This document shows, in pieces, positions 1-64,000 of a stretch of DNA of 64,000 bases (the stretch's first letter is position 1; each line of letters opens with the position of its first letter). Under the pieces are notes generated by a model, which was not told where the DNA came from, ran no database searches, and worked only from the letters and a program-made list of their open reading frames with translations. The DNA is from Microbacterium luticocti DSM 19459. Its GTDB lineage: Bacteria > Actinomycetota > Actinomycetes > Actinomycetales > Microbacteriaceae. Position numbers and translations under genes: made by a program. Location: positions 496,001-560,000 of the forward strand of contig NZ_AULS01000001.1 of the NCBI RefSeq assembly GCF_000422405.1. Direction: 5' to 3'.

Positions 1-1
1 G

Positions 2-628
2 GAACGGATGGGGTTCTCGTCGGCGCAGCTGTCGACGCCGGTGAAGGACCTGTCGGGCGGGCAGAAGCGGCGGTTGCAGCTGCTGCTCGTCCTGCTGAGC
101 CAACCGAACGTGCTCATCCTGGACGAGCCGACGAACGACCTCGACACCGACATGCTCGCGGCGATGGAGGAACTGCTCGACTCGTGGCCGGGGACGCTCC
201 TGGTGGTCTCGCACGACCGGTACTTCGTGGAACGGGTCACCGACCAGCAGTACGGGATTCTCGCCGGTGCCGACGGTGCCGGGCGGTTGCGTCACCTGCC
301 GGGCGGCGTCGACGAGTACCTGAAGCTCCGCGCGGCGCTCCCCGTCCTCGAGCGGGCGAAACCGGGTGACTCGTCCGGGAGTGCCCCGGTCCGCGAGCCT
401 GACGGGCTCTCGGGTGCCGACCGGCGCGCCGCGCAGAAGGAACTGTCGGCGATCGACCGGCGCTTGCAGAAGCTGCAGGGCGAGATCGGGCGACTCGACG
501 ATCGGCTGGCCGCCGCGCACGACGACTACACCGCACTGCTCGCCCTGCAGCGCGATCGGGACGCACTGACCGACGAGACGGCCCGGCTCGAGGAGCGCTG
601 GCTGGAGCTCTCCGAGCAGTTGGAGTGA
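2..628 (+). CDS. ABC-F family ATP-binding protein, C-terminal part (5' end outside window)
   Basis: This is the second nucleotide-binding domain of a soluble ABC-F ATPase. ABC-F proteins bind the ribosome in translation control or antibiotic protection and have no membrane partner. Visible motifs are the ABC signature LSGGQKRR near residue 17, Walker B LILDEPTNDLD near 40 and the switch histidine in VVSHDRYF near 70. A charged, coiled-coil-like tail rich in Arg, Leu and Glu follows from about residue 135, as in Uup/EttA-type proteins. The frame is open to the left edge, so the first ATPase domain and the inter-domain linker are missing and the subfamily cannot be fixed. It ends in TGA at 626-628 and faces the minus-strand genes that follow. 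Confidence 0.9.
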   Translation, partial: ERMGFSSAQLSTPVKDLSGGQKRRLQLLLVLLSQPNVLILDEPTNDLDTDMLAAMEELLDSWPGTLLVVSHDRYFVERVTDQQYGILAGADGAGRLRHLPGGVDEYLKLRAALPVLERAKPGDSSGSAPVREPDGLSGADRRAAQKELSAIDRRLQKLQGEIGRLDDRLAAAHDDYTALLALQRDRDALTDETARLEERWLELSEQLE

Positions 629-689
629 GCGGTCAGATCGGCCGGACGTCGCAGTAGCGCCGCGCCGCGCGCGCGAGTCGGTGGTCGCC

Positions 690-845
690 TCAGTCACGAT
701 CCTCTCGCCCTTCGTGCACGAGACGCACGATCTCGTCGGGGTCGAGCGCGTCGCCGTGCGCACGCGACGCCGCGCCGATCTCGGCGTTGGAGCGGTACCG
801 CACGAGCTGCGTGAGCTCGCGGGCCACGAAGTCGGACGGGGTCAT
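690..845 (-). CDS. Hypothetical small protein, 51 residues
   Basis: An ATG at 845 opens a 51-codon frame to TGA at 690, filling the gap between the ABC-F gene and the binding-protein gene. The product begins MTPSDFVARELTQLVRY and is charged and soluble, with no signal peptide, Cys pair or membrane segment. It contains an ALDPDEIVRLVHEG stretch predicted to be helical. I do not recognise a family. It lies 22 bases downstream of the binding-protein stop on the same strand, so it could be the last gene of the osmoprotectant operon. Codon choice is G/C-rich at third positions, in keeping with translation. No strong ribosome site is seen, so it remains a prediction. Confidence 0.5.
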   Translation of the reverse strand: MTPSDFVARELTQLVRYRSNAEIGAASRAHGDALDPDEIVRLVHEGREDRD

Positions 846-867
846 CCGTCCGGAATCTGTGGATGAC

Positions 868-1776
868 CTATTTCAGCCCGTTGTCGGCGAGGAACTTCTT
901 GGCGATGTCGGCGGCGGACTTCTGGTCGACGGTGTTCTGCACGTTCATGTCGACCAGGGCCTCCGGGGTGAGCTTGGCCTGCACGGCGTTGATCACGTCG
1001 GCGACCTTGGCCTCGACATCCTTGTTCACCACCGGCACCACGTTGGATGCGAGGATCATGCCCTTCGGGTCCTGCAGCACGACGAGGTCCTTCGTCTTGA
1101 TCTCGGGCTGCGAGGTGTAGATGTCGGCCACGTTCACGGTGCCGGCAAGCAGGTCCTCCAACGTGGTGTCACCGGTGCCCTTGAACCCGATGTCGATGCC
1201 GTAGACCTTCTTCAGCCCCTTCGGGCCGTACGGGCGATCGGCCAGCTCCGCGTTTCCGCCGAGCACGAGCGGCTCGGTGACGTTCGCGAGATCGGCGATC
1301 GAGACGAGGTGGTATTTGTCGGCGAACGCCTTGGTGACCGTGTACGAGTCCTGGTCGGTGGCGGTCGCTTTGTCGAGCACGGTGAGCCCGGCGGGCATCG
1401 CCTTCTGCAGTGCCGCGTAGACGTCATCGGGCGTGGTGGCGGTGGCGGTCTTGTCGAGCCACTGCAGCAGGTTGCCGGTGTACTCCGGGAACACCTGCAC
1501 CTCGCCGTCCTCGATCGCCTTCATGTAGGCATCCCGCTGGCCGATGTTGAACTTGCGCTGCACCTTCAGTCCGGCGCCCTCGAGCGCCTGCGCGTAGGTC
1601 TCGGCGATGATCTCGTTGGACGGATAGCTCTGCGAGCCCACGACGATCGCGGACGAATCCCCGCTGCTGCCGCCGGACGGCTTGTCGAGGGGGTTGCTCG
1701 ACGCGCAGCCGCCGAGGGCCAGCGCCGCACCGACGATCGCGGCAGCGACGGCGATGGTCTTCTTCGCGGTGATCAT
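868..1776 (-). CDS. Glycine betaine/carnitine/choline-type ABC transporter substrate-binding lipoprotein
   Basis: This is the extracytoplasmic binding component of an OpuC/ProX-type compatible-solute importer. The 302-residue product begins with a lipoprotein signal peptide ending in the lipobox LGGC (Cys near residue 24) and a Ser/Gly-rich linker. The OpuAC domain follows: VVGSQSYPSNEIIAETYAQ, the EYTGNLLQWL segment typical of OpuCC/ProX, and ADIYTSQPEI. ATG at 1776 is chosen because AGAAGGAG sits 7 bases upstream and the signal peptide starts at once. It is the last component of an operon ordered ATPase, permease, permease, binding protein. The ligand (betaine, choline, carnitine or ectoine) cannot be read from sequence alone. 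Confidence 0.92.
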   Translation of the reverse strand: MITAKKTIAVAAAIVGAALALGGCASSNPLDKPSGGSSGDSSAIVVGSQSYPSNEIIAETYAQALEGAGLKVQRKFNIGQRDAYMKAIEDGEVQVFPEYTGNLLQWLDKTATATTPDDVYAALQKAMPAGLTVLDKATATDQDSYTVTKAFADKYHLVSIADLANVTEPLVLGGNAELADRPYGPKGLKKVYGIDIGFKGTGDTTLEDLLAGTVNVADIYTSQPEIKTKDLVVLQDPKGMILASNVVPVVNKDVEAKVADVINAVQAKLTPEALVDMNVQNTVDQKSAADIAKKFLADNGLK

Positions 1777-1790
1777 GGTGCTTCTCCTTC

Positions 1791-1830
1791 TGTTGGGGAC
1801 TGTCGGGGTTCTGTGGGGACTGTCGGGGTC
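1791..1830. repeat. 20-bp tandem duplication between permease and binding-protein genes
   Basis: Two nearly identical 20-bp units, both containing GGGGACTGTCGGGGT, lie head to tail in the 68-base spacer between the second permease and the binding-protein gene. The downstream edge, on the coding strand, is only a few bases from the ribosome-binding site. The unit is not palindromic. No function is established. Confidence 0.75.
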
Positions 1831-1844
1831 GGGTTGGGTCGGTC

Positions 1845-2555
1845 TCATGCGGTCTGCGGTTCGGGGGCGGGATGCCGCGGCCGCGCGGGACGCGCCCGCA
1901 CGCCCCGTGGCACCACGACACGCTGCAACAGCGCGAACAGCCCGTCGAGCACCAGTGCCAGCGCCGCGACGAGCAGGGCCCCTGCCAGCACCATGTCGAA
2001 CCGGCCGAGCGGCAGCCCGGTGATGATGTACTGGCCGAGCCCGCCGATGCCGACGTACGCGGCGATGGTCACCGTGGCGACGACCTGCAGCACGGCGGAG
2101 CGGATGCCGGCGACCAGCAGCGGCATCCCCAACGGCACCTCGATGCGCCACAACACCTGCCAGGGCGTCATTCCCATCGCATACCCGGCGTCGATGACGG
2201 AACGGTCGATCGCCTCGAAGCCGGAGTACGCGCCGGCGAGGATCGACGGGATGCCCAGCACGACGAACGTCACCACCGCCGCCTCGGGTTTGTGGATCAC
2301 GCCCATCAGCAGCACGAGCAGGATGAACAACCCGAACGACGGGATCGCGCGCGCCGCCCCCGAGATCGCGACGGCGATGTCGCGTCCGCGGCCGGTGTGC
2401 CCGATCAGCCAGCCGATCGGCACCGCGACCACGGCGGCTGCGGCCACCGACACGGCGGTGAACAGCAGATGCACACCGAGGCCGACCGGAATCGGGTCGG
2501 TGCCCGACAGATCACCGGAGAGGATCCAGCGGATCGCGTCGACGAGGTAGTTCAT
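1845..2555 (-). CDS. Osmoprotectant ABC transporter permease (second permease subunit)
   Basis: A 236-residue integral membrane protein of the OpuCB/OpuCD (BPD transport) family. Five or six hydrophobic segments are visible. The EAA-like cytoplasmic loop SVIDAGYAMGMTPWQVLWRIEVPLGMPLL, around residues 125-153, docks on the ATPase. It is paired with the neighbouring permease to form the heteromeric pore. ATG at 2555 overlaps the upstream permease stop (ATGA), indicating translational coupling. An Arg/Pro-rich tail ends the protein. Family membership is clear, substrate specificity is not. Confidence 0.92.
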   Translation of the reverse strand: MNYLVDAIRWILSGDLSGTDPIPVGLGVHLLFTAVSVAAAAVVAVPIGWLIGHTGRGRDIAVAISGAARAIPSFGLFILLVLLMGVIHKPEAAVVTFVVLGIPSILAGAYSGFEAIDRSVIDAGYAMGMTPWQVLWRIEVPLGMPLLVAGIRSAVLQVVATVTIAAYVGIGGLGQYIITGLPLGRFDMVLAGALLVAALALVLDGLFALLQRVVVPRGVRARPARPRHPAPEPQTA

Positions 2556-3225
2556 GCCGTCGCCTCCGCAAGCCGCGCCGCGCGCCGCGGGCGCCGGGAT
2601 GCCCGTGCCCACGGCATGAGCAGGCGCCCGGCCAGCACCAACAGCAGGTCGACGACGACGGCGATCACGATCACCGCCACGATGCCGGTGAACACTTCGA
2701 CGAGGATGCGCCGCTGCAGGCCGTTCGTGAAGAAGTAGCCGAGGTTCGTGACGCCGACCAGGATCCCGACGGTGGCGAGCCCGATCGTGCTCGAGGCCAT
2801 CACCCGCAGGCCGGCCAGGATCACCGGACCCGCCAACGGCAGATCCACCGTCCAGAACCGGCGCAGCGGCCCGTACCCCATCGCCACCGACGCGAGCCGT
2901 ACGTCGGCGTCGACCGACGCGAGTCCGTCGGCGACGGCCCGCACCATGAGCGCGATGCCGTACAGGGTCAGCGCGACGATGAGGTTCACGTCGCTGAGCA
3001 CGCTGATGCCGAGAAACAGCGGCAGCAGGATCAGGAGTGCCAGCGACGGGATCGTGTAGAGCAGCCCGGTGACCACGAGGATCGGGCCGTGCAGCAGCCG
3101 GTACCGCCACGCCGCCCAGCCGAGCGGGATCGAGATCACGAAGGCGAGCACGATCGGGATCGCGCTCTGCCGCACGTGCACGAGCGACAGGTCGAGGATC
3201 GATCCGAGATTGTCGGCGATCCAGC

Positions 3226-3229
<4 letters not shown>
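2552..3229 (-). CDS. Osmoprotectant ABC transporter permease (first permease subunit)
   Basis: A 225-residue membrane protein homologous to its downstream partner. It has hydrophobic helices such as IPIVLAFVISIPLGWAAW and LLYTIPSLALLILLPLFLG, and an EAA loop with LASVAMGYGPLRRFWTVDLP near residues 113-132. The GTG start at 3229 overlaps the ATPase stop as GTGA and the 3' end overlaps the next permease as ATGA, so the cassette is tightly coupled. It would import small quaternary amines in osmotic stress, a role inferred from the OpuC-like set rather than from any motif specific to the ligand. Confidence 0.92.
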
Positions 3230-4053
<824 letters not shown>

Positions 4054-4081
4054 CCGGTTCTCCGTCCGTCGCGTGCGGGGC

Positions 4082-4384
4082 TCAGTCGACGACCTCGACT
4101 TCTTTCCAGAACGCGACGTACCCGGAGAAATTCCGCCCCACCTTGTCGATGGCGCTGGGATACGGCGTCGGGTACGCCCACGCCCGGTCCTTCAGCACCT
4201 CGTTGCCGACCTTCACCGAGTAGTACTGGCACTCCCCCTTCCACGGGCAGGTGTACGGCGTGTCACTGGTCTGCAGCAGGTCGAAGTCGACGGATTCCGG
4301 GGGGAAGTACCAATTGCCCTCGATGCGGATCAGATCGGCCTCGTCCGCCTGGGCGATGGTGGTCTCACCGAGTCGTGCCTTCAT
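4082..4384 (-). CDS. DUF427 domain-containing protein
   Basis: A 100-residue cytoplasmic protein of the DUF427 family. The characteristic NWYFPPESVD, TPYTCPWKGECQYYSV and AWAYPTPYPSA stretches are all present. DUF427 proteins form a small beta-rich fold of unknown biochemical role, common in actinobacteria. ATG at 4384 has GGAGG 7 bases upstream (GGAGGCACGACC). The gene precedes the osmoprotectant ATPase gene by 28 bases on the same strand, so the two may be co-transcribed, although no functional link is known. The 65 bases upstream up to the acetyltransferase stop hold no other gene. Confidence 0.88.
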   Translation of the reverse strand: MKARLGETTIAQADEADLIRIEGNWYFPPESVDFDLLQTSDTPYTCPWKGECQYYSVKVGNEVLKDRAWAYPTPYPSAIDKVGRNFSGYVAFWKEVEVVD

Positions 4385-4449
4385 GGTCGTGCCTCCGTGC
4401 CGCTCGTTTTTCGCGTGCCTTCGAGGGTAGCCCAGCCCTGAGACACCGG

Positions 4450-5763
4450 TCAGTACCAGATGCTGAGCCGGGGTGCGTCCCGTGCGGCGAACAGGTGTGC
4501 CGCGGCCGTGGCATCCGTCGCCTCGATCCGCCCGGCGGCGGCGAGTGCGGCCGGGCAGACGCCGCCGAGGTACACGGCCGACAACTCCGCGACACCGGCG
4601 CGCACGAGCGGCACATCGCCGGCGTCGGGGCCGTCGTCGGGACGTACCCGCCCCTCGCCGCCGGCGGACTCGAGCAGCCACCGGCCGCCGGTCAGCCCGA
4701 GTGGATCGTCGATGTCGACGGCGAGCGCGCCGGGCGTGTCGTATCCCCGCGCCGCGAGAGCGGCGGGCACGTCGAGCAGCCGGATCCAGTGGTGGTCGGC
4801 GAGCGTGATCTGCGCGGCGCGCTGGTCGGCGATCATCCACAGCAGCGGCTCGTCGACGGCGAGTTCGCGCGCGGTCACGGTGCCGATCAGGGGCAACTCG
4901 AGCACGTACCGCCACAGCGCGGCGTAGGCGTCGCGGTCTTCGGCCAGCAGATACACCACGTGCACCGACGATTTCGTGTAGTCGTCCTCGTTCTCGGTCG
5001 CCGTGTACAGCAGGATGCCGCGGGCCTGACCGGTGACGTCGGTGTACTGCACGGCGCGGATGCGGCCGGGGTTCTCGGCTGCGGGGTTCACCCCCGCCAG
5101 CCGGTCCCAGACTCCGTCCGGCACCGCGATCTCACCGGGCCGGTGCGGCCGGATGCGCTCGTGCAGCAGCGGCAGCACGTGGCGCGCGACCTCGCGCGAG
5201 ACGAAGTCGACGCGGCCGGGCGCGTCGGGCCCGACCCAGCCGGCACGGCGCGCCTCGATGCGCCAGGTCGCCGCCCATGCGGCGGGGGCGAACCCGTACC
5301 GCCCGTACAGGGTCGACTCGCTGGCGGTCAGGCCCGCCACCGGCACGCCCGATCGGGCGGCGTGGCGCAGCTCGCCCTCCATCATCGCGCGCGCGATGCC
5401 GCGACCGCGGTGGGTGGGCGCGACGGTGACCGCGCTGACCGCCAGCATCGGCACGGTGCGGCCACCGGGCACGGTCAGTTCGGTGAGCCACGTCGCGAAC
5501 GTGCCGACCGGCACGTCCTCGAGCGGGCTGTCGGGGTCGAACACGCCGATCAGCCGGCGGTGCCGACCGGATGCCGCGGACGCATCCACCTGCGCGGGCG
5601 TGCGCTCCGGGTCGAGAAAGCCCCGGGCGGCCGCCTGCGACCAGCCGGCGAACCCGGGGCCGTCGTTCGCGACCGTGCGCAGCTGCAGTCCGGTCGCGGC
5701 GAGGGTTGCCGCGGCGGCCGGGTCGACCGGGCCGTCGTGGTGGCGGATCGGATCGGTGTCCAT
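4450..5763 (-). CDS. Eis-like GNAT family N-acetyltransferase
   Basis: A 437-residue acetyl-CoA-dependent acyltransferase with the Eis architecture: an N-terminal GNAT domain with the acetyl-CoA loop VAPTHRGRGIARAMM near residues 113-127, a second degenerate GNAT domain, and a C-terminal sterol-carrier-like domain ending in the free carboxylate RLSIWY. In mycobacterial Eis the C-terminal carboxylate takes part in catalysis and the enzyme acetylates aminoglycosides and lysine side chains. The physiological substrate here is unknown. ATG at 5763 is preferred over ATG 5790 because GGAAGGA lies just upstream. It is transcribed toward the DUF427 gene and is 43 bases downstream of ispE. Confidence 0.88.
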   Translation of the reverse strand: MDTDPIRHHDGPVDPAAAATLAATGLQLRTVANDGPGFAGWSQAAARGFLDPERTPAQVDASAASGRHRRLIGVFDPDSPLEDVPVGTFATWLTELTVPGGRTVPMLAVSAVTVAPTHRGRGIARAMMEGELRHAARSGVPVAGLTASESTLYGRYGFAPAAWAATWRIEARRAGWVGPDAPGRVDFVSREVARHVLPLLHERIRPHRPGEIAVPDGVWDRLAGVNPAAENPGRIRAVQYTDVTGQARGILLYTATENEDDYTKSSVHVVYLLAEDRDAYAALWRYVLELPLIGTVTARELAVDEPLLWMIADQRAAQITLADHHWIRLLDVPAALAARGYDTPGALAVDIDDPLGLTGGRWLLESAGGEGRVRPDDGPDAGDVPLVRAGVAELSAVYLGGVCPAALAAAGRIEATDATAAAHLFAARDAPRLSIWY

Positions 5764-5806
5764 GGGGTCCTTCCGGGTGGGATGCGGCAACCGCGCGGGC
5801 GCGGAT

Positions 5807-6742
5807 TCAGCTCGTCAGCAGGTGGGCGCCGGGCACGGGACCGTGCACGTGCAGCGTCTGGTGGCCGGCTGCGCTGAAGGTCACCTGCAGGGCGAGCGCG
5901 GCCTGTTCGTCGTCGGCGAGGAACGCCAGGGTGGGGCCCGAGCCGGAGACGATGCCGGTGAGGGCACCCTCGTCCAGGCCGAGGTTGATGATGTCGTCCA
6001 GCTCGGGCCGGCGCCGCAGCGCCGCGTCGGTGAGATCGTTGTGCGCGGTGGCGCCGAGCATGCGGGCGTCGCCCTGGCGCAGCGCCTGCAGCACCGGCGG
6101 GAACACCGCGGGCCGCGCAGGCGCGCGGGGCACGTGCGCCCCGGGGCCGGAACGGTACTCGTCGAGCTCGGCGTACACCTCGGGGGTCGACAGCCCCTCG
6201 TCGCTGATCACCAGCACCCAGTCGAACCGGCCGCGCGCCAGCGCCGGGCTCAACTGCTCACCGCGTCCGGTGCCGACGGCGGTGCCGCCCAGCAGGGCGA
6301 ACGGCACGTCGGCGCCCAACCGTGCTCCCAGCCGTTGCAGCTCGTGGGTCGACAGCCCGGCGCCCCACAGCGCGTCGCAGGCGACGAGTGCGGCTGCGGC
6401 ATCCGCCGACCCGCCGCCCATGCCGCCGGCGACCGGCACGCCCTTGTGCACGCGCAGGTGCACGCCGCCGTCGTAGCCGATGTGCTCGGCCAGCAGCCGC
6501 GCCGCACGCACGGCCAGGTTGCCGTCGTCGAGTGGAACGCCGCTGACGTCGACGGTACCGGTCACCTCGACGGTGAATCCGTCGGATGCGGTGGCCCAGA
6601 CGTCTTCATAGGCCGACACCGCCTGGTAGGCGGAGGCGACCTCGTGGTACCCGTCCGCACCGGGCGGGCCCACCTCGAAGAAGACGTTGATCTTGCCGGG
6701 CGCGCGCGCGTGCACGCGCTCGAGCAGGACGGCTTCGCTCAC
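5807..6742 (-). CDS. ispE: 4-diphosphocytidyl-2-C-methyl-D-erythritol kinase (IspE)
   Basis: Catalyses ATP-dependent phosphorylation of CDP-methylerythritol in the MEP isoprenoid pathway. The GHMP-kinase hallmarks are present: ARAPGKINVFFEVG at the N terminus, the ATP loop PVAGGMGGGSADAAAAL near residue 110 and the C-terminal SGSGPTLAF. GTG at 6742 (311 residues) is preferred because it overlaps the upstream aldo/keto reductase stop as GTGA; an ATG at 6763 would add 7 residues. In many actinobacteria ispE follows rsmA directly. Here a reductase gene, a repeat tract and a DUF222 gene lie between them. Confidence 0.94.
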   Translation of the reverse strand: MSEAVLLERVHARAPGKINVFFEVGPPGADGYHEVASAYQAVSAYEDVWATASDGFTVEVTGTVDVSGVPLDDGNLAVRAARLLAEHIGYDGGVHLRVHKGVPVAGGMGGGSADAAAALVACDALWGAGLSTHELQRLGARLGADVPFALLGGTAVGTGRGEQLSPALARGRFDWVLVISDEGLSTPEVYAELDEYRSGPGAHVPRAPARPAVFPPVLQALRQGDARMLGATAHNDLTDAALRRRPELDDIINLGLDEGALTGIVSGSGPTLAFLADDEQAALALQVTFSAAGHQTLHVHGPVPGAHLLTS

Positions 6743-7800
6743 AGTGTCGAGGACTCCGCCCACAGGTCGACGTCGATCGAGTCGCTCAGTGCGTCGATGC
6801 GCTCGATCTCTTCGGTGACGAAGGCCGGACCGTTCAGCGCGCCGAGGTTCTCGTCGAGCTGAGCCGGGCGCGACGCCCCGATCAGCGCCGAGGCGACGAC
6901 CGGCTCACGCAGCACCCACTGCAGCGCCATCTGCGCGAGGGTCTGGCCGCGCTCCTTCGCGATCACGTCGAGGCCGCGCAGCGCGGCCAGTGCCTTCTCC
7001 GACAGCCGGCCTTCCGGCAGGGACGAACGCTGCTGGGCGCGCTCGGCGGTGCCGTCGCCGAGGTACTTCGAGGTGAGCAGACCCTGCGCGAGCGGGGTGA
7101 ACGCGATCGCGCCCATCCCCTCCTGCCGCAGCACGCCGGTCAGTCCGTCCTCGACCCAGCGGTTCAGGATCGAGTACGCCGGCTGGTGGATCACCAGCGG
7201 GGTGCCCAGGCTCCGGGCGACCGCCTTGGCCGCGGCGGTGCGTTCGGCGCTGTACGACGAGATGCCCACATACAGGGCTTTGCCCTGGCGCACCAGGGTG
7301 TCCAGCGCCCCGATGGTCTCCTCGACGGGGGTGACCGGGTCGACACGGTGCGAGTAGAAGATGTCGACGTAGTCCAGTCCCATGCGCCGCAGTGACTGGT
7401 CGGCGCTGGCCAGGATGTACTTGCGACTGCCCAGGTCGCCGTAGGGGCCGGGCCACATGTCCCAGCCGGCCTTCGACGAGATGATCAGTTCGTCGCGGTA
7501 CGGCCGGAAGTCCTCGCGCATCATGCGGCCGAAGTTGGTCTCGGCCGATCCGTACGGCGGTCCGTAGTTGTTCGCCAGGTCGAAATGGGTGATCCCCGCG
7601 TCGAACGCGTGCCGCAGCAGTTCCCGCTGCCGGTCGAAGGGGATGTTGTCGCCGAAGTTCCACCACAGCCCCAACGAGATCGGCGGCAGGTAGAGGCCGG
7701 AGGTGCCCACTTGCCGGTACTCGGTTCCGGTGTATCGGTCGGCTGCGGCGGTGTAGGGGCGGTGGATGTCGTCGAGATCGCTCTGGAAACGGTCGCTCAC
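6739..7800 (-). CDS. Aldo/keto reductase, L-glyceraldehyde-3-phosphate reductase (YghZ) type
   Basis: A 353-residue NADPH-dependent oxidoreductase with the AKR barrel. Catalytic-region motifs are HFDLANNYGPPYGSAE (Asp and Tyr), ISSKAGWDM (Lys) and YSHRVD (His), with a C-terminal cofactor segment SALIGASRPAQLDEN. The WNFGDN insert and overall length match the YghZ/GpR group acting on L-glyceraldehyde 3-phosphate or methylglyoxal-like aldehydes; the exact substrate is not provable. The GTG at 7800 has GGAGGG only one base upstream, unusually close, so the true start may differ. The stop overlaps the ispE GTG. A repeat-encoded reading frame ends in TGA overlapping this GTG. Confidence 0.9.
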   Translation of the reverse strand: MSDRFQSDLDDIHRPYTAAADRYTGTEYRQVGTSGLYLPPISLGLWWNFGDNIPFDRQRELLRHAFDAGITHFDLANNYGPPYGSAETNFGRMMREDFRPYRDELIISSKAGWDMWPGPYGDLGSRKYILASADQSLRRMGLDYVDIFYSHRVDPVTPVEETIGALDTLVRQGKALYVGISSYSAERTAAAKAVARSLGTPLVIHQPAYSILNRWVEDGLTGVLRQEGMGAIAFTPLAQGLLTSKYLGDGTAERAQQRSSLPEGRLSEKALAALRGLDVIAKERGQTLAQMALQWVLREPVVASALIGASRPAQLDENLGALNGPAFVTEEIERIDALSDSIDVDLWAESSTL

Positions 7801-8174
7801 CCCTCCAGGCTAGCGGGCGGTGCCCGCCAGGTGGTGAGGGTCGTGACACGGGTGCTCGCCTGGCCGACGGCAGTGGCAGGCCGTGCCCACCAGGTGGTGG
7901 GGGACGTGACGCGGGTGCTCGCCTGCACGACTGCGGTGGCGGGCCGTGCCCACCAGGTGGTGAGCGAAGTGGCGCGGGTGCTCGCCTGGACGACGGCGGC
8001 GGCAGGCCGTGGATCAGGGTGGTGCGCTCGGGCGTGAACGCAGGTGCTCGGCTGGACGACGGCAGTAGCAGGCGGTGGATCAGCGCGAAGCGCTCGGGCG
8101 TGGACGCAGGTGCGACGCTGGGTTGCCTCGTTCGAATGTACGCAGCTCGCGGCGGCTCTGCCTGCTCCCTTCAC
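7797..8174 (-). CDS. Doubtful repeat-encoded reading frame, 125 residues
   Basis: A GTG at 8174 opens a frame running through the whole 63/66-bp repeat tract and ending in TGA that overlaps the reductase GTG start. Because the units are multiples of three, the product repeats about every 21-22 residues (PATAVVQAST followed by RVTSPTTWWAR or CVHARA). No ribosome-binding site is visible at the start, and the opposite strand is also open across part of the tract, so the open frame may simply reflect a GC-rich repeat without stops. I list it because the GTGA overlap is the coupling signature used by many neighbours. No family is recognised. Confidence 0.2.
   Translation of the reverse strand: MKGAGRAAASCVHSNEATQRRTCVHARALRADPPPATAVVQPSTCVHARAHHPDPRPAAAVVQASTRATSLTTWWARPATAVVQASTRVTSPTTWWARPATAVGQASTRVTTLTTWRAPPASLEG
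7812..8120. repeat. Tandem repeat tract, 63-bp then 66-bp units
   Basis: Units begin with GGTGCTCGCCTGG or a close variant at 7851, 7914, 7977 and 8043, with partial copies at both ends. The spacing is 63, 63, 66 and 66 bases. The first units share GGCCGTGCCCACCAGGTGGTG; the later two replace this with a GTGGATCAG...GCGCTCGGGCGTG segment. The tract fills most of the 450-base gap between the reductase and the DUF222 gene. The rest, 8121-8216, is relatively AT-rich and includes a short inverted repeat GAGAAGATTCTC at 8183-8194. Confidence 0.85.
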
Positions 8175-8216
8175 GTCGCACAGAGAAGATTCTCCTCGTA
8201 TTTTCGCACTTCGGGG

Positions 8217-8244
8217 TTGTCTTTTCGAATCTATCTGCTAGTCT
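8217..8244 (+). promoter_or_regulatory. Predicted promoter of the DUF222/HNH gene, probably leaderless
   Basis: TTGTCT at 8217 and TAGTCT at 8239 are separated by 16 bases. The -10 element ends six bases before the ATG at 8251, placing the expected transcription start on or next to the A of the start codon. This arrangement predicts a leaderless mRNA, common in actinobacteria. The AGAGGT between them is too close to serve as a ribosome site. Confidence 0.5.
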
Positions 8245-8250
8245 AGAGGT

Positions 8251-9828
8251 ATGGAACTTCTCGAGGGCGAGCCCGCCGAACGCGTCGATGACGCGTTCGT
8301 GCTGAACGCCCTGTTCCAGGATGCCGAGGCCGATCAGTATGAGACGAACCGGCGCGACGCCCGGCGGTGCGAGGCGCTGGCCGAGGCGCTCGACTATGCG
8401 CGGCGGCATCCCGAGGTGTACGTGAACATCGACCTCGATGCCGACACCCCGATCCGCCGGTACAGCATCCCTCCGCTCGGCGGCGACGCCGAGCTGGCGG
8501 TGCGCTGCGCGGTGACCGAGGCTGCGTCGCGACTGAGCCTGACCGAGCACCAGGTGCGCTCGCTCGCCGGCACAGCGCGGCGGGCCCGCGCCGAACTCCC
8601 CCGGGCGTGGCAGGCGGCGCGCGAGGGGCTCCTCTCGGTCGCGCACGTCGACGGTCTGCTCGCGCAGCTCGGTGCGTTCGCCGAGCATCCGGATCTCGTC
8701 GACGAGTTCGACCGGATCATGACGCAGGTGGCTCTGCACGCGTCGGCGTCGTCGGTGCGCCGCAGGGCCCGTACCGTCGCCGACCGACTCACCTCGCGCA
8801 CCCGCACACAGCGGCACGCCGAAGCCTTCGCGCAGCGGATCGCCTACGTCGAAGACGTCCCCGACCAGATGTCGTGGGTGCATGTGTTGATGCCCTCACA
8901 TCGCGCGCACGCCGTCGACCGCGCGCTGACGGCGACGGCAAAGGCGATGACGACGGCCGAGCGCGACGGGCGCACGGCCGAGCAGATCCGCGCCGACGCG
9001 GCCGCCGATCTGCTCACCGGCGCGGCCTTCGGCGGCTTCGTCACGACCAAGGTGTTCGTGACCGTTCCTCTCGACCGTCTCACGCCCGAGGCGCAGGCGA
9101 GTGTGCGCCCGCACCGGTCGGGCCGGGTCGGACTCGACCTCAACCGCGAGTGCCTCATCCCCGGTGAGGGGCCGATCGACGATGCGACGGCCCGGCAACT
9201 GCTGCTCGAGGCGGGTTCGTTCACCCGGGTGATCACCGATCCGGTCACCGGAGTGATCCTCGACATGGACCGCCGCTCCCGCCGGGCCACCGAAGCACAG
9301 CGCACCTGGCTCACCCTGGTGCACGGCACCTGCGCACGCGACGGATGCGACCGACTGGCGATCACCGCCGACATCGACCACCACTGCGCCTTCCACGGCC
9401 CCGGCCGGGGTGCGACCGATTTGGCGAACCTCGATCCGCTCTGTGATCCCGATCATGCCCCGAAGGATGTCACGCTGATCCGACATCACCGACGGGATGA
9501 CGGCACCATCAGACTCGAATTCCCCACCGGGCACGGCACCGTGAACCCCGATGCCGGACTCGACGCGCGCGTGCAGGCCGCGCTCGCCCGCGCCGAAGCG
9601 CGTGATGGTCAGGCGCCGGCGGAGACGGGCGGTACGGCGTCCGCTGACGGCACCGCATGCGCTGACGGCGCCGCCGGCTACCCCGTGGCAGAACGACCCG
9701 ACGTCGCGTCGGCAACGCGAGGCGGAGGTAACGTCGCATCCGCTGACGGCCCGGCATCCGCTGACGGCCCGGCATCCGCTGACGATCCCGCCTCTGCGGA
9801 CGCCGCCGACGACGACCCGCCGTTCTGA
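8251..9828 (+). CDS. DUF222 domain-containing HNH endonuclease (13E12-type repeat family)
   Basis: A 525-residue protein with a long helical DUF222 region (about residues 40-340) and a C-terminal HNH nuclease domain. The metal-binding pattern [21 protein letters not shown] and [10 protein letters not shown] is seen around residues 365-405. The family is abundant and paralogous in actinobacteria and related to the mycobacterial 13E12 repeat proteins; it is often suspected of mobility, but its function is undefined. The last 80 or so residues are low-complexity Ala/Ser/Asp/Gly built from 18-bp repeats (ASADGP), and the final 151 bases overlap the convergent rsmA gene. The start fits a leaderless promoter. 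It separates rsmA from ispE. Confidence 0.88.
9637..9789. repeat. 18-bp coding repeats (GCATCCGCTGACGGCCCG), two blocks
   Basis: Units of 18 bases lie at 9637-9672 (two degenerate copies) and 9736-9789 (three copies, the first two identical). On the plus strand they read ASADGP in the DUF222/HNH tail. The 9736-9789 block also reads GPSADA on the minus strand, in the rsmA C-terminal extension. The amino-acid patterns on the two strands are near mirror images because of the codon phase. Confidence 0.9.
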
Positions 9829-10661
9829 CGGGCGATCGCGATGAAGTCGTCGATGGTGAGCTGTTCCCCCCGCAGCGTCGGCGCGACGCCGGCACGCTCG
9901 AGCACCTCGGACGCGGTGGCCGACGAGCCGCCTAGCACCGGCGCGAGCGCCTGGCGGAGCATCTTGCGGCGTTGACCGAACGCCGCATCGACCACCTCGA
10001 ACACACGACGTCGCTCGCCGGCGGTGCCCCGTGGCTGCGGATCGCGGACGAAGCCGACCAGCACGCTGTCGACGTTCGGCACGGGCCAGAACACCTGCCG
10101 TGACACGTGCCCGGCCAGCCGCCACGCACCGTACCAGGCGGCCTTGACGCTCGGTGCGCCGTACACCTTCGACCCCGGCGCGGCCGCCAACCGCTCCCCC
10201 ACCTCGGCCTGCACCATGACCACACCGCGGCGCAGGTGATCGAACGTCTCGAGAAAGTGCAGCAGCACCGGCACCGACACGTTGTACGGCAGGTTCGCCA
10301 CCAGCACCGACGGGTCGCCCGGCAGCGACCGCACGCGCAGCGCGTCGGCATCCATCACCGTGAGTGCCCCGTCGGCGACACCGTGGGATGCCGCGGTGCC
10401 GGGCAACCGCGCCGCCAGGCGATGATCGATCTCCACCGCGGTGACGCGGGCACCCGCCTGCAGGATCGCCAGGGTCAGCGACCCCAGTCCCGGACCGACC
10501 TCGACCACGTGCTCGCCGTCACGCACCCCTGCGACCTGCACGATGCGCCGCACCGTGTTCGCGTCGACGACGAAGTTCTGCCCGAGCTTCTTGGTCGGGG
10601 TCACCTCGAGCTCGGCGGCCAGGGCGCGGATCTCGGCGGCGCCCAGGAGTGAGACGGTCAT
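9678..10661 (-). CDS. rsmA: 16S rRNA (adenine1518/1519-N6)-dimethyltransferase RsmA (KsgA) with extended C terminus
   Basis: SAM-dependent enzyme that dimethylates two adenines of the 3'-terminal hairpin of 16S rRNA during 30S maturation. [10 protein letters not shown] near residue 25, the SAM motif [12 protein letters not shown] near 50 and the catalytic [16 protein letters not shown] near 115 are intact. Homologues usually end soon after the DDFIAIAR segment (here near residue 277). This copy continues about 48 residues through a Ser/Ala/Asp tail into the 3' end of the DUF222/HNH gene before TAG at 9678. The tail is made of the 18-bp repeats, suggesting loss of the original stop by repeat expansion. 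ATG at 10661. Confidence 0.93.
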
Positions 10662-10713
10662 CGGGCCATTGTCCCATCCGCGTGCGGTGCCGACCGGTCG
10701 CCAGGATCATCCG

Positions 10714-10920
10714 GTGCCCTCACTCGGCGACCTGGTCGCGCCCCGCCGTCTGGGCCGGGACTTCCGCTGGCTGCTGGCGTCGTCGTGGACCAGCAACCCC
10801 ACCCCCGAGATGTGGCGCATCCCCGAGACCAAGGGCATGGAGCCCGATCAGACCGAGACGCTCTTCGGGCCGCCGAAGGCCGCCCAGCCCGGCACCGCTC
10901 AGTCTTCGAACGCGCCGTAG
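10714..10920 (+). pseudogene. Remnant resembling the N terminus of an MFS transporter
   Basis: A GTG-initiated 68-codon frame between rsmA and tatD, on the opposite strand to both. The first 27 residues (PRRLGRDFRWLLASSWTSN) look like the N terminus of an actinobacterial major-facilitator protein just before its first helix. The next residues (PTPEMWRIPETKGMEPDQTE) have no membrane segment and do not continue it, so an internal deletion or a chimeric join is likely. The frame ends 21 bases inside the convergent tatD gene. No ribosome site is evident. I infer a decayed gene; an expressed 68-residue protein is possible but less likely. Confidence 0.5.
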
Positions 10921-11786
10921 ACGGCGAGCGTGTTCGCGGCCAGCTGTGCGCACAGCTCGTCGAGATCGACACCGAGTTCGGCGGCCATGAACCGCACCGT
11001 CACCGGCACCAGATACGGCGCGTTCGGTCGGCCTCGGAACGGGGTCGGTGTCAGGAACGGCGCGTCGGTCTCGACGAGGATCCGCTCGGGCGGGGCCACC
11101 GCCAGCGCGTCGCGCAGGTTCTGCGCGTTGCGGAACGTGACATTGCCCGCGAACGACAGGTAGTACCCGCGGTCGGCGGCGTACCGCGCCATCTCGGCGT
11201 CGCCCGAGAAGCAGTGGAACACCGTGCGCTCGGGCGCACCCACCCGCTCCAGCGTCTGCAGCACCGCCTCATGCGCGTCACGGTCGTGGATCTGCATCGC
11301 GATGCCGTGGGCCTTCGCCAGCGCGATGTGCGCCTCGAACGACCGCATCTGGGCCGGGATGCCGTCCTCCCCGGTGCGGAAGAAGTCCAACCCGGTCTCG
11401 CCGATCGCCCGCACCCGGGGCTGCGCGGCCAGCTCGTCGATCACCGCGATCGCCTCGTCGAGCCGGCCGGCGGCGGCATACGCCGGTGCCTCGTTCGGGT
11501 GGATCGCCACCGCCGCCAGCACGCGCGGGTGAGCGGATGCCGCCTGGGCCGACCATCTGCTCGACTCGATGTCGCCGCCGGCCTGCACCACTCCGGCGAT
11601 ACCGACGGCCAGCGCCCGCTCGAGCTGCTCATCAAGCGTCAACCCGCCCTCATCGCCGTCCGCGATCTCGAGGTGGCAGTGATTGTCGTACACCGGCACC
11701 GGCAGCGCCTCGGGCGCCGGCGGATACGACACGTCGCGCGAACCCTTCTCGCGGTGCCGGACATAGGTCGACGGATCGTCGGGCAT
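10899..11786 (-). CDS. tatD: TatD family metal-dependent hydrolase/DNase
   Basis: A 295-residue cytoplasmic TIM-barrel hydrolase of the TatD family (3'-5' nuclease activity on DNA or RNA in characterised members). Metal ligands are visible in DNHCHLEIAD near residue 35, the ETGLD Glu near 125, MQIHDRDA (His), FHCFSGD (His) and the ETDAPFLTP Asp near 230. ATG at 11786 shares one base with the metG stop (TGATG), so it is coupled to metG. The metG-tatD-rsmA order is common in actinobacteria. Confidence 0.93.
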   Translation of the reverse strand: MPDDPSTYVRHREKGSRDVSYPPAPEALPVPVYDNHCHLEIADGDEGGLTLDEQLERALAVGIAGVVQAGGDIESSRWSAQAASAHPRVLAAVAIHPNEAPAYAAAGRLDEAIAVIDELAAQPRVRAIGETGLDFFRTGEDGIPAQMRSFEAHIALAKAHGIAMQIHDRDAHEAVLQTLERVGAPERTVFHCFSGDAEMARYAADRGYYLSFAGNVTFRNAQNLRDALAVAPPERILVETDAPFLTPTPFRGRPNAPYLVPVTVRFMAAELGVDLDELCAQLAANTLAVYGAFED

Positions 11787-13363
11787 CAGGCCGGTTGCTC
11801 CACGCGCGGAAAGAGCGGGGCGAGCCCGTTCACCGATGTGCCGGGCTTCAGGATGCCCCACCGCCCCGCGTCGCGGATCGGCTGGTCGACGAGTCGACCG
11901 AGCGACTCGGCGGCGCCCAGCGCCACCCACAGCTTCTCGGTCGCGATCGGCATCACCGGCGACAGCAGCACCGCCAGCGCCCGCAGCCCCTCCGCGGCCG
12001 TGTACAGCACGGTGCCCAGCCGCTCCCGCTGCGCGTCGTCCTTGGCCAGCGCCCACGGCTCATTGTCGGTGATGTACGCGTTCAGCTCGTCGACGATGGT
12101 CCAGATCGCCGCGATCGCCTCGTCGATGCGGAACCGCTCCACGGCCGCGTCCGCGGCGGCCGCGGCATCCGCCACCGTGCGCTGCACCGCGACATCCCGG
12201 TCGGTGTCCTCGCCGGGAGCGGGCACGATCCCCTCGAAGTACCGCTCGATCATCGCGGTGGTGCGCGATGCGAGGTTGCCGAACCCGTTCGCCAACTCTG
12301 CTTGGTAGCGCGCCGACAGGTCCTCCCACGAGAACGACCCGTCGTGGCCGAACGGGATCGCCGACAGGAAGTAGAACCGGTACGCGTCCGAACCGAACAC
12401 GTCGGTGATCTCGGTCGGGGCGATGCCGGTCAGCTTCGACTTCGACATCTTCTCGCCGCCCACCAGCAGCCAGCCGTGTGCGAACACGCCCCGCGGCACC
12501 TCGAGTCCGGCTGCCATCAGCAGCGCGGGCCAGATCACGGCGTGGAAGCGCAGGATGTCCTTGCCCACCACGTGGTACGCCGGCCAGCGCCGCGCGAAGG
12601 TCTCTTCGTCGCTGCCGTACCCGATCGCGGTGATGTAGTTCAGCAGCGCATCCACCCACACGTAGATGACGTGCGACTGGTCCCACGGCACCTTGATGCC
12701 CCAGTCGAACGTCGACCGTGAGATCGACAGGTCCTTCAGCCCCTGCTTGACGAACGAGACGACCTCGTTGCGCGCCGACTCGGGCCGCACGAAGTCGGGC
12801 TGCGTCTTGTACAGCTCGAGTAGCCGGTCGCCGAACTCGCTGAGCTTGAAGAAGTAGTTCTTCTCCTGCAGCAGCTCCAGCGGCTTGGAGTGGATCGCGC
12901 AGACCTTCAGTCCCTCGAACGGGCCGGTGCCGTCGACGATCTCGGACTCGGGCTTGAACTCCTCACAGCCCACGCAGTACAGCGCCTCGTACTCACCGGC
13001 GTAGATGTAACCACGGTCGTACAGGGCCTGGAAGAACACCTGCACGTTGTGCTCGTGGCGCTCCTGCGTGGTGCGGATGAAGTCGTCGTTGGCGACATCC
13101 AGCGTCCGCAGCAACGGGAACCAGCTCTCGGTGACCAGCTTGTCGACCCACTGCTGCGGGGTCACGCTGTTCGCCGCGGCCGCCCGCAGCATCTTCTGGC
13201 CGTGCTCGTCGGTGCCGGTGAGCATCCAGGTGTCATCCCCCGCCTGGCGGTGCCAGCGGGCCAGGGTGTCGACCGCGACGCTGGTGTACCCATGCCCGAT
13301 GTGCGGCAGATCACTCGGGTAATAGATCGGCGTCGTGATGTAGAAGGAACCGGCGGAAGTCAC
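11786..13363 (-). CDS. metG: Methionyl-tRNA synthetase
   Basis: Class I aminoacyl-tRNA synthetase that charges Met-tRNA for initiation and elongation. The HIGH-like motif PHIGHGYT is near residue 20 and KMSKSKLTG near 300. A zinc-knuckle-like pair CVGC and CAIH lies around residues 130-155. The anticodon-binding helical domain follows from about 375. At 525 residues it matches the short actinobacterial form without the C-terminal EMAP-like dimerisation domain. GTG at 13363 directly precedes the conserved FYITTPIYYP. It is the first gene of metG-tatD-rsmA and divergent from the fucose regulator, leaving a 62-base shared promoter region. Confidence 0.96.
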   Translation of the reverse strand: MTSAGSFYITTPIYYPSDLPHIGHGYTSVAVDTLARWHRQAGDDTWMLTGTDEHGQKMLRAAAANSVTPQQWVDKLVTESWFPLLRTLDVANDDFIRTTQERHEHNVQVFFQALYDRGYIYAGEYEALYCVGCEEFKPESEIVDGTGPFEGLKVCAIHSKPLELLQEKNYFFKLSEFGDRLLELYKTQPDFVRPESARNEVVSFVKQGLKDLSISRSTFDWGIKVPWDQSHVIYVWVDALLNYITAIGYGSDEETFARRWPAYHVVGKDILRFHAVIWPALLMAAGLEVPRGVFAHGWLLVGGEKMSKSKLTGIAPTEITDVFGSDAYRFYFLSAIPFGHDGSFSWEDLSARYQAELANGFGNLASRTTAMIERYFEGIVPAPGEDTDRDVAVQRTVADAAAAADAAVERFRIDEAIAAIWTIVDELNAYITDNEPWALAKDDAQRERLGTVLYTAAEGLRALAVLLSPVMPIATEKLWVALGAAESLGRLVDQPIRDAGRWGILKPGTSVNGLAPLFPRVEQPA

Positions 13364-13388
13364 CCCCCGAGTCTAGATTGCGCCAGAG

Positions 13389-13399
13389 GTCGGATGTCT
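13389..13399. promoter_or_regulatory. Candidate operator GTCGGATGTCT upstream of the FCD regulator
   Basis: The 11-mer GTCGGATGTCT lies between metG and the regulator start. The identical 11-mer recurs at 21300-21310 inside the spacer of the predicted fuconate dehydratase promoter. Sharing between the regulator's own upstream region and its likely target suggests an operator, but the word is short and contains the frequent GGATG hexamer context. Confidence 0.3.
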
Positions 13400-13425
13400 T
13401 TCGTTTCAGTCGCTACCATGTGCAC

Positions 13426-14115
13426 ATGGCAGTGACCGACGATGCGATCCTGCGCATCAAAGAGATGATCGTGTCGGGGCAGCTGCGCCCCGGCGACCGG
13501 CTTCCCCCCGAGAAGGAGCTCGGCGAGCGGCTGGGCGTCTCGCGCAGTTCGCTGCGGGAGGCGGTCAAGGCGCTCGAGGTGATCCGCGTGCTCGACGTGC
13601 GTCGCGGCGACGGCACGTATGTGACGAGCCTGGAGCCGCGGCTGTTGATGGAGGCGCTGAGCTTCGTGGTCGACCTGCACTCCGACCGCTCGGTGCTCGA
13701 GATCTTCGGTGTGCGCCGCATCCTGGAACCCGCCGCCACCGGCATGGCGGCCGGTCGGCTCAGTGACGAACAGCTCGAGCACATCGGGCAGCTGGTCGAC
13801 GAGACCGACATCGACGGGCCCATCGAAGACCTGGTCGCGCACGACCTGGCGTTCCATCAGGCCATCGTCGAGGCGGCCGGCAACGAGTACCTCAGTCGGC
13901 TGATCGAGTCGATGCAGTCCGGCACCCAGCGGGCGCGGGTGTGGCGCGGTCTCACCCAGCACCGCGCCGCCGACCGCACCATCGACGAGCACCGGCAGAT
14001 CCTGCACGCGCTGCGCCTGCGCGACGCCGATCTCGCCCAGGCGCTGGCGCTGACCCACATCGCCGGCACCGAGCAGTGGCTGCGCGACGCGTACGAGAGC
14101 GGGCAGCAGCGATGA
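13426..14115 (+). CDS. FadR-subfamily (FCD domain) GntR transcriptional regulator of the fucose locus
   Basis: A 229-residue repressor-type regulator. The winged HTH covers about residues 5-65 (LRPGDRLPPEKELGERLGVSRSSLREAVKALE), followed by an all-helical FCD ligand domain with the metal-binding Asp/His pattern (HDLAFHQAIVEAAGN and the later THIAGTEQW). FCD regulators sense small organic acids. Given its neighbours, a fucose-pathway intermediate such as 2-keto-3-deoxyfuconate is a plausible ligand, which is inference. ATG at 13426 is used because upstream codons lack homology. It overlaps the mutarotase gene as ATGA, so regulator and enzymes are co-transcribed. Confidence 0.9.
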   Translation: MAVTDDAILRIKEMIVSGQLRPGDRLPPEKELGERLGVSRSSLREAVKALEVIRVLDVRRGDGTYVTSLEPRLLMEALSFVVDLHSDRSVLEIFGVRRILEPAATGMAAGRLSDEQLEHIGQLVDETDIDGPIEDLVAHDLAFHQAIVEAAGNEYLSRLIESMQSGTQRARVWRGLTQHRAADRTIDEHRQILHALRLRDADLAQALALTHIAGTEQWLRDAYESGQQR

Positions 14116-14441
14116 GAGTCGCACTGCACTCGGTGATCGCGCCCGGTGCCGTCGACGACTACCGCACCGAGCACGCCCGCGTGCCCGACGAGCTGGCGGC
14201 GCTGTTCGAGCGGGCCGGCATCCACGACTGGACCATCTGGCGCAGCGGTGACCGGCTGTTCCACCTCGTCGACTGCGACGACTGGGACGCCGCCATGCGT
14301 GTGGTCCAAGGCGACCCGGCCGACGAGCGCTGGCAGGCGCACATCGGCCGCTTCGTCGCCGGGTTCCGCGGCCCCGACGGCGAGGACGCGTACGCCCCGC
14401 TCGAGACGGTGTGGTCGCTGGCGCAGCAGGTGGGCCCATGA
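14112..14441 (+). CDS. L-fucose/L-rhamnose mutarotase family protein
   Basis: A 109-residue dimeric alpha-beta barrel protein of the L-rhamnose mutarotase (DUF718) family, which interconverts alpha and beta anomers of 6-deoxy sugars. MRVALHSVIAPGAVDDYRTEH carries the family's N-terminal strand and conserved His and Tyr. HDWTIWRSGDRLFHLVDCDDW and the following conserved core are intact. In this setting it would supply the correct L-fucopyranose anomer to the dehydrogenase. It starts with ATGA on the regulator stop and ends with ATGA on the lactonase start. Confidence 0.85.
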   Translation: MRVALHSVIAPGAVDDYRTEHARVPDELAALFERAGIHDWTIWRSGDRLFHLVDCDDWDAAMRVVQGDPADERWQAHIGRFVAGFRGPDGEDAYAPLETVWSLAQQVGP

Positions 14442-15283
14442 CGCTGATCGACGCGCACGTGCACGTGTGGGACACCGCCGTGCTCGACTACCCGTGGTTG
14501 ACGGATGCCACCGGCCCCGGTCCCCGGTTCCTGCCCGCCGACATCGACCGGGCCGACGGCCAGAGCACCCGCATGGTGTTCGTCGAGGCCGATGCGCTCG
14601 CCGGCCAGGCACTCGCCGAGGCACGCTGGGTGGCCGGGCTCGACTGGCCGGAGCGGGCCGGGATCGTCGCCCACGCCGACCTGCGCGCTGCGGATCTGTC
14701 CGCCGCACTCGATGCGCTGCAGGCCGTACCGCAGGTGGTGGGCGTGCGACACCTGCTGCAGGGCGAGGATGCCGCCGCCTGGCGTCCGGACGTGTTCGCA
14801 GCCGGACTGGGTGAGCTCGGCCGGCGCGGCCTGGTCTTCGACGCGTGCGTGCGCGCCGGTCAGCTGGACGCCCTGGCGCAGCTTCTGGATCGCGCCCCCG
14901 GCACCGCCACCGTGCTCGACCACCTCGGCAAGCCACCGGTGGACGCCGGGATCGACTCCGCCCCGGGCCGTGCCTGGCGCGCCGGGATCGACCGGGTCGC
15001 CGCCCTGCCCCACGTCTGGGTGAAGCTGTCGGGCCTTGCCGCCGAGGCGTCGGATGCGGCATCCTTCGACCGCCACGCCGACGGATTCATCGCCGCCGCG
15101 ATCGACGCCTTCGGCATCTCACGCTGCATGATCGGCAGCGACTGGCCGGTCTCGGCGCGCACCGGCGCCGGCATGACCCTGGCCGACTGGGTCGACCGGG
15201 TGCGCCGGGTCAGCGGCACGAGCGGCGCGCAGTGGGACGAACTGGCAGAACGCAACGCCGCCCGGTTCTACGGGCTGGACTGA
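14438..15283 (+). CDS. Amidohydrolase-family L-fucono-lactonase
   Basis: A 281-residue TIM-barrel hydrolase of COG3618. Metal-site motifs are IDAHVHVWD at the N terminus, VLDHLGKPP (His) near residue 168, WVKLSGL and IGSDWPVS (Asp) near 233. Characterised COG3618 members in similar clusters hydrolyse L-fucono-1,5-lactone or 1,4-lactone to L-fuconate, step three of the oxidative route. Assignment to fuconolactone rests on the neighbouring dehydratase and dehydrogenase. The start is coupled to the mutarotase stop. The gene ends 58 bases before a perfect hairpin shared with the convergent transporter genes. Confidence 0.87.
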   Translation: MTLIDAHVHVWDTAVLDYPWLTDATGPGPRFLPADIDRADGQSTRMVFVEADALAGQALAEARWVAGLDWPERAGIVAHADLRAADLSAALDALQAVPQVVGVRHLLQGEDAAAWRPDVFAAGLGELGRRGLVFDACVRAGQLDALAQLLDRAPGTATVLDHLGKPPVDAGIDSAPGRAWRAGIDRVAALPHVWVKLSGLAAEASDAASFDRHADGFIAAAIDAFGISRCMIGSDWPVSARTGAGMTLADWVDRVRRVSGTSGAQWDELAERNAARFYGLD

Positions 15284-15340
15284 TCGGCGCGCCCGGCTGC
15301 GCCCGCGTCGGCGCGCACGAGGGCGCCCGCCCGAAGACGG

Positions 15341-15374
15341 GTGAAGGGGGACGGCCGCAGCCGTCCCCCTTCAC
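15341..15374. terminator. Bidirectional hairpin terminator
   Basis: A perfect 15-bp stem, GTGAAGGGGGACGGC pairing with GCCGTCCCCCTTCAC around a CGCA loop. It sits between the convergent lactonase and sugar-binding-protein genes. The stem is fully symmetric, so it can act in both directions; there is no long U tract, as is usual at this GC content. Confidence 0.88.
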
Positions 15375-15383
15375 GTCAGCGGA

Positions 15384-16376
15384 TCATTCGTACAGGACGG
15401 CCTGGATCTTCGGGTCGTCGATGTTGCTCTTGTCGTACCAGTAGAAGCCGGTGTCGATGGTCTTCGGCAGCTGCTTGCCGTCGATCGCCTCGACCGCGGC
15501 CTTCACGGTCTCGTAACCGATGCCGATCGGGTTCTGGGTGATGGCCCCGAGCATGAGCCCGTCCTTGATCGCGTCGATCTGGGCCTTGCCCGAGTCGAAC
15601 CCGACGATGACGAGCTTGTCCGGCGAGATGCCGAGCTCTTTCACGCCCTGCACGACGCCGATCGCCGAACCCTCGTTCGACCCGTAGATGCCCTTCAGGT
15701 CGGGGTGTGCCGACAGGATCGCCTTGGTCAGGTCGGCCGACTTGGCCTGGTCGCCGCCGCCGTACTGGATGTCGACGATCTCGATCTTGGGCTCGTTCTG
15801 CTTCATGTAGTCCACGAAGCCGTCACGGCGCTCCTTGCCGGTGACCGACGTCTGGTCGTGCACGACCAGCGCCACCTTGCCCTCATGCCCGATCGCCTCG
15901 GCCATGTGCTTGGCGGCGTCGGCCGCGGCGGCCTTGTTGTCGGTGGCGGCGGTCGTCAACGGGATGTCGCTGTCCACCCCGGAGTCGAACGCGATGACCG
16001 GGATGTTCTGGTCTTTCGCCTGCTGCAGCAGCGGCGCGGCCGCCTGGCTGTCGAGGGCGGCGAAGCCGAGCGCGGCCGGATGCTTGTCGAGCGCGGTCTG
16101 CAGCATCTGGATCTGCTGGTCGACGTTCGACTCGCTGTCGGGGCCCTCGAACGAGATCTTCACGTTGAACTCGTCGGCGGCCTGCTCGGCGCCCTTCTTC
16201 ACGGCCTGCCAGAACTGGTGCTGGAAGCCCTTCGAGACCAGGGCGACGTACGGCTTGTCGCCGCCCGGCTTGTCGCCGTCCTTGCCGCCGTTGCCGCCGT
16301 CACCGGCGCAGCCGGCCAGGGCGATCGCGGCCGCGGTCAGGCCGACGACGGCTGTGACCATGCGCTTCTTCCACAT
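15384..16376 (-). CDS. Sugar ABC transporter substrate-binding lipoprotein (probable L-fucose)
   Basis: The 330-residue extracytoplasmic binding protein of a ribose-type (CUT2) importer. It has a lipoprotein signal peptide with lipobox ALAGC near residue 22, a Gly/Asp-rich linker, then a Periplasmic-binding-protein-4 fold: YVALVSKGFQHQFWQAVKKG, IPVIAFDSGVDSD and IYGSNEGSAIGVVQG. ATG at 16376 has AAAGGAG eight bases upstream. It is the last gene of the dehydratase-dehydrogenase-ATPase-permease-binding-protein transcription unit. L-fucose as ligand is inferred from context. A small hairpin, CTCCGG-TGCC-CCGGAG at 16421-16436, separates it from the permease and may adjust relative expression. Confidence 0.9.
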   Translation of the reverse strand: MWKKRMVTAVVGLTAAAIALAGCAGDGGNGGKDGDKPGGDKPYVALVSKGFQHQFWQAVKKGAEQAADEFNVKISFEGPDSESNVDQQIQMLQTALDKHPAALGFAALDSQAAAPLLQQAKDQNIPVIAFDSGVDSDIPLTTAATDNKAAAADAAKHMAEAIGHEGKVALVVHDQTSVTGKERRDGFVDYMKQNEPKIEIVDIQYGGGDQAKSADLTKAILSAHPDLKGIYGSNEGSAIGVVQGVKELGISPDKLVIVGFDSGKAQIDAIKDGLMLGAITQNPIGIGYETVKAAVEAIDGKQLPKTIDTGFYWYDKSNIDDPKIQAVLYE

Positions 16377-16441
16377 GGGAACTCCTTTGTCGTGTGTGTT
16401 GCGTGATTGTGTGGACGAGACTCCGGTGCCCCGGAGCGATC

Positions 16442-17473
16442 TCAGGCCCGCTTGCGGCGCAGCATGTCGAGGTACACCGCGATCAGCACCACGATGCCGA
16501 CGACGACGTTCTGCCACTCCTGCGGAACTGAGATGATGCGGAGGCCGTTGGTGAGAACGGCCATGATCAAAGAACCGATGACGGTTCCGACGATGGAGCC
16601 CTTGCCGCCCTGCAGCGAGGTGCCCCCGATGACGACGGCGGCGATGGCCAGCAGCTCCAACCCCATGCCGCCGGTCGGCTGGGCCGACGACAGCCGCGAG
16701 GCCGAAAGCACACCGGCCAGGCCCACGAACAGGCCCGCCATCGTGTAGATGATGATCTCCCAGCGCTTCACGTTCACGCCCGACAGCGCCGTGGCGGCGC
16801 GGTTCGAGCCGATCGAGAACGTGTAGCGACCCAGCACGGTCTTCGACAGCACGATCGCGGCGATCACGATCGCGACGATGAAGATGACCACGCCCAGCGG
16901 GAACCGGATGCCGGGGATGATCGACAGGTTCATGATCGACTGGAACGCCGGGTGGTCGGGGAAGTAGATCGGCTTGGTGCCCGAGATCACCAGCGACAGG
17001 CCGCTGGCCACGAGCATCATCGCCAGGGTGGCGATGAACGACGGGATGCCCAGGATCGACACGTTCACGCCGTTGACCAGCCCGATCAGGCCACCGAACA
17101 GGATCGTGGCGATCACGCCCAGCCACAGCGGCCAGCCCCAGTAGGTGAGGAACACGCCCGCCATCACCCCGCACAGGATCATGCCGGTGCCGATCGACAG
17201 GTCGATGCCGCCGGTGATGATCACGAACGTGGTGCCCAGGGCCAGGATGCCGGTGACCGTGGCCGCGGTCAGGATCGAGATCAGGTTGTTGACGGTGAAG
17301 AAGTACGGGCTCGCGAACGAGAAGAACGCGACGATCAGGATGAGGCTCACCCCGGCCAGCAGCTGCTGCAGCGAGCCGCGCAGGCGTACGAAGCGTGACC
17401 CGCCGGCCTGCATGGTCTGGTAGGCGGTGGTCGACGGGGCCTTGTCGGGGTCGAGCTGCGGTGTCGTGGTCAT
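16442..17473 (-). CDS. Sugar ABC transporter permease (CUT2 family)
   Basis: A 343-residue RbsC-like membrane protein with about eight to ten hydrophobic segments. Family landmarks include FVIITGGIDLSIGTGMILCG near residue 85, SIGSNRAATALSGVNV near 220 and AAVVIGGTSLQGGKGSIVGTVIG near 275. It forms a homodimeric pore with the double ATPase next to it. ATG at 17473 shares one base with the ATPase stop (TGATG). Context assigns it to L-fucose uptake. Confidence 0.93.
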   Translation of the reverse strand: MTTTPQLDPDKAPSTTAYQTMQAGGSRFVRLRGSLQQLLAGVSLILIVAFFSFASPYFFTVNNLISILTAATVTGILALGTTFVIITGGIDLSIGTGMILCGVMAGVFLTYWGWPLWLGVIATILFGGLIGLVNGVNVSILGIPSFIATLAMMLVASGLSLVISGTKPIYFPDHPAFQSIMNLSIIPGIRFPLGVVIFIVAIVIAAIVLSKTVLGRYTFSIGSNRAATALSGVNVKRWEIIIYTMAGLFVGLAGVLSASRLSSAQPTGGMGLELLAIAAVVIGGTSLQGGKGSIVGTVIGSLIMAVLTNGLRIISVPQEWQNVVVGIVVLIAVYLDMLRRKRA

Positions 17474-18990
17474 CAGGCGACCGTCCCTTCGGCACTGAAG
17501 CGGGTGGCGTATTCCATGAGGTTCTCCTGGGTGGCGTCGGCGTTGTCGAGGACGGCGGTGAGGCGCCCCTCGGCCATCACGGCGATGCGGTCGGACAGTC
17601 GCAGCACCTCGGGCAGTTCGGACGAGATCATCACGATGGCCTTGCCGGCATCGGCCAGCTCGCGCAGCAGCGTGTAGATCTCCTCCTTGGCGCCGACGTC
17701 GATGCCGCGGGTGGGCTCGTCGAAGATGAGGATGTCGCAGTCCTTGACCAGCCACCGGGCGATCACGACCTTCTGCTGGTTGCCGCCGGAGAGGTTGCGC
17801 ACCAGCTGCGCCGAGGACGGCGTCTTGATGCGCAGCTTGGCGATGTACTCCTGCCCGACCTGCTCGATGCGGCGGTCTCGCACGAACCCGGCACGGCTGA
17901 AGTCGCCCGACAGCGACGAGAGCGCGATGTTCTCGCGCACACTGCGTTCGAGCAGGCACCCGAGCAGCTTGCGGTCCTCCGAGAGGTATCCGATGCCGAG
18001 TCTCGCGGCTGCGGCGGGGTTCGCGATCTCGACCGGTGCCCCGTGCAGACGGATGGTGCCGGCGGTGCGCCGGTCGGCGCCGACGATGGCACGGGCGACC
18101 TCGGTGCGTCCCGCGCCCATCAGCCCCGCGAATCCGAAGATCTCGCCCCGCCGCACCTGGAAGCTGACATCCCGCAGCAGATGCTTGGTCGACAGCCCCT
18201 CGACCTCGAGGACGGTCTGCGCGTCCGCGGGCAGCTGCCGCGGCCGGGTCTCGCCGGCGATCTTGCGTCCGACCATCATCGAGATGACCTCGCGCTGATC
18301 GGTGGCGGCCGTCTCTACCGTGCCCACGTATCGTCCGTCCCGCAGCACGGTGATGCGATCCGAGATGCGCTCGAGCTCGGGCATCCGGTGCGAGATGTAG
18401 ACGACGCCGCGCTCGGGGGTGCGGAACCGCCCGATCAACTCGAACAGCACGTCGACCTCGGCGTCGTTCAGCGCCGCGGTGGGCTCGTCCATGATGAGCA
18501 CCTTCGCGTCGAACGAGAGCGCCTTGGCGATCTCGACCATCTGCTGACGGGCCACGGTGAGCCGCTCCACCGGTTCTGCCGGGTCGAGCGCCAGGCCGAG
18601 TTCGTCGAACAGCGCCTGCGCCTTGCGGTTCAGCGCCGTGTCGCTGAGGAAGAACCCGGATGCCCGCGGCTCGCGGCCGATGAAGATGTTCTGCGCGACG
18701 GTGAGATCGGGCATCAGGTTGAACTCCTGATGGATGATGCTGATGCCCTGCTCCTGCGCGTCGCGCGGGCCGGTGACCTTCAGCTCGCGCCCGTTCAGGC
18801 GGAAGGTTCCCGCGTCGGGCGTGTAGATGCCGGCGAGCAGCTTCATCAGGGTGGACTTGCCGGCGCCGTTCTCGCCGACCAGGGCGAGCACCTCGCCGTG
18901 CCGCAGGTCGAACCGCACGTCGTCGAGGGCCTTCACCCCGGGGAAGCCCTTGGAGACCCCTTCGGCCTCGAGCAGCAACGTCTGGGTCAC
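17473..18990 (-). CDS. Sugar ABC transporter double ATP-binding protein (CUT2 family)
   Basis: A 505-residue tandem ATPase like RbsA. The N-terminal domain has Walker A GENGAGKST, signature region LTVARQQMVEIAKAL and Walker B ILIMDEPTAAL. The C-terminal domain has the typical degenerate P-loop GLMGAGRTE, signature LSGGNQQKVVIARWL and Walker B LIFDEPTRGID. The GTG start at 18990 overlaps the aldo/keto reductase stop as GTGA, so transport and fucose oxidation are translated as one unit. It is a little longer than E. coli RbsA. Confidence 0.93.
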   Translation of the reverse strand: MTQTLLLEAEGVSKGFPGVKALDDVRFDLRHGEVLALVGENGAGKSTLMKLLAGIYTPDAGTFRLNGRELKVTGPRDAQEQGISIIHQEFNLMPDLTVAQNIFIGREPRASGFFLSDTALNRKAQALFDELGLALDPAEPVERLTVARQQMVEIAKALSFDAKVLIMDEPTAALNDAEVDVLFELIGRFRTPERGVVYISHRMPELERISDRITVLRDGRYVGTVETAATDQREVISMMVGRKIAGETRPRQLPADAQTVLEVEGLSTKHLLRDVSFQVRRGEIFGFAGLMGAGRTEVARAIVGADRRTAGTIRLHGAPVEIANPAAAARLGIGYLSEDRKLLGCLLERSVRENIALSSLSGDFSRAGFVRDRRIEQVGQEYIAKLRIKTPSSAQLVRNLSGGNQQKVVIARWLVKDCDILIFDEPTRGIDVGAKEEIYTLLRELADAGKAIVMISSELPEVLRLSDRIAVMAEGRLTAVLDNADATQENLMEYATRFSAEGTVA

Positions 18991-19958
18991 GACACGACCT
19001 CCTCGTCGAGGGTGCGCAGCTGCTCCCACAGCTGTGCGGGGATCTCCGCCGCCATCCGCGCCAGGTTCTCGTCGACGGCCTCGGCCCGGGCGGTGCCGAC
19101 GGTGACCGAGACCACCTGCGGGATCTGCAGCGGGAACTGCAGCGCGGCGGTGGGCAGGTCGACGCCGAACGACTCGCACAGCTGCGCGATCTTCTCCACC
19201 CGCCCGATCAACTCCGCCCCGGCGGGACGGTAGTCGTAGAGCGCACCGGGCGCCGGGCGCCGGGTCGCCAGCAGCCCGGAGTTGAACGGGGATGCCGCGA
19301 CGATGCGCGTGCCGCGGGCGGCGCACTCGGGTGCGAGCTCGTCGAAGCCGTGCGGGCGCAGCAGGCTGCACCGGCCGGCGACCATGACCACGTCGAGGTC
19401 GGCCTCACGCACCGCCCGCGCCGCGACGGCGGCGTCGTTGACCCCGACCCCGATCCGGCCCACCAGGCCCTCGTCGCGCAGCCGCGCCAGCGCGGGCAGC
19501 CCCTCGCCGAGTCCCCGCTCGAGGTCGTACACGTCGGGGTCGTGCAGGTAGGCGATGTCGATGCGGTCGAGGCCCAGTCGGTCGAGCGACTCCTCGATGC
19601 TCCGGCGGATGCCGGCCTCGGAGGGGTCGAACACGCGCACCAGGTCGTCGGGCACGTCGAAATCGTGCGCCAGGTCGCGGCCGCCGCGAAAGTCCGGGTT
19701 TTCCACCAGCAGCCGGCCCACCTTGGTCGAAAGCACGAAGCGCTCGCGTGGCTGCTCGCGCAGGAACGCGCCCAGTCTGCGTTCGCTCAGGCCCAGGCCG
19801 TAGTGCGGTGCGGTGTCGAAATACCGGATGCCGCCGTCCCAGGCCGCCTGCAACGCCTCGTGCGCCTGCCGATCCGACACCTGCCGGTACAGGTTGCCGA
19901 TCGAGGCGGCGCCGAACCCGAGCGGGTTCAGGTCTGCGAGCGCGAGGCGATCGGTCAC
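18987..19958 (-). CDS. Aldo/keto reductase, L-fucose dehydrogenase (D-threo-aldose 1-dehydrogenase) type
   Basis: A 323-residue NAD(P)-dependent enzyme predicted to oxidise L-fucose at C1 to L-fuconolactone. AKR catalytic motifs are present: [18 protein letters not shown] (Asp, Tyr) near residue 46, [10 protein letters not shown] (Lys) near 75 and [15 protein letters not shown] (His) near 136. The sequence resembles D-threo-aldose 1-dehydrogenases, the group that includes bacterial L-fucose dehydrogenases. Its GTG overlaps the fuconate dehydratase stop (GTGA) and its stop overlaps the ATPase GTG. Substrate assignment combines family and context. Confidence 0.86.
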
Positions 19959-21262
19959 GCGTCCACCTTCTGGTCGGTCTGCTGCGCGGTCCAGGTGTAC
20001 GCCGCGATCGAACCCGGCAGCATCTGCGTGCCGGCGCCGGCCGCCTCGGGGGCGCGGTAGCGACCGGCGGTCACCACGGTCGGGGTCACGAAGTGCTCAT
20101 GCAGATGGTCGACGAACTCGATGCAGCGCCCCTCCATCGTGCCCGACACGGCGACGAAGTCGAACATCGACAGGTGCTGCACGACCTCGCACAGGCCCAC
20201 CCCGCCCGCGTGCGGGCACACCGGCACGCCGAAGCGCGCGGCCAACAGCAGGTTCGCGATGTTCTCGTTGACCCCGCCCACGCGGGTGGCGTCGATCTGC
20301 ATGACACCGATCGCCTCGGCCTGCAGCAGCTGTTTGAAGATCACCCGGTTCTGCGCGTGCTCGCCGGTCGCGATGCGCACCGGCGCGACCTGGCGGGCGA
20401 TCGCCGCGTGCCCGAGCACGTCGTCGGGACTGGTCGGCTCCTCCACCCAGGCCGGGTCGAACCCGGCCAGGGCCTGCACCCAGGCGACCGCATCCGGCAC
20501 GTCCCAGCGCTGGTTCGCGTCGATCGCGATCGGAAAGTGCTCGCCCACGCACTCGCGGGCGATGCGCATGCGCCGGATGTCGTCGTCGAGGTCGGCGCCG
20601 ACTTTCAGCTTGATCTGCCCGAACCCGTCGGCCACGGCCTCGCGGCACAGCCGCGCGAGCTTCTCGTCGGAGTACCCCAGCCACCCCGGGGTGGTGGTGT
20701 AGGCCGGGTAGCCCACCTCGCGCAGCCGCGCGATGCGCTCGGCGCGGCCCGGTTCGGCGTCGCGCAGGATCTGCAGCGCCTGGTCGGGGGTGAGTGCGTC
20801 GGTCAGGTAGCGGAAGTCCACCAGCGACACGAGCTCTTCGGGGCTCAGCGACGACAGGTGCAGCCACAGCGGCTGCCCGGCGCGCTTGGCGCGCAGGTCC
20901 CACAGCGCGTTGACCACGGCGCCGATGGCCATGTGCATGACGCCCTTCTCGGGGCCCAGCCAGCGCAGCTGCGAGTCGCCCACCAGCCGGCGCGAGGTCG
21001 CTCCCATGTCGCCCAGCAGCGCGTCGACGTCCTGCCCGATCAGGTAGGGCCGCAGCGCGTGCAACGCGGCCGTCTGCACGTCGTTGCCGCGGCCGATCGT
21101 GAAGACGAAGCCGTGGCCCTCGAGATCGTCGCCGGCGTCGGTGCGCAGCACCAGGTAGGCGGCGGAGTAGTCCGGGTCGGGGTTCATCGCGTCCGAGCCG
21201 TCGAGGCTCAGCGAGGTGGGGAACCGGATGTCGACCGTGTCGACGGCGGTGATGACGGCCAT
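19955..21262 (-). CDS. fucD: L-fuconate dehydratase (enolase superfamily)
   Basis: Dehydrates L-fuconate to 2-keto-3-deoxy-L-fuconate. The 435-residue protein has the capping domain and the mandelate-racemase-like barrel. Counting from ATG 21262, the expected catalytic set is present: Lys218 and Lys220 (QIKLKVGAD), metal ligands Asp248 (AIDAN), Glu274 (WVEEPTSP) and Glu301 (ATGEHAQN), and general acid/base His351 (CPHAGGVG). As I recall them, these are the numbered positions of characterised FucD, which makes the assignment strong. The start has GGAAAGGA upstream. A good promoter lies at 21291-21319. It leads the operon that continues with dehydrogenase and importer. Confidence 0.95.
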
Positions 21263-21290
21263 GTCTTCCTTTCCGGACTGTCGAGAATCG

Positions 21291-21319
21291 AGAATAAACG
21301 TCGGATGTCTACTCGTCAA
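21291..21319 (-). promoter_or_regulatory. Predicted sigma-70-type promoter of the fuconate dehydratase operon
   Basis: On the minus strand TTGACG (21319-21314) and TATTCT (21296-21291) are separated by exactly 17 bases, a near-consensus vegetative promoter in an otherwise GC-rich sequence. The spacer contains AGACATCCGAC, the complement of the 11-mer also found upstream of the FCD regulator, so a repressor bound there would block RNA polymerase. Confidence 0.65.
21300..21310. promoter_or_regulatory. Candidate FCD-regulator operator in the promoter spacer
   Basis: GTCGGATGTCT at this position is identical to the 11-mer at 13389-13399 upstream of the GntR/FCD gene. It lies between the -35 and -10 elements of the fuconate dehydratase promoter and in the divergent region shared with the diketo-acid hydrolase gene. 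Identity and placement support an operator. The lack of clear dyad symmetry weakens the case. Confidence 0.35.
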
Positions 21320-21398
21320 GTGCCGGCATCTGTGCGAGAATCAGCGGTGGCGACCGGTGAAGGTCGTCGAAGAGTTCCGACCTTCGGAGAGATTGCCC

Positions 21399-22265
21399 AT
21401 GCGCTTCGCCCGTCTCGGACCCCTCGGCCACGAGGTGCCCGTCATCGTCGAGGACGACCGTGTCCTCGACCTGTCCCCCGTCACCGCCGACATCGACGGC
21501 GCCTTCTTCGCCGCCGGCGGAATCGAACGCGCCCGTCAGGCCGTGGCATCCGATGCCCTGCCCGTGATGACGGATGCCGCCACCGCCCGCATCGGCGCGC
21601 CCGTCGCGCGCCCACAGGCGGTGTACTGCATCGGCATGAACTACGCCGCCCACGCGGCCGAGTCGGGCTCGGCACCGCCGGAGCACATGGTGATGTTCAT
21701 GAAGGCGCCGAACACCGTGGTCGGCCCCGACGACGACGTCGAGATCCCCGCCGGCAGCACGAAGACCGACTGGGAGGTGGAGCTGGCCGTCGTGATCGGC
21801 CGTCGCGCGACCCGGCTGCGCTCGGCCGAGCACGCCGCCGCGCACATCGCCGGCTACGCCGTGGCCAACGACCTCTCGGAGCGGGACTGGCAGATGGCGG
21901 TCTCGGGCGGGCAGTGGTCGAAGGGCAAGTCCGCCCCCGGCTTCCTGCCGCTCGGGCCCTGGCTGGTCACCCCCGACGAGGTCGACGCGGCCGATCTGCG
22001 GCTGCGCTCGTGGGTGAACGGGCAGAGCCGGCAGGACTCGCGCACCTCGGACCTGATCTTCTCGATCGATCACATCGTGTGGGAACTCAGCCAGTACCTG
22101 ACCCTCGAGCCCGGGGACCTCATCCTGACCGGCACGCCCGAAGGCGTCGCCCTGTCGGGGCGGTTCCCGTATCTGAGCGCCGGCGACGTCGTCGAGATGG
22201 AGATCGACGGGCTCGGCCGGCAGCGTCAGCAGTACGTGGCCGTGCGCGGCCAGAAGGAGGACTGA
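21399..22265 (+). CDS. Fumarylacetoacetate hydrolase family protein, probable 2,4-diketo-3-deoxy-L-fuconate hydrolase
   Basis: A 288-residue C-C bond hydrolase predicted to split 2,4-diketo-3-deoxy-L-fuconate into pyruvate and L-lactate, the last step of the pathway. FAH-family metal ligands and core motifs are visible: YCIGMNYAAHAAE near residue 72, WEVELAVVIGRRA (the acidic metal site) near 125, AGYAVANDLSERDWQ near 150, SDLIFSIDHIVWELSQ, and ILTGTPEGVA near 245. ATG at 21399 has GGAGAG upstream. One base separates it from the dehydrogenase gene, so the two form an operon divergent from fuconate dehydratase. Confidence 0.87.
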   Translation: MRFARLGPLGHEVPVIVEDDRVLDLSPVTADIDGAFFAAGGIERARQAVASDALPVMTDAATARIGAPVARPQAVYCIGMNYAAHAAESGSAPPEHMVMFMKAPNTVVGPDDDVEIPAGSTKTDWEVELAVVIGRRATRLRSAEHAAAHIAGYAVANDLSERDWQMAVSGGQWSKGKSAPGFLPLGPWLVTPDEVDAADLRLRSWVNGQSRQDSRTSDLIFSIDHIVWELSQYLTLEPGDLILTGTPEGVALSGRFPYLSAGDVVEMEIDGLGRQRQQYVAVRGQKED

Positions 22266-22266
22266 G

Positions 22267-23022
22267 ATGGCACAGGAGCTGAACGGACTGGTCGCAGTGG
22301 TCACCGGCGGCGCATCGGGCCTGGGCGCGGCGATCGCCGCCCGGTTGCGCGCCGACGGGGCACGGGTCGCGGTCTTCGACCTCAACCCCGACGCGGCGAC
22401 CGAGACCGACCTGGCGGTGGCCGTGGATGTGACCGACGACGCCTCGGTGCGCGCGGGCGTGGCCCGGGTGGTCGACGAGTTCGGCGGCATCGACATCGTC
22501 GTGAACAACGCCGGCATCGGTGCGCAGGGGGATGTCACCGCCAACGACGACGACGAGTGGCACCGCGTGTGGGACATCAACGTCGTGGGCATGGCCCGTG
22601 TCACCCGGGCGGCGTTGCCGCACCTGCGCGCGTCGCGGGCGGCGGCGGTGTGCAACACCTCGTCGATCGCGGCGACCGCCGGGCTGCCGCAGCGCGTGCT
22701 GTACAGCGCCACGAAGGGCGCCGTGCTGTCGATGACCAAGGCGATGGCCGCCGACCACCTGCACGAGGGCATCCGGTTCAACGCCGTGAACCCCGGGACC
22801 GCCGACACCCCGTGGATCGGCCGGCTGCTCAGCCGCGCCGACGACCCGGCCGCCGAGCGCGCGGCGCTCGAAGCGCGCCAGCCGCATGGCCGGCTCGTCT
22901 CGCCCGACGAGGTCGCCGGTGCGGTCGCCTACCTGGTCAGCCCGTCGTCGGGGTCGACCACCGGCATCGGCCTGGCCGTCGACGGCGGCATGCAGGAGCT
23001 GCGGCTGCGCCCGCGCGGCTGA
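22267..23022 (+). CDS. Short-chain dehydrogenase, probable 2-keto-3-deoxy-L-fuconate dehydrogenase
   Basis: A 251-residue Rossmann-fold oxidoreductase. The NAD-binding motif TGGASGLGAAIA lies near residue 15, the NNAGIG motif near 80, the catalytic Ser in CNTSSIAAT near 136 and YSATKGA with the Tyr/Lys pair near 149. The Asp at the end of the second strand (VFDLN) favours NAD over NADP. By position it should oxidise the C4 hydroxyl of 2-keto-3-deoxyfuconate to give the diketo acid used by the upstream hydrolase. The last codons and stop lie in a 20-bp unit that is repeated downstream. Confidence 0.86.
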   Translation: MAQELNGLVAVVTGGASGLGAAIAARLRADGARVAVFDLNPDAATETDLAVAVDVTDDASVRAGVARVVDEFGGIDIVVNNAGIGAQGDVTANDDDEWHRVWDINVVGMARVTRAALPHLRASRAAAVCNTSSIAATAGLPQRVLYSATKGAVLSMTKAMAADHLHEGIRFNAVNPGTADTPWIGRLLSRADDPAAERAALEARQPHGRLVSPDEVAGAVAYLVSPSSGSTTGIGLAVDGGMQELRLRPRG

Positions 23023-23094
23023 TCGGGTGCCGGCGCGGCTGAGCGGGTGCGCTTGCGCCGCCGGCCGGGTGGCGGCGCGGCCGACCGGGTGCCC
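23013..23094. repeat. Degenerate 20-bp repeats starting at the dehydrogenase stop codon
   Basis: Units GCGCGGCTGATCGGGTGCCG at 23013, GCGCGGCTGAGCGGGTGCGC at 23033 and a third, GCGCGGCCGACCGGGTGCCC, at 23075 share a core that includes the stop context CGGCTGA. They fill the convergent gap between the dehydrogenase and rsmI. No terminator hairpin with a U tract is present. Confidence 0.75.
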
Positions 23095-23117
23095 GCCGGC
23101 GCGGCGTGCCGGTCGGG

Positions 23118-23936
23118 TCAGTTCTTGACGGCGAGCGCGGCCTGGTACAGCTCGCGTCGCGAGTGCCCGGTGGCCTCGGCGACCTCGGCCGCGGCATCCT
23201 TCAACCGCTCGCCGGAACGGGTGAGCTCGAGCACCTGGGTGACCGCGTCGCCGAACGGCACACGCCGGGGTGCGGCCCCGGCCACGACCACGACGATCTC
23301 GCCGCGCACCCCCTGAGCCGCCCACGCCGCCAGCTCGCCCAGCGGCCCGCGGCGCACCTGTTCGTGCAGCTTGGTCAGCTCCCGGCACACCGCCGCGGCC
23401 CGGTCGGCGCCGAACGCGTGCGCCATGTCGTCCAGGGTCTGTGCGATCCGCGACGGCGCCTCGAAGAACACCAGCGTGCGCGGCTCGGCGGCCAGCGCGG
23501 ACAGCGCCTGTGCGCGCTCGGCCGGCTTGCGCGGCAGGAACCCCTCGAACGCGAACCGGTCGGTGGGAAGCCCCGACACCGCCAGGGCGGTCAGCACCGC
23601 CGACGGCCCCGGCAGCGCGGTCACTGCGACCCCGGCCGCTGCGGCGGCGGCCACCAGCGAATACCCCGGGTCGCTGACGGTGGGCATGCCCGCGTCGCTG
23701 ACCACCAGCACATCGCGCTCGCGTGCCAGTTCGACCAGCTGTCCCGCCCGCTCCTTCTCGTTGTGGTCGTGCAGCGCAACCAGCCGCGGCCGGTTGGCCA
23801 CGCCCAGCGCCTGCAGCAGCCGTGCGGCGGTACGGGTGTCTTCGGCGGCCACCACGGTGACCGTCTCGAGCGCCTCGACGAGCCGGCGGGTCGCATCGCC
23901 CAGGTTTCCGATGGGCGTGGCCGCGAGGATGATCAC
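23118..23936 (-). CDS. rsmI: 16S rRNA (cytidine1402-2'-O)-methyltransferase RsmI
   Basis: SAM-dependent tetrapyrrole-methylase-fold enzyme that 2'-O-methylates C1402 in the decoding centre. The N-terminal LAATPIGNLGDATRR, EDTRTAARLLQ near residue 31, LVALHDHNEKER near 51, VVSDAGMPTVSDPGYSLV near 78 and ALPGPSAVLTALAVSG near 106 are all diagnostic. GTG at 23936 directly precedes the first strand. At 272 residues it is of normal length. It is divergent from the protein mannosyltransferase gene with a 22-base gap, an arrangement common in actinobacteria. Confidence 0.95.
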   Translation of the reverse strand: MIILAATPIGNLGDATRRLVEALETVTVVAAEDTRTAARLLQALGVANRPRLVALHDHNEKERAGQLVELARERDVLVVSDAGMPTVSDPGYSLVAAAAAAGVAVTALPGPSAVLTALAVSGLPTDRFAFEGFLPRKPAERAQALSALAAEPRTLVFFEAPSRIAQTLDDMAHAFGADRAAAVCRELTKLHEQVRRGPLGELAAWAAQGVRGEIVVVVAGAAPRRVPFGDAVTQVLELTRSGERLKDAAAEVAEATGHSRRELYQAALAVKN

Positions 23937-23958
23937 CGCCCCAGCATAGGCTGGGACG

Positions 23959-25521
23959 GTGACTGCGACGGTGGATGCGCTGCTGCCGGGCGCCGACCCG
24001 TCCCGCTTCGAGAGGTGGCGTGCGCGGGTGCGCGCCTCGGCACCGCTGCGCCGCCGCGTCGATGTCGCCGCCCCGATCGCGGTGACGCTGCTGGCCGCCG
24101 TGCTGCGGCTGTGGGACCTCGGCCATCCGCACCAGCTGGTCTTCGACGAGACCTACTACGTGAAGGATGCCTGGAGCCAGTGGAACCTCGGCGCCCCCGG
24201 CGACTGGCCGTCGGACGCCGACAAGGGTTTCGTCGCCGGTGACACCGGCACATACCTGAGCACCGGCAGCTTCGTGGTGCACCCGCCGCTGGGCAAATGG
24301 TTGATCGGGCTGGGCATGTGGATCTTCGGCCCGGACTCGTCCGTGGGCTGGCGGATCGCGGCGGCGCTGTTCGGCACCGCCACCGTGCTGCTGGTGTATC
24401 TGCTCGGCAAGCGGCTGACCGGCTCGACCGCGTTCGCCACCGTCGCCGGCCTGCTCATGGCGATCGACGGGCTGGCCATCGTGCTCAGCCGGGTGGCGCT
24501 GCTGGATGTGTTCCTCACCTTCTTCACGGTGCTCGCGTTCCTGTTCGCGGTGATCGACCGCGGCCGCCATCTCGACCGGCTCGGCGCCGCGCTCGCCGCC
24601 CGTGCCGACGGCGCCCCGGCCGACGGCACGGGCGGCCTCGGCCCGCTGCTGTGGAACCGGCCGTGGCTGGTCGCGGCCGGCGCCGCCGCGGGGGCGGCGA
24701 CGGCCGTGAAGTGGTCGGGCCTGTACGTGCTGGCGGCGCTCGGACTGTACGCGGTGGTCAGCGACGCGCTCACCCGTCGCCGCGCCGGGGTGCCGCTGTG
24801 GCCGTGGGGGGCGCTGCGGCAGGGCGTGGCATCCTTCGTGCTGCTGGTGCCGGTGGCGCTCGCGGTGTACCTGGCGTCGTGGACCGGGTGGTTCGTCAGC
24901 GCCGACGGTTACGACCGGCACGCCGCGGCCGGGCCGCTGCAGAGCCTGTGGATCTACCACCAGGCGATCTACGCGTTCCACGTCGGGCTCACCACACCGC
25001 ACAGCTACGCCAGCCCGGCGTGGCAGTGGCCCCTGCTGATCCGCCCCACCTCGATGTACTGGCATCAGGACGCGTTCGGCCAGGCCGGGTGCACCTGGAC
25101 CAGCAGCTGCGTGCAGGCGATCTCGTCGATCCCCAACCCGGTCATCTGGTGGGCGGGCATCGCCGCGACCGTCTACCTGGTGGTGGCCGTGGTGCGCCGG
25201 CGCGACTGGCGCCACGCGATCGTTCTGACCGGCGTGGCCTCCACCTACGTCCCGTGGCTGCTGTTCCCCGAGCGCACGATCTTCCAGTTCTACACGATCG
25301 CGATGCTGCCGTTCACGGTGCTGGCGCTGACCTTCGCGCTGCAGGAGGTGGCCGGCGGCCGCCACGCCGATCCCCGCCGGCGGCGTGCCGGTCAGCGGGT
25401 GGTGTGGGTGTTCCTGGCGGTCGTCGTGGCGCTGTCGGCCTTCTGGTACCCGGTGTGGGTCGGGATGCCGGTTCCCTACGCGTTCTGGCGGCTGCACAAC
25501 TGGATCCCCACCTGGATCTGA
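23959..25521 (+). CDS. Dolichyl-phosphate-mannose-protein mannosyltransferase (PMT)
   Basis: A 520-residue polytopic membrane glycosyltransferase (GT39/PMT family) that transfers mannose from polyprenyl-phosphomannose to Ser/Thr of proteins translocated by Sec. The catalytic acidic loop HQLVFDETYYVKDAWSQ near residue 55 and the extracellular VHPPLGKWLIG motif near 105 are intact. A further loop, TSMYWHQDAFGQAGCTW, lies near 370. About ten hydrophobic helices follow. GTG at 23959 is the only sensible start. Its neighbour rsmI is divergent. Confidence 0.93.
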   Translation: MTATVDALLPGADPSRFERWRARVRASAPLRRRVDVAAPIAVTLLAAVLRLWDLGHPHQLVFDETYYVKDAWSQWNLGAPGDWPSDADKGFVAGDTGTYLSTGSFVVHPPLGKWLIGLGMWIFGPDSSVGWRIAAALFGTATVLLVYLLGKRLTGSTAFATVAGLLMAIDGLAIVLSRVALLDVFLTFFTVLAFLFAVIDRGRHLDRLGAALAARADGAPADGTGGLGPLLWNRPWLVAAGAAAGAATAVKWSGLYVLAALGLYAVVSDALTRRRAGVPLWPWGALRQGVASFVLLVPVALAVYLASWTGWFVSADGYDRHAAAGPLQSLWIYHQAIYAFHVGLTTPHSYASPAWQWPLLIRPTSMYWHQDAFGQAGCTWTSSCVQAISSIPNPVIWWAGIAATVYLVVAVVRRRDWRHAIVLTGVASTYVPWLLFPERTIFQFYTIAMLPFTVLALTFALQEVAGGRHADPRRRRAGQRVVWVFLAVVVALSAFWYPVWVGMPVPYAFWRLHNWIPTWI

Positions 25522-25538
25522 GCCGGTACCCTCGTACC

Positions 25539-26033
25539 GTGACTGTCCGCATCGAGAAGGTCGATCTGCCCGGCATCGGCGTGCGCCATGATCTGGTGAC
25601 CGAGAGCGGGCGACGGCTCGCCGTGGTCCGCTACCGCGACGGCGAGCGCGAACTGGGCGTGTACGACGCCGACGACCCCGACGAGTGCCGCGAGTCGCTG
25701 CGCATCACCGAAGACGAGGCCGAGGCGCTGGCGGAGCTGTTCAGTGCCTCGCTGGCGGTCAGCCGGCTCACCAAGCTCACCGACGAGACCGACGGCCTGT
25801 ACACCGAGAAGATCGTGCTGCCCGAGGGCTCCCCGTTCGTGGACAAGACCCTCGGCGACACCAAGACCCGCACCCGCACGCACGTGTCGGTGGTGGCGAT
25901 CATCCGCGACCGTCGCGTGATCCCCTCCCCCACACCGTCCGAGGTGCTGCGGGCGGGGGATGTGATCGTCACGGTGGGAACGCGCGCCGGGCTGGATGCC
26001 GCCACGCACCTGATCACCGACGGACCGGAATGA
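25539..26033 (+). CDS. khtT: Potassium/proton antiporter regulatory subunit, KhtT-like
   Basis: A 164-residue cytoplasmic protein with an N-terminal KhtT-type domain (VRIEKVDLPGIGVRHDLVTESGRRLAVV) and a C-terminal RCK_C/TrkA_C domain near residues 75-160 (IVLPEGSPFVDKTL and VLRAGDVIVTVGTR). In Bacillus, KhtT gates KhtU and its RCK_C domain binds c-di-AMP; whether this one does is not shown by sequence. GTG at 25539 lies 17 bases after the mannosyltransferase stop, and the antiporter starts 16 bases after its own stop, so the pair is an operon. Confidence 0.88.
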   Translation: MTVRIEKVDLPGIGVRHDLVTESGRRLAVVRYRDGERELGVYDADDPDECRESLRITEDEAEALAELFSASLAVSRLTKLTDETDGLYTEKIVLPEGSPFVDKTLGDTKTRTRTHVSVVAIIRDRRVIPSPTPSEVLRAGDVIVTVGTRAGLDAATHLITDGPE

Positions 26034-26049
26034 TCCCCGGGCGCCGCCG

Positions 26050-27243
26050 ATGAACGAAGACCCCGTCCTCGTCCTGATCGAAGTCGGCGCCCTGCTGTTC
26101 GGGATGAGCCTGCTCGGCCGGCTCGCCGCCCGGATCGGGCTGTCGCCGATCCCGCTGTACCTGATCGCCGGGCTGGTGTTCGGCACCGGCGGCCTGCTGC
26201 CGATGGACGCCAGCGCCAGCTTCTTCCAGATCGGCGCCGAGATCGGCGTGATCCTGCTGCTCGCGCTGCTGGGACTGGAGTACTCGGCGGCCGAGCTGCT
26301 GCACGGGCTGCGCCGGTCGAAGGTGGCCGGTCTGCTCGATGCGGCGCTGAACGCCCTGCCCGGGTTCGTGTTCGCGCTGATCCTGGGCTGGCCGATCCCC
26401 GCGGCGGTCGCGGTGGCCGGCATCACCTGGGTCACCTCGTCGGGGGTCACCGCGAAGCTGCTGCGCGACCTCGGCCGCATCGGGAACCGGGAGACCCCCG
26501 TCGTGCTGTCGGTCCTGGTGATCGAAGACCTGGCGATGGCGTTCTACCTGCCGACCGCGTCGGCGCTGGTGATCGGGGTGAGCCTGCTGCAGGGCGCGAT
26601 CCGGGTGGCGATCGCGGTGGCGGTGGTGCTGCTGATCCTGTTCATCGCGCTGCGGTTCGGTCCGGCGGTCTCGCGGCTGTTCACGCCCGATCTGACCGAG
26701 CCGCTGGTGCTCGGGGTGCTCGGGTTGACGATGCTCGTGGCGGGACTGGCCGACGAGGTGAACGTCTCGGCCGCGGTGGGCGCGTTCCTGGTGGGCATCG
26801 CCCTGTCGGGGCGGGTCGCCGAATCGGCCCGCGAGGTGCTCTCGCCGCTGCGCGACCTGTTCGCAGCGGTGTTCTTCGTGTTCTTCGGCTTGGCGACCGA
26901 TGCCTCGCAGCTGCCCCAGGTGATCGTGCCCGGGCTGATCCTGACGGCGCTGACCATGGGCACCAAGATCCTCACCGGCTATCTGGCGGCGCGGCGGGCG
27001 GGCATCGGCGTGCCGGGCCGGTGGCGTGCGGGGATCGCACTGACCCCACGCGGCGAGTTCTCGATCGTGATCGCCGGCATCGCCGCCGGGACGGTGCCGA
27101 TGCTGGCCCCGCTGGCGGCGATCTACGTGTTCTTCACGGTGATCGGCGCGACCCTGCTCGGCCGGCTCAGCGACACCGCCTGGTTCCGCAAGGTGACCAC
27201 GCGCAAGAAGAAGGCGGTCAGTCCAGCGCAGCCGGGTCGGTGA
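26050..27243 (+). CDS. khtU: Monovalent cation:proton antiporter, KhtU-like (CPA2)
   Basis: A 397-residue membrane protein with about 12 hydrophobic helices of the Kef/CPA2 type, expected to exchange K+ for H+ in ion and pH homeostasis. Landmarks include [14 protein letters not shown] near residue 35, [13 protein letters not shown] near 135, [14 protein letters not shown] near 157 (the acidic exchange site) and [15 protein letters not shown] near 330. The adjacent KhtT-like gene supports a KhtTU assembly. The 3' end overlaps the convergent DUF255 gene by 26 bases. Confidence 0.9.
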
Positions 27244-29047
27244 CCGGCAGCGCGCAGGCGAACGCCCGGCAGTCGTACACGGTGGCCCGGTCCGGCTGCC
27301 GGTGATCGAACAGCGAGAAACCGGCATCCGCCAACGCCGCGGACTGCGCCGGCGTCGCCACCGCCGTCAGATCGGCCGGCAACGTGACCGCCGCGCGCAC
27401 GAGCGGGTCGCCGCCCTCGGCGATGACCACGACCTGCCGGGGCGAACCGGTCAGGGTGGCCGCGACCCGCAGCAGCGCACCGTGGGCCACCGGCTCGGCC
27501 AGCGCCCGCACGGCGTGCGCGGCGACGACGGATGCCGCGGCCTGACGGTACCGCTCCCCCGCGCCGAGCAGCCACAGTGCCGTGGCGGCTTCGGCGATCG
27601 CGCTCGGGCCGGACGGATGGTCGGTGTCGGCGGGCGACGGGTCGGCCGGCACCCCGCCCGCCGCGAGCACCGGGTCGGGCCCGGCCGGCGCCGCCGGCGC
27701 GGTCGCATCCGCCAGGCAGGCGTCCACCAGGTCGCGGGCGCGGACCGCGTACGCAACCTCGCCGGTGGCGGCGCACAGCGCCAGCAGGCCGGTGGCGATC
27801 AGGCCGTGGTCTTCGAGCGTCGCCGGTGCGGGCGAGAGCACCTCGTCGAGCCACGCCCGGTGCCACCGGCCCTGCTCGTCGACGGCGGTGGTCAGCACCG
27901 CGTCGGCCGCCCACCGCGCCGCCTCGACCAGGCGCTGCTCACCGCGGCGGAGCCCCGCGCGGGCCAGGGCGCCGATCGCCATGCCGTTCCAGCCGGTGAC
28001 GATCTTGCCGTCGAGCGCCGGGGGTGCGAGGCGGGCGCGGGCTGCCGCGTCCCGCGCATAGTAGCCGCCCTCGCTGCGCACCCCGTCGATCCACGACTCG
28101 GAGTCCTGCGCGGCGGCGAACCCGCCCGTGCCCTGCTGCAGCACGTCGATCAGAAACCGGGCCACATCGTGCACGGTGCCCTCGTCACCGGCGTCGACGG
28201 CGACCTCGAGCAGCCCGGCGTTGTCGGTGAGCATGCGCTCGTAGTGCGGCACCGTCCAGTCGCGGCGGGTGGCGTAGCGGAAGAAGCCGCCGTCGATCGC
28301 ATCGTGCAGCGGCGAGGCCGCCATCGCCGCCAGCGCACGGCCGGCGGCGGCGGCCGCCTCGGGCACGGCATCGGCGAGCGCGGGCGCCTGCAGAAAGCGC
28401 AGCACCGGCACGGTGGGGAACTTCGGCGTGCCCATGCCCGCACCCGGCGGAGCGAAGCCGCCGTACTCGCGGTCCTCGCGGGCGAGGACGGCCCGGGCCG
28501 CAGCGGCGAGCGCGTCGAGGGTCGGCAGCGGTGCGGGGGTGGCATCCGCCGCCCGGCGCAGTGCGCCCACGACCGCGTCGGCCGTCTGCACCACCTCGTC
28601 GCGGCGCACGGTCCACGCCTCACGCACCGCCGCCAGCACCTGCCGGAACGACGGCATCCCCGGCCGCGGCTGCGGCGGAAAGTACGTGCCGGCGTAGAAC
28701 GCGCGCCCGTCGGGGGTGGTGAACACGGTCAGCGGCCAGCCGAGGCTGCGGGTGAAGGCCGACGCCGCGGCCATGTAGGCGGCGTCGACGTCAGGATGCT
28801 CCTCCCGGTCGACCTTGATCGCCACGAACCCGTCGCCCAGCTCACGGGCGGTGTCGGGGTCGGCGAACGACTCGCGTGCCATGACGTGGCACCAGTGGCA
28901 GGTGGAGTAGCCGATCGAGACGAGCACCGGCACGTCGCGCTCGCGGGCCCGGGCGAACGCCTCGTCGCCCCACGGATACCACGCCACCGGATTGTCGGCG
29001 TGGGCCCGCAGGTACGGGCTCGCCGAGGCCGCCAGGCGCGAGGTCAC
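27218..29047 (-). CDS. DUF255 thioredoxin-like domain protein (YyaL/SSP411 family)
   Basis: A 609-residue cytoplasmic protein. Residues 1-165 form the DUF255 thioredoxin-like domain with [17 protein letters not shown] and the redox-like motif STCHWCHVM near 50. The remainder is a six-hairpin-glycosidase-like alpha/alpha toroid with [14 protein letters not shown] and [16 protein letters not shown]. The family is widespread and its function is unsettled. GTG at 29047 precedes the family N terminus. The gene lies 16 bases upstream of the antiporter overlap and 17 bases downstream of an aldo/keto reductase gene on the same strand. Confidence 0.9.
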
Positions 29048-29063
29048 CGAACCCGTCCCTCGC

Positions 29064-29909
<846 letters not shown>

Positions 29910-30032
29910 CTACGAGGCTGTGCGTCGTGCCGGACCGGCGTTTTTCACGGCGGTGCCCCTACCGCCACGATCCACACCGGGGTTTGGATGGAATCCGGTG
30001 CGCAGGGTGCGTGCCGGAGGGAGGATGCTCGG

Positions 30033-30185
30033 ATGGCGGTTGCCGGTCGACTGTTCCGCGCCCTCGCGCCGCTGTTCGCCGTCCTCGCTCTGGTCGCGGC
30101 ATCCGGCGTCGCGGCGGCGTGCACACTCGGACCGTGGGAGCCGCCGCCGGGTGCCACCGCCCCGGCGTCCGCCGGCATCCGGTGA
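30033..30185 (+). CDS. Small secreted or lipid-anchored protein, 50 residues
   Basis: ATG at 30033 follows GGAGG with an 8-base spacer and opens a 50-codon frame. The product starts with a basic and hydrophobic signal sequence (LFRALAPLFAVLALVAASG) ending in AAAC, a lipobox-like site with Cys near residue 30, and continues with only about 20 Pro/Ala-rich residues (TLGPWEPPPG). Its TGA overlaps the GTG start of the VKOR gene (GTGA), so translation is coupled. No family is recognised. It may be a small partner of the redox membrane protein or a leader that sets its expression. Confidence 0.55.
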   Translation: MAVAGRLFRALAPLFAVLALVAASGVAAACTLGPWEPPPGATAPASAGIR

Positions 30186-30826
30186 CCGGCATGAGCAGCC
30201 CGACCGCCGGGGACGTGCCCGCGCCCGCCGACCGGCCGATCGGCCTCGCGGTGCTGCTGGTGGCGGCCGGTGCGCTCGGGTGGTGGGCCGCGTTCCGGCT
30301 CACCCTGGAGCATCTGCACGCGCTCGAGCATCCGGGTGCCGTGCTCGGCTGCGACATCAGCGTGCTGGTGCAGTGCGGCGATGCCCTCGACTCGCCGCAG
30401 GGCAGCGTGTTCGGGTTCAGCAACGCCCTGCTCGGCGTCGCGTTCTGGGTGGTGCCGGTCATCGTCGGCGCCGCGATCCTGGCCGGGGCTCGCTTCGCCC
30501 GGTGGTTCTGGCTGCCGGTGTGGCTGGGCACGGCGGGGGCGTTCGCGTTCGTGTGCTGGTTCGTCGTGCAGAGCGTGTTCGTGCTGCACGCGCTGTGCCC
30601 CTGGTGCATGCTCACCTGGGCCGTGACGATCCCGATGTTCCTGGCCGTCACCGTGCACGTGCTGCGTGCCGGGCACCTGCCGGCCGGCGCGGGCGTGCGG
30701 CGCGCGGCGGCGCACCTGATGGCCTGGGTGCCGCCGGCGACCATCGTGCTGTACGGCGTGATCGTGCTCGTCGCCCAGGTGCGGCTGGGCGCCGTCGTGA
30801 ACATCTGGCACACCTTCTTCGGCTGA
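30182..30826 (+). CDS. Vitamin K epoxide reductase (VKOR) family membrane protein
   Basis: A 214-residue integral membrane thiol oxidoreductase with four or five helices. Both cysteine pairs of bacterial VKOR are present: the periplasmic-loop pair in GCDISVLVQCGDA near residue 60 and the quinone-proximal CxxC in HALCPWCMLTW near 140. VKOR homologues reoxidise a DsbA-like thioredoxin in the envelope for disulfide formation. No thioredoxin domain is fused and no DsbA-like gene is seen in this window, so its partner lies elsewhere. GTG at 30182 overlaps the small upstream gene; ATG at 30191 is an alternative start. Confidence 0.88.
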   Translation: MTGMSSPTAGDVPAPADRPIGLAVLLVAAGALGWWAAFRLTLEHLHALEHPGAVLGCDISVLVQCGDALDSPQGSVFGFSNALLGVAFWVVPVIVGAAILAGARFARWFWLPVWLGTAGAFAFVCWFVVQSVFVLHALCPWCMLTWAVTIPMFLAVTVHVLRAGHLPAGAGVRRAAAHLMAWVPPATIVLYGVIVLVAQVRLGAVVNIWHTFFG

Positions 30827-30885
30827 GAAAACCTGACGTGCACATCCACGCCTGAGCGCACCGCCGGGCGGTACGATGGCAGGCT

Positions 30886-33800
30886 GTGTCTGCGCCCGAA
30901 CCCGTGATCGTCTACCCGCCCGAGCTGCCCGTCAGCGCGGCGCGGGACGAGATCGCGCGCGCCGTGGCCGCGCACCAGGTCGTGATCGTCGCCGGCGCGA
31001 CCGGGTCGGGCAAGACCACCCAGCTGCCGAAGATCCTGCTCGAAGCCGGGGCCGGCCGCATCGCGCACACCCAGCCACGGCGGATCGCCGCCCGTTCCAT
31101 CGCCGAGCGGATCGCGGGCGAGCTGCAGGTGCCGGTGGGCACCACGGTCGGGTACAAGGTGCGGTTCACCGACAAGGTCTCGGACCAGACCCGCATCGCA
31201 CTGATGACCGACGGCATCCTGCTCAACGAGATCCACCGCGACCGGCTCCTGACCCGCTACGACGCGATCATCGTCGACGAGGCGCACGAGCGCTCGCTCA
31301 ACGTCGACTTCCTGATCGGCTATCTGCGCCGCATCCTGCCGCGCCGGCCGGATCTGAAGGTGGTCATCACCTCGGCGACGATCGACCCCGCCAGTTTCGC
31401 CGCGCACTTCGCCGACGCGCAGGGGGTGCCCGCCCCGATCATCGAGGTGTCGGGCCGCACCCACCCGGTCGAGATCCGGTACCGCGCGCGCACCGACGAC
31501 GCCGACGACGACATCGACCCGCTGCTGGCGGCGCTGCGCGAGCTCGACCGGGAGCCGGCCGGTGACGTGCTGGTGTTCCTGCCGGGTGAGGCCGAGATCC
31601 GTGATGCGATGGATGCCGTCCGCGGCATGTACGCGAAGGATGCCGCCCCCACCGAGGTGCTGCCGCTGTACGGCCGACTGTCGGCCGCCGACCAGCATCG
31701 GGTGTTCGAACCCTCGGCGGTCCCCGGCGTGCGCCGACGCGTCATCCTCGCCACCAACGTCGCCGAGACGAGCCTGACCGTCCCGGGCATCCGGTACGTG
31801 GTGGATTCCGGCACCGCCCGCATCTCGCGGTACAGCACCCGCAGCAAGGTGCAGCGGCTGCCGATCGAGCCGATCTCGCAGGCATCGGCCCAGCAGCGCT
31901 CCGGCCGCGCCGGGCGTACGGCGCCCGGCGTGGCGATCCGGATGTACTCCGCCGAGGACTTCGCGTCGCGTCCGGAGTTCACCGAGCCCGAGATCCTGCG
32001 CACCAGCCTCGCATCGGTGGTGCTGCAGATGCTGGCACTCGGGTTCGGCGACATCGCCGACTTCCCGTTCCTGACCCCTCCCGACTCGCGCGGCGTGAAG
32101 GCGGCGTTCGACCTGCTCGTCGAACTGGGCGCGGTGACGACCCGGCCGCCCCGCGAGCGCGACGACGCCCGGCCGCACCGCGAGCGCGGCGGGTCGACGC
32201 GTCGCCGGGTGCTCACCGACATCGGCCGAGAGCTGGCGCGTCTGCCCATCGACCCGCGGTTCGCGCGCATGCTGCTGCAGGCGCGCCGCACCGGGGTGCT
32301 GCCCGAGGTGCAGGCGATCGTCGCCGGACTGTCGATCCCCGACGTGCGCGAGCGGCCCGACGAGCACCGCGACCAGGCCGACCGGCTGCACGCCCGGTTC
32401 ACCGATCCGACCAGCGACTTCCTCACCCTGCTGAACCTGTGGAACCACCTGCAGCAGCTGCAGCGCGACCTCGGCTCGAGCGCCTTCCGGCGCACCTGCC
32501 GCGCGGAGTATCTGAACTATGTGCGGGTGCGCGAGTGGTTCGACGTGCACCGGCAGCTCGGCTCGCTGCTGAGGCCCTCAACCCACGACCGGGGTGGGCC
32601 CGGCGACCGGGGCACGGCCGACCCCGACGCGATCCACCAGGCGATCCTGTCGGGGCTGCTCTCGCACATCGGCGTGCTCGACACCCGGTCGCTCGCGGCA
32701 GCCGGCGACCGTCGTCAGCCCGGCGGTACGCGCGGCAAGCCCCGTGCCGAGTACCTCGGTGCCCGCGGCGCGCGGTTCGCGATCTTCCCGGGCTCGGGGC
32801 TGCGCACATCCCGCCCGCAGGCGGTCATGGCCGCCGAGCTCGTCGAGACCAGTCGGCTGTTCGCGCGCACGGTCGCCGTCATCGACCCGGCTTGGGCCGA
32901 GGCCCCGGCCGGCGACCTCGCCAAGCGGTCGCTGTCCGACCCGCACTGGTCGAAGGACGCCGGTGCCGCCGTCGCCGACGAGAAGGTCACCCTGTTCGGG
33001 GTGCCGATCATCCCCCGCCGCACCGTGCAGCTGGCCCGCATCGACCGGCCGATGGCGCGCGAGCTGTTCCTGCGACACGCCCTGGTCGACGGCGAATGGG
33101 ACACGACCGCGCTCGGCACGGGGCTGACCGCGTTCGACCGGCGCAACCGCGAGCTGCGCCGCCGCCTCGAGAAGCTCGAAGAGCGCGAGCGCCGACGCGA
33201 CATCCTCGCCGGCGACGAGGCGGTGTACGCGTTCTACGACGCCCGTGTGCCCCGCGACGTGTTCGACGTGCGCTCGTTCCAGTCGTGGTGGCGCGAGGCG
33301 CAGGCGCGCACCCCGCGGCTGCTCGAGATGACCGAGGCCGACCTCGTCGACGAGGCATCCCGCGCCGACGAACGCGACTTCCCCACGCGGTGGCGGCAGG
33401 GCGACCAGCAGCTGACGCTGGCGTATCGCTTCGAGCCGGGCGCGCCCGACGACGGGGTCACCGCCGTCGTGCCGCTGGCGCTGCTGCCACAGTTGCGTCC
33501 GGACGGGTTCGACTGGCAGGTGCCGGGTCTGCGCGACGAGCTGATCGCCGCGCTCATCAAGGCGCTGCCCAAGGCGATCCGCCGACATGTGGTGCCGGCA
33601 TCCGATTGGGCGTCCCGCTTCGCCGACGAACTGGCCGGGCAGGGGCCCGAGCACCATGAGGGCCTGCCCGCCGCGACGCTGCGTCAGGCGCTGGCCGACC
33701 GCATCCGGCGGGTGGCGAGCCTGCCGGTGGGCGTCGACGACTTCGACATGACACGCGTGCCCGGCCACCTGCAGGTCTCGTTCCGCGCCGTCGACGGCCG

Positions 33801-34845
33801 GGGCCGCACGGTCGGCTCCGACCGTGACCTGGCGGTGCTGCAGGCCCGGCTCGCCGACAGATCGCGGGATGCCGTGGCCAGGTCGCTGGGCGACACTCCG
33901 CGCCCGACCCCCACCCGCCGCGGTGCCGCCGGCGGCCGTTCCGACGCGCCCCGCCCGCCGCAGGGCGCCGCCGCGGCCGAACGAGCGGGCATGACCACGT
34001 GGGATCTCGGCACGCTTCCCGAGGTCGTCGACACCACCGTCCCCGGCGGCGTCGTGCGCGGCTACCCCGCCCTGGTCGACACCGGTGCGGCCGTCGACCT
34101 GCGCATCATGGCCACACCCGAGCAGGCCGAGGCGAGCACCCGCGCCGGGGTGCGCCGGCTGGTGCTGTGCTCGACGCCCAGTCCGGCCGAGTACGTGCTC
34201 GACCACCTCACCGCCGCCGAGAAGCTGGCGCTGGCCGCCTCGCCGTACCCGTCGGCCCGCGCCGCGGTCGAGGACTGCCGTGTCGCCGTCGCCGACGCCG
34301 TCATCGGCCGCGTGCAGCCCGACGGCGTCGTCCGCACCGCCGCCGACTTCGACCGCGTGCGCGAGGCGTTCTCGGCCGCCGTGGTCGACGAGCTGTTCGC
34401 CGCGGTCTCGTTGCTGGCGCGCATCCTGGTCGCCGCCCGCGACGTGGAACGCGCCGTCAAGGGCACCAACGCGCTCACCCTGCTGGCGGCGCTGAACGAT
34501 GTGAAGGGCCAGCTCGCGGGCCTGGTCCACCCCGGATTCGTCTCGCGCACCGGCCTGGACCGGCTCGTGCACCTGCCCCGCTACCTGCAGGCCGCGCTGC
34601 AGCGGGTGCGCGAGCTGCCCGACGCGCCCGGCCGTGACCGGCAGCGGCAGACCGAATACGAGCGCGCCGCCGCCGCGTACGCCGACGCCGGCGGCACCAT
34701 CCCGCCCGCCTCCGACGAGGCGGCACGGCTGGTGACGGTGCGCTGGATGCTCGAGGAGTACCGGGTGAGCCTGTTCGCCCAGGCGCTGGGCACCGCCGGT
34801 TCGGTGTCGTTGCCGCGCATCCACAAGGCGCTGTCGGGGACTTGA
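30886..34845 (+). CDS. hrpA: ATP-dependent RNA helicase HrpA
   Basis: A 1319-residue DEAH-box helicase, the usual size for HrpA, linked in E. coli to mRNA processing and rescue of stalled ribosomes. Motif I GATGSGKTT lies near residue 39, the DEAH box DEAHERS near 130, motif III SAT near 162 and motif VI QRSGRAGR near 337. HA2 and OB-type domains follow (to about residue 650), and then a long C-terminal DUF3418 region. A low-complexity linker with TPTRRGAAGG near residue 1005 interrupts it. GTG at 30886. A perfect hairpin at 34878-34902 lies just downstream. Confidence 0.96.
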   Translation: MSAPEPVIVYPPELPVSAARDEIARAVAAHQVVIVAGATGSGKTTQLPKILLEAGAGRIAHTQPRRIAARSIAERIAGELQVPVGTTVGYKVRFTDKVSDQTRIALMTDGILLNEIHRDRLLTRYDAIIVDEAHERSLNVDFLIGYLRRILPRRPDLKVVITSATIDPASFAAHFADAQGVPAPIIEVSGRTHPVEIRYRARTDDADDDIDPLLAALRELDREPAGDVLVFLPGEAEIRDAMDAVRGMYAKDAAPTEVLPLYGRLSAADQHRVFEPSAVPGVRRRVILATNVAETSLTVPGIRYVVDSGTARISRYSTRSKVQRLPIEPISQASAQQRSGRAGRTAPGVAIRMYSAEDFASRPEFTEPEILRTSLASVVLQMLALGFGDIADFPFLTPPDSRGVKAAFDLLVELGAVTTRPPRERDDARPHRERGGSTRRRVLTDIGRELARLPIDPRFARMLLQARRTGVLPEVQAIVAGLSIPDVRERPDEHRDQADRLHARFTDPTSDFLTLLNLWNHLQQLQRDLGSSAFRRTCRAEYLNYVRVREWFDVHRQLGSLLRPSTHDRGGPGDRGTADPDAIHQAILSGLLSHIGVLDTRSLAAAGDRRQPGGTRGKPRAEYLGARGARFAIFPGSGLRTSRPQAVMAAELVETSRLFARTVAVIDPAWAEAPAGDLAKRSLSDPHWSKDAGAAVADEKVTLFGVPIIPRRTVQLARIDRPMARELFLRHALVDGEWDTTALGTGLTAFDRRNRELRRRLEKLEERERRRDILAGDEAVYAFYDARVPRDVFDVRSFQSWWREAQARTPRLLEMTEADLVDEASRADERDFPTRWRQGDQQLTLAYRFEPGAPDDGVTAVVPLALLPQLRPDGFDWQVPGLRDELIAALIKALPKAIRRHVVPASDWASRFADELAGQGPEHHEGLPAATLRQALADRIRRVASLPVGVDDFDMTRVPGHLQVSFRAVDGRGRTVGSDRDLAVLQARLADRSRDAVARSLGDTPRPTPTRRGAAGGRSDAPRPPQGAAAAERAGMTTWDLGTLPEVVDTTVPGGVVRGYPALVDTGAAVDLRIMATPEQAEASTRAGVRRLVLCSTPSPAEYVLDHLTAAEKLALAASPYPSARAAVEDCRVAVADAVIGRVQPDGVVRTAADFDRVREAFSAAVVDELFAAVSLLARILVAARDVERAVKGTNALTLLAALNDVKGQLAGLVHPGFVSRTGLDRLVHLPRYLQAALQRVRELPDAPGRDRQRQTEYERAAAAYADAGGTIPPASDEAARLVTVRWMLEEYRVSLFAQALGTAGSVSLPRIHKALSGT

Positions 34846-34877
34846 CGCGACCGCCCCGCCGGGTGAAAAGTGTCTTC

Positions 34878-34902
34878 CCGGGTCGGATGGAATCCGACCC
34901 GG
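34878..34902 (+). terminator. Hairpin terminator after hrpA
   Basis: Perfect 11-bp stem CCGGGTCGGAT / ATCCGACCCGG with a GGA loop, 32 bases after the hrpA stop and before the DUF3311 gene. There is no U tract. It most likely ends the hrpA transcript, although the three-base loop also permits the structure on the opposite strand. Confidence 0.7.
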
Positions 34903-34930
34903 ACGACAACTGAATGCGGAAGGAACGACG

Positions 34931-35200
34931 ATGACCTCCCCCGACACTCCGACGCGCGGTCCGGCACGGCCCGGACCGTATGTCATCTCCGGCATCCTCA
35001 TCGCGCTCGCGATCGTGATGCCCCTGCTCGTGCCGATGTACGCGAGCTGGGACCCCGCCCTGTGGGGCATCCCGTTCTTCTACTGGTACCAGCTGCTGTG
35101 GGTGTTCATCGCCTCGGGCCTGCTGGCCGTCGCCTACGTGATCATGCGCAATGAGGACCGGCGCCGTCGCGCCGAGGTCCGTGGCCGGAGGGATGCCTGA
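34931..35200 (+). CDS. DUF3311 membrane protein, symporter partner
   Basis: An 89-residue protein with two hydrophobic helices (VISGILIALAIVMPLLVPMY and LLWVFIASGLLAVAYVIM) separated by WGIPFFYWYQ, the DUF3311 signature. The C terminus is short and basic. DUF3311 genes are typically fused to or placed before SSS-family symporters, and here the TGA shares a base with the symporter ATG (TGATG). AAGGAACGACG precedes ATG 34931. A role as a small accessory subunit of the transporter is inferred from this conserved pairing. Confidence 0.88.
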   Translation: MTSPDTPTRGPARPGPYVISGILIALAIVMPLLVPMYASWDPALWGIPFFYWYQLLWVFIASGLLAVAYVIMRNEDRRRRAEVRGRRDA

Positions 35201-36897
35201 TGCCTGTGCTGTTCGCAGACCCGGTCCCCCCGCAGCGCCCGGTCGACTGGGTGCCGCTGGTCATCGTCGTCGTGCTGTTCGTGGTGGTGGCGGTGATCGG
35301 CTTCCTCGCCTCGCGGTGGCGTACCGCGCCGGCCGAGCGCGGCCTGCACTCGCTGGACGAGTGGGGCCTGGGCGGCCGCGGGTTCGGCACCTGGGTCACC
35401 TGGTTCCTGCTGGGCGGCGACCTGTACACCGCCTACACGTTCGTGGCCGTGCCGGCCGCGATGTGGGCCTCGGGTGCGGTGAGCGGCTTCTTCGCCGTGC
35501 CGTACACGATCGTGCTCTACCCGATCGTGTTCCTGCTGATGTCGCGGCTGTGGTCGGTGTCGCATCGGCACGGCTACGTCACCCCGGCCGACTTCATCGG
35601 CGGCCGGTACGGCAGCCGCAGCCTGTCGCTGGCGGTGGCCGTCACCGGCATCATCGCGACGATGCCGTACATCGCCCTGCAGCTGGTGGGCATCAAGTCG
35701 GTGCTGACGGTGCTGGGCCTGGGCTCGAACACGAACTGGTTCATGGCCGACCTGCCGCTGATCATCGCGTTCGTCGTGCTGGCCGCCTACACCTACACGG
35801 CGGGGCTGCGGGCGCCGGCGCTCATCGCGGTGGTCAAAGACATCCTCATCTACGTGGCCATCGTGGTGGCGATCATCTACCTGCCGACCAAGTTCGGCGG
35901 GTGGGAGAACATCTTCTCGGCCGCCGACGACAAGCTCAGTGCCACCAACCCCGCCACCGGCGCCCCGTTCGGCGCCGTGATCCCGGGCGCGGCGTCGTTC
36001 AACGCGTACTGGACGCTGGCTCTGGGCTCGGCGATGGCGCTGTTCATGTACCCGCACTCGATCACCGGCGTGCTGGCCACCAAGAGCCGCAACACCATCC
36101 GCCGCAACGCGATGATCCTGCCGCTGTACTCGCTGATGCTCGGCGGTCTGGCGCTCCTGGGCTATGTGGCGATCAAGGCGGGCACGGCGCCGGTCGACGT
36201 GAACGGGGCGGTGAACGCGCAGCTGGTGGTGCCGCAGCTGTTCAGCGACGCGTTCCCGAAGTGGTTCGCGGGCGTCGCGCTGGCGGCCATCGCGATCGGG
36301 GCGCTGGTGCCGGCGGCGATCATGTCGATCGCGGCGTCGAACCTGTTCACCCGCAACGTGTACCGGGACTTCTTCAAGAAGGACGCCACCCCGCAGCAGG
36401 AGGCGAAGGTCTCGAAGCTGGTGTCGCTGATCGTCAAGGTCGGTGCGCTGGTGTTCGTGCTGGGCATGGACCAGTCCTCGGCGATCAACCTGCAGCTGCT
36501 GGGCGGCATCTGGATCCTGCAGACGTTCCCGGCGATCGTCGCGGGCCTGTACACCCGCTGGTTCAACAAGTGGGCACTGCTGGTCGGCTGGGCCACGGGC
36601 ATCGTGTACGGCACGGTCGCCGCCTACAACGTCGTGAACCCGGCCACGCACAAGCACTTCGGCGGGTCGATCGCGGCGTTCCCGTTCACCGACATCCCGG
36701 TGTACATCGGCGTGTCGGCGTTCGTGATCAACGCGGTCGTGGCCACGGTGCTCACCCTCATCCTGCGCCTGGCCAAGGTCGTGGATGCCACCGACAGCAC
36801 GCGCGCGTCGGACTACGGTGCCGACGAGCACGACCCGAAGGTGATCGAGATCGAGAAGGAGGCGGCCGCCGAGCCCGGCAACCCGCTGGCCGGGTGA
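35200..36897 (+). CDS. Sodium:solute symporter (SSS family), probable monocarboxylate importer
   Basis: A 565-residue transporter with about 13 helices. SSS-family features include GGRGFGTWVTWFLLGGDLYTAY near residue 58, the substrate/Na+ region YAHG-like MYPHSITGVLATKSRNTIRRN near 285, and AAIMSIAASNLFTRNVYRDF near 370. With the DUF3311 partner it resembles actinobacterial MctC-type acetate/pyruvate/propionate importers, so a short-chain carboxylate is the likely substrate, but this is inferred. It could feed pyruvate or lactate metabolism downstream of the fucose route; there is no direct link. Confidence 0.88.
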   Translation: MPVLFADPVPPQRPVDWVPLVIVVVLFVVVAVIGFLASRWRTAPAERGLHSLDEWGLGGRGFGTWVTWFLLGGDLYTAYTFVAVPAAMWASGAVSGFFAVPYTIVLYPIVFLLMSRLWSVSHRHGYVTPADFIGGRYGSRSLSLAVAVTGIIATMPYIALQLVGIKSVLTVLGLGSNTNWFMADLPLIIAFVVLAAYTYTAGLRAPALIAVVKDILIYVAIVVAIIYLPTKFGGWENIFSAADDKLSATNPATGAPFGAVIPGAASFNAYWTLALGSAMALFMYPHSITGVLATKSRNTIRRNAMILPLYSLMLGGLALLGYVAIKAGTAPVDVNGAVNAQLVVPQLFSDAFPKWFAGVALAAIAIGALVPAAIMSIAASNLFTRNVYRDFFKKDATPQQEAKVSKLVSLIVKVGALVFVLGMDQSSAINLQLLGGIWILQTFPAIVAGLYTRWFNKWALLVGWATGIVYGTVAAYNVVNPATHKHFGGSIAAFPFTDIPVYIGVSAFVINAVVATVLTLILRLAKVVDATDSTRASDYGADEHDPKVIEIEKEAAAEPGNPLAG

Positions 36898-36909
36898 GAT
36901 GCTGGTGAG

Positions 36910-37851
36910 ATGGCACAGGCGATCGAGTACATCCAGTTCGGTGGACCGGAGGTCCTGACGCGTGCGGAGGTGACCTCCCCGGCACCCGGTGCCGGGGAGG
37001 TCACCGTGCGCATCGACGCCGCCGGCGTCAACCCGATCGACGCGAAGATCCGCTCGGGGCTGCGCCCCACCGGCGCGATCACCGCCCCGCGACGCATCGG
37101 CGGCGACGGGGCGGGCACCGTGATCGCGGTCGGGCCCGACGTCGAGGACGTGGCGGTGGGTCAGGACGTGATCGTGTTCGGTGCGACCGGTACCTACGCC
37201 ACCGAGATCACCGTGCCGACCGGGTGCGTGCAGCCGCGGCCGCCGCAGGTGTCGGCCGCCGAGGGTGCGGCCCTGGGGGTGCCGGCAGGGACGGCCTACC
37301 AGACGCTGCGCTCGCTGAGCGTGCGCGCCGGCGACACGGTGCTGGTGCACGGCGGCTCGGGAGCGGTGGGGCAGGCCCTCGTGCAGTTCGCGACGCTGTG
37401 GGGTGCGGCCGTGGTGGCCACCGCATCCGGCCGCCGGCACGATCGGCTGCGCGAACTGGGCGCGATCCCGGTCGCCTACGGCGACGGGCTCGAGCAGCGG
37501 GTGCGCGCCGCGGCGCCGGCGGGCATCACCGCGGTGGTCGATGTCGCCGGCACCGACGAGGCGATCGACGTCTCTCTGCGGCTGGCACCGGACCGCGCTC
37601 GGGTGGCGACGCTGGTGCGGGGCGCGGATGCTGCGGCCCTGGGCATCCGCGCGTTCCTGGGCGGCTCTCCCGAGCCGCTGACGCCCCGCCAGCAGCAGCT
37701 GCGCGCCGAGGCGATGCCGGTCACCCTGGCGCTGATGGCGGCCGGCCGGTTCTCGGTGGAGCTCGGGCCGAGCTTTCCGCTCGCCGAGGCCGCCGAGGCG
37801 CACCGGGCGCTCGCCGCGGGCGTGGACGGCAAGATCACGCTGATCCCGTAG
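36910..37851 (+). CDS. NADPH:quinone oxidoreductase-like (zinc-independent MDR family)
   Basis: A 313-residue medium-chain dehydrogenase/reductase. It starts MAQAIEYIQFGGPEVL, typical for quinone reductases, has GDGAGTVIAVGPDVEDV near residue 62 and the NADP-binding VLVHGGSGAVGQALVQFA near 145. The cysteine zinc ligands of alcohol dehydrogenases are absent. The reaction is probably two-electron reduction of quinones or enones with NADPH. It begins 12 bases after the symporter stop, and its 3' end overlaps the convergent sulfurtransferase by 17 bases. Confidence 0.9.
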   Translation: MAQAIEYIQFGGPEVLTRAEVTSPAPGAGEVTVRIDAAGVNPIDAKIRSGLRPTGAITAPRRIGGDGAGTVIAVGPDVEDVAVGQDVIVFGATGTYATEITVPTGCVQPRPPQVSAAEGAALGVPAGTAYQTLRSLSVRAGDTVLVHGGSGAVGQALVQFATLWGAAVVATASGRRHDRLRELGAIPVAYGDGLEQRVRAAAPAGITAVVDVAGTDEAIDVSLRLAPDRARVATLVRGADAAALGIRAFLGGSPEPLTPRQQQLRAEAMPVTLALMAAGRFSVELGPSFPLAEAAEAHRALAAGVDGKITLIP

Positions 37852-38686
37852 CCGCGCTCTCGGTTCCGGTCGCCACGTCGCGTCCGGGCGTGTTCGACCA
37901 CTGGCTCCACGAGCCCGGATACACGGTCACGTCGATCCCGGCGACCGCTCCGGCCAGCGCGGTGTGCGCGGCGGTCACCCCCGATCCGCAGTAGGCGGCC
38001 ACCGGCACGGCGTCGGTCGCGCCGGCTGCGGCGAACGCATCGCGGATGGCCGCGGCATCCGCGAACCTGCCGTCGCGCAGATGCACGGTGCTCGGCAGGT
38101 TGACGGCGCCCGGGATGTGTCCGGCCACCGGGTCGAGCGGCTCGCTCTCGCCGCGGTACCGCTCCGGGGCCCGCACGTCCAGCAGCACGCCGCGCGCCGG
38201 CCACGCGGCGGCCTCGTCGATGGAGGCCACGCCCTGCGTGATCTCGTGCAGCACCACGGTGCCGGGTGCGGGCCGCACCTCGCCGGTCTCAAGCTTCCCG
38301 CCGGCGTCGCGCCACGCGCGAAGGCCGCCGTCCAGCACCCGCACGTCGTCGATGCCGCACCCACGCAGCAGGAACCATGCCCGCGCGGCGCCCATCATGT
38401 TCCAGTCGTCGTAGGCGACCACGACCTCGCCGGGGTTCAGACCCCACCGCCGCGCCGAGGCCTGCAGGTCATCGACCGGTGGCAGAGGGTGCCGGCCCTG
38501 CGCGGGGGCGCCGATGTGCGCGAGCTCGGTGTCCATGTCGACATACACCGCGCCGGGCAGATGTCCGGCCAGGTACGCGGGCCGGCCGTCCGGCTCGTCG
38601 AGGCGGTAGCGCACATCCAACAGGCGCACCGGGGCGCCCGTGGCGAGCAGGTCGGACAGGTCGGCGGCGCTGATCAGCGGGTTCAT
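37835..38686 (-). CDS. Sulfurtransferase (two-domain rhodanese)
   Basis: A 283-residue thiosulfate or 3-mercaptopyruvate sulfurtransferase. The inactive N-terminal rhodanese domain has RLLDVRYRLDEPDGRPAYLA and GHLPGAVYVDMD. The catalytic C-terminal domain has LLDVRAPERYRGE and the active-site Cys233 in AAYCGSGVTAA; the loop CGSGVTA is typical of mercaptopyruvate and SseA-like enzymes. ATG at 38686. It is divergent from metY, 79 bases apart, which suggests a shared sulfur-metabolism context. Confidence 0.92.
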   Translation of the reverse strand: MNPLISAADLSDLLATGAPVRLLDVRYRLDEPDGRPAYLAGHLPGAVYVDMDTELAHIGAPAQGRHPLPPVDDLQASARRWGLNPGEVVVAYDDWNMMGAARAWFLLRGCGIDDVRVLDGGLRAWRDAGGKLETGEVRPAPGTVVLHEITQGVASIDEAAAWPARGVLLDVRAPERYRGESEPLDPVAGHIPGAVNLPSTVHLRDGRFADAAAIRDAFAAAGATDAVPVAAYCGSGVTAAHTALAGAVAGIDVTVYPGSWSQWSNTPGRDVATGTESAATGSA

Positions 38687-38765
38687 GGTTCCATCGTGCC
38701 GCGTCGGACGCAACAGTTCGACACACGCCACACTCGCGCACGGCCCCGGCCCGGACAATGGACGC

Positions 38766-40103
38766 ATGTCCGACGCCTCCGACTGTCCCACCCGGGGCTT
38801 CGCCACCACCCAGGTGCAGGCCGGGTTCTCCGCCGCCACCGCGGTGCGGTCGGCGGTCCCGCCCATCCACCAGTCCACTGCGTTCGAGCCGGCTTCGCTC
38901 TCGCACGCCCGCGACCTGTTCGCGCACCGCTGTGACGGCGACGTCTACTCGCGCACCGCGAACCCCACCGTGACCGTGCTCGAACAGCGGGTCGCCGCAC
39001 TGGAGGGCGGAATCGCCGCGGTGGCGCTCGCGTCGGGGCAGGCCGCGGTCGCCCTCACCCTGCTGGCCCTCGCCGGCCGCGGCGGTCACATCGTCGCCGC
39101 CCGGCAGCTGTACGGCGGCACCGTCGACCTGCTCGAAGACACCCTGCCCGACTGGGGCATACAGACCTCGTTCGTCGACCAGGACGACATCGCCGCCTGG
39201 CGCGGCGCGGTACGCCCCGAGACCCGCGCCTTCTTCGCCGAGACGGTCGCGAACCCGATCGCCCAGGTGCTCGACGTGCGCGCGGTCGCCGACGCCGCCC
39301 ACGCGGCCGGGGTGCCGCTGGTGGTCGACAACACCGTGGCCACCCCGTACCTGCAGCAGCCCCGGCAGTGGGGGGCGGATGTCTCGGTGCACTCGGCGAC
39401 GAAGTTCATCGGCGGTCACGGGTCGGTGCTCGGCGGAGTGGTGGTCGACCTGGGCACGTTCGATTTCACGGCCGATCCGGGCCGTTGGCCGGCGCTGACC
39501 GCACCGTCGCGCCGACTCGGCCACGAGCGCAGCCTCGCCGAGCACTTCGCCTCGCCGCTGGTCGCCCTGATCAGGACGAAGTACCTGCACGACCTCGGCC
39601 CGACGCTCGGCGCCTCGGCCGCGTTCACGCTGCTGCAGGGACTGGAGACCCTCGATCTGCGCATGCAGCGGCACGCGGCATCCGCGCAGCGCGTGGCCCA
39701 GCATCTGGCCGGCCACCGCGGTGTCGCCCGGGTACACCACCCCGGACTGCCGGCCAGCCCGTGGCACGCGGCATCCCGCATCTACCTGCCCCGCGGGGTG
39801 CCGTCGGTGTTCTCGATCGACCTGCCCGGCACCGGCGACGCCGACGCCGATTTCGCGCTCGTCGAACGGTTCGTGGACCGGCTGCGGGTGCTGCGGCTGC
39901 TGGCGAACATCGGTGACGCACGCAGCATCGTCACCCACCCGGCGTCGATGACGCACAGCCACCTGTCGGCACGGCAGCTGGCCGAGGCGGGCATCTCGCC
40001 GACCACGGTGCGTCTCTCGATCGGCCTCGAGGACCCCGACGACCTGATCGCCGACCTCGACGGCGCGCTGACCGGCGCACTGACCGGCGGGCTGCGGCCG
40101 TAG
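38766..40103 (+). CDS. metY: O-acetylhomoserine sulfhydrylase-like PLP enzyme (MetY)
   Basis: A 445-residue Cys/Met-metabolism PLP enzyme. PPIHQSTAFEP near residue 38, YSRTANPTVTVLEQRVAALEGG near 62, VDNTVATPYLQQP near 190 and the PLP-lysine segment VHSATKFIGGHGSVLGG near 212 are intact. LIRTKYLHDLGPTLG and the two later conserved blocks favour MetY (direct sulfhydrylation of O-acetylhomoserine to homocysteine) over cystathionine gamma-synthase, which lacks this insert. ATG at 38766 follows a short divergent intergenic region with the rhodanese. Low-complexity ALTGALTGGL ends the protein. Confidence 0.88.
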   Translation: MSDASDCPTRGFATTQVQAGFSAATAVRSAVPPIHQSTAFEPASLSHARDLFAHRCDGDVYSRTANPTVTVLEQRVAALEGGIAAVALASGQAAVALTLLALAGRGGHIVAARQLYGGTVDLLEDTLPDWGIQTSFVDQDDIAAWRGAVRPETRAFFAETVANPIAQVLDVRAVADAAHAAGVPLVVDNTVATPYLQQPRQWGADVSVHSATKFIGGHGSVLGGVVVDLGTFDFTADPGRWPALTAPSRRLGHERSLAEHFASPLVALIRTKYLHDLGPTLGASAAFTLLQGLETLDLRMQRHAASAQRVAQHLAGHRGVARVHHPGLPASPWHAASRIYLPRGVPSVFSIDLPGTGDADADFALVERFVDRLRVLRLLANIGDARSIVTHPASMTHSHLSARQLAEAGISPTTVRLSIGLEDPDDLIADLDGALTGALTGGLRP

Positions 40104-40113
40104 TCTGAGGGGC

Positions 40114-41106
40114 ATGAGCACACCGGCACCCGGCCTGCGGTGGGGCATCCTCGCCACCGGCGGCATCGCCCACGCGTTCACCGCGGACCTGCGCACGGCA
40201 GGTCTCGACGTGCGCGCCGTCGGCTCACGCAACGCCGCGTCGGCCGAGCGGTTCGCCCGCGCATTCGACATTCCGCGCGCGCACGGCTCTTACGAGGCCC
40301 TCGCCGCCGACGACGAGGTCGACATCGTCTACATCGCCACACCGCACCCGATGCACGCCGACGACGCCCTGCTGTGCCTGCGGCACCGCAAGCACGTGCT
40401 CGTCGAGAAGGCGTTCACGCTCAACGCCCGGCAGGCGGCGGCGGTGCGCGATGCCGCGGCCGCGCACGGGCTGCTGGCGATGGAGGCGATGTGGACCCGC
40501 TATCTGCCGCACATGCGGCGGGTGCGCGAGCTCGTCGCTTCGGGCGCGATCGGCGAGGTGCGGGTCCTGCATGCCGACCACACCCAGTCGCTGCCGACCG
40601 ACCCGACACATCGCCTGAACGCGCTGGAACTCGGCGGCGGCGCGCTGCTGGATCTCGGGATCTACCCGATCTCGTTCGCGTGGGACATCCTCGGCGCACC
40701 GGTGCGCATCGACGCGCAGGCCCGGCTGGGCGACACGGGTGCCGACACCGAGGTGGCCACCGTGTTCGGCCACGCGGGCGGGGCGATCTCGACGACGCTG
40801 TCGTCGTCGCGTGCCGCCGGCCCCAACGTGGCATACATCGTGGGCACCGAAGGCCGCATCGACATCGACCGGGTCTGGTACACGCCGACCTCGTTCCGGT
40901 TGATCGGGCCCGACGGCACCGTGCGCGAGGAGTACGTCTCGCGCATCGACGGCCGCGGCATGCAGTTCGAAGCGCTCGAGGCCGAGCGGATCATCGCCTC
41001 GGGCCGGCGCGACGGCGACGTGCAGCCGATCGACCAGACCGTGGCGATCATGGCGTGCCTGGACGAGGTACGGGCGCGCATCGGCGTCGCCTACTCGGCC
41101 GACTGA
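40114..41106 (+). CDS. Gfo/Idh/MocA family oxidoreductase
   Basis: A 330-residue NAD(P)-dependent dehydrogenase of the glucose-fructose oxidoreductase family. The N-terminal Rossmann fold starts LRWGILATGGIAHAF, with YIATPHPMHADDALLCLRH near residue 73 and the catalytic-type VLVEKAFTLNARQA (Glu-Lys) near 95. The C-terminal domain has LELGGGALLDLGIYPISFAWD near 175 with conserved Asp and Tyr. It resembles trans-1,2-dihydrobenzene-1,2-diol dehydrogenase-like and sugar or inositol dehydrogenases; the substrate is unknown. It follows metY by 10 bases and its end overlaps the PLDc_N gene by 16 bases. Confidence 0.9.
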   Translation: MSTPAPGLRWGILATGGIAHAFTADLRTAGLDVRAVGSRNAASAERFARAFDIPRAHGSYEALAADDEVDIVYIATPHPMHADDALLCLRHRKHVLVEKAFTLNARQAAAVRDAAAAHGLLAMEAMWTRYLPHMRRVRELVASGAIGEVRVLHADHTQSLPTDPTHRLNALELGGGALLDLGIYPISFAWDILGAPVRIDAQARLGDTGADTEVATVFGHAGGAISTTLSSSRAAGPNVAYIVGTEGRIDIDRVWYTPTSFRLIGPDGTVREEYVSRIDGRGMQFEALEAERIIASGRRDGDVQPIDQTVAIMACLDEVRARIGVAYSAD

Positions 41107-41468
41107 CCGTCCTGCGCGCGGCGTCGCGCCTCGGCCCGGCGCCGCTCCTGCTCGATCTCGCGTTCCAGGTCGGCCAGCTGCTGCTCGGTGGTGCGGGTGT
41201 CGCGCGGTGGCATCGGCGCCGACGGCGCCGGCGGTGGGTCGGCGTACCCGCGGGGGCTGCGCACCGGCCGGTCACGTTCGGGATACTCCCGCCCGATCGT
41301 GAACCACAGCACGACCCCCAGAAGCGGCAGCAGGATCACCAGCAGCAGCCACACCACCTTGGGCATGTGCCGCACCTGGCCCTCGTCACGGGTGATGATG
41401 TCGACCACCGCGAACACGGTCGCGGCCACGACCAGCAGCGAGAACAGGTACGGCATGGACACGAGCAT
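41091..41468 (-). CDS. PLDc_N domain small membrane protein
   Basis: A 125-residue protein with two N-terminal transmembrane helices (YLFSLLVVAATVFAVVDII and VVWLLLVILLPLLGVVLWF) ending in the GREYPERD-type motif of the phospholipase-D-nuclease N-terminal domain. A Pro-rich linker and a charged coiled-coil tail (EQQLADLEREIEQERRRAEA) follow. The domain occurs in small actinobacterial membrane proteins without known activity; no PLD catalytic HKD motif is present. ATG at 41468 has AGG about ten bases upstream; ATG 41456 and ATG 41495 are alternatives. It is divergent from the NYN-domain gene with only 25 bases between starts. Confidence 0.8.
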   Translation of the reverse strand: MLVSMPYLFSLLVVAATVFAVVDIITRDEGQVRHMPKVVWLLLVILLPLLGVVLWFTIGREYPERDRPVRSPRGYADPPPAPSAPMPPRDTRTTEQQLADLEREIEQERRRAEARRRAQDGQSAE

Positions 41469-41493
41469 AGGCGGACCTGCCACACTGGTGAGC

Positions 41494-42363
41494 ATGTCAG
41501 CACAGGATGCCCGCGTCGCCGTCTATCTCGATTTCGACAACATCGTGATGTCGTGGTACGACCGGGTGCACGGCCGCAACGCCTATTCCCGCGACCGGCA
41601 GCGCATCGCCGCCGACCCGTCCGAGCCCGAGATCGCCGCCCGCCTGGCCGAGGCGACGGTCGACGTGGGCGCGATCATCGACTACGCCGCCTCGTTCGGC
41701 ACGCTCGTGCTCACCCGTGCGTACGCGGACTGGTCGAACCCGGTCAACGCCGAGTACCGCACCCAGCTGGTGGCCCGCGCGGTCGACCTGGTGCAGCTGT
41801 TCCCCGCCGCCGCGTATGCGAAGAACGGTGCCGACATCCGGCTGGCCGTCGACACCGTCGAGGACATGTTCCGCCTGCCCGACCTCAGCCATGTGGTGAT
41901 CGTCGCTGGCGATTCCGACTATGTGCCGCTCGCCCAGCGCTGCAAGCGGCTGGGGCGCATCGTCGTCGGGGTGGGCGTGGCCGGGTCCACGGCCAAGTCG
42001 CTCGCGGCGGCCTGTGACCAGTTCGACAGCTACGACTCGCTGCCCGGGGTCCCCACCCCGGTCCCGGCGAAGAAGACCGAGCAGACGGATGCCACACCCA
42101 CCCGCCGGCGCAAGAAGAAGGAGCCGGACGTCGCCGCCGAGCTGCTCGAGCGTGCGCTCACGCTCGAACACGTGCGCACCGACGACGAGTGGATGCACCT
42201 GTCGGCGGTGAAGAACCTCATGCGCCGGATGGATCCGTCGTTCAGTGAGAAGGCCCTCGGCCACCGGTCGTTCTCGGACTTCGTGAAGGCGCACCCCGAG
42301 GTGGCCGAGCTCGACGAGTCGACGAACATCGTCACGGTGCGCCTGTCGCCCTCACGCGCCTGA
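41494..42363 (+). CDS. NYN domain protein with C-terminal OST-HTH/LOTUS-type domain
   Basis: A 289-residue putative RNase. The N-terminal NYN (PIN-like) domain has the acidic residues in VYLDFDNIVMSW near residue 12, a middle Asp in NGADIRLAVDTVED near 112 and VIVAGDSDYVPLAQRCK near 132. A basic linker (RRRKKKEPD) leads to a winged-helix OST-HTH/LOTUS-like domain at about 225-285 (LSAVKNLMRRMDPSF and SFSDFVKAHPEV). Such proteins are thought to bind and cleave RNA. ATG at 41494; the gap to the following MFS gene is 63 bases. Confidence 0.87.
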   Translation: MSAQDARVAVYLDFDNIVMSWYDRVHGRNAYSRDRQRIAADPSEPEIAARLAEATVDVGAIIDYAASFGTLVLTRAYADWSNPVNAEYRTQLVARAVDLVQLFPAAAYAKNGADIRLAVDTVEDMFRLPDLSHVVIVAGDSDYVPLAQRCKRLGRIVVGVGVAGSTAKSLAAACDQFDSYDSLPGVPTPVPAKKTEQTDATPTRRRKKKEPDVAAELLERALTLEHVRTDDEWMHLSAVKNLMRRMDPSFSEKALGHRSFSDFVKAHPEVAELDESTNIVTVRLSPSRA

Positions 42364-42426
42364 TCCGCGGGTGCGGCAGGCGCCACGCGGGAATGTCGCG
42401 GGGCGTGTGCGTGGTTGGCTGTTGAC

Positions 42427-43836
42427 ATGGCGGGTGTGGGATTGCGGACCGAGCGCGGCCCGATCCTGCTGTCGCTGATGCTGTCGACGTTCCTCATCGC
42501 GATCGACTCCACGATCCTCGCCACCGCGGTGCCGACGATCGTCGGCGAGCTGGGCGGGTTCAGCCAGTTCCCGTGGCTGTTCTCGGTGTACCTGCTCGCG
42601 CAGGCCGCGTCGGTGCCGGTGTATGCGAAGCTGTGCGACACGCTCGGCCGCAAGCCGATCATGATCGTGGGCATCGGGCTGTTCCTGGCCGGGTCGGTCG
42701 CCAGTGCGCTGGCGTGGAACATGACCGCGCTCATCGTGTTCCGTGCCGTGCAGGGCCTGGGGGCCGGGGCGATCACGCCGACGGCGATGACGATCGCGGG
42801 CGACATCTACACGGTGCGCGAGCGCGCCACGGCGCAGGCGTACCTGGCCAGCGTGTGGGCGATCTCGTCGGTCGTCGGCCCCACCCTGGGCGGCCTGTTC
42901 GCGCAGTTCCTGTCGTGGCGGTGGATCTTCTGGGTCAACGTGCCGCTCGGTATCCTCGCGCTGTTCATGCTGGTGCGCAGCTACCACGAGGACTTCACCC
43001 GCCACCGGCGGCGCATCGACGTGGCCGGCTCCGCCCTGCTGATCGTCGCGCTGGTGCTGCTGGTGCTGGGCGTGCTCGAGGGCGGGCAGGGCTGGGCGTG
43101 GAACAGCTGGCAGTCGATCGGATGCTTCGCCGCCGGCGCCGGCCTGCTGGTGCTGTTCGCCGTGGTCGAGCGGCGGGCGGCCGACCCGGTGCTGGCGCCG
43201 TGGGTGTTCACGAGCCGGGTCGTGGTGACCACGTCGCTGGCCGCGCTCGGCGTCGGGGCGGTGATGATCGGGCTCACCTCGTTCGTGCCGACGTTCCTGG
43301 AGTCGACCGCTGGCGCCACTCCCCTGCTCGCCGGGCTCGCGGTGGCCGCACTGAGCCTCGGCTGGCCGATCAGCGGGTCGCTCGCGGGCCGGTTCTACCT
43401 GCGCATCGGGTTCCGTTCCACCGCGGTGATCGGGTCGACGCTGGCGGTGACCGGTGCCGTGCTGCTGCTGGTGTTCGCGGCGGCCCCGTCGCTGTGGCTC
43501 ACGGCGCTCGGCTGCTTCGTGGTCGGGCTGGGCCTGGGACTGGTCGCGAACCCGTCGCTGATCGCCGCGCAGTCGTCGGTGCCGCTGCGCCGGCGCGGCG
43601 TCGTGTCGGGCACGAACATGCTCGCCCGGTCGGTGGGCAGCTCGGTGGGCGTGGCGGTGTACGGGGCGATCGCGAACGCGGTGATCCTCGCCGGCGGGGG
43701 GTCGGCGCATCCCGCCGCCGTCCAGGCGGGCTCGACCGCCGTGTTCGTGGGCGTGGCGGTCTCGGCGGTGCTGCTGGTGGCGTGCACGCTGGTGATCCCG
43801 CACGTGGCGATCGCCGACGAGCAGCCGACCGGCTGA
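42427..43836 (+). CDS. MFS drug:proton antiporter, DHA2 (EmrB/QacA) family
   Basis: A 469-residue exporter with 14 predicted helices. The first helix has LSTFLIAIDSTILATAVPTI, matching motif D1 of the 14-TM family, followed by AKLCDTLGRKPIMIVGI (motif A) near residue 70 and ALGA-like AVQGLGAGAITPTAMTIAGD (motif B) near 107. Motif C is seen in WAISSVVGPTLGGLFAQFLSWRW. It probably exports hydrophobic or cationic compounds. ATG at 42427 is preferred; a TTG at 42415 is in frame. No adjacent TetR or MarR gene controls it. Confidence 0.92.
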   Translation: MAGVGLRTERGPILLSLMLSTFLIAIDSTILATAVPTIVGELGGFSQFPWLFSVYLLAQAASVPVYAKLCDTLGRKPIMIVGIGLFLAGSVASALAWNMTALIVFRAVQGLGAGAITPTAMTIAGDIYTVRERATAQAYLASVWAISSVVGPTLGGLFAQFLSWRWIFWVNVPLGILALFMLVRSYHEDFTRHRRRIDVAGSALLIVALVLLVLGVLEGGQGWAWNSWQSIGCFAAGAGLLVLFAVVERRAADPVLAPWVFTSRVVVTTSLAALGVGAVMIGLTSFVPTFLESTAGATPLLAGLAVAALSLGWPISGSLAGRFYLRIGFRSTAVIGSTLAVTGAVLLLVFAAAPSLWLTALGCFVVGLGLGLVANPSLIAAQSSVPLRRRGVVSGTNMLARSVGSSVGVAVYGAIANAVILAGGGSAHPAAVQAGSTAVFVGVAVSAVLLVACTLVIPHVAIADEQPTG

Positions 43837-43857
43837 GCGTGGGCCCGCGCACCCGCG

Positions 43858-44841
43858 CTATTCGCGCATCCGCCGCCAGACGTCGGCGAGCGCGGCGTCG
43901 AGGTGCGGATGCGAGAACGCATAGCCGGCCTCGGTGAGCCGCCCGGGCAGCACCCACCGGCTCTTGAGTACGAGCTCGGGTTCGGTGCGCAGCGCCCACA
44001 TCGCCGGTTCCAGCATCCACCGCGGCGCGGGCAGACCCACCGGCATCCGCACCGTGTGGCGCAGCATCGCCATGAGGGTGCGATTGTCGCGCGGACCGGG
44101 CGAGGCGAGGTTCACCGGGCCGTCGAGCCCGGGAGTGTCGCGCAGCAACCGCACCGCGCCGACGACGTCGTCGATATGGATCCAGCTGAACCGCTGCCGG
44201 CCGCCCGATCGGTGCCAGGGCGCGCGCCCGTCGCCGGTCGGGTGCGGTCCGATGCCACGGTATCGGCGGTGCGGCACCCAGCGGCCGTCGTACTGCGGTC
44301 CGCCCAGTCCGACGCGCGCGAGCCGGAACAGCATGCCGGTGGCGGGCCCGTCGCCGAGCACGATCGCCATCCGCAGCGCGACGCGCCGGGTGGCGGGTAG
44401 ATCGCCGCGGAAGAACTCGTCCTCCCAGGCGCGGGCGACGTCGACCGAGAACCCGGTGCCGTACTCGCCGTCCTGCTCGCGCTGCGGGCGGTCGATCGCG
44501 TAACGGTAGATCGTCGCGGTGCTCGCGTTCAGCCACACCGTGGGAGGTCGGGATGCCGCGGCCACCGCGTCGTGCAGCGCCCGGGTGGTCTCGACGCGGG
44601 AGCGCAGGATCTCGTCGCGGTTGGGATCGTTGTAGCGGCAGTCCACGGACTTTCCGGCGAGATTCACGAGCAGGTCGGCGCCGTCCACCGCGCGCCGCAC
44701 CGACGCGGGGTCATCCCAGCGCGCATCGGGTCCTGCGCGGCCGATGAGGCGCACGGTGTATCCGTCCTCGCGCAGCGCGGTGGTGATCGCCCGCCCGACG
44801 AATCCTGAGCCGCCGGCGACGACGGCGATCGGAGCGGACAC
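43858..44841 (-). CDS. TIGR01777 family NAD-dependent epimerase/dehydratase-like protein
   Basis: A 327-residue extended-SDR protein (SDR39U1/YfcH group). The N-terminal nucleotide site VVAGGSGFVGRAITTAL, DLLVNLAGKSVDCRYN near residue 62, WLNASTATIYRYA near 105 and the C-terminal DUF1731-like LEPAMWALRTEPELVLKSRWVLP near 280 identify the family. The catalytic YxxxK of classical SDRs is not evident, as is usual for this group, and its biochemical activity is unknown. GTG at 44841. Convergent with the MFS exporter (21-base gap). Confidence 0.9.
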   Translation of the reverse strand: MSAPIAVVAGGSGFVGRAITTALREDGYTVRLIGRAGPDARWDDPASVRRAVDGADLLVNLAGKSVDCRYNDPNRDEILRSRVETTRALHDAVAAASRPPTVWLNASTATIYRYAIDRPQREQDGEYGTGFSVDVARAWEDEFFRGDLPATRRVALRMAIVLGDGPATGMLFRLARVGLGGPQYDGRWVPHRRYRGIGPHPTGDGRAPWHRSGGRQRFSWIHIDDVVGAVRLLRDTPGLDGPVNLASPGPRDNRTLMAMLRHTVRMPVGLPAPRWMLEPAMWALRTEPELVLKSRWVLPGRLTEAGYAFSHPHLDAALADVWRRMRE

Positions 44842-44855
44842 ACGGCGAGCCTACG

Positions 44856-45236
44856 TCAGACGGCGACGATCTCGACGAGACCGTCGACCCCGACGAAGTC
44901 GCGGGGGTTCCGTGTGTACAGGCACGCGGAGTGGGCAAGAGCCGTGGCCGCGATCAGCAGGTCCATCGTGCGCGCTCGTGGCTGACGCCCGATGTCGACC
45001 AGGGCGGCCGCCAATTGCCCGTAGCCCGCAGCAACAGCCTCATCGAGCGGAAGGGCGTCGAACTCGTGCTGCAGGATGGACAGCCGCCGCAGTCTCTCCG
45101 CCCGGATCTCGGGACGCCTGGCGACGAGAACGCCGAAGTGCAGCTCCGCAAGCGTCACCGCGCTGATGGCCAACTCTCCCTCGAGCGGTGCCACCGCGGG
45201 CGCGGTCACGACACTTGTGTCGAGGACGGCTCTCAC
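44856..45236 (-). CDS. vapC: Type II toxin, PIN domain ribonuclease (VapC)
   Basis: A 126-residue PIN-fold endoribonuclease. Catalytic acidic residues are seen in AVLDTSVV (Asp), TLAELHFGVLVA (Glu), RTMDLLIAATAL (Asp) and LYTRNPRDF (Asp). Activity would cut tRNA or mRNA unless bound by the antitoxin. The GTG at 45236 overlaps the antitoxin TGA as GTGA, the standard coupling that keeps antitoxin in excess. Length and gene order match VapBC. It is probably autoregulated with its partner through the palindrome at 45487-45510. Confidence 0.9.
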   Translation of the reverse strand: MRAVLDTSVVTAPAVAPLEGELAISAVTLAELHFGVLVARRPEIRAERLRRLSILQHEFDALPLDEAVAAGYGQLAAALVDIGRQPRARTMDLLIAATALAHSACLYTRNPRDFVGVDGLVEIVAV

Positions 45237-45481
45237 ACCGCCGCCCACGGATCGCGCAGCGCCTGATCGATGCGATCACGATCGTCGTCCCACTCGGTGT
45301 CGTCGACACCGGTGTACAGGGCCGCGATCGCCGTGAAACCGCGCCATGGTCGAGGCGCTGCCGCAACCAGACGTGCACTGGGTCGCCCGGCGACGGTGAT
45401 CGTGATCTCCTCACCCTCCTCGACCCGTCGCACGAGGTCAGAGGCACTCTGGCGCAACTCGCGCAGTCCCACCGTGGTCAT
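45233..45481 (-). CDS. vapB: Type II antitoxin, Phd/YefM family
   Basis: An 82-residue antitoxin. The N terminus MTTVGLRELRQSASDLVRRVEEGEEITIT is a Phd/YefM DNA-binding domain, followed by VAGRPSARLVAAAP. The acidic C terminus (DTEWDDDRDRIDQAL) would wrap the PIN toxin. ATG at 45481 is favoured because it begins the conserved domain and lies just after a palindromic operator. The dimer should repress its own promoter, more strongly when bound to VapC. Confidence 0.88.
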   Translation of the reverse strand: MTTVGLRELRQSASDLVRRVEEGEEITITVAGRPSARLVAAAPRPWRGFTAIAALYTGVDDTEWDDDRDRIDQALRDPWAAV

Positions 45482-45486
45482 GGCTT

Positions 45487-45510
45487 CAGAGTAGCACAAG
45501 TGCTACCCTG
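45487..45510. promoter_or_regulatory. Palindromic operator of the vapBC pair
   Basis: GTAGCACAAGTGCTAC at 45491-45506 is a perfect 7-bp dyad around AA. It extends with one mismatch to a 24-bp palindrome with CAG and CTG at its ends, starting six bases upstream of the antitoxin ATG. Such a site at this position is the expected autoregulatory binding site of a Phd-type antitoxin. It also touches the downstream end of the neighbouring LLM-oxidoreductase gene (stop at 45517). Confidence 0.75.
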
Positions 45511-45516
45511 AGCAGG

Positions 45517-46287
45517 TCATACCGCCGCAAGCTCCGCGGCGCGATCGGCGAACCGCACGTACGCGGCCACGTCGTCCGATGCGGTCATGGCGCGCAGCAC
45601 GACCTCGTCGACGGCGGCGCGGTAGGCCGGCAGCCGGTCGGCTGCGTCGTCGGGGGTGAGCACGGTGTCGTCGGCGGCGATGCCCAGCCGGGCGAAGTTG
45701 GCCGCGTACTTCGGGAACGTCGCGTACCTGCCGGCCTCGGCGCGCAGCCGGGGCATCCCGCCGTCGTCGAGGGCGGTGCGCACGTACAGCGCGACGTACG
45801 CGGACGGCGAGACCGCGTGCGCCTGCGCGGTCTGCGCCGCGGCGGCGTCGGGCGTCAGCCAGTTCAGCAGCATCCCGTCGGCGTCCGATGCGGCCAGCGC
45901 CCGCATCTTCGGACCCAGCGCCCCCACCACGATGCGCGCCGTGGTGCCTTCGCGCAGCGTGTGCACAGCGTCGCGCGTCGCGGCGAGCACGGGGCCGGAT
46001 GCCTGACCCGACCCGATCCCAAGCACCAGCCGATCCGCGGGCAGGTCCGCGACGGCTGCGAGGATCTGCTCCGGCGTGCGGCGGTCCAGCGGCACGACGC
46101 CGGTGCCGAGCGTCAGCCGCCCGGTCACCGCGGCCGCAGCGCGCAGTCCGGCCAGGGCGTCGCCGCCGGGGGTGTCGTTCACCCACAGCGCGTGCAGGCC
46201 GGCATCCTCGACCCCGACGGCGATCCGTGCGATCGCGTCGGGCCCGAGCGTGCCGGCCACGCCGATCGAGACGAGTGCGTGCGACAT
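45517..46287 (-). CDS. LLM class (F420/FMN-dependent) oxidoreductase
   Basis: A 256-residue luciferase-like TIM-barrel oxidoreductase, shorter than many in the class. ARIAVGVEDAGLHALWVND near residue 20, RLTLGTGVVPLDRRTPEQILA near 57 and RLVLGIGSGQASGPVLAATRDAV near 85 fit the flavin/F420-binding family. The typical Gly-rich phosphate-binding part IVVGALGPKMRALAASDADG is near 118. The substrate and the choice of cofactor (F420 or FMN) are not determined. It begins 4 bases after the GntR regulator stop, so the two form an operon divergent from the nitrilase-permease genes. Confidence 0.85.
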   Translation of the reverse strand: MSHALVSIGVAGTLGPDAIARIAVGVEDAGLHALWVNDTPGGDALAGLRAAAAVTGRLTLGTGVVPLDRRTPEQILAAVADLPADRLVLGIGSGQASGPVLAATRDAVHTLREGTTARIVVGALGPKMRALAASDADGMLLNWLTPDAAAAQTAQAHAVSPSAYVALYVRTALDDGGMPRLRAEAGRYATFPKYAANFARLGIAADDTVLTPDDAADRLPAYRAAVDEVVLRAMTASDDVAAYVRFADRAAELAAV

Positions 46288-46291
46288 CGGA

Positions 46292-47050
46292 TCAGCCTTC
46301 TCGCGGGGCGAACCGGTCGCCGATGAACATGGTGTGGTGCAGTTCCTGCACGTGGGCGCGCATCACCTCGACCGCCCGCACCGGATCGCGATCGGCGAAC
46401 GCGGCGACGATCTGCGCGTGGTCCTCGTTGGCGGCGCGCAGCCGGTCGATCGGGTACGGGATGAAGTAGCGGTACAGGCGCTCCAGCACGCCCGCGTACA
46501 GCGGCGCCGCCCAGTCCAGGCCGCTCGCCTGCGCCACCGCGCGGTGGAACCGCTCGTCGGCGTGATGGTAGGCCGTCCAGTCCTGAGCCCGCGCCGCCTC
46601 GTCGACGTGCGCGCGCAGCGACCCCAGCTGCTGCGGCGTGGCCGCCAGCGCGGCGTGGTGCGCGAGCGCGCACTCGTACAGGGTGCGCTCATCGATCAGC
46701 CGGTGCACGGTCGCCGCGTCGGCGCGGTACGCCTCGACGGCGGCGTCGGGCAGCCGCATCCGCCGCCCCGTCGCGAAGGTGCCGCCGTTGCGCCCCCGGC
46801 GGCGCTCGACGAGACCGTCCTCGGCCATCGCCTCGAGCGCGCGCCGCACGGTCATCTCGCTGACGTCGAGCGCCTGCGCGATCTCGGCGTCGGGGGGGAG
46901 CCGCTCGTCGGGGCCGATCAGTTCCAGGTCGACGGCGAGCGCGATGCGCGCGCGCACGGTGTCGGATGCCGAGAGCCGCGTGATGCCGTTCAACTCGGGC
47001 CCGGCCAGCATCGGCCCGGCGCCGTCGGAAGTGACCGGCGAGGTGGACAT
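46292..47050 (-). CDS. GntR family regulator with FCD domain, nitrilase locus
   Basis: A 252-residue regulator. The winged HTH is about residues 30-95 (LPPDAEIAQALDVSEMTVRRALEAMAEDGLV), with an unusually divergent arm GRNGGTFATGRRM. An FCD helical sensor follows with HADERFHRAVAQASG near residue 142 and later His ligands in MRAHVQELHH. It is transcribed with the LLM oxidoreductase and divergent from the nitrilase gene. The 100-base divergent region contains the AT-rich perfect dyad GATCATCTTGATC, a good candidate for its operator. Confidence 0.9.
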   Translation of the reverse strand: MSTSPVTSDGAGPMLAGPELNGITRLSASDTVRARIALAVDLELIGPDERLPPDAEIAQALDVSEMTVRRALEAMAEDGLVERRRGRNGGTFATGRRMRLPDAAVEAYRADAATVHRLIDERTLYECALAHHAALAATPQQLGSLRAHVDEAARAQDWTAYHHADERFHRAVAQASGLDWAAPLYAGVLERLYRYFIPYPIDRLRAANEDHAQIVAAFADRDPVRAVEVMRAHVQELHHTMFIGDRFAPREG

Positions 47051-47083
47051 GTGACGACTCTAGCGAAACGGGTAGACAAAAGT

Positions 47084-47096
47084 GATCATCTTGATC
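47084..47096. promoter_or_regulatory. Candidate GntR operator in the divergent promoter region
   Basis: GATCATCTTGATC is a perfect inverted repeat (GATCA-TCT-TGATC) in a short AT-rich stretch in the 100 bases between the regulator and the nitrilase start. It lies 34 bases upstream of the regulator ATG and 55 upstream of the nitrilase GTG, so it could control both directions. Confidence 0.55.
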
Positions 47097-47150
47097 TATT
47101 TTAGTTCCACGAAGGCCCAGCCGGCGGTTCCACCCAACGAAGGGAAACCC

Positions 47151-48044
47151 GTGACACGCACGATGCCGATCTCCTGCATGCAGGCGCCCCCGGTGCCCAT
47201 CGGGGCAGACCTGGGCGCGTTCCGCGCCGAGGTCGCCGCCGAGGCCGCCGCCGGGGCGCGGCTGGTGGTCTATCCCGAGCTGCACCTGTTCGGCGCCGAT
47301 GCCGCGCCGGACGGCGAACGCAACGCGCTGCTGCGCGCATCGGCCGTCGACCTGGCCGATCCGCTCATCGCCACACTGGGCACCGTCGCACGGGATGCCT
47401 CGTGCTGGCTCGTACCGGGAAGCATCTGCGAGCGCGGCGGGAACGGCGAGCTGTTCAACACCGCGGTGGTCTTCGATCCGCAGGGCGCCCTCGTCGCCAC
47501 GTATCGAAAGGTCTTCCCCTGGCGGCCGTACGAGCCCTACGATCCGGGAGACCGGTTCACGGTCTTCGACATCCCCGGCACCGGGCGATTCGGGCTCTCG
47601 ATCTGCTACGACGCCTGGTTTCCGGAGGTCACGCGCCACCTCGCCTGGATGGGAGCCGAGGCGGTGCTGAACATCGTCAAGACGACGACGCCGGATCGCG
47701 CCCAGGAGGTGGTCCTGGCCCGCGCGAACGCCATCGTGAACCAGAACGTCACGATCAGCGTGAACTGCGCCGGTCCGGTCGGCCGCGGTCAGAGTCTCAT
47801 CGTCGATGCCGAGGGCGCGGTGCTCGCATCCTCCGACGACGCCGCGCCGTGCGTGCTGCGCCACGATCTCGACCTGGATGCGGTCGCCCGCACCCGGGAG
47901 CACGGCACCGCCGGCTCCAACCGGATGTGGGAACAGTTCCTGCCCACCGACCGTCCGCTGGCCCTGCCGTTGTACGAGGGCCGCATCGACCCGGCGCGCT
48001 GGCGGCCCCGGCATCCCGCCGCCGACTCCGCCACCCGACCCTAG
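47151..48044 (+). CDS. Nitrilase superfamily carbon-nitrogen hydrolase (first copy)
   Basis: A 297-residue enzyme that hydrolyses amide, nitrile or carbamoyl C-N bonds. The Glu-Lys-Cys triad is complete: Glu in VVYPELHLFGAD near residue 43, Lys in ATYRKVFPW near 120 and nucleophile Cys in GLSICYDAWFPE near 154. It resembles aliphatic amidase or formamidase-like branches, but no specific substrate can be named. GTG at 47151 is used because AAGGGA precedes it; a GTG-less extension to ATG 47082 would run through the promoter region. It is followed 11 bases later by the permease gene. Confidence 0.86.
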   Translation: MTRTMPISCMQAPPVPIGADLGAFRAEVAAEAAAGARLVVYPELHLFGADAAPDGERNALLRASAVDLADPLIATLGTVARDASCWLVPGSICERGGNGELFNTAVVFDPQGALVATYRKVFPWRPYEPYDPGDRFTVFDIPGTGRFGLSICYDAWFPEVTRHLAWMGAEAVLNIVKTTTPDRAQEVVLARANAIVNQNVTISVNCAGPVGRGQSLIVDAEGAVLASSDDAAPCVLRHDLDLDAVARTREHGTAGSNRMWEQFLPTDRPLALPLYEGRIDPARWRPRHPAADSATRP

Positions 48045-48055
48045 GAGAAACCGCC

Positions 48056-49426
48056 ATGTCCGCACCCACCCCCACGCCCACGCTCGCACGCTCCCTGGGG
48101 CTCACGTCCCTGGTGCTGTTCGGGCTGGCCTACATGACACCGCTGATCGTGCTCGGCATCTTCGGCGTCGTCGCCGAGACGACCGGCGGCGCCAGCGCGT
48201 CCGCCTACCTCATCGCGCTGGTGGCGATGCTGTTCACCGCGTCCAGTTACGGACGCATGGCGGCCGTCCATCCCGTCGCCGGATCGGCGTACACCTACGT
48301 GCGACGCACGATCGACCCGCGCCTGGGCTTCCTGGTGGGGTGGGCCGTGCTCCTGGACTACCTGTTCCTGCCGATGGTCATCTGGCTCATCGGCGCCGCA
48401 TATCTGAAGGCAGAGTTCCCCGCCGTCCCCGGCTGGGTGTGGATCGTCGGGTTCGTCATCGTCACCTCGATGCTCAACATCCTGGGCATCAAGGTCGCCG
48501 ACCGCACCAACTACATCATGATGGCGTTCCAGCTGCTGGTCATCGCGGTCTTCGTCGCCCTCTCGATCGGGTCGGTGATCGCGCACCACGGCGGCGGCGG
48601 TCTGGTGAGCCTCGCCCCCTTCGCCAACGCGACGTCATCGTTCTCGGCGGTGACAGCGGGGGCGGCCATCGCGGCATACTCGTTCCTCGGCTTCGACGCG
48701 GTCACCACGTTCACCGAAGAGACCAAGGACCCGCACCGCACCATGCCGCGGGCCATCATGCTGATCGCCCTCATCGGCGGCGCGATCTTCATCCTGGTCG
48801 CCTACACCACCCAGCTGGTGCACCCTGGCGGCGTCTTCACCGATTCGTCGTCCGCGGCGTTCGACATCGCGCTGACGATCGGCGGAAACGTGTTCGGGGC
48901 GATCTTCCTGGCAGGCCTGGTGATCGCGCAGTTCGCCTCGGGCCTGGCCGCCCAGGCGGCCGCGGCGCGACTGTTGTACGCGATGGGCCGGGACGGTGCG
49001 CTCCCCCGGCGCGTGTTCGGCGAGCTGAGCCGCCGGTTCCGCTCGCCGGTCGTCAACATCGTCATCATCGGCGTGGTCGGGATGCTGGCGGTGTTCCTGG
49101 ATGTCGCGACCTCGACGTCGTTCATCAACTTCGGCGCGTTCACGGCCTTCACGATGGTGAACATCTGCGTCATCGTGCACTTCGTCAAGGAGCGCCGCCA
49201 GGGCCGCCGGCCCAATCCCGTGCTGTACCTCGTGGTGCCGGGGATCGGGGCGATCATCACCGGGTATCTGCTGACCAAGCTCGACATCGCCGCGATCGTC
49301 CTCGGCGTCAGCTGGCTGTGCCTGGGTATCATCGTGCTGGCGATCGTGACGCGCGGGTTCCGACAGCTCCCCCCGGAGCTGACCTACGAGCAGGACGACG
49401 CGGCGGCCGTCGCCGTCGGCGGCTGA
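48056..49426 (+). CDS. APC superfamily amino acid/amine permease
   Basis: A 456-residue transporter with about 12 helices. N-terminal LTSLVLFGLAYMTPLIVLGIFG with the unwound first helix, AAYSFLGFDAVTTFTEETKDPHRTMPRAI near residue 210 (helix 6) and QAAAARLLYAMGRDGALP near 300 are APC hallmarks. The adjacent hydrolases suggest it imports the amide- or nitrogen-containing substrate they cleave. ATG at 48056 has TAGGAGAAA upstream. The TGA lies in the first unit of the 14-bp repeat that carries the next gene's ribosome site. Confidence 0.9.
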   Translation: MSAPTPTPTLARSLGLTSLVLFGLAYMTPLIVLGIFGVVAETTGGASASAYLIALVAMLFTASSYGRMAAVHPVAGSAYTYVRRTIDPRLGFLVGWAVLLDYLFLPMVIWLIGAAYLKAEFPAVPGWVWIVGFVIVTSMLNILGIKVADRTNYIMMAFQLLVIAVFVALSIGSVIAHHGGGGLVSLAPFANATSSFSAVTAGAAIAAYSFLGFDAVTTFTEETKDPHRTMPRAIMLIALIGGAIFILVAYTTQLVHPGGVFTDSSSAAFDIALTIGGNVFGAIFLAGLVIAQFASGLAAQAAAARLLYAMGRDGALPRRVFGELSRRFRSPVVNIVIIGVVGMLAVFLDVATSTSFINFGAFTAFTMVNICVIVHFVKERRQGRRPNPVLYLVVPGIGAIITGYLLTKLDIAAIVLGVSWLCLGIIVLAIVTRGFRQLPPELTYEQDDAAAVAVGG

Positions 49427-49480
49427 GGAGCCGGTGCCGAGGAGGCGGTGCTGAGGAGGCAGTGCTAAGGAGGCAGAGTG
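49425..49480 (+). repeat. Four tandem 14-bp units carrying repeated Shine-Dalgarno sequences
   Basis: Units GAGGAGCCGGTGCC, GAGGAGGCGGTGCT, GAGGAGGCAGTGCT and AAGGAGGCAGAGTG lie head to tail from the permease stop to the nitrilase start. Each keeps GGAG or GGAGG and a GTG-like trinucleotide; only the last places AAGGAGG six bases from the real GTG (49478). This is a duplicated ribosome-binding region. Confidence 0.85.
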
Positions 49481-50236
49481 CGGCTGGCACTGGCGCAGAT
49501 GGGCTCGACGACGGATGTCGCGGCCAACCTGGAACGGGTGCGCGTGCTCGCCGGGCGGGCCGCAGCGCGGAACGCGGACCTGGTCTGCTTCCCCGAGTAC
49601 ACGATGTACGAGAAGAAGACCGTGGACGCGAGCTTTCCCCCCGCGGCGCAGCCGATCGACGGATCGTTCGCCCGCGAGCTCTCGGGCATCGCGGCGACCG
49701 CGGGCGTCGCGCTCGTGGCGGGCATGGTCGAGAGCCGGCCCGGCGGGGGTCATCCGTACAACACGCTCGTCGCGTTCCACGCCGATGGACGGCTCGCCGG
49801 CCGCTACCGCAAGCAGCATCTGTTCGACGCGTACGGCTTCCGCGAATCAGCCTGGATCTCGACGCCGGCGCCCGAGGACGTCGTCCTGACGCTCGCCGGC
49901 GTACGCGTGGGCCTGATGATCTGCAGCGACCTGCGCGTGCCCGGGCCCGCGGCCCGGCTGGCCGACGCCGGCGCGCAGCTGCTGCTCACCGCGGCGTCCT
50001 GGGTGCCCGGGCCGACCAAGACCGACCAGTGGCGGGTGCTGAACCGCGCCCGCGCCGTCGAGAACGTCTGCTACGTCGCCGGCGTCTGTCAGTGCCCGCC
50101 GGTGTCGATCGGCCAGAGCCTTGTCGTCGACCCACTCGGGCAGGTGATCGGCGCTCTCGGGGCGGACGAGGACCTCCTGCTCGCCGACGTCGACCCCGAC
50201 CGGCTCGACGCGATCCGGGTCGACGCGGCCCGTTGA
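49478..50236 (+). CDS. Nitrilase superfamily carbon-nitrogen hydrolase (second copy)
   Basis: A 252-residue hydrolase with the triad Glu in LVCFPEYTMYEKK near residue 41, Lys in RYRKQHLFDAYGF near 111 and Cys in GLMICSDLRVPG near 149. It is shorter than the first copy and only moderately similar to it, closer in style to the omega-amidase/beta-ureidopropionase-like branch. The VENVCYVAGVCQ segment with two extra Cys is typical of such hydrolases. The start, GTG 49478, is preceded by the best AAGGAGG of the tandem repeat. It is the last gene of the nitrilase-permease-nitrilase unit, convergent with clpC. Confidence 0.88.
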   Translation: MRLALAQMGSTTDVAANLERVRVLAGRAAARNADLVCFPEYTMYEKKTVDASFPPAAQPIDGSFARELSGIAATAGVALVAGMVESRPGGGHPYNTLVAFHADGRLAGRYRKQHLFDAYGFRESAWISTPAPEDVVLTLAGVRVGLMICSDLRVPGPAARLADAGAQLLLTAASWVPGPTKTDQWRVLNRARAVENVCYVAGVCQCPPVSIGQSLVVDPLGQVIGALGADEDLLLADVDPDRLDAIRVDAAR

Positions 50237-50242
50237 GCGGCG

Positions 50243-52810
<2,568 letters not shown>

Positions 52811-52828
52811 TCGCTGATACTCCTTGAA

Positions 52829-52849
52829 GTTGAGTCGTGATGCATCAAG
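52829..52849. promoter_or_regulatory. HAIR-like HspR operator, proximal copy
   Basis: GTTGAGT, seven bases, CATCAAG: matches the HspR operator consensus CTTGAGT-N7-ACTCAAG at six of seven and five of seven arm positions. It starts 19 bases upstream of the clpC-like ATG and reaches into the ribosome-binding region. Confidence 0.6.
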
Positions 52850-52857
52850 CTTACGAA

Positions 52858-52878
52858 CTTGAGCATACCTGTATCAAC
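52858..52878. promoter_or_regulatory. HAIR-like HspR operator, distal copy
   Basis: CTTGAGC, seven bases, TATCAAC: six of seven matches in the first arm and the TCAA core in the second. On the coding strand it overlaps a promoter-like TTGATA and TAAGCT pair 18 bases apart (52876-52847). Outer arms TTGAAGTTGA (52824) and TCAACTTCAA (52874) form a further perfect inverted repeat spanning both sites. Confidence 0.55.
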
Positions 52879-52920
52879 TTCAACGCGCGGCGCTGCCGGC
52901 TATTCCCGCACGGTGCTCAG

Positions 52921-53003
52921 CCGGATGCTCAGCGGGTGCTCTCCGGCGGCGTGCTCAGCGGGGCGCTCAGCGGGGTGCTCTCCGGCGGCGTTCTCAGCGG
53001 GGC
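52921..53003. repeat. 38-bp direct repeat overlapping the 3' end of the DUF998-like gene
   Basis: Copies beginning GCTCAGCGGGTGCTCTCCGG at 52927 and GCTCAGCGGGGTGCTCTCCG at 52965 are nearly identical over about 38 bases, with a third truncated CTCAGCGGGG at 52993. On the minus strand the unit contains CCCCGCTGA, which is the last Pro-Arg-stop of the gene, so the stop context is repeated downstream. The rest of 52884-52920 shows nothing notable. Confidence 0.75.
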
Positions 53004-53839
53004 AGAAGCGACGGGTCGACCTCGCCCCACTTCTGCACGGTCTGCGCGAGCCAGTACACCGCGAACAGCACGATGAGCGCCGCCTCCCCCACCAGCACCC
53101 ACGGCCGGCCGGTCTGGTCAGCGCCGGCGAGTCGGGCGATCACCACCCCGCCCAGGTAGACGAGGGATGCACCCATGCCGATCGCCACGGCGGCGTACAA
53201 CCGGCGCCATGCCGCGGGTGAGGTGATCGCGGCGATGACCGCGACGGCGATCATCAGCGTGAAGAAGACGCCGGTGGCCACCAGGTGCCCGACGCGCATC
53301 AGCGACGCCGGATCGGCGAGCACCCAGGCCAGTGCGCCCGCGGCCACGAACACTGCGGCGCCGATCGCCACGGCCACCCCGCGGCTCAGGGTCCCCTGCA
53401 GGCGGGTCAGCACCACGGCGACCACGGCGCCGGCGAGCACGCAGATCGCGTAGGTGGTGACCCCGATCCGCACCTCGGGGCCGAACAGCGCCGGCACGCA
53501 GGGTGAGGCACCCGCGCACCCGCCGCCGACCCCCGGCACGTCCCCGGGCGCGATCGGGGTGGGCAGCAGCGCGATCAGCGGGGCGAACACCGCCGCCAGA
53601 TCCAGCAGCAGCTGCTCGAGGCTGTGGCCCGACAGCGCCAGCAGCGCGAGTGCGATGGCGAACAGCACCCCGGTGAACAGCGTGCGTGCGGGCGTGTAGA
53701 ACAGCGCGCTCAGCGAGGTGACCGGGCCGAGCGCGACCGTCACGACGAGCAACGAGAGCGCCATCACGCCGACCGCGCCGACGATCCCGATGCGCAGATA
53801 GCGGTAGGTGCGCTGGGTCGATGTCGTGCCGGTTCGCAT
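52994..53839 (-). CDS. DUF998-like integral membrane protein
   Basis: A 281-residue membrane protein with about eight hydrophobic segments (for example IGIVGAVGVMALSLLVVTVAL and LFTGVLFAIALALLALSG) and one extracytoplasmic loop with a Cys pair in GGGCAGASPCVPA near residue 117. Overall pattern and length suggest the DUF998/hypothetical seven- to eight-TM family, without assigned function. ATG at 53839 is used since the upstream extension to 53869 overlaps the divergent transporter region without similarity. Its stop lies in a 38-bp repeat unit. The divergent partner is the TDT transporter. Confidence 0.75.
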   Translation of the reverse strand: MRTGTTSTQRTYRYLRIGIVGAVGVMALSLLVVTVALGPVTSLSALFYTPARTLFTGVLFAIALALLALSGHSLEQLLLDLAAVFAPLIALLPTPIAPGDVPGVGGGCAGASPCVPALFGPEVRIGVTTYAICVLAGAVVAVVLTRLQGTLSRGVAVAIGAAVFVAAGALAWVLADPASLMRVGHLVATGVFFTLMIAVAVIAAITSPAAWRRLYAAVAIGMGASLVYLGGVVIARLAGADQTGRPWVLVGEAALIVLFAVYWLAQTVQKWGEVDPSLLPR

Positions 53840-53894
53840 ATTCACGATCCTGCACCCGGCGGCCGACATCCGCGCCCGCTACCCTGAACGCGTG

Positions 53895-54983
53895 ATGAGG
53901 ACGTCCACCCTTCTCGGCCGCGCCGACGCCGGAGTCGCCGCGCTGACCCCGGGGTATTTCGCCCTGGTGATGGCGACCGGCATCGTCTCGATCGGGATGC
54001 GCACCAACCACTGGGTCGCGGCATCCGTCGTGCTGCTGGTCCTGGCCGCCGTCGCCTACGTGGTGCTGGTCGCACTGAACATCGTGCGGGCGGTGCGGCA
54101 CCGGGCGCAGCTGGCCGAGGACTTCGCCGACCCGGCGCGGGCGTTCGGCTTCTTCACGTTCGTGGCCGCGACCTGCGTGCTGGGCAGCCGGCTGAGCCTG
54201 GAGGACCACTTCCACAACGTCGCGATGGTGCTGCTGCTGATCGCGTCGCTGGCGTGGATCGTGCTCGGCTACACGGTGCCGTGGACGGCGGTGCTCGGGC
54301 CGCGCACGACGACGCAGCCCATCGCCACCGCGAACGGCACCTGGTTCATCTGGGCGGTGGCCAGCCAGTCGATCGCCGTGTTGGCGGCGACGCTTGAGAT
54401 CGAGTTCGTGCCGTACCGGGCGGGGCTGGCGCTGCTGGCGGTGTTCTCGTGGTCGGTGGGCACGTTCCTGTACTGCGCGGTGGGCGTGTTCGTCGGGGTA
54501 CGGATGCTGTCGGTGCCGTTCCGGCCGACGGATCTGACACCGCCCTACTGGGTGGCGATGGGGGCCACCGCGATCACCGTGGTGGCCGGGGCGCGCATCG
54601 TGATGATGGCCGACGCGCCGATGGTGGACGCCACCCGGGGTCTGATCGCGGGCGCCGCGGTGTTCTTCTGGGCCTTCGGCACGTGGCTGATCCCCCCGTT
54701 GATCCTGGCGGGACTGTGGCGGCACGTGCTGCACCGCATCCCGTTCCGGTACGAGGCGACGCTGTGGAGCATCATCTTTCCGCTGGGCATGTACGGGGTG
54801 GGCTCGCAGTTCCTCGGCGACGTCGACAGTCTGCCGATCGTGCACACCATCGGCTACGTGGAGAGCTGGGTGGCCCTGGCGGCGTGGATCGCCACGTTCG
54901 TCGCGATGATCGTGAACATCTGGCGCACGGTGCTGCGCCGGCCGCGCGAGGCCGTCGACGCGACGCCGACGGCGGCGCGTTGA
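53895..54983 (+). CDS. TDT family transporter (TehA/Mae1/SLAC1-like)
   Basis: A 362-residue ten-helix transporter. ALTPGYFALVMATGIVSIGM near residue 15 is the first helix of the tellurite-resistance/dicarboxylate transporter family, and later FWAFGTWLIPPLILAGLW and IFPLGMYGVGSQFL near 290 match the C-terminal half. Relatives export or import anions such as malate, sulfite or chloride; the substrate is open. ATG at 53895; a GTG at 53892 is an alternative. It ends where the convergent DUF3817 gene ends, with adjacent stop codons. Confidence 0.85.
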   Translation: MRTSTLLGRADAGVAALTPGYFALVMATGIVSIGMRTNHWVAASVVLLVLAAVAYVVLVALNIVRAVRHRAQLAEDFADPARAFGFFTFVAATCVLGSRLSLEDHFHNVAMVLLLIASLAWIVLGYTVPWTAVLGPRTTTQPIATANGTWFIWAVASQSIAVLAATLEIEFVPYRAGLALLAVFSWSVGTFLYCAVGVFVGVRMLSVPFRPTDLTPPYWVAMGATAITVVAGARIVMMADAPMVDATRGLIAGAAVFFWAFGTWLIPPLILAGLWRHVLHRIPFRYEATLWSIIFPLGMYGVGSQFLGDVDSLPIVHTIGYVESWVALAAWIATFVAMIVNIWRTVLRRPREAVDATPTAAR

Positions 54984-55448
54984 TCAGGCGCGCCCGCCGG
55001 GCGGGCCGATGACCAGCAGCACGGTGAACAGCGCGGCCACTGCGACGACCGCGATCCCGCCCAGCAGCACGGGCCGGCCGAGGAAGAACCGCAGCAGACG
55101 GTCGTGCCACGTGGCATCCCGCGGGTCATCGGTGGCGTGCAGCCGCCAGGAGCCGGCGAGTCGCCCGGTGCGGTGCAGCCAGATCTCGGCCGGGACGGTG
55201 GCGTAGGGCACGATGGCGGATGCCAGGGCCAGCACGACCGGCAGCGGCCGCCAGCGGTTGTTCTTGGCGACGAGGATGACGGTGGCGCCGTAGCAGAGGA
55301 AGACGAAACCGTGGATGCCACCGCCCACGAGCACCGCGACCGACAGGCCTGCGGCCTGCCGGAGGATGAGGCCGGCGATCAGCAGGGTCCAGGTGATGGC
55401 TTCGGCGACCGCGAACACGCGGAAGAGTCGGGAGGGAGTCTGGAACAC
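54984..55448 (-). CDS. DUF3817 domain membrane protein
   Basis: A 154-residue small membrane protein. The first 90 residues form the DUF3817 unit with RLFRVFAVAEAITWTLLIAGL and GGGIHGFVFLCYGATVILVAKNNRW, three helices and a conserved basic loop. A C-terminal extension contains another helix (VLLGGIAVVAVAALFTVLL). The function of the family is unknown. GTG at 55448 lies 24 bases after the MarR stop on the same strand, so the two are probably co-transcribed and the protein may be under MarR control. Confidence 0.85.
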   Translation of the reverse strand: MFQTPSRLFRVFAVAEAITWTLLIAGLILRQAAGLSVAVLVGGGIHGFVFLCYGATVILVAKNNRWRPLPVVLALASAIVPYATVPAEIWLHRTGRLAGSWRLHATDDPRDATWHDRLLRFFLGRPVLLGGIAVVAVAALFTVLLVIGPPGGRA

Positions 55449-55472
55449 TCCTTCAGTCTAACTGAAGATGTT

Positions 55473-55901
55473 TCAGTGTTCCTGAAGGTCTTCTCCGAAC
55501 GGCTCCTCGTGCAGCCCTTCCAGGGCCGCACTGAGGGCGGGCGCGGCTGACGCGAAGGCGATGTCGAGCCGGGCCAGGCGGGCGTCGGCTTCGGCGAGCG
55601 CGCGGGCGCCGGCCTCGGTGACACGCAGGTTGGAGGCCGCGCCGGCGTGGGCGGTGGCATCCGCCACCAGCCCGTCGTCGACGAGCGCCCGCACCGCGGT
55701 GTGCGCGGTCTGCACCGTGATCTGCGAGCGGCGGGCGAGTTCCGAGAACGAGATGCCCGGGGTGCCCTGGATGTGCGCGAGCAGCCCGTACTTGCGGGTG
55801 GTCAGTCCCAGATCCTTCAGCTGCGTGCCGAGCTGACCGTCCCAGATGCTGCCGACGGTCAGCAGCGAGATGACGGGGCTGAAGCGGCGCGGCTCGGGCA
55901 T
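55473..55901 (-). CDS. MarR family transcriptional regulator
   Basis: A 142-residue winged-helix regulator. The recognition region is LLAHIQGTPGISFSELARRSQITVQTAHTAVRALVDDGLV at about residues 38-77, followed by the wing (NLRVTEAGARALAEAD) and a C-terminal dimerisation helix. MarR proteins dissociate from operators on binding phenolic or oxidative ligands. ATG at 55901. It probably controls itself, the DUF3817 gene and perhaps the divergent DUF2087 gene, with 89 bases between starts. Confidence 0.9.
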   Translation of the reverse strand: MPEPRRFSPVISLLTVGSIWDGQLGTQLKDLGLTTRKYGLLAHIQGTPGISFSELARRSQITVQTAHTAVRALVDDGLVADATAHAGAASNLRVTEAGARALAEADARLARLDIAFASAAPALSAALEGLHEEPFGEDLQEH

Positions 55902-55990
55902 GCGTCCATCGTAGTCTTCGGCATGTTCTACCCTCGTCTGGGTGCCCGACGCCGTGCGGCGTGCGGGGCGCGGATCGAAGGGAGATCACC

Positions 55991-56503
55991 GTGACAGCAC
56001 CTGTGGGCGGGTCGTCGGCGCAGTGGCGGCGGGTGGTCGCACTGCTGGCGAACGAGCACACCGCGCGCATCCTGGCGCGGCTGATCCTGGGCGAGGACGT
56101 GCGCGATCGTCTGCAGCGCTACTCCCCTTCGCGCCGGGCGCACATCGAGAACGCACTGGTGGGCTCGGGTGTGGCGCACCGTGACCAGACCGGCGCGCTG
56201 ACGCTGGATGCGGATGTGTTCCGCCGCCTGCTGGCCGAGGACGCGCCGACCAGGCTCGTCGGTGTGGAGCGCTTCATGCGGGATGGCCGGATCGAGAGCT
56301 ATCCGGCCTCGCCGGCCGAGCGGGGCGAACTGCTGCGCTGGGTGGCCGCCCGTGTGCTCACCGCCGGCGAGGTGGTGCACGAGCGTGAGATGAACGAACG
56401 GCTCGGCCGGTTCACCGCGGATGTCGCGGCGTTGCGCCGCTACCTCGTCGACGCCGAGCTGGTGGAGCGCCGGCGCGACGGCACCGAGTACGCCCTGGCG
56501 TAG
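55991..56503 (+). CDS. DUF2087 domain-containing protein, probable regulator
   Basis: A 170-residue protein. The N-terminal part (QWRRVVALLANEHTARILARLILGE) looks like a small winged helix. The C-terminal DUF2087 domain covers about residues 85-168: RFMRDGRIESYPASPAERGELLRWVA, LTAGEVVHEREMNERLGRF, then DVAALRRYLVDAELVERRRDGTEYAL. DUF2087 is a helix-turn-helix-like domain seen in putative regulators and fused to other domains. GTG at 55991 has AAGGGAGA upstream. Its stop codon lies in the loop of a hairpin, see the terminator. Confidence 0.87.
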   Translation: MTAPVGGSSAQWRRVVALLANEHTARILARLILGEDVRDRLQRYSPSRRAHIENALVGSGVAHRDQTGALTLDADVFRRLLAEDAPTRLVGVERFMRDGRIESYPASPAERGELLRWVAARVLTAGEVVHEREMNERLGRFTADVAALRRYLVDAELVERRRDGTEYALA

Positions 56504-56520
56504 CGAGTGCGCCAGGGCGT
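56490..56520 (+). terminator. Hairpin containing the DUF2087 stop codon in its loop
   Basis: Perfect 11-bp stem ACGCCCTGGCG / CGCCAGGGCGT with the nine-base loop TAGCGAGTG, whose TAG is the stop codon. The left arm encodes the last residues (Tyr-Ala-Leu-Ala). It probably ends transcription of this gene and lies before the convergent small membrane-protein gene. Confidence 0.7.
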
Positions 56521-56540
56521 CACGACGACCACCGATGCCA

Positions 56541-56789
56541 TCAGCGAGGCGAAGGAGCGCTTGCCGATCTCCTCGCCGCAACGATCCCGAGCGCAAGCAG
56601 CACACCACCACCGAGCACGGCGCACACCGAAACGCAGACACCCGTCTGCTGAATCCACGTGCCCGCCAGAGGAGAGTCCTGGCTGGTCCCGACCGTCAGC
56701 CCGAGGACCACGACGGCACCCAGGACAATGAGTACTGCGGCCCACACGAAGAACGGTAGGGGGCGTGATGCCCTCTTGCTCGCCATCAT
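56541..56789 (-). CDS. Small membrane protein, 82 residues
   Basis: An ATG at 56789 (or 56786) opens an 82-codon frame four bases after the nrdF stop. Two hydrophobic helices, PLPFFVWAAVLIVLGAVVVLG and VCVSVCAVLGGGVLLALGIVA, flank a short polar loop (GTSQDSPLAGTW). The N terminus is basic. No family is recognised; such two-helix proteins are common in actinobacteria. Close spacing suggests co-transcription with nrdHIEF. No convincing ribosome site precedes it beyond GAAG. Confidence 0.6.
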   Translation of the reverse strand: MMASKRASRPLPFFVWAAVLIVLGAVVVLGLTVGTSQDSPLAGTWIQQTGVCVSVCAVLGGGVLLALGIVAARRSASAPSPR

Positions 56790-56793
56790 CTTC

Positions 56794-59944
<3,151 letters not shown>

Positions 59945-59963
<19 letters not shown>

Positions 59964-60388
59964 TGTTCCAATCCGTCGCTCACACGGGCGACGTCCTCGG
60001 GCGTGCCGAACAGTTCGAGCCGGTACAGGTGCGGCACGTGGCACTTGCGGCTGATGATCTCGCCGGCCAGGCAGAACGCCTCGCCGAAGTTCGTGTTCCC
60101 CGCAGAGATGACTCCGCGGATCCACCTGCGGTTCTGCTCATCGTTGAGGAACCGGATGACCTGCTTGGGGACCGCACCCTTCTCTTCACCCCGGCCCTGG
60201 CCGCCCCCGTAGGTGGGGGTGACCAGCACGTACGGCTCGTCGATGCGCAACGGCGGTTCGGAGGTGCGCGGCCCGTTGTGCAGCGGGATGCGCACGGCCG
60301 GCAGCGCGAGCTTCTCGACGAAGCGCGCGGTGTTGCCCGACACGCTGGAGAAGTACACCAACAGCGGCGCGGCGGTTGCCAACGGCAT
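59945..60388 (-). CDS. nrdI: Flavodoxin-like activator NrdI
   Basis: A 147-residue FMN protein that supplies oxidant for manganese-radical assembly in Nrd[20 protein letters not shown] is the flavin phosphate loop; [21 protein letters not shown] near residue 58 and [17 protein letters not shown] near 94 are NrdI hallmarks. The gene lies between nrdH and nrdE. ATG at 60388. The 33-base gap to nrdH contains no other feature. Confidence 0.95.
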
Positions 60389-60421
60389 GATCGCCCCCCT
60401 GATCAGATCGCGAGCGGCGGC

Positions 60422-60655
60422 TCAGCCCAGGCGGGCGGCCAGTTCGTCGATCTTGTCGGGACGGAAGCCCGACCAGTGGTCCTCGTCGGTGATCACGACC
60501 GGGGCCTGCAGGTAGCCCAGGGCCTTCACCTGCTCGAGGGCCGCCGGGTCCTCGGTGAGGTCGTGCACCTCGTAGTCGATGCCCTTCGCGTCCAGCGCCC
60601 GGTAGGTCGCGTTGCACTGCACGCAGGAAGGCTTCGTGTAGACCGTGATCGCCAT
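60422..60655 (-). CDS. nrdH: Glutaredoxin-like electron donor NrdH
   Basis: A 77-residue thioredoxin-fold protein with glutaredoxin-like sequence and thioredoxin-like reduction, electron donor of class Ib reductase. The redox Cys11-Val-Gln-Cys14 follows MAITVYTKPS, and the WSGFRPDKI motif is near residue 61. ATG at 60655 is chosen over an ATG at 60715 because of GAGGGG before it and the family length. It is the first gene of nrdHIEF; the upstream region to 61122 is unusually rich in possible protein-binding sites. Confidence 0.96.
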   Translation of the reverse strand: MAITVYTKPSCVQCNATYRALDAKGIDYEVHDLTEDPAALEQVKALGYLQAPVVITDEDHWSGFRPDKIDELAARLG

Positions 60656-61122
60656 CTCGACCACTCCCCTCTCATTCGAATCCGTCTGGGTCCGGCCATC
60701 CCCCGTGCCGGTCACCCAATACTACATATGGGTGCCGACATCGGGAAGCACCACAAGGGGTAGTAGTTACACGGATGTAGTTTTCCACCGCTCTCCCCTG
60801 GTACAACACAGGTTCTCCACCGTTTCATCCACAGCCTCCCGGCGTGTCGCACACCCCGGCAACGGCCGGAACACGCGGCCCGCGGGCACGCACCCGCGCG
60901 GCTGTCCACAGCCGAGACGATACGAGCCGGTTCCGACATCGGATTCGCTGTGGAGAACGCCCGTCGGCGTGTCGCGGAGTGTCCGCGGAGTGTCCACAGC
61001 GTGTCGGCCACGTGCCGGGCACACGTCGGCCACGCGTCCACGTGCCCTGTCGGCACGGCGGGACGATCTTGTCCGGCCCGGGCGGGTCGCCGCGCCCGGG
61101 CGCGGGTCGGTAACGTGGAGTC
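60656..61122. promoter_or_regulatory. nrd/MFS divergent intergenic region (no gene), with NrdR-like half sites
   Basis: This 467-base gap holds no convincing gene. An imperfect dyad, CCCAATACTACATATGGG at 60715-60732, and inverted half sites ACTACAT (60721) and ATGTAGT (60775) lie upstream of nrdH and resemble the ACTACAT-type halves of NrdR boxes. TAGTAT at 60726-60721 (minus strand) could be a -10 element. The remainder, 60781-60998, has DnaA-box-like words. Confidence 0.4.
60781..60998. promoter_or_regulatory. Cluster of DnaA-box-like 9-mers upstream of nrdH
   Basis: TCATCCACA at 60825, CTGTCCACA at 60902 and GTGTCCACA at 60990 on the plus strand, and TTCTCCACA on the minus strand (60957-60949), differ by one or two bases from the actinobacterial DnaA box TTGTCCACA. 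Weaker TTTTCCACC (60781) and TTCTCCACC (60813) add to the cluster. DnaA regulates the nrd operon in E. coli. Confidence 0.45.
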
Positions 61123-62331
61123 GTGACGGGATACCGGGACCTTCTGCGCACGCCCGGAGTCGGGCGCATCATCGCCGCACAGCTGACGGCGCGGTTCCCC
61201 TCCGGCATGACGAGCCTGGCGATCCTGCTGCATGTCGAGCACGCCACCGGGATGTACTCGGCGGCCGGGCTCGTGCTGGCCGCCGCCTCGATCGGCCAGG
61301 CCGTGGCCGGCCCGGTCACCAGCCGGTGGATGGGCATGTGGGGCATGCGTCGCGTCCTGATCCTCACGATGCTCGTGTGCGCGGCATCCGTCACCGGCAT
61401 CGCCCTGTTCACGCTGCCGGTGCCCGCCTACATGGTGCTCGGGCTGATCGCCGGGGTGTCCACCCCGCCGGTGCAGGCGGCGGTGCGCACCATCTACCCG
61501 AAGATGGTCAACTCCCGCCAGCTGACCCCGCTGTTCTCGCTGGACGCTTCACTGCAGGAGATCATCTGGATCCTCGCGCCGGTGGTGGTCACGTTCGTGT
61601 CCATCCAGATCAGCACCGTCGTCGGGCTGCTGTTGATCGTGGTGATCCTGCTGGGCGGCGGCACCTGGTTCATCGCCTCACCGGAGCTCGGCCGGGTGCG
61701 CATCCCGCGCAGCCGCCGGCGCCTGGGCACGGTGCTCGCCCGCCCGCCCGTGGTGCTGGCGACCGTCACCGGCCTGCTGCTGGTGGGCGCGTGTGCCGCC
61801 GTCGAGGCGGGCGTGGTCGCCACCTTCAGCGAGGGCGGCCTGGAGGCGGGGCTCGTGCTGGCGGTCTTCTCGTTCGGCAGCCTGGCCGGGGGTCTGCTGT
61901 CGGGCCGCATCGCGATGAGCCGTTGGGCCATGGCCCGCCGCATGGCGATCGTCGCGATCGGACTGGTGCTGAGCACCCTGTTCCTGTCGGTGTGGTGGAT
62001 CGGCGGGTCGCTGCTGGTGGCCGGCATCGGCGTGGCGCCGGCGTTCGCGGTGATGGCCGCGATGACCACCGCCAGCGTCAAGTTCAGCGACACCGCCGAG
62101 GCGTTCGGCTGGCTGAACACCGGTCAGCTCATCGGCGCCGCCGCCGGCTCGGCGGTCGCCGGGTTCCTCATCGACGGACTCGGCCCGGCCGGCGCGTACT
62201 GGACGGCCACCGGGTTCGCCGTGGTCGGGGTGCTCGTGGCGGTGCTGTTCGTGCGGGGCTTCCCCGACCTGCGGTTCCGCGACGCCAGCCCGCTGCCCGA
62301 CACCGAGCCGGTGCAGACCATCACCTCGTGA
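61123..62331 (+). CDS. MFS transporter
   Basis: A 402-residue, 12-helix major-facilitator protein. N-terminal motifs are GRIIAAQLTARFPSGMTSLAI and the loop SRWMGMWGMRRVLIL (a weak motif A) near residue 67. STPPVQAAVRTIYPKMVN near 113 and AFGWLNTGQLIGAAAGSAVAGFLIDGLG near 330 are typical of a family of actinobacterial MFS exporters without characterised substrate. GTG at 61123 follows a 467-base region shared with nrdH. It is convergent with the CsoR-family gene (15-base gap). Confidence 0.88.
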   Translation: MTGYRDLLRTPGVGRIIAAQLTARFPSGMTSLAILLHVEHATGMYSAAGLVLAAASIGQAVAGPVTSRWMGMWGMRRVLILTMLVCAASVTGIALFTLPVPAYMVLGLIAGVSTPPVQAAVRTIYPKMVNSRQLTPLFSLDASLQEIIWILAPVVVTFVSIQISTVVGLLLIVVILLGGGTWFIASPELGRVRIPRSRRRLGTVLARPPVVLATVTGLLLVGACAAVEAGVVATFSEGGLEAGLVLAVFSFGSLAGGLLSGRIAMSRWAMARRMAIVAIGLVLSTLFLSVWWIGGSLLVAGIGVAPAFAVMAAMTTASVKFSDTAEAFGWLNTGQLIGAAAGSAVAGFLIDGLGPAGAYWTATGFAVVGVLVAVLFVRGFPDLRFRDASPLPDTEPVQTITS

Positions 62332-62346
62332 ACCGACCCGGCGCCG

Positions 62347-62619
62347 TCAGCGGGTGCCGACGTCGTAGGCCTTGAGCAACTCGCTCACCGCCTGCTCGCG
62401 CTGGTCGCCGCCGTGCTCGAACATGTGCGTCACATGCGTGCGCAGGTGGTTCTCCAACAGCAGCTTGTCGAGCGAGGCGAGCGCCTTCTGGATCGCACGG
62501 GACTGACCGAGGATGTCCATGCAGTAGTCCTCGTTCTCGATCATCTTCGCGAGCCCGCGCAGCTGCCCCTCGAGGATCGCCGTGCGGTGCAGGGCGCGCT
62601 TCTTGATGTCATCGATCAC
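62347..62619 (-). CDS. CsoR/RcnR family metal-sensing repressor with Cys-His-His site
   Basis: A 90-residue all-helical tetrameric repressor of the DUF156 family. LEGQLRGLAKMIENEDYCMDIL, with Cys33, and LENHLRTHVTHMFEHGG, with His58 and His62, carry the ligand positions. CsoR for Cu(I) has Cys-His-Cys and FrmR or CstR differ; here the third position is His, the Cys-His-His pattern of RcnR nickel/cobalt sensors, although RcnR also uses His3, and this protein has His at 11 instead. No metal exporter is adjacent. GGGTACCC at 62627 lies upstream. Confidence 0.87.
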   Translation of the reverse strand: MIDDIKKRALHRTAILEGQLRGLAKMIENEDYCMDILGQSRAIQKALASLDKLLLENHLRTHVTHMFEHGGDQREQAVSELLKAYDVGTR

Positions 62620-62626
62620 GCGGCCA

Positions 62627-62634
62627 GGGTACCC
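62627..62634. promoter_or_regulatory. Short palindrome GGGTACCC between CsoR-family and DUF445 genes
   Basis: An 8-bp perfect palindrome eight bases upstream of the repressor ATG in the 47-base divergent gap. CsoR/RcnR operators are G-tract inverted repeats often with a TA centre, so it could be part of the autoregulatory site. It is short, and chance occurrence is possible. Confidence 0.25.
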
Positions 62635-62666
62635 GCCCGACCGGGCGCGCGTGGAAGGATGAGCGC

Positions 62667-63938
62667 ATGGTGCGCACCCCGACCGCCCTGCTCAGCCCGG
62701 CCGATCAGCAGCGCCGCCGGGCGCTTCGCACCATGAAGGCCATCGCCCTGGGTGCGCTCGTGGCCCTGGCCGCCGTCTTCGCGGTGGCGTTCGTGTTCGA
62801 GCACGATCGGCCGTGGCTGTCGTACGTGCGCGCCGCGGCCGAGGGCGGCATGGTCGGCGCGCTCGCGGACTGGTTCGCCGTGACCGCGCTGTTCCGCCAC
62901 CCGCTGGGCATCCCCATCCCGCACACCGCCATCATCCCGACCCGCAAGGACGAGATCGGCCGCACCCTGGGCGAGTTCGTCGAGACCGAGTTCCTGTCGG
63001 GACCGGTGGTGCGCACCAAACTCCAGTCCACCGCGATCGCCGCCCGGGCAGGCGCCTGGCTGGCCCAGCCCGCCCACGCCGAGCGGGTGAGCGCCGAGGC
63101 CGCAGCGGCGGCGACGGGTGTGCTGCGCGCCCTCTCAGACGCCGACGTGCAGCAGGTGCTCGAGTCGCTGGCCCGTGAGCATCTGCTCGCCCCGCCGTGG
63201 GCCCCGCCGGCGGGCGCGTGGCTGGCGCGGGTGGTGGATGCCGGGGCGCACACCGGCGCGGTGGACCTGGCCGTCGACAGCCTGGCCGGGTGGCTGGATG
63301 CGAACCACGCCGCGTTCGAGGGGCTGGTCTCCAGGCGACTGCCCGGATGGGTGCCGCGCATCGCGCACCGGTTCGTGGACGACACCGTCTACAGCGAGGC
63401 GGTGAAGTTCGTGCAGGCCGTGCAGGCCGACCCGCAGCATCCGGCCCGCCGCGCCCTCGACGACTACCTCGTGCGTCTCGCCGACCGGCTGCAGCACGAT
63501 CCGGCGATGATCGACCGGTTCGAACACGCCAAGGCCTCGGTGTTCGACTCGCCGCGGCTGCGCGAGCTGGCCGCACACGCCTGGGAGGGCGTCAAGGCGG
63601 GGCTGTTGGCATCCCTCGCCGACCCGGGCAGCGGGCTGCGCCGGCGCGCCGCGGCGGCGGTGGCCGAGATCGGTCAGCGGCTGCAGCACGAACCGGCGCT
63701 GCAGCACCGTGTGGACGCGTGGGTCACCGACGCGGCGGTGTTCGCCGTGGACCGCTACCGGCACGACATCGCCTCGATCATCACCGACACCGTGGCCCGC
63801 TGGGATGGCGCCGAGACCACCGAGAAGATCGAGCTCATGGTCGGCCGCGACCTGCAGTACATCCGCCTGAACGGCACCGTCATCGGCGCGCTGGCGGGCC
63901 TGGGCATCTACACCGTCGCCCAGCTGCTGCTGGGGTGA
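62667..63938 (+). CDS. DUF445 family membrane-associated protein
   Basis: A 423-residue protein with an N-terminal helix (ALGALVALAAVFAVAFVFE) and a C-terminal one (VIGALAGLGIYTVAQLLLG), the two ends typical of DUF445 (YjiN/YheB-like). Between them EGGMVGALADWFAVTALFRHPLGIPIPHTAIIPTRKDEI is the strongly conserved block near residue 60. A long helical region follows with repeated LADRLQHDPAMIDRF and IGQRLQHEPALQHRV segments. ERMES-like or membrane-lipid roles have been suggested only for distant relatives, and the function is unknown. ATG at 62667, divergent from the CsoR-family gene. Confidence 0.9.
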   Translation: MVRTPTALLSPADQQRRRALRTMKAIALGALVALAAVFAVAFVFEHDRPWLSYVRAAAEGGMVGALADWFAVTALFRHPLGIPIPHTAIIPTRKDEIGRTLGEFVETEFLSGPVVRTKLQSTAIAARAGAWLAQPAHAERVSAEAAAAATGVLRALSDADVQQVLESLAREHLLAPPWAPPAGAWLARVVDAGAHTGAVDLAVDSLAGWLDANHAAFEGLVSRRLPGWVPRIAHRFVDDTVYSEAVKFVQAVQADPQHPARRALDDYLVRLADRLQHDPAMIDRFEHAKASVFDSPRLRELAAHAWEGVKAGLLASLADPGSGLRRRAAAAVAEIGQRLQHEPALQHRVDAWVTDAAVFAVDRYRHDIASIITDTVARWDGAETTEKIELMVGRDLQYIRLNGTVIGALAGLGIYTVAQLLLG

Positions 63939-63952
63939 GATACGGTGCGAAG

Positions 63953-64000
63953 GTGGCTCTTTCACACGACCCCCTCTGGCCGCGCGCGGGCTCCTGGCCG
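63953..64000 (+). CDS. Start of an unidentified gene (3' end outside window)
   Basis: A GTG at 63953 follows GCGAAG after the DUF445 stop and opens a 16-codon frame to the window edge (VALSHDPLWPRAGSWP). Codon use and close spacing suggest the next gene of the same transcription unit, but 16 residues are too few for family assignment. Confidence 0.35.
   Translation, partial: MALSHDPLWPRAGSWP

Follow-up and report, generated by a model that had tools for sequence, protein, structure and literature searches.

In the window (by which we mean the whole 64,000-nucleotide stretch that was analysed), a gene of the DUF222 family and the 16S rRNA adenine dimethyltransferase gene rsmA (ksgA) run into each other tail to tail and share 151 bp (9678-9828), as a preliminary description of this DNA had reported. 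We consider it very probable that the DUF222 gene arrived beside rsmA and that its own C-terminal tail then grew, with repeats, thereby moving the rsmA stop codon and leaving RsmA with a passive tail. This would make it a partly traceable, stepwise case of a housekeeping protein gaining a C-terminal tail passively, through the arrival of a neighbour, the overprinting of its stop and subsequent insertions.

The DUF222 open reading frame (8251-9828, + strand) starts with ATG and encodes 525 amino acids ending in ..DDDPPF, while rsmA (9678-10661, - strand, ATG start) encodes 327. The two frames meet in phase 123:213, i.e. with their third codon positions facing each other. On the RsmA side the overlap begins with a single base of codon 278, continues through 49 whole codons (279-327) and closes with the stop, a TAG at 9678-9680 that appears on the + strand as the CTA within ..GGC TAC CCC.. 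(Gly-Tyr-Pro) of the DUF222 gene. The end of the enzyme domain had been placed near residue 277, and this agrees with the TIGR00755 match (NCBIfam; residues 21-278, 230.8 bits against a cut-off of 171); the frame indeed runs on into the neighbouring gene, by 49 whole codons and not by 48 as first counted. N-L-P-Y, the motif of adenine dimethylases, stands at RsmA residues 123-126 and is invariant across 15 aligned sequences. The tail beyond the domain is hydrophilic and is predicted to be disordered, residues 282-327 having a pLDDT below 50 in an AlphaFold model that is itself a middling one (15 sequences, mean 69.8, two low segments in the core too). As for the partner, it matches PF02720 at 48.5 bits (Pfam gathering score 24.4). 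No HNH family was found in it at E 0.001, Pfam giving DUF222 only and NCBIfam nothing, and an HNH-like motif, IDHH..H..N..CDPDH, is visible by eye only.

Within the overlap lie three 18-bp units (9736-9789), two exact and the third with three mismatches, and the observation that they code on both strands, as ASADGP on the + strand and GPSADA on the - strand, holds. Tandem Repeats Finder gives the array at 9736-9784 with period 18, 2.7 copies and 100%, and one further degenerate unit can be made out by eye at 9790-9807. That the RsmA tail is made of such units is true only in part, since the units are present but the clear ones account for about 54 of the 151 bp and 9681-9735 is not repeat. It is correct that any 18-bp unit placed between the two stops lengthens both reading frames at once. 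The notion that this coupling is something special to rsmA did not find support, however: the growth is in the DUF222 tail and lies partly outside rsmA, two degenerate units (9637-9654 and 9655-9672, + strand) being read by the DUF222 frame only, outside the overlap and past the rsmA stop, so that repeats occur beyond the overlap as well, and the openness of the second frame is what codon usage gives. We also considered the unit as a dispersed, genome-wide repeat and rejected this, a genome scan having returned 36 matches with at most three mismatches against 22 for a reversed control, with both exact copies sitting in this very array.

Could the tail instead be selected for, through stability or a contact with the ribosome, and the pair be kept as overlapping genes? 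Two frames open together over some 50 codons, and a hydrophilic tail, would fit such a view, but we regard it as very unlikely. A 50-codon open antisense frame is ordinary and selection is not needed for it, because among 42 coding-like open reading frames of the window (chosen mechanically, with rsmA in and the DUF222 gene out) the median distance from the 3' end to the first antisense stop in phase 123:213 is 53.5 codons, against 50 here, and 23 of the 42 are open for at least 50 codons; the same is true of 8 of 26 DUF222 homologues. Both frames stay open because the DUF222 end must keep its frame and because third positions are opposed in GC-rich DNA, where antisense stops are rare. With openness at the level of other frames in this phase, special dual-coding selection was abandoned as the leading reading. 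Against a selected tail also stand its predicted disorder, the two repeat units located where rsmA does not read them, and the relatives, none of which, among the 82 read, has an RsmA extending past about residue 293. In the passive origin that we favour, the extra tail, if translated, is probably neutral or idle.

The relatives come from a search of 149 genomes of the same genus, our own included; rsmA was present in 148, i.e. in 147 relatives, and its end was read in 82 of these. Their RsmA is about 279-293 residues long, versus 327 here, the lengths being in query numbering wherever the gene end alone was fetched and hence off by earlier indels (e.g. in the L133 and L134 rows). Measured from the conserved ..IA, the protein ends 2-17 residues further on in the 77 rows (of 82) in which this motif could be located, versus 50 here. 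The preliminary description had named, as evidence against itself, relatives in which rsmA stops at the usual place and the repeat lies entirely downstream; the usual stop is indeed what these 82 have, but the downstream repeat is not seen in the only relative read that carries the gene pair, a genome that we call G091.

On the 3' side of rsmA, an aldo/keto-reductase gene with no DUF222 match in between is found in 28 of the 82 relatives besides G091 (6-182 bp from rsmA in 26 of them, 1.1-1.2 kb in the other 2), ispE in 2, and neither of them, in the stretch read, in 51. A look at a few of these 51 showed another gene following rsmA, for instance a metallophosphoesterase-like one (named by eye). 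The interval between rsmA and the aldo/keto-reductase gene is occupied by different genes in different genomes (L076, L079, L033, L024 and others), suggesting a site of gene turnover. Matches to the DUF222 protein at E 1e-35 or better occur in 49 of 366 genomes of the genus, our own included, and when their distance from rsmA was looked at within the 82 relatives read, only G091 had one beside it. Since relatives are without the gene at that place, we infer that it arrived there.

G091 gives the best rsmA match (82%); its genome is rated 68% complete, and its gene order is the same as here, ispE - aldo/keto reductase - DUF222 - rsmA. Its DUF222 frame (L074:5591-6988) and its rsmA (L074:6964-7830) overlap by 25 bp, corresponding in position to the final 25 bp of the window's DUF222 gene (9804-9828), which hold the conserved ..DDPPF-stop end. 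At the junction the two genomes agree base for base. The antisense of the DUF222 ..PPF end reads as RQNGG in RsmA of both genomes, within the letters IARQNGGSS common to the two, and the rsmA stop of G091 is again a CTA from a DUF222 Tyr codon; the two stops may stem from a single Tyr codon that was moved outwards or from two separate ones. The G091 DUF222 protein ends GPYPDDPPF, and no 18-bp array was seen in its tail. What our genome has in addition, 126 bp of overlap (151 less 25), falls in the DUF222 protein's C-terminal tail, ahead of the conserved ..PPF.

These comparisons also bear on the more trivial suspicion that the overlap has been inflated by a mistake in sequencing or assembly, be it one base too few or too many or a miscounted repeat. 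Errors are frequent in tandem repeats, and we are dealing with a draft genome of 27 contigs. Nevertheless, an error seems highly improbable to us when the array is only 49 bp, below common read lengths, when the DUF222 frame keeps its family-typical ..DDPPF-stop, so that any tail error would need to preserve the frame, and when the 25-bp overlap of G091 has the same junction.

The ..PPF-stop end is a family trait: of 31 distinct DUF222 C termini, our own (9817-9828) included, 28 have it, and the tails in front of it differ in length. The 31 also count the L105 row, which stops in the wrong frame (..RRR); L001 gave no match when these tails were compared. In other words, ..PPF appears as a conserved C-terminal tripeptide of DUF222 proteins behind a tail of free length. 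DUF222 genes lie scattered in the genomes, with several copies in each; one genome, G098, has three dispersed copies of the same subfamily (L100, L101 and L102), two of them close on the tree. No sequence shared after the stops of DUF222 copies, such as might mark an element end or a target, was seen.

Repeats are not foreign to these genes. In-frame tandem repeats were present in 8 of 29 DUF222 genes, mostly inside the protein, versus 4 of 37 control frames, and in our own genome in 5 of the 6 DUF222 frames tested (about 8 such frames being present). A repeat in the C-terminal tail was found, among those 29, only in the window gene and in G251; mid-protein repeats are seen in other DUF222 frames, namely L002, L003, L004 and L007 of our own genome, and L102. 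The excess in the DUF222 set loosely backs a repeat-grown tail. We dropped the repeat habit of our own genome's DUF222 genes as a main support, given that in the other four genes the repeats lie inside the protein; our odds are based on the relatives and did not change with this.

The sequence of events that we favour can then be put as follows. A member of the dispersed DUF222/HNH-like family would have landed, pointing towards rsmA, in the interval between this gene and the aldo/keto-reductase gene, and its conserved ..PPF-stop end would have replaced the last few rsmA codons together with the stop; it is because the antisense of that end is read as RQNGG in both genomes that we think rsmA's last codons were overprinted. 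The rsmA frame would then have ended at the first in-frame antisense stop, the CTA of a Tyr codon, and the two genes would have shared about 25 bp, as they still do in G091. In our own lineage the DUF222 protein would have grown at its C-terminal tail by in-frame sequence, 18-bp duplications included, adding 126 bp between the two stops, and this growth would either have carried the rsmA stop away or have been accompanied by loss of that stop and use of the next CTA, with a disordered RsmA tail as the presumed outcome. For annotation, the overlap is a warning about the length of RsmA; it also offers a natural test of the neutrality of such a tail.

The gene trees are less obliging. In the DUF222 protein tree our own gene groups with the three dispersed G098 copies (100/99) and not with the G091 copy, and forcing the copies of our genome (G000) and G091 together gives a p-AU of 0.0008. 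A single ancestral arrival would hence require either that G098 has lost its copy beside rsmA or that gene conversion took place. This separation in the tree is what speaks for two independent arrivals in G000 and G091, i.e. for an element preferring the rsmA end, a scenario that we hold to be unlikely. It has to contend with a junction identical to the base, with the RsmA letters IARQNGGSS in both genomes, and with the 12 bases CTAGTCTAGAGG before the DUF222 start, which our genome and G091 have in common. Moreover, the three G098 copies differ in sequence after their stops, so that no target site shows, and a preferred insertion site was rejected for that reason. Lastly, in the alignment block next to the tail (450-499) the G000 protein agrees better with G091 (35 of 50) than with any G098 copy (24-28 of 50), G260 (33) and G028 (32) being close as well.

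Other signals conflict in the same way. Taken separately, the two halves of the DUF222 protein give different groupings; the C-terminal one, with moderate support, tends away from G098. TAGTCTA near the start was found in G091 only among 24 homologues scanned, and the start region of our gene is also like that of G098a, with TGCTAGTCT and the first codons. A tree of neighbouring genes joins G000 and G091 at 98/97, with a p-AU of 0.057 when G000 and G098 are forced together, while another neighbour-gene tree, of 14 frames, joins G000 and G098 at 91/95; the latter set was picked mechanically, contains antisense shadow frames (e.g. 5030 + and 24159 -) and deserves little weight. The trees of neighbouring genes disagree on the branching order of G000, G091 and G098. 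From these conflicts we read an old, shared arrival followed by loss or gene conversion, a reading that leaves some room for two arrivals too.

A further observation on the DUF222 gene concerns the sequence before its start, where one finds TTTCGAAT-N8-TAGTCT-N6-ATG (8223-8250). In a passage of PMC8151990, the PafBC motif is given as TGTCGG-N10-TA-N3-T before the gene; our gene has TTTCGA-N10-TAGTCT ending six bases before its start, with 4 of the 6 letters of TGTCGG. Among 30 genes with distinct upstream regions, our own included, 7 were left out for want of a TANNNT box six bases before the start (G271b, own2, own3 and own7, in which no box was found, and G334, own4 and G358, with another spacing). 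The exact TGTCGG-N10-TA-N3-T precedes 5 of the 23 others, and TCG stands at the same place in 22 of these 23 regions with TANNNT-N6-start, some of the genes being near relatives of each other. Because the TANNNT box guided the choice of starts, only the TCG is an unforced observation. In control frames TANNNT occurs at that spacing before some early start in 10 of 37, and TCGAA-N9 before the box in none of the 37. DUF222/HNH-like genes (8223-8250; L040, L074, L084-L104 and others) show a TCG..-TANNNT-N6-start arrangement of fixed spacing and leaderless look, resembling the PafBC damage-response motif. The same source mentions, in the part drawn on here, five putative HNH endonucleases turned on by mitomycin C in a RecA-dependent manner, and dependence on RecA does not itself point to PafBC.

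The PafBC-like element before DUF222 genes may turn out to be more useful than the overlap; if confirmed, it would link an unexplained family to the actinobacterial DNA-damage response. One could go further and imagine that a leaderless, PafBC-type promoter of the DUF222 gene drives, upon damage, a transcript antisense to the 3' end of rsmA that dims rsmA, the number of repeats setting the length of antisense pairing, but this we think extremely unlikely. Neither consensus terminators nor sigma-70 promoters were found at 7700-10750.

Two more tandem arrays may be recorded. The first, with 63-66-bp units, lies at 7816-8113 between the aldo/keto-reductase and DUF222 genes; elsewhere in the genome it has matches at E 0.2 or worse only, and nothing like it was seen by eye in the corresponding gap of G091, which is short. 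The second, at 52913-53003, has 39-bp units (with 12-bp sub-units) and overlaps the end of the open reading frame at 52994-53869.

A DUF222 gene adjoining rsmA was not met in any of the listed titles or abstracts on DUF222, HNH, convergent overlaps, 13E12 and PafBC. Compared with RsmA/KsgA, the protein is alike in its whole enzyme domain, which scores over the NCBIfam cut-off, and differs in having 49 extra C-terminal residues that derive from the antisense of a neighbouring gene. Its partner resembles the dispersed DUF222 (PF02720) genes of Actinobacteria, both in a domain over the cut-off and in the several scattered copies per genome; the 13E12 repeat proteins of Mycobacterium may be related to them.

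The overlap itself is a case of a known kind of gene overlap and not a new system. Its 151 bp exceed the minimum (at least 60 bp) for a long convergent overlap in the passages of PMC2478687 considered here. By the measures of that source, it is not a conserved overlap, G091 alone among the 82 relatives read having one, of 25 bp, and it does belong with the 3'-end extensions relative to orthologues (group iii; 327 versus about 279-293 amino acids), a group regarded there as probable misannotation or as real but unconserved overlap. According to the relevant part of PMC2174442, the phases seen in convergent overlaps are well matched by a model of stop-codon mutation, and phase 123:213 becomes commoner as the overlap gets longer; stop-codon movement is stressed in a passage of PMC4161906 too. 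With the convergent overlaps by stop-codon loss treated in these passages of PMC2174442, PMC2478687 and PMC4161906, our case shares 3' ends that overlap by more than 60 bp, one gene longer than its orthologues, and phase 123:213. It differs from them in a history that is partly traceable, in which a gene would have arrived at the 3' end of rsmA and the overlap would then have been lengthened by in-frame, repeat-bearing sequence in the partner, and this second step, the lengthening of an overlap that already existed, is not described in the passages concerned.
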